From Dehalococcoidia bacterium (lineage in GTDB: Bacteria; Chloroflexota; Dehalococcoidia; JACVQG01): a stretch of DNA of 11,077 bases. The stretch spans positions 1 through 11,077 of the forward strand of contig JACVQG010000018.1 in the NCBI GenBank assembly GCA_015661045.1, in the 5' to 3' direction. Shown here piece after piece: positions 1-11,077 of the stretch (position 1 is the first letter of the stretch; each line of letters begins with the position of its first letter). The notes beneath the pieces are model-generated. The model was not told the DNA's origin. It searched no databases and worked only from the letters and a program-made list of their open reading frames with translations. The translations under genes and the position numbers were made by a program.

Positions 1-25
1 TAAGCTACGCCAAGAAGAACCATAA
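1..25 (+). CDS. 3' tail of an upstream coding frame, possibly the antitoxin partner
   Basis: From base 2 a frame reads KLRQEEP and stops at TAA 23-25, sharing one base with the ATG of the PIN gene (TAATG). This overlap is typical of translationally coupled gene pairs, and VapC genes usually follow a small antitoxin gene. Only seven codons are visible, so identity as an antitoxin is inferred from position alone. The frame could also be chance; the frame of the PIN gene itself has a TAA at 1-3. Confidence 0.35.
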
Positions 26-513
26 TGACACTATTCTACCTTGACACGTCTGCGATTCTGAAAATGTACAAAAGCGAAAACGGTTCGGAATTTGTTGAAG
101 AGTTGATCGGGCAACGGAAGTCGGGCGAAACTTTAGTGAGCTCGCTTATCACGGCAGTTGAAGTATTTTCTGTGGCATCGCGGATGACCAAGGGAAATAT
201 CTTAAGCCGTAAAGAGTATGATAGTCTGACTTCCCGGTTTCTTGCAGATTTCACATCCCACTTCCAGGTAGAGGCTGTGGACAATCCTCTAATTATTGCC
301 TCCATAACGATAACGGCAATCCACGGACTTAGAACGGCGGACGCGATACACCTTGCGGCAATTCAAAGGGCGAAGAGTATTGTTGTAGAACCTGAACAGT
401 TCTTTGCAGTTACCAGTGATAAGGAGATGATTGTAGCCTGTCGTACCGAGAGTATTAAGGTGCTTAACCCTGAGGAAGTCACCTCTAAAAATCTTTTGAG
501 AAGCATAAGGTGA
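25..513 (+). CDS. PIN-domain protein, VapC-like type II toxin (putative ribonuclease)
   Basis: The 162-residue product is a single PIN domain, the Mg2+-dependent RNase fold of VapC toxins. It begins with the hallmark FYLDTSAILK, giving the first acidic residue D7. The second is E46 in TAVEVFS, the third D106 in LRTADAIHLA, and the fourth D132 in TSDKE. All four metal-binding acids are therefore present and the protein looks intact. Length is slightly above the common 130-150. The start at ATG 25 overlaps the stop of an upstream frame by one base, suggesting coupled translation with an antitoxin outside the window. By family knowledge such toxins cleave tRNA or rRNA when the antitoxin is lost; the target cannot be inferred here. 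No terminator was seen after the gene. Confidence 0.85.
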   Translation: MTLFYLDTSAILKMYKSENGSEFVEELIGQRKSGETLVSSLITAVEVFSVASRMTKGNILSRKEYDSLTSRFLADFTSHFQVEAVDNPLIIASITITAIHGLRTADAIHLAAIQRAKSIVVEPEQFFAVTSDKEMIVACRTESIKVLNPEEVTSKNLLRSIR

Positions 514-560
514 CACAAATACTCAAATAATTGCAACTTGGTAGTGCGTCGGACATCAAT

Positions 561-586
561 AATAAGGATCGTGAATAAGGATCGTG
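561..586 (+). repeat. 13-bp perfect tandem repeat
   Basis: AATAAGGATCGTG occurs twice back to back (561-573 and 574-586) between the PIN gene and the yceD promoter. It may be a replication-slippage duplication or a binding site; nothing else in the sequence decides this. Confidence 0.8.
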
Positions 587-655
587 GCCGTAACCCAGAC
601 TTGTCTGCAAATATTCCACATGTTACCGTATATTCCGATCTGGCGGGTATACCGA

Positions 656-675
656 GGGTGGTGGGGGGGAGGGGG
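656..675 (+). other. G-run block, potential G-quadruplex
   Basis: Four runs of at least three G can be chosen on the plus strand (656-658, 663-665, 667-669, 671-673) with loops of 4, 1 and 1 bases, meeting the usual pattern for an intramolecular quadruplex. It lies about 60 bases upstream of the -35 box of the yceD operon promoter. A related G-rich string occurs at 10767-10780. Function is unknown. Confidence 0.45.
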
Positions 676-736
676 TAGTTGTCTCAAACCGGCCGTTTTA
701 GTAACGAATCACTCAGATATAACCTCTTTCTACCTC

Positions 737-765
737 TTGACAGATACGATAACCCCGCATATAAT
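737..765 (+). promoter_or_regulatory. Consensus sigma-70 promoter of the yceD-rpmF-fabKDG operon
   Basis: TTGACA at 737-742 and TATAAT at 760-765 are both perfect hexamers with an exact 17-base spacer. Transcription would begin near 771-774, immediately before the GTG at 776. The promoter faces yceD and is the only strong one seen before the terminator at 4327-4355, so it probably serves the whole five-gene cluster. Confidence 0.85.
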
Positions 766-775
766 TACTCCAGCC

Positions 776-1309
776 GTGCAATACAGGGGTGACACAAAAT
801 TTAATGTGGCCCAACTCCTCAGGGAATCTGTGGGGGCCATGCGGAATTACCAGATTCAACCAGAGGTTGAAATCAGGCAAGGGGAAAGAGTTACCTTTAA
901 GGGGCAGCTTGAGTTAATACGGACGGATAAAGGAATCCTGGCCAGGGCTAACCTGAAATCTTCAATCCCTGAAACCTGTAGCCGATGCCTCGCTTCTTTC
1001 AGCTACCCGTTATCGGTAGAGTTTCAGGAGGAATTCTACCCGACTATAGAGGTAAACCTGGGCTTAAAGCTTCCACCACCAGAGGATTCCAGCTCTTTTA
1101 CGATTGATGAGAATCATATTTTGGATTTCGGGGAGGCAGTCCGCCAGTACTCTGAGATGGCGCTTTCTTTAAAACCTCTGTGTCAGTCTGAATGCGCTGG
1201 TTTGTGTCCACAATGCGGAAAGAATCTAAATGAAGGGTCATGTAAATGTGACACTTCAACAATTGACCCGAGATGGCTGGCGCTCAGGGATTTGCAAATA
1301 ACAAACTAA
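776..1309 (+). CDS. yceD: YceD/DUF177 family protein
   Basis: The product (177 residues from this start) belongs to the DUF177/YceD family, small zinc-ribbon-like proteins encoded next to ribosomal protein L32 and linked to 23S rRNA or L32 accumulation in other bacteria. The N-terminal family signature is seen as KFNVAQLLRESVGAMRNY (residues 8-25). Paired cysteines occur at C68/C71 and in a C-terminal cluster at C136, C140, C144, C147, C156 and C158, suggesting metal binding. The frame is open back to GTG 584, but a perfect promoter lies at 737-765 inside that extension and homology begins near 800, so GTG 776 is preferred. This start leaves almost no leader; GTG 806 is the alternative but would remove the start of the conserved motif. 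rpmF follows after 58 bases. Confidence 0.85.
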   Translation: MQYRGDTKFNVAQLLRESVGAMRNYQIQPEVEIRQGERVTFKGQLELIRTDKGILARANLKSSIPETCSRCLASFSYPLSVEFQEEFYPTIEVNLGLKLPPPEDSSSFTIDENHILDFGEAVRQYSEMALSLKPLCQSECAGLCPQCGKNLNEGSCKCDTSTIDPRWLALRDLQITN

Positions 1310-1367
1310 ACGTGCAGGTATTAGAGTAGCATTTGTATGTGCTCTGTTAATTAAGGAAGGATATATA

Positions 1368-1559
1368 ATGGCACCACTACCTAAAAAGAGATGTCCCAAG
1401 GCACACCAGGGGAACCGACGGAGTCACATAGCCATAAAAGCCCCGGCCCTGGTTCTGTGCTCCCAATGCCATAGCCCTAAACTGTCGCACCATGCCTGTC
1501 CTACATGCGGCACCTATGCCGGCCGGGAAGTTATAAAGATTAAGGCAGAGAAGAAATAG
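1368..1559 (+). CDS. rpmF: Large-subunit ribosomal protein L32 (zinc-binding form)
   Basis: The 63-residue basic protein starts with MAPLPKKRCPKAHQGNRRSH, close to the usual MAVPKRK...R(R)SH opening of bL32. It carries the four-cysteine zinc ribbon C31-x2-C34 ... C44-x2-C47, so this is the C+ form that binds zinc. Length is normal for the family (about 55-65). A strong ribosome binding site, AAGGAAGG at 1353-1360, sits 7 bases before ATG 1368. Its position between yceD and fatty acid synthesis genes is the classic bacterial arrangement and confirms both assignments. Confidence 0.95.
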   Translation: MAPLPKKRCPKAHQGNRRSHIAIKAPALVLCSQCHSPKLSHHACPTCGTYAGREVIKIKAEKK

Positions 1560-1608
1560 AAAGCAGTAGAGTGTATTTTCTAATCAGTGTCACATACAGG
1601 AAGGCCTT

Positions 1609-2568
1609 TTGATTAGAACATCTATTTGTGACCTCTTTGGTATCGAATATCCTATCATCCAGGGAGGGATGGCCTGGCTGGGAACAGCCGAGCTAGCCGC
1701 TGCCGTGTCCGAGGCTGGTGGACTTGGAACTATCGGCGCTGGTAGCTGCCCCGTTTCCTGGGTAAAGGAGCAAATTTATCTTACGAGGGAGCGAACAAGC
1801 AAACCTTTCTGTGTTAATATACTTCTTATGTCCCCTTATGCCAGGGAAGTTATAGAATTAGTTATAAAAGAAAAGGTACCCGTGGTGGCCACTGGCGCCG
1901 GCAACCCGGGTATTTTTGTGCCCGGATTCAAAGAGGCCGGAATTAAAGTGATGCCGGTGGTCTCCAGTGTGCCACTCGCCCGGCGGCTGGAGCGGTCCGG
2001 AGTGGATGCGATTGTTGCCGAAGGGATGGAATCAGGGGGACATATCGGAGAGACAACCACTTTAGCCCTTTTACCCCAGGTGATAAACGCAGTTCATATC
2101 CCGGTGATAGCTGCGGGCGGGTTTGCTAACGGAGCAGGTCTGGTGGCTGCGCTGGCTATGGGAGCGCAGGGAATTCAAATGGGGACTCGCTTTATTTGCA
2201 GTGACGAATGTATAGCCCACCCTAAATTCAAACAAAAAATCGTAGATTCGGGCGACCGGGCTACAACGGTAACCGGAGGCCCGACCGGACACCCTATCCG
2301 TTGCCTGGAGAACAAACTTACCCGCCAGTTTCATTCCCTGGAGAAAGCCGGGGCTACTGTAGAGGAATTACAAGCTTTGGGCACAGGGAAATTCTACCAG
2401 GGGGTTATCGAAGGGGATGTTGAGGAAGGTTCATTGATGGCCGGCCAGATAGCTGGTTTTATAAAGGATGTTAAACCATGCCGCCAAATATTGCAGGAAA
2501 TAATGGCCGAAGCTGAAGCAATAGTTGAACGGTTGGCGGTATTGCCCAAGAAGGAGGCCCGTGTATAA
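1609..2568 (+). CDS. fabK: Enoyl-ACP reductase II, FMN-dependent (FabK)
   Basis: The 319-residue protein is a TIM-barrel flavoprotein of the nitronate monooxygenase/FabK superfamily. In fatty acid synthesis FabK reduces trans-2-enoyl-ACP with NAD(P)H and FMN. Visible signatures are YPIIQGGMAWLGTAELAAA at residues 14-32, GAGNPG at 96-101, the ESGGHIGE segment at 141-148 with the conserved H145, and the phosphate-binding stretch PVIAAGGFANG at 165-175 followed by MGAQGIQMGTRF at 184-195. Length matches FabK (about 320). The start is TTG 1609, preceded by AGGAAGG at 1598-1604. Being directly upstream of fabD and fabG supports FabK rather than a nitronate monooxygenase. Its 3' end overlaps fabD by 8 bases. 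Confidence 0.9.
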   Translation: MIRTSICDLFGIEYPIIQGGMAWLGTAELAAAVSEAGGLGTIGAGSCPVSWVKEQIYLTRERTSKPFCVNILLMSPYAREVIELVIKEKVPVVATGAGNPGIFVPGFKEAGIKVMPVVSSVPLARRLERSGVDAIVAEGMESGGHIGETTTLALLPQVINAVHIPVIAAGGFANGAGLVAALAMGAQGIQMGTRFICSDECIAHPKFKQKIVDSGDRATTVTGGPTGHPIRCLENKLTRQFHSLEKAGATVEELQALGTGKFYQGVIEGDVEEGSLMAGQIAGFIKDVKPCRQILQEIMAEAEAIVERLAVLPKKEARV

Positions 2569-3526
2569 AAGCAAAATTAAGGTGCATAAGTCCAAAAACA
2601 CGCCAAAGATAGCTATTGTTTTCCCGGGACAGGGCAGTCAGCGAGTGGGAATGGGCTTGGACCTATATAAGACATCACCGGCGGCCCGGGCAGTTTTCGA
2701 AGCTGCCGATGATACGCTTGGTTTTTCTTTATCATCGCTCTGTTTTGAAGGTCCCGATGAAGAGTTACGGCGAACGATAAACACCCAGCCCGCCATTCTG
2801 GTTGTGAGTATAGCTGCCTTAAAATATGCCCAGGAGCGGGGTTTGCTTGAAGGACAATTTAAACCCGCTTTTGTCGCCGGGCATAGTTTGGGCGAATATA
2901 GCTCCCTGGTTGCAGCAGGTGTATTAAGCTTGCCTGACGCCGTTCGTTTGGTCAGAGAGCGGGGCCGTCTGATGGAAGAGGCCGGGCAGAAATGTCCCGG
3001 AGGTATGGTAGCTCTTCTGGGATTGAACGAAGGCACAGCAGAGGAAATTTGCCAGGTAACTGGAACCGAGATAGCGAATATTAACTGTTCCGGACAGATT
3101 GTTATCAGTGGCTCAAAAAATGCCATTTCCAATGCCATAGACGTAGCCAGAGCCAAAGGAGCACGCCGGGCAATCTCTCTGGATGTTAGCGGCGCTTTCC
3201 ATTCGTCTCTAATGCAGTGGGCGCGGCGCGGACTTAAAAGAGTTATCGATGTCCTCCATTTCCATAACCCCAGGATCCCTATAATAGCCAATACCACGGC
3301 TAAGCCCCTCATCCGGGCCAATGCCGTCAGGGCCGAACTGCAAAATCAGCTTTGCCGGTGCGTTCACTGGCAAAAATCCGTAGAATTTATGCGTGACGAG
3401 GGGGTCAGCACCTTTGTGGAGCTAGGACCTGGGGATGTGCTCACCGGCCTTATCCAGCGTATCTGCCCCGATGCAAAGGCATTTAAGCTGAATGATTTAA
3501 TCGCTCTCGAGGGAGCCCGCTCCTGA
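2561..3526 (+). CDS. fabD: Malonyl-CoA:ACP transacylase (FabD)
   Basis: FabD moves the malonyl group from CoA to acyl carrier protein for chain elongation. The 321-residue product contains the oxyanion-loop motif FPGQGSQ at 21-27, the nucleophile elbow GHSLGEYSS with Ser109, and SGAFHSSLM with His214, so the Ser-His pair is intact. Length is typical (about 310). The frame is open further upstream, but GTG 2561 is preferred because AAGGAGG lies at 2551-2557 just before it; spacing is short (3 bases). GTG 2582 is a poorer alternative. The start overlaps the fabK stop by 8 bases and the fabD stop overlaps the presumed fabG start (CTGA), so the three genes are probably translated in a coupled way. 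Confidence 0.93.
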   Translation: MYKSKIKVHKSKNTPKIAIVFPGQGSQRVGMGLDLYKTSPAARAVFEAADDTLGFSLSSLCFEGPDEELRRTINTQPAILVVSIAALKYAQERGLLEGQFKPAFVAGHSLGEYSSLVAAGVLSLPDAVRLVRERGRLMEEAGQKCPGGMVALLGLNEGTAEEICQVTGTEIANINCSGQIVISGSKNAISNAIDVARAKGARRAISLDVSGAFHSSLMQWARRGLKRVIDVLHFHNPRIPIIANTTAKPLIRANAVRAELQNQLCRCVHWQKSVEFMRDEGVSTFVELGPGDVLTGLIQRICPDAKAFKLNDLIALEGARS

Positions 3527-4275
3527 CCTCAGACCTTACCTCAAAAGTTGCTGTTATAACGGGCAGTTCCCGCGGAATTGGCCGGGCGGTAGCATTAAAG
3601 CTAGCGGAGCAAGGGGCATCCGTTGTGGTGAACGGGCATAAAGACCCGGCTTTAGTGCAATCGCTGGCTGAAGAAATCCAGGCTAAAGGCGGCCAGGCCC
3701 TCGGAGTAATCGCCGATATATGCCAGGCCCAGGGATGTTCTCAGCTAATCCAGTCCACTCTATCCAAATTCGGCAGGCTCGATATCATGGTCAATAATGC
3801 CGGCATCGTCCGGGACCAGCTATTAATCCGGATGAGTGACGACGAATGGGACCAGGTCATAAACACCAATCTCCGGGGTGCTTTCCTCTGTACCCGCGCC
3901 GCTATCCGGCCAATGTTGAAGCAACGTTGGGGACGGATTATTAACATCGCCAGTATCGCCGGAATAGTAGGGAATTCGGGACAGGCAAACTACGCCGCCG
4001 CCAAAGCGGGGCTGATTGCCTTTACCAAGAGTCTGGCCCGAGAGGTAGCCTCCCGTGGTATTACAGCGAATTCCATAGCCCCTGGATTTATCAAAACCGA
4101 CATGACTCAACGTCTCAGCGCCTCTGCGCAGGAAGAGATTATCAAGAAGATTCCTCTGGGTTTCGTCGGTGCCCCCGAAGATGTCGCCGAAGCCGTTGCT
4201 TTCCTGGCCTCCGAAAAGGCCCGATACATCACCGGCCAGGTGCTGGTGGTGGATGGCGGGTTTACTATGGTGTAA
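3523..4275 (+). CDS. fabG: 3-oxoacyl-ACP reductase (FabG), probable CTG start
   Basis: FabG is the NADPH-dependent SDR that reduces 3-ketoacyl-ACP in chain elongation. Taken from CTG 3523 the product has 250 residues, the family norm, and carries TGSSRGIG at 13-20, NNAG at 91-94, Asn116, Ser144, Tyr157 and Lys161, the full SDR catalytic tetrad with the expected 13-residue Ser-Tyr spacing. The first usual start codons in frame are the GTG pair at 3622-3627, which would delete the whole nucleotide-binding motif. Upstream, the frame contains no ATG, GTG or TTG back to the stop at 3493-3495. CTG 3523 overlaps the fabD stop and has GAGGGAG at 3509-3515, 7 bases away. The terminator at 4327-4355 follows the gene. 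Confidence 0.93.
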   Translation: MTSDLTSKVAVITGSSRGIGRAVALKLAEQGASVVVNGHKDPALVQSLAEEIQAKGGQALGVIADICQAQGCSQLIQSTLSKFGRLDIMVNNAGIVRDQLLIRMSDDEWDQVINTNLRGAFLCTRAAIRPMLKQRWGRIINIASIAGIVGNSGQANYAAAKAGLIAFTKSLAREVASRGITANSIAPGFIKTDMTQRLSASAQEEIIKKIPLGFVGAPEDVAEAVAFLASEKARYITGQVLVVDGGFTMV

Positions 4276-4326
4276 TTTTCACCTAATAGCGAACCCCTTT
4301 TATTTTATAAATTATGTTGCTATCAT

Positions 4327-4355
4327 AGAGGGCATCGGAAGATTGCCCTCTTTTT
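4327..4355 (+). terminator. Intrinsic terminator of the fab operon
   Basis: AGAGGGCA (4327-4334) pairs perfectly with TGCCCTCT (4344-4351) around a 9-base loop, and a run of five T ends at 4355. It lies 51 bases after the fabG stop and 29 bases before the next gene, so it closes the yceD-rpmF-fabKDG unit. Confidence 0.88.
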
Positions 4356-4384
4356 CATTCAACACTTACCATCAGGAGGTTATT

Positions 4385-5200
4385 ATGGGATTAGAGATGT
4401 TCTCACTTAAGGACAGGGTAGCTATTGTTACCGGAGGGGGGCGGGGTATCGGCCAGGCTACCGCTTTGGGCCTCTCCCAGGCTGGAGCTAAAGTAGTTGT
4501 AGCTGCCCGCACCGAATCGGAGATAGAGGAGACAGCCTCTCAAATTCGCGCCCAGGGAGGCCAGGCCCTGGCTGTGTCCACCGACGTGGTAAACGAGGCA
4601 TCCATAGATAACCTGGTTAAGAAAACCCTGGCAAAGTTTGGACAGATAGATATACTGGTCAACAATGCCGGTGGGGTAATGGAACCGGGTGGCGCTCTCA
4701 CAGGCTTCACTATGACTACCAGCGGCGAGGCGTGGGATAGCGTGCTGCGTAAAAACCTCAAAAGCGCCTTCCTGTGCAGCAAAGCGGTGGCTAAAAGTAT
4801 GATAGAGCGACGCCGGGGCAGCATTATCAATATCGGGTCTATGTCAGGGTTACATGCCGACCCGCCGATGACCGCCTACGGTATCGCCAAAGCTGGGGTT
4901 ATACACCTGACTAAAAACCTCTCCAAAGAATTGGGCGGCTATCAGATACGGGTTAACTGCATCTGCCCCGGGCTTATGGGCACCCCCCGTGTGAAGCATC
5001 GGGTCCAGCTAATCGAGGAAAAAGACCCTGGTTTTATGCAGAAGGCCATAACCCTGGGCCGTCTGGGAGCCATCAGCGACCTGGTCGGGGCCATGATATT
5101 TTTCGCCTCCGATGCCTCGTCCTACGTTACCGGTGAAATACTCGGTATAAACGGCGGCTTTTCGGGATATACACCACCCCAGGGGCCGGGGAATTGGTAA
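4385..5200 (+). CDS. SDR family oxidoreductase (FabG-like, classical)
   Basis: This 271-residue classical short-chain dehydrogenase/reductase has TGGGRGIG at 16-23, NNAG at 93-96, Asn124, Ser152, Tyr165 and Lys169, so it should be an active NAD(P)-dependent alcohol or ketone oxidoreductase. R43 (AARTESE) after the second strand suggests an NADP preference, as a weak inference. An insertion around residues 97-116 (GGVMEPGGALTGFTMTTSGE) makes it longer than FabG and probably shapes the substrate pocket. The start ATG 4385 has AGGAGG at 4374-4379, 5 bases upstream; the frame extends further back but through the operon terminator. It is a paralogue, not a duplicate, of the adjacent fabG. It is followed by a GlcG-like gene. 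The substrate is unknown. Confidence 0.9.
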   Translation: MGLEMFSLKDRVAIVTGGGRGIGQATALGLSQAGAKVVVAARTESEIEETASQIRAQGGQALAVSTDVVNEASIDNLVKKTLAKFGQIDILVNNAGGVMEPGGALTGFTMTTSGEAWDSVLRKNLKSAFLCSKAVAKSMIERRRGSIINIGSMSGLHADPPMTAYGIAKAGVIHLTKNLSKELGGYQIRVNCICPGLMGTPRVKHRVQLIEEKDPGFMQKAITLGRLGAISDLVGAMIFFASDASSYVTGEILGINGGFSGYTPPQGPGNW

Positions 5201-5216
5201 TAATCAAACCGTAGAA

Positions 5217-5232
5217 GTTCAGCATGCTGAAC
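5217..5232. repeat. 16-bp perfect palindrome
   Basis: GTTCAGCATGCTGAAC is fully self-complementary and lies 16 bases after the SDR stop and 68 before the GlcG-like gene. It has the form of a dimeric regulator site, or of a weak RNA hairpin. No T-run follows, so it is not an intrinsic terminator. Confidence 0.7.
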
Positions 5233-5234
5233 CC

Positions 5235-5256
5235 ATCCGTCCACGGATTATGGACG
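5235..5256 (+). other. Overlapping alternative hairpins
   Basis: ATCCG (5235-5239) can pair with CGGAT (5244-5248), while CGTCCA (5238-5243) can pair with TGGACG (5251-5256). The two stems share bases and cannot form together. They lie in the leader of the GlcG-like gene. This could be a small regulatory structure or chance; no downstream T-run is present. Confidence 0.35.
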
Positions 5257-5300
5257 CCCCCATGTCTGGTCTATGTAATAAACTTGGGTGGAGGTATTTT

Positions 5301-5702
5301 ATGAGTCTGAGTCTGGACATAGCCAATAAAATGATTGCAGCCAGCATTCGCAAAGCGCAGGAGCAGGGCATCCGTGTAAGTACCGCTGTGGTAGATGAAG
5401 CCGGAAACCTGGTGGCCTTTGCCCGGATGGATGGCGCTTCGTGGGTGACTATTAAGATTTCCCAGGGGAAAGCCTATACTGCCGCCGGTTTCCGTACAAG
5501 CACCGCTATTCTGACCGAGCGCAGCCGTTCCGAGCCTATATGGACAAATATGGTGAGCTTTTTCGAGGGGAAGCTGATGTTAGGAGGTGGCGGAATGCCG
5601 GTGAAGGTCGGAGGCCACTTCGCTGGCGCTATCGGCGTAAGCGGCGGCAAGGAGGAGCAGGATGTGGAATGCGCAAAGGCAGCAGTAGAAGCTGCGGCTT
5701 AA
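5301..5702 (+). CDS. GlcG/HbpS (DUF336, haem-degrading-like) family protein
   Basis: The 133-residue protein fits the GlcG/HbpS domain in full: the N-terminal helix with a following VSTAVVDEAGNLVAFARMDG strand pair (residues 26-45), the middle IKISQGKAYTAAGF (51-64), and the C-terminal GGGGMPVKVGGHFAGAIGVS (95-114) with a final EEQDVECAKAAVEA helix. Members include haem-binding proteins and the accessory GlcG of glycolate loci, and many sit beside oxidoreductases; the biochemical role is not settled. The start ATG 5301 is chosen because GGTGGAGG at 5287-5294 precedes it by 6 bases; an in-frame ATG at 5250 lies within hairpin sequence and lacks such a site. It may be co-transcribed with the SDR 100 bases upstream. 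No signal peptide is seen, so it should be cytoplasmic. Confidence 0.88.
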   Translation: MSLSLDIANKMIAASIRKAQEQGIRVSTAVVDEAGNLVAFARMDGASWVTIKISQGKAYTAAGFRTSTAILTERSRSEPIWTNMVSFFEGKLMLGGGGMPVKVGGHFAGAIGVSGGKEEQDVECAKAAVEAAA

Positions 5703-5732
5703 TATTTTAAGGCGGACACCTTATAAAAAAAC

Positions 5733-5782
5733 TTTAATAGCGTAGGCTGTTATTAAAACTTTGCGCCAAAACCTTTAATAAC
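5733..5782. repeat. Three-arm inverted repeat at the end of the transposase gene
   Basis: TTTAATA (5733-5739) is complementary to TATTAAA (5751-5757), and the longer GTTATTAAA (5749-5757) is complementary to TTTAATAAC (5774-5782). The middle arm can thus pair with either flank. It spans the transposase stop codon and may mark an element boundary; the A/T-rich arms make chance possible. Confidence 0.4.
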
Positions 5783-6343
5783 GCGATCCGTAGGGTCGGG
5801 TTTTAAACCCGACCGCTTGATGTTCGGATTTTCACTATCCATTTCCCATTTGGACGGATTGCATATAATATATTCGCCAATCTGGCTATATTCCCTTTCA
5901 CTCCGAATTATGCGTTCATAATAGCTGCGTTGCCACACTGGTGTGCCTTGAGATTGTCTATTTTCATTTATCTTCCGTGACGAATAGCTTTTAAATGCAC
6001 GGACTATTTCCGATAGCGGTTGCCCCCTCGTAGGGTCGGGTTTCGAACCCGACCGCCCTTCTGCCTCGTGAATAAATATTATCCCGTGAACATGATTGGG
6101 CATAACTATGAATACCTCATTCGTAACTTCAGTGTAATGCATAGGGATATCTTTCCAGCATGATTGCACAATTTCCCCGTATGGATTTAAATTCATTAAA
6201 CTATTCTCGATATTACCGAAGAGACATTGTTTGTCATGGGTACAGATGGTTACGAAATAGGCGCCAGGTTGGGAGTAGTCGTAGCCAGGTAGTCTTATGT
6301 AGCGGCGCTGAGGGAAGAGGTCTCCAGGGATTTTATCATTCAT
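5753..6343 (-). CDS. REP-associated tyrosine transposase (RAYT, IS200/Y1_Tnp family)
   Basis: The 196-residue protein opens with RRYIRLPGYDYSQPGAYFVT (residues 13-32), continues with MPNHVHGIIF containing the metal-binding H84-x-H86, and has QRSYYERIIR (138-147), where Y141 or Y142 should be the nucleophile. These are the marks of single-domain Y1 transposases that cut single-stranded DNA at REP hairpins. Two REP-like palindromes lie inside the frame and encode SGSKPDPT (near 98-105) and SGLKPDPT (near 178-185); neither breaks the frame and the catalytic motifs flank rather than include them. A third copy in opposite orientation is 70 bases upstream of the start. No ribosome binding site precedes ATG 6343, but TATAAT on the minus strand at 6352-6357 would give a nearly leaderless message. 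Confidence 0.9.
   Translation of the reverse strand: MNDKIPGDLFPQRRYIRLPGYDYSQPGAYFVTICTHDKQCLFGNIENSLMNLNPYGEIVQSCWKDIPMHYTEVTNEVFIVMPNHVHGIIFIHEAEGRSGSKPDPTRGQPLSEIVRAFKSYSSRKINENRQSQGTPVWQRSYYERIIRSEREYSQIGEYIICNPSKWEMDSENPNIKRSGLKPDPTDRVIKGFGAKF
5790..5816 (+). repeat. REP-like palindrome, copy 1 (inside transposase gene)
   Basis: GTAGGGTCGGG...CCCGACCGC. The core 5794-5814 has perfect 10-base arms (GGTCGGGTTT and AAACCCGACC) around one T. It shares its flanks (GTAG before, GC after) with copies 2 and 3 and encodes part of the transposase C-terminus on the other strand. Confidence 0.88.
6030..6056 (+). repeat. REP-like palindrome, copy 2 (inside transposase gene)
   Basis: Same 27-base element as copy 1 with a TCG centre; 9-base arms GGTCGGGTT and AACCCGACC (6034-6042 and 6046-6054). 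It falls between the His-x-His motif and the catalytic Tyr region of the transposase, where the protein can tolerate a loop. Confidence 0.88.
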
Positions 6344-6412
6344 TGAGCTATATTATAAGCAGGTTAATCCGGAAAAATAAATGGTACAAATAGTGTTTAA
6401 TAAAGGTTACGG

Positions 6413-6439
6413 GCGGTCGGGTTCTAAACCCGACCCTAC
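6413..6439 (-). repeat. REP-like palindrome, copy 3 (inverted, upstream of transposase)
   Basis: On the minus strand this reads GTAGGGTCGGG...GACCGC like the other two, with 9-base arms (6415-6423 and 6427-6435). Its opposite orientation to copies 1 and 2 gives the paired arrangement typical of REP units mobilised by RAYTs. No gene is seen in the surrounding 6344-6529. Confidence 0.88.
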
Positions 6440-6529
6440 AACGTGGTCTGCTCATAGCCGATTCCTTAAACAATTTATCGCATAACTTTGCCGCAAGCCT
6501 CCTCCATCCCTTTTTCAAAAAGAACGGAT

Positions 6530-6991
6530 TCAAGTGGTAGCAAGTCTCCGCACTAAAAGGCGGCCAGGTCTGACTTTATTACTACTCCAATCGAATTCAG
6601 CAAAATACCCCTGAAAAGAGCCATCGCCTTGAATCTCAAGAAAGCTGGCACCGTAGTCCACAATATGCGTATCCTTTGGCCTCCAGGTTGAGGTGATGAA
6701 ACGGCCATTGTACGTGGCATCGAACAAGAAGACTTGAGCCGGAACATTTTTAGTGTGGAATTCTCCATACATCCTTCCACCCCGTTGTTTTTTAATTTCA
6801 ATCACAGATATTTCTTCGATATCATCATCAAGATACTTCCAGTTGGATTCCCACCGCCCCCGCCAATCAGGATACTTCCCCAAGTGTACGAGTCTATCAA
6901 TCACAGGATTTGAACGTAATACAAAAGCTAGTACGCTTGCAGCAACTGTAGCAGTTGCACCAATCAGCGCTGCAATAATCTGTGAGTTCAT
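6530..6991 (-). CDS. Hypothetical membrane-anchored protein
   Basis: I do not recognise this family. The 153-residue product has a hydrophobic N-terminal segment (about 4-25, small residues and Val/Leu/Ile, no lipobox Cys), followed by R26 and a soluble part of roughly 120 residues. The soluble part is rich in aromatic beta-like strands: GRWESNWKY (45-53), MYGEFHTKN (74-82), YNGRFITSTWRPKD (94-107) and GYFAEFDWSSNKV (128-140). This alternation suggests a small beta-barrel or sandwich, possibly lipocalin-like. The gene looks real because ATG 6991 is preceded on its strand by GGAGGT about 6 bases away and the reading frame is uninterrupted. It stands alone between the transposase region and the dehydrogenase gene, all on the minus strand. 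The soluble part may face either side of the membrane. Confidence 0.7.
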   Translation of the reverse strand: MNSQIIAALIGATATVAASVLAFVLRSNPVIDRLVHLGKYPDWRGRWESNWKYLDDDIEEISVIEIKKQRGGRMYGEFHTKNVPAQVFLFDATYNGRFITSTWRPKDTHIVDYGASFLEIQGDGSFQGYFAEFDWSSNKVRPGRLLVRRLATT

Positions 6992-7079
6992 AAACGACCT
7001 CCATTTGGGTTAGCGTCATCTTGTCTTGGCGTAATACTAATAATGTGCGGCATCTTTTTTTATGACTGGGGAACCCCTT

Positions 7080-8177
7080 CTACATCACTATCGTTGCCCT
7101 GGTTACCTTGCCCTGGGCTGATAGCTCAAAGGCGGTGTTGATTTCCTCCAGCTTGAAGGGCTGGGACAGGATATTGCCAAAGGGGTATTTATCCTTGTTG
7201 CGCCGCAGGAAGCCCAGCGCACTGGAGAGCGCCCACGGCTCGTAGGTGCATACGCCAACGATGGTGCGGTTGCCCAGCACCACCGCCGAGGGGTCTATCT
7301 CTACATTCTGTCCGCCTCTGATGTTGCCTATCCACAGGTATTTCCCACCCATCCGAGTCATGCCTATGCCCTCGCGGGACACAGCGGGGATGCCGGTAAG
7401 CTCGGCAACAACATCGGCCCCTCTGCCTTTGGTGAGCTTTCTTAAGGCGCTAATCCGCTCCCGTGGAGTCGGGTTCTGGTTTATATCTATAATGTGGTCG
7501 GCGCCAAAGGCTTTGGCCAGCTTTATACGGTCGGGGTGCTGCTCTATTACAATAATGTTGCCTGCCCCCATCTCGCGAGCAACGGCGATGGCGTTGATGC
7601 CCAGCCCCCCCGCCCCCTGGATAACCACTGTATCCCCCACATTGATGCCTGTCTTGTGGAAGCCATATAGCACCTGGGATAGGGCGCAGTTGGCCGGCGC
7701 TGCCATGTCATCGGGGATTTCATCGGGTACTTTGTACACATACTGTCCGGGCTGGACATAGTAGTATTCGGCGAAGGCGCCTATGAAGTGGGGTGGGGGA
7801 GTCGATGTCTGCCCCAGCCGGGCCATGGTGTTCGGGCAGGCCTGGGGTTGGCCGTGAAGGCAGGCATAGCAGCGCCCGCAGGGGAAGAAATACAGGTAGG
7901 TAACCCGGTCGCCGACCTTGAGCGGCTCGCCGGCGGAATCGGTGGTGACTCCCGCCCCAAGCTCATATACTGTTCCCACCATCTCGTGGCCGATAATGCG
8001 GGGCTGGTCGGCGCCACCCCAGGGGAACTCGCCCTTCCAGACGTGGACATCGGAGCCGCAGATATTGGCGCGGTTGACTTTAACCAGGATCGAGCCCGGT
8101 CCTACCGGTGTCAGGGGGTACTCGACGATCTCCATCGGTATGCCTTTTTTGACGAAGACGGCAGCTTTGCCTTTCAT
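7080..8177 (-). CDS. Zinc-dependent medium-chain alcohol dehydrogenase
   Basis: The 365-residue protein is a medium-chain dehydrogenase (MDR) with both zinc sites. Catalytic site: C40 in NICGSDVH, H64-E65 in GHEMVG, and probably C164. Structural site: C100, C103, C106 and C114. The Rossmann motif GAGGLG is at 188-193 and the acidic E212 at the end of the next strand suggests NAD rather than NADP. The family oxidises secondary alcohols, polyols or threonine-type substrates; the true substrate is not readable. The frame runs open to 8270, but homology starts at MKGKAAVFVKKG (ATG 8177) and a good promoter lies at 8229-8257 inside the extension. An AAAGGAT at about 8185-8191 is the likely ribosome binding site. 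It is transcribed away from the acyl-CoA mutase gene, sharing its 441-base upstream region. Confidence 0.92.
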   Translation of the reverse strand: MKGKAAVFVKKGIPMEIVEYPLTPVGPGSILVKVNRANICGSDVHVWKGEFPWGGADQPRIIGHEMVGTVYELGAGVTTDSAGEPLKVGDRVTYLYFFPCGRCYACLHGQPQACPNTMARLGQTSTPPPHFIGAFAEYYYVQPGQYVYKVPDEIPDDMAAPANCALSQVLYGFHKTGINVGDTVVIQGAGGLGINAIAVAREMGAGNIIVIEQHPDRIKLAKAFGADHIIDINQNPTPRERISALRKLTKGRGADVVAELTGIPAVSREGIGMTRMGGKYLWIGNIRGGQNVEIDPSAVVLGNRTIVGVCTYEPWALSSALGFLRRNKDKYPFGNILSQPFKLEEINTAFELSAQGKVTRATIVM

Positions 8178-8228
8178 TGGTCTTATCCTTTCAATTCTGA
8201 ATGGGGGTATGTTCGGTAGATTGGTATC

Positions 8229-8257
8229 ATTATAGGAGAGGGAAGATGCGATTTCAA
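8229..8257 (-). promoter_or_regulatory. Sigma-70-like promoter for the dehydrogenase
   Basis: On the minus strand TTGAAA (8257-8252) is followed after exactly 17 bases by TATAAT (8234-8229). Transcription would begin near 8222, giving a leader of about 45 bases before ATG 8177. Confidence 0.75.
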
Positions 8258-8393
8258 TGGCAAAAGACATGAAAAATAACTATTCATTGGCTTTGCTTCG
8301 CTTGTTGGCTCTTTGCCAGGATACGAAATTCCCCTTGCCCCCCTTAGATGGTCATTGATTTATTATCATTACAGGTTAGGTATACCGTTTACC

Positions 8394-8494
8394 TGTCATT
8401 CTGAACGTAGTGAAGAATCTCTAATTCCTCGCTGCTATGGGGCATGTCGTTGCGGCGAGAGATTCTTCGGTCGCTGCGCTCCTTCAGAATGACA
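8394..8494. repeat. MITE-like interrupted inverted repeat
   Basis: Outer arms TGTCATTCTGAA (8394-8405) and TTCAGAATGACA (8483-8494) are perfect 12-base complements. Inner arms GAAGAATCTCT (8412-8422) and AGAGATTCTTC (8458-8468) are perfect 11-base complements. The centre of about 35 bases is unpaired or weakly paired. The terminal TGTCATTCTGA...TCAGAATGACA pattern resembles dispersed non-coding palindromes known from many bacterial genomes; no transposase is encoded. Only one copy is in this window. Confidence 0.85.
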
Positions 8495-8556
8495 TAATGT
8501 CACTCTATTCTGCTATAACCATGTAAAGGGAGCAAAGAAGTATTTACCCCGTGAAA

Positions 8557-8584
8557 TTGCTCAATAAAAATAAGGTGCTATAAT
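8557..8584 (+). promoter_or_regulatory. Possible promoter for the acyl-CoA mutase gene
   Basis: A perfect -10 TATAAT at 8579-8584 is preceded after 16 bases by TTGCTC (8557-8562), a weak -35. The leader would be about 28 bases and include the AGGGAGG ribosome binding site at 8606-8612. Confidence 0.5.
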
Positions 8585-8618
8585 AAGCCCAAGAAACGAA
8601 CTCCCAGGGAGGCGGCTT

Positions 8619-10274
8619 ATGGAAAACGAAGAACTTATTGCTCAAAAGAAACGCCAGTGGCTGGAGAAACATCGCATTAACCAGATTCCAAAGGCGAAAA
8701 GCGAGATAGGCTGCGATATCGAGCCTCTATATACTCCGGACGATGTCCGCCCGGATAACGACCTGGAGAACCTCGGTTTCCCTGGCGAATATCCCTTTAC
8801 GAGGGGGGCTTATCCTGCCATGTACCGCTACAATTTGTGGCAGATGCGCCCTTACTCCGGCTTCGGGACGGCTGAGGCCACCAACAAGCGCTGGAAGTAT
8901 CTTCTATCCCACGGCAGCAGCGGGATTATCTGGGCTTTCGACCTGCCCACTCACCTGGGGATGGACTCGGATGCCCCGGATGCCCGGCGCGAGGTCGGAC
9001 GCGTAGGCGTGGCCATAGATACCCTCAAGGATGTGGAGATTCTTTTCGATGGCATTCCTCTGGATAGAGCGGCCACTACCCTTCAGCTTATCTCCCTGGC
9101 GCCGGTAATGCTGGCCATGTATATTGCGGTGGCTGAGAAACAGGGCGTGCCCCTTTCCACGTTGCATGGCAATATCCCCAATGACCCTCTTATTGAATAT
9201 GTAAGCCGGGGTACCTGGATTTTCCCGCCCGGTCCGTCGGTCCGCTTCGCAGTTGACGCTATGGAGTACTGTATTCAGCATCTGCCGAAGTTCAGCCCGA
9301 TGGCCGTCCGCGGGGGCGTGCTCCGGGAGGGTGGAGCGGATATGGTGCAAGAGATTGCTTACTCCTTTGCTGTAGCTATGGTCTATATGGATGCATTGAT
9401 CAAGCGCGGCCATAGCCCTGATGAAGTGGCCTCCAGGGTTACTTATTATTTTGGAGTCGGAATAGAGTTTCTGGAGGAGGCGGCCTGTTTCCGGGGCGCC
9501 CGGCGGCTATGGGCTAAATTGATGAAGGAGAGATACGGGGTCAAAAGCGCATCGGGCCAGGCCCTTAAGTTCAGCGGCTCGGTCTATGCCAGCAGTTTCC
9601 GTGCACGGGAGCCTGAGATAAATCTGACTCGGGGGGCTTTCGGGCTGCTGGGGCTGGTGTTCGGGGGCACTCAAGGGGCTTTCCTGCCAGCCCTGGACGA
9701 GTCCTTCGCCTTACCTACGGAAAAGACGGCCCGCCTGGCCCTGCGCACCATGCAGGTCTGCGCCTATGAGACCGGCGTAACCAAGACGATTGACCCGCTG
9801 GCAGGTTCGTATTACATCGAGGCACTCACCGATAAAGCAGAGGCGCAGATAGCGAAACTGCTAGATGAGGTCGAAAAAACGGGAGGCGTCGTGCACTGGA
9901 TAGAGAAAGGGCATCTCCAGAGGAAATGCACCGATAATGCCTACCGTGTGGCCAAAGATGAGGAGTCAGGGGAGAAGGTGGTAGTAGCGGTCAACAAGTT
10001 CACTGGTGAGGAAGAGGGGCGTCCGTTTGAAATCCATAAAGCTGACCCGGAGGGAGTGCGCCGTCAGATTGAGCGTCTGAACCAGGTCAGGGTGGAACGG
10101 GATGGTGAAGAAGTGAAGAAGTGTCTGGAGGATTTGCGCCGGGCGGCTAAAGGCACAGAGAACCTGATGCCCTATCTGATTTCCGCTGTCAAAGCCTATG
10201 CCAGCGTGGGTGAAATTATAGAGACGCTGAAGCAGGAATTCGGCCTCTTCCGGGAGCCGGCGGGGGCTTTTTAA
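8619..10274 (+). CDS. Acyl-CoA mutase large subunit, methylmalonyl-CoA mutase-like, divergent
   Basis: The 551-residue product is the catalytic barrel of B12-dependent acyl-CoA mutases without the C-terminal B12-binding domain (no DxHxxG), so it would need a separate small subunit, which is not in this window. Family marks are FTRGAYPAMY (60-69), WAFDLPTHLGMDSD (105-118), VGVAIDTLKD (129-138), FALPTE (363-368) and IDPLAGSYYIE (391-401). Compared from memory with the Propionibacterium enzyme, the match is gap-free at an offset of 10: Tyr89 and Arg207, which hold the substrate carboxylate, are kept as Y79 and R197, but Gln197 is P187, Tyr243 is G233 and the active-site His244 is V234. The RTHSQTSG signature is also lost (residues near 317-325). 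The ribosome binding site AGGGAGG is 6 bases before ATG 8619. It is probably an acyl-CoA mutase with a different or altered reaction; calling it methylmalonyl-CoA mutase would overstate the evidence. Confidence 0.88.
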   Translation: MENEELIAQKKRQWLEKHRINQIPKAKSEIGCDIEPLYTPDDVRPDNDLENLGFPGEYPFTRGAYPAMYRYNLWQMRPYSGFGTAEATNKRWKYLLSHGSSGIIWAFDLPTHLGMDSDAPDARREVGRVGVAIDTLKDVEILFDGIPLDRAATTLQLISLAPVMLAMYIAVAEKQGVPLSTLHGNIPNDPLIEYVSRGTWIFPPGPSVRFAVDAMEYCIQHLPKFSPMAVRGGVLREGGADMVQEIAYSFAVAMVYMDALIKRGHSPDEVASRVTYYFGVGIEFLEEAACFRGARRLWAKLMKERYGVKSASGQALKFSGSVYASSFRAREPEINLTRGAFGLLGLVFGGTQGAFLPALDESFALPTEKTARLALRTMQVCAYETGVTKTIDPLAGSYYIEALTDKAEAQIAKLLDEVEKTGGVVHWIEKGHLQRKCTDNAYRVAKDEESGEKVVVAVNKFTGEEEGRPFEIHKADPEGVRRQIERLNQVRVERDGEEVKKCLEDLRRAAKGTENLMPYLISAVKAYASVGEIIETLKQEFGLFREPAGAF

Positions 10275-10738
10275 GCAGGTATAATCTCTAACAGGATAGA
10301 GCGAATGTAAGTCATCACTTCCTGGCCGGTTTGGTTAAAAGTTGTCTCTTTTATCCTGATGACTGCCCGTTTGGGGTCTTTGCCGGTCGGGCGGACATCC
10401 AGGATTTCGCTGTGAACGGTGATGGTATCGCCGGACTTCACTGGAGCCGTGAATCTCACTTCCTCCAGACCAAGCGCCGCAATCCTTCTCACTTTGTCGT
10501 TATCTATTACTTCAGCGATCCCGCTGCGGTTGGCCAGGCCGATTGCACAGGCCAGCACACATGCCCCGGCCAATATGCGCTCCCCGAAGGGAGTTTGCTT
10601 CATGTATTCCCTGTCGGAATGGATCCGGTCGGTAGTCCAGGTCAGATTAGTGAGCAGGGTGAAATCGCCTTCGCTGATAGTTCTCCCCTGGCTAATGAAT
10701 ACTTTTCCTATAGTGATGAGATTCTCCAAACTGGTCAT
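10271..10738 (-). CDS. MaoC-like hot-dog domain protein (acyl-CoA dehydratase family)
   Basis: The 155-residue protein is a single MaoC-type hot-dog domain, the fold of R-specific enoyl-CoA hydratases and related acyl-CoA dehydratases. It shows the N-terminal GRTISEGDF (18-26), the active-site stretch TTDRIHSDREYMKQTPFGER (35-54) followed by ILAG, and the C-terminal strands APVKSGDTITVHSEILDVRP (98-117). The His of the hydratase motif is present as H40, but the catalytic Asp that normally stands five residues earlier is T35. Hydratase activity is thus doubtful, though D37 could stand in. Its stop codon (10271-10273) overlaps that of the convergent mutase gene in TTAA. The ribosome binding site before ATG 10738 is weak. 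Proximity to the mutase suggests a related acyl-CoA pathway. Confidence 0.87.
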   Translation of the reverse strand: MTSLENLITIGKVFISQGRTISEGDFTLLTNLTWTTDRIHSDREYMKQTPFGERILAGACVLACAIGLANRSGIAEVIDNDKVRRIAALGLEEVRFTAPVKSGDTITVHSEILDVRPTGKDPKRAVIRIKETTFNQTGQEVMTYIRSILLEIIPA

Positions 10739-10773
10739 TTCTTGTCAACCAACTTCTCAATTTATAGAGGGTG

Positions 10774-10803
10774 GTGGGGGAAGGTTGCTACCTCTCCCCC
10801 CAC
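10774..10803. other. Strong G/C-rich hairpin
   Basis: The left arm 10774-10785 (G-run then AAGGT) pairs with the right arm 10790-10803 (ACCT then C-run) around a TGCT loop, with one or two bulged C. It lies 16 bases beyond the stop of the minus-strand fragment at 10819 and 36 bases upstream of the MaoC-like gene, so it may end transcription of the former. No T-run follows on either strand, so intrinsic termination is not shown. Confidence 0.45.
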
Positions 10804-10818
10804 ATAAAGTAAGAAAAT

Positions 10819-10989
10819 TTACTTAAAGGTTACCTGCCCCTTATCGTCATATTTAGCCGGTGAAACTAACCAGTTGGTAATGGGACGCCAGGTTTGTGCG
10901 TTATAGTCCATCTTCAAGATTCGGAACGTTGCTGACCCCTGGCGGCGGTTAGGCCCGAAGGTCTGAGGCACTCTTAACCCCAATACTGT
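10819..10989 (-). pseudogene. 3' fragment, probable ABC-type substrate-binding protein
   Basis: On the minus strand 56 codons end at TAA 10821-10819. The peptide contains RVPQTFGPNRRQGSATFRIL and then LKMDYNAQTWRPITNWL and YDDKGQVTFK. This resembles the C-terminal end of periplasmic amino-acid-type binding proteins of ABC transporters (Peripla_BP_6-like), where a final lobe strand is followed by K.D...TW.P.T.W and a short charged tail. In the same frame a TGA stands at 10992-10990 directly before the homologous part. Sequence beyond it, though open to the window edge, does not look like that family. The gene is therefore cut or frameshifted at its 5' side. Identity is from memory of the family and is moderate. 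Confidence 0.45.
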
Positions 10990-11077
10990 TCATTTAACTA
11001 TCCTAATGGTTGGCACCGTATTCCGGCAAGATGATCGGCTAGATTGGACTCGAATGGGATATTTGCTCATTTTGCGT
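10990..11077. other. Unassigned sequence at the window edge
   Basis: Beyond the break of the fragment no family is recognised. Open frames reach the edge on both strands: on plus from ATG 11006, with no ribosome binding site, and on minus through a basic, Ser- and Arg-rich stretch ending at TGA 10990. Neither can be supported as a gene from this window. Confidence 0.4.

Follow-up and report, generated by a model that had tools for sequence, protein, structure and literature searches.

Whether an acyl-CoA mutase can dispense with His244, the residue treated as both general acid and radical protector in these enzymes, is the question raised by a gene at positions 8619..10274 (forward strand) of the window, the 11,077-nucleotide stretch of DNA analysed here. 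Radical protection in methylmalonyl-CoA mutase (MCM) is reportedly the subject of a published paper. The gene encodes a 551-residue mutase large (substrate-binding) subunit without a B12-binding domain of its own. It matches the PF01642 profile over its full length with 549 bits (curated cut-off 22.1) and TIGR00641 with 547 bits (cut-off 303.8), placing it in this superfamily with the corresponding catalytic-domain fold. It falls short of the MCM equivalog NF006944, scoring 441 bits against a cut-off of 876 and matching the profile only to position 552 of 721. In the predicted structural model the mean pLDDT is 74, dropping below 50 for residues 58–78 and 354–378, which include part of the active site. 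The genome, in 373 contigs and 66.8% complete, contains 15 PF01642 matches including fragments. Judged by its sequence, the protein is a B12-dependent carbon-skeleton mutase from an uncharacterised branch in which the active-site histidine typical of the better-known enzymes is missing.

The active site was located by phmmer alignment to Propionibacterium freudenreichii MCM (1e1c), human MCM and 2-hydroxyisobutyryl-CoA mutase (HcmA, 4r3u), in all of which the motif stretches of the query align with no internal gap. An earlier note, made from the sequence with P. freudenreichii numbering, had claimed that the carboxylate-binding Tyr89 and Arg207 were kept and that His244, Tyr243, Gln197 and the RTHSQTSG segment were lost, all of which the alignments bear out. 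Tyr89 and Arg207, which we take to be the carboxylate-binding residues of MCM, correspond to Y79 (codon 8853..8855, here and below on the forward strand) and R197 (9207..9209), and Glu370, presumably an adenosyl contact, corresponds to E361 (9699..9701). Gln197 is replaced by P187 (9177..9179), Ser241 by R231 (9309..9311), Tyr243 and His244 by G233 and V234 (9315..9320), and Asn366 by P357. KFSGSVYA (9567..9590) stands in place of RTHSQTSG, so that His328 and Gln330 become S319 and S321. A gap-free comparison at a constant offset of 10, as the note assumed, is valid only as far as about residue 303; there a one-residue gap against the P. freudenreichii enzyme reduces the offset to 9.

The query thus combines the MCM carboxylate pair with the absence of the MCM signature of His244, Gln197 and Tyr243; relative to MCM (1req, 2xiq) it also lacks the RTHSQTSG segment and the fused B12 domain. 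Its best solved relative is HcmA (438 bits over residues 33–547), which is likewise a separate large subunit without a B12 domain. HcmA keeps His244, Tyr243, Gln197, His328 and Gln330, with Ile/Gln at positions 89/207, whereas the query has Val, Gly, Pro, Ser and Ser at those five positions, with Tyr/Arg. The 89/207 signature of mutases acting on non-carboxylated substrates, as in 2-hydroxyisobutyryl- and isobutyryl-CoA mutase, is therefore absent. Phe with Gln is an alternative form of that signature.

The loss of His244 extends well beyond this gene. A protein database of 5.8 billion entries was searched with the query, and in the 121 sequences formed by the query and its best 120 matches position 244 is occupied by Ile in 92, Leu in 19, Val in six, His in two, and Pro and Asp in one each. 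A FastTree phylogeny of 295 sequences was built from database matches, genome loci, paralogues from the query genome, 4r3u and 1e1c; it is rich in the best 120 matches each of the query and of P0096, and leaves out ORFs below 400 residues, matches of 400 residues or fewer and contained sequences, including a split paralogue on contig C32. The query falls in a clade of 175 members, none of which has His at 244 (Ile 139, Leu 25, Val six, Pro two, Ser two, Asp one). Outside this clade His is found in 116/120 sequences, or 116/119 natural ones, the four exceptions being the engineered H244A crystal sequence 1e1c and three remote paralogues. Support for the 175-member clade is 0.98, with 0.996 for the node just outside (176 members, one of them with His) and 0.0 for the node just inside (174 members). 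Among the matches listed, family sequences that carry a source name are called methylmalonyl-CoA mutase, acyl-CoA mutase or the like, with one ‘Sbm’. Among the loci listed from named genomes, 80 loci contain 81 mutase ORFs, of which 79 have His244, one is partial at that point and one, L030 from the Desulfarculaceae MAG JdFR-97, belongs to the family. The pattern is real and more than chance, and the sequences indicate that loss of His244 is a property of the whole lineage.

The particular residues of the query are less widely shared. The combination of V234, G233 and P187 is confined to the query and to homologues 94% (P0001) and 77% (P0002) identical to it, within a ten-member sub-clade in which position 244 is loosely held (Val four, Pro two, Ser two, Leu two). 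Clade-wide, G233 and P187 are each found in three members and V234 in six, the consensus at 244/243/197 being Ile/Ile/Ser. The trio is thus conserved among the closest homologues and is not the clade consensus.

The query is under purifying selection. Comparison with its 77% identical orthologue, from a genome of the same genus (G833, contig C184), gives pN 0.143 and pS 0.632, or 0.159 and 1.385 after Jukes–Cantor correction, and hence a dN/dS of ~0.11, a rough value since pS is high (0.63). Together with the His-less clade, this bears out the earlier note in regarding the protein as a distinct subfamily rather than a decayed gene. Among 148 genomes of the class, the family model recovered five genes in two genomes at 798–902 bits (contigs C19 and C261 of the query genome, and C184, C167 and C89 of G833), with the next gene at 755. 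Further class-wide searches returned a member in 4/8, 1/3, 1/85 and 1/3 genomes, none of them new, and in the phylum of L030 a member was present in seven of 395 genomes (L030's own included) at E ≤ 1e-240. A DNA pattern for RG-[IV]-[IL]-x-RE, applied to 400 genomes of the phylum, matched in eight, with no mutase ORF at the matches; this pattern is unable to match the query itself because of Gly233.

The query genome and G833, from the same genus, also carry a second His-less mutase, L022 (4442–6094 on contig C261 of the query genome) and L165 (4526–6175, G833), with Phe/Gln at 89/207 and Ser at 244. By these residues they have a non-carboxylate signature on a His-less scaffold. They are the only clade members in which Tyr89 and Arg207 are not both kept (173/175).

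What has been lost and gained across the family was assessed against 111 comparison sequences chosen for His244, Tyr89 and Arg207, so that those columns are 111/111 by construction; the unselected frequency of His244 is that outside the clade given above. At positions that are conserved within each of the two sets yet differ between them, Ser241 becomes Arg in 174/175 clade members and Tyr210 becomes Trp in all 175. Other replacements are Ser362 by Gly (171/175), Thr166 by Asn (170/175), His328 by Thr (163/175), Lys202 by Cys (161/175) and Tyr243 by Ile (155/175). Gln197 becomes Ser or Ala in 164/175 and Gln330 becomes Thr in 142/175. Asn366 is replaced by Pro in 170/175, a position at which Asn is found in only 82/111 of the comparison set. 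Arg87 and Glu370 are kept in every member, Ser285 in 168/175 and Arg283 in 165/175. In the strand leading to His244, Ser239, Ser241 and Tyr243 alternate with Ile238 and Ile240, an alternation that suggests, from sequence, that Arg241 faces the barrel interior.

These observations support the main interpretation of the earlier note. At a probability of about 0.5, the protein would be an adenosylcobalamin-dependent mutase of a distinct subfamily, active on a carboxylated acyl-CoA, with Arg241 perhaps standing in for His244. A separate B12-binding subunit would bring the cofactor, homolysis of the Co–C bond would generate a substrate radical, and Tyr89 and Arg207 would hold the substrate carboxylate. 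In a substrate with one more carbon in its chain but with its carboxylate held in the MCM manner, the thioester carbonyl would be placed one step further into the barrel; Arg241, to judge from its strand position, could bind it there instead of His244 and Gln197, leaving these two residues free to go.

Relatives from the phylum of L030, a different one from that of the query, provide a genomic context. Seven clustered members (L166–L172, with L172 overlapping L030) were compared, and a CoA-transferase lies directly upstream of the mutase in all six loci that hold upstream sequence, L171 beginning inside the mutase; its best PDB matches are the 4-hydroxybutyrate CoA-transferases 3eh7 and 3gk7. 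Four loci reach further upstream, and each has at least one MaoC hydratase: L167, L168 and L172 carry two MaoC-type genes before the CoA-transferase, and L166 carries a single one, at which point its contig starts. A PF00682 HMG-CoA-lyase-like lyase is found in all three loci that reach further still (L167, L168 and L172); the lyases of L167 and L168 are 64% identical, that of L172 stands at 33% identity, and the L167 enzyme scores 263 bits against the NF004283 hydroxymethylglutaryl-CoA lyase model (cut-off 246). An acyl-CoA dehydrogenase follows in five of the seven (L167–L170 and L172), the other two contigs ending first, and the nearest NCBIfam models for that of L167, acryloyl-CoA reductase and glutaryl-CoA dehydrogenase Acd, are both below cut-off. 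A B12-binding subunit is encoded directly downstream in L166, L167 and L172 and is absent from that position in L168, L169, L170 and L171; B12-binding proteins are present elsewhere in all nine genomes searched. The full candidate pathway cluster, with lyase, two MaoC, CoA-transferase, mutase, B12 subunit, GntR regulator and dehydrogenase, occupies 5627–14371 in L167 and 5747–14927 in L172.

Part of this arrangement was absent from a control set of mutase loci. With matches counted only if they spanned half of the gene used for the search, in control stretches of unequal length (median 16 kb), relatives of the CoA-transferase and of the two MaoC genes (MaoCa and MaoCb) at ≥35% identity were found at none of 79 other mutase loci, and neither was the HMG-CoA-lyase-like gene; distant CoA-transferase matches (23–27% identity) occurred in five. 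The remaining two genes are not family-specific, with dehydrogenase relatives in 6/79 control loci at ≥35% identity (0/79 at ≥50%) and B12-subunit relatives in 55/79 at ≥35%. The cluster is apparently a dicarboxylic-acid breakdown set in uncultured bacteria. It resembles the pseudomonad itaconate/methylsuccinate cluster (ict, ich, ccl, mcd), which as described comprises a CoA-transferase, itaconyl-CoA hydratase, citramalyl-CoA lyase and methylsuccinyl-CoA dehydrogenase (PMC12290011), with the addition of a B12 mutase, which the available part of that source does not name. In the relatives' cluster the lyase belongs to PF00682, the HMG-CoA lyase family; its likeness to ccl, as the latter appears there (PMC12290011), is by function name only.

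The window gene has different neighbours. The CoA-transferase, MaoC, lyase and dehydrogenase cluster is absent around both it and its 77% identical orthologue, and no conserved neighbourhood was seen between these two loci. A MaoC-type hydratase gene (10271..10738, reverse strand) is convergent with the mutase and shares four bases with it; any functional link between the two is conjectural. Its best NCBIfam match, RipB/Ich (itaconyl-CoA hydratase), scores 63 bits, far below the cut-off of 340. Compared with the MaoC genes of the relatives' cluster, it gave no match at 1e-8. The other flank holds a zinc alcohol dehydrogenase (7080–8270, reverse strand). Further upstream, a fabK-fabD-fabG fatty-acid synthesis stretch (1609–4275) lies downstream of a YceD-family gene, and a relative of IS200-like (Y1) transposases (5753–6343, reverse strand) lies between it and the mutase.

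No B12-binding match was found on the 11,077-base window contig. A stand-alone B12-binding subunit, as the earlier note proposed looking for, was found among the nine B12-binding places of the query genome: contig C205 encodes a separate small B12-binding protein (4589–4993 of locus L028), 56% identical to the L167 B12 subunit, with no PF01642 match on that contig. On this likeness, the C205 protein is perhaps the partner that would bring the cofactor to the query mutase. In the same locus (3218–4993), two ORFs resembling, by eye, VOC-type epimerases and a relative of enoyl-CoA hydratases precede it.

For the clustered relatives this reading can be made more specific. The CoA-transferase would activate a dicarboxylic acid and the mutase would interconvert linear and branched dicarboxylyl-CoA, with glutaryl-CoA and methylsuccinyl-CoA, or a homologue, as first substrate candidates; the branched ester would then be dehydrogenated, hydrated and cleaved by the neighbouring enzymes. 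In its most far-reaching form, which is of rather low probability, the reading would make these enzymes a class that achieves the 1,2-shift through Arg241 without His244 or Gln197, the substrate being a dicarboxylyl-CoA with one more carbon than succinyl-CoA (e.g. glutaryl-CoA to methylsuccinyl-CoA), and that opens an undescribed route for linear dicarboxylates through itaconyl- or mesaconyl-type esters to acetyl-CoA and a keto acid. Against the preferred reading as a whole stand the four of seven clusters without an adjacent B12 subunit and the lack of a cluster at the window gene, whose product, from a divergent sub-clade without the cluster, may have a different substrate. The occurrence of dehydrogenase and B12-subunit relatives at control loci, the low model confidence in part of the active site, the changes at some presumed CoA contacts and the variability of position 244 in the query's sub-clade also count against it.

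A mutase of aryl- or alkyl-substituted succinyl- or malonyl-CoA, with Tyr243, His328 and Gln330 lost to make way for a bulky group as might be expected of IaaGH or alkylsuccinate mutases, is an alternative of rather low probability. The closest published bulky-substrate class found is IaaGH, the benzylmalonyl-CoA mutase of indoleacetate degradation in Aromatoleum aromaticum, described in the accessible part of the source as a B12-dependent mutase of a substituted succinyl-CoA, clustered with a CoA-transferase and an acyl-CoA dehydrogenase (PMC8360864), the likeness being by description only. Two plasmid-borne mutases, L173 (6893–8518, Diaphorobacter) and L175 (5938–7593, Marinobacter), are possibly of the indoleacetate type; they have GAHV at the GYH(M/I) motif and lie beside enoyl-CoA hydratase, B12-subunit and CoA-transferase genes, with a GTP-binding protein gene also in L173. 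Like the family, they are without Tyr243, His328 and Gln330 and have Trp at position 210, but they retain His244 and Gln197, and neither an HMG-CoA-lyase-type nor a MaoC gene is among those listed for their plasmid stretches. IaaG was compared only indirectly, through these look-alikes: among 427 plasmid records, all below 60% identity and 25 of them listed, five stretches were examined, all five with His244 and none identified as IaaG.

Less probable still is a free dicarboxylate as substrate in place of a CoA ester, as for glutamate mutase and 2-methyleneglutarate mutase; Arg241 would then bind the second carboxylate. Of the residues that we take to be CoA contacts in MCM, T85, S114, Q197, H244, K321 and Q454 are mostly changed in the clade, and in the query I104 and Q156 are among the changes at such positions; a bulky Arg on a barrel strand would also fit. 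The changes at T85, S114, K321 and Q454 make CoA binding itself uncertain. However, the presumed contacts Y75, M78, R87, T195, R283 and S285 are kept in 164–175 of the 175 members, and the cluster neighbours are CoA enzymes, both of which favour the acyl-CoA mutase preferred above.

That the protein is a catalytically dead partner, like the β chain of heterodimeric MCM, is very unlikely. Several polar active-site residues are indeed lost, but Tyr89, Arg207, Arg87 and Glu370 are retained in 173–175 of the 175. In comparison with the query, the β chain of 1e1c reaches 77 bits and that of 6oxc 48, as opposed to 305–438 for MCM large chains and Hcm, and the small-subunit profile TIGR00642 gives 156 bits, below its cut-off of 617. 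Moreover, a B12 subunit directly follows the mutase in three of seven clusters, and the locus gene lists hold no second large subunit. Finally, a recent inactivating mutation or a sequence error in a single gene, conceivable in so fragmented a genome, can be dismissed given the residues shared with the 94% and 77% identical homologues, the 0/175 clade count and the dN/dS; decay, sequencing error and misalignment are ruled out by these counts, the selection estimate and the alignments.

A natural, conserved lineage without His244, and mostly without Gln197, allows the role of His244 to be probed in an enzyme shaped by evolution instead of by mutagenesis, and the cluster in some members points to a carboxylic-acid pathway in uncultured bacteria so far without assignment. 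No description of a His244-less acyl-CoA mutase family was recognised in the literature searched, which covered few subscription papers.

Other mutases in the data set also depart from the familiar types. On contig C32 of the query genome (locus L023, 9593–11262) a mutase gene is split into two pieces whose frames differ, and one match contains an in-frame TAG; a B12 subunit comes next. This is either a broken gene or an assembly error, and the pieces were treated separately. The three remote paralogues outside the His-less clade, L006 (1065–2660), L122 and L123, have Asn/Glu/Ser, Leu/Ser/Asn and Val/gap/Asp at 89/207/244, and by these residues appear to be further uncharacterised mutase types.
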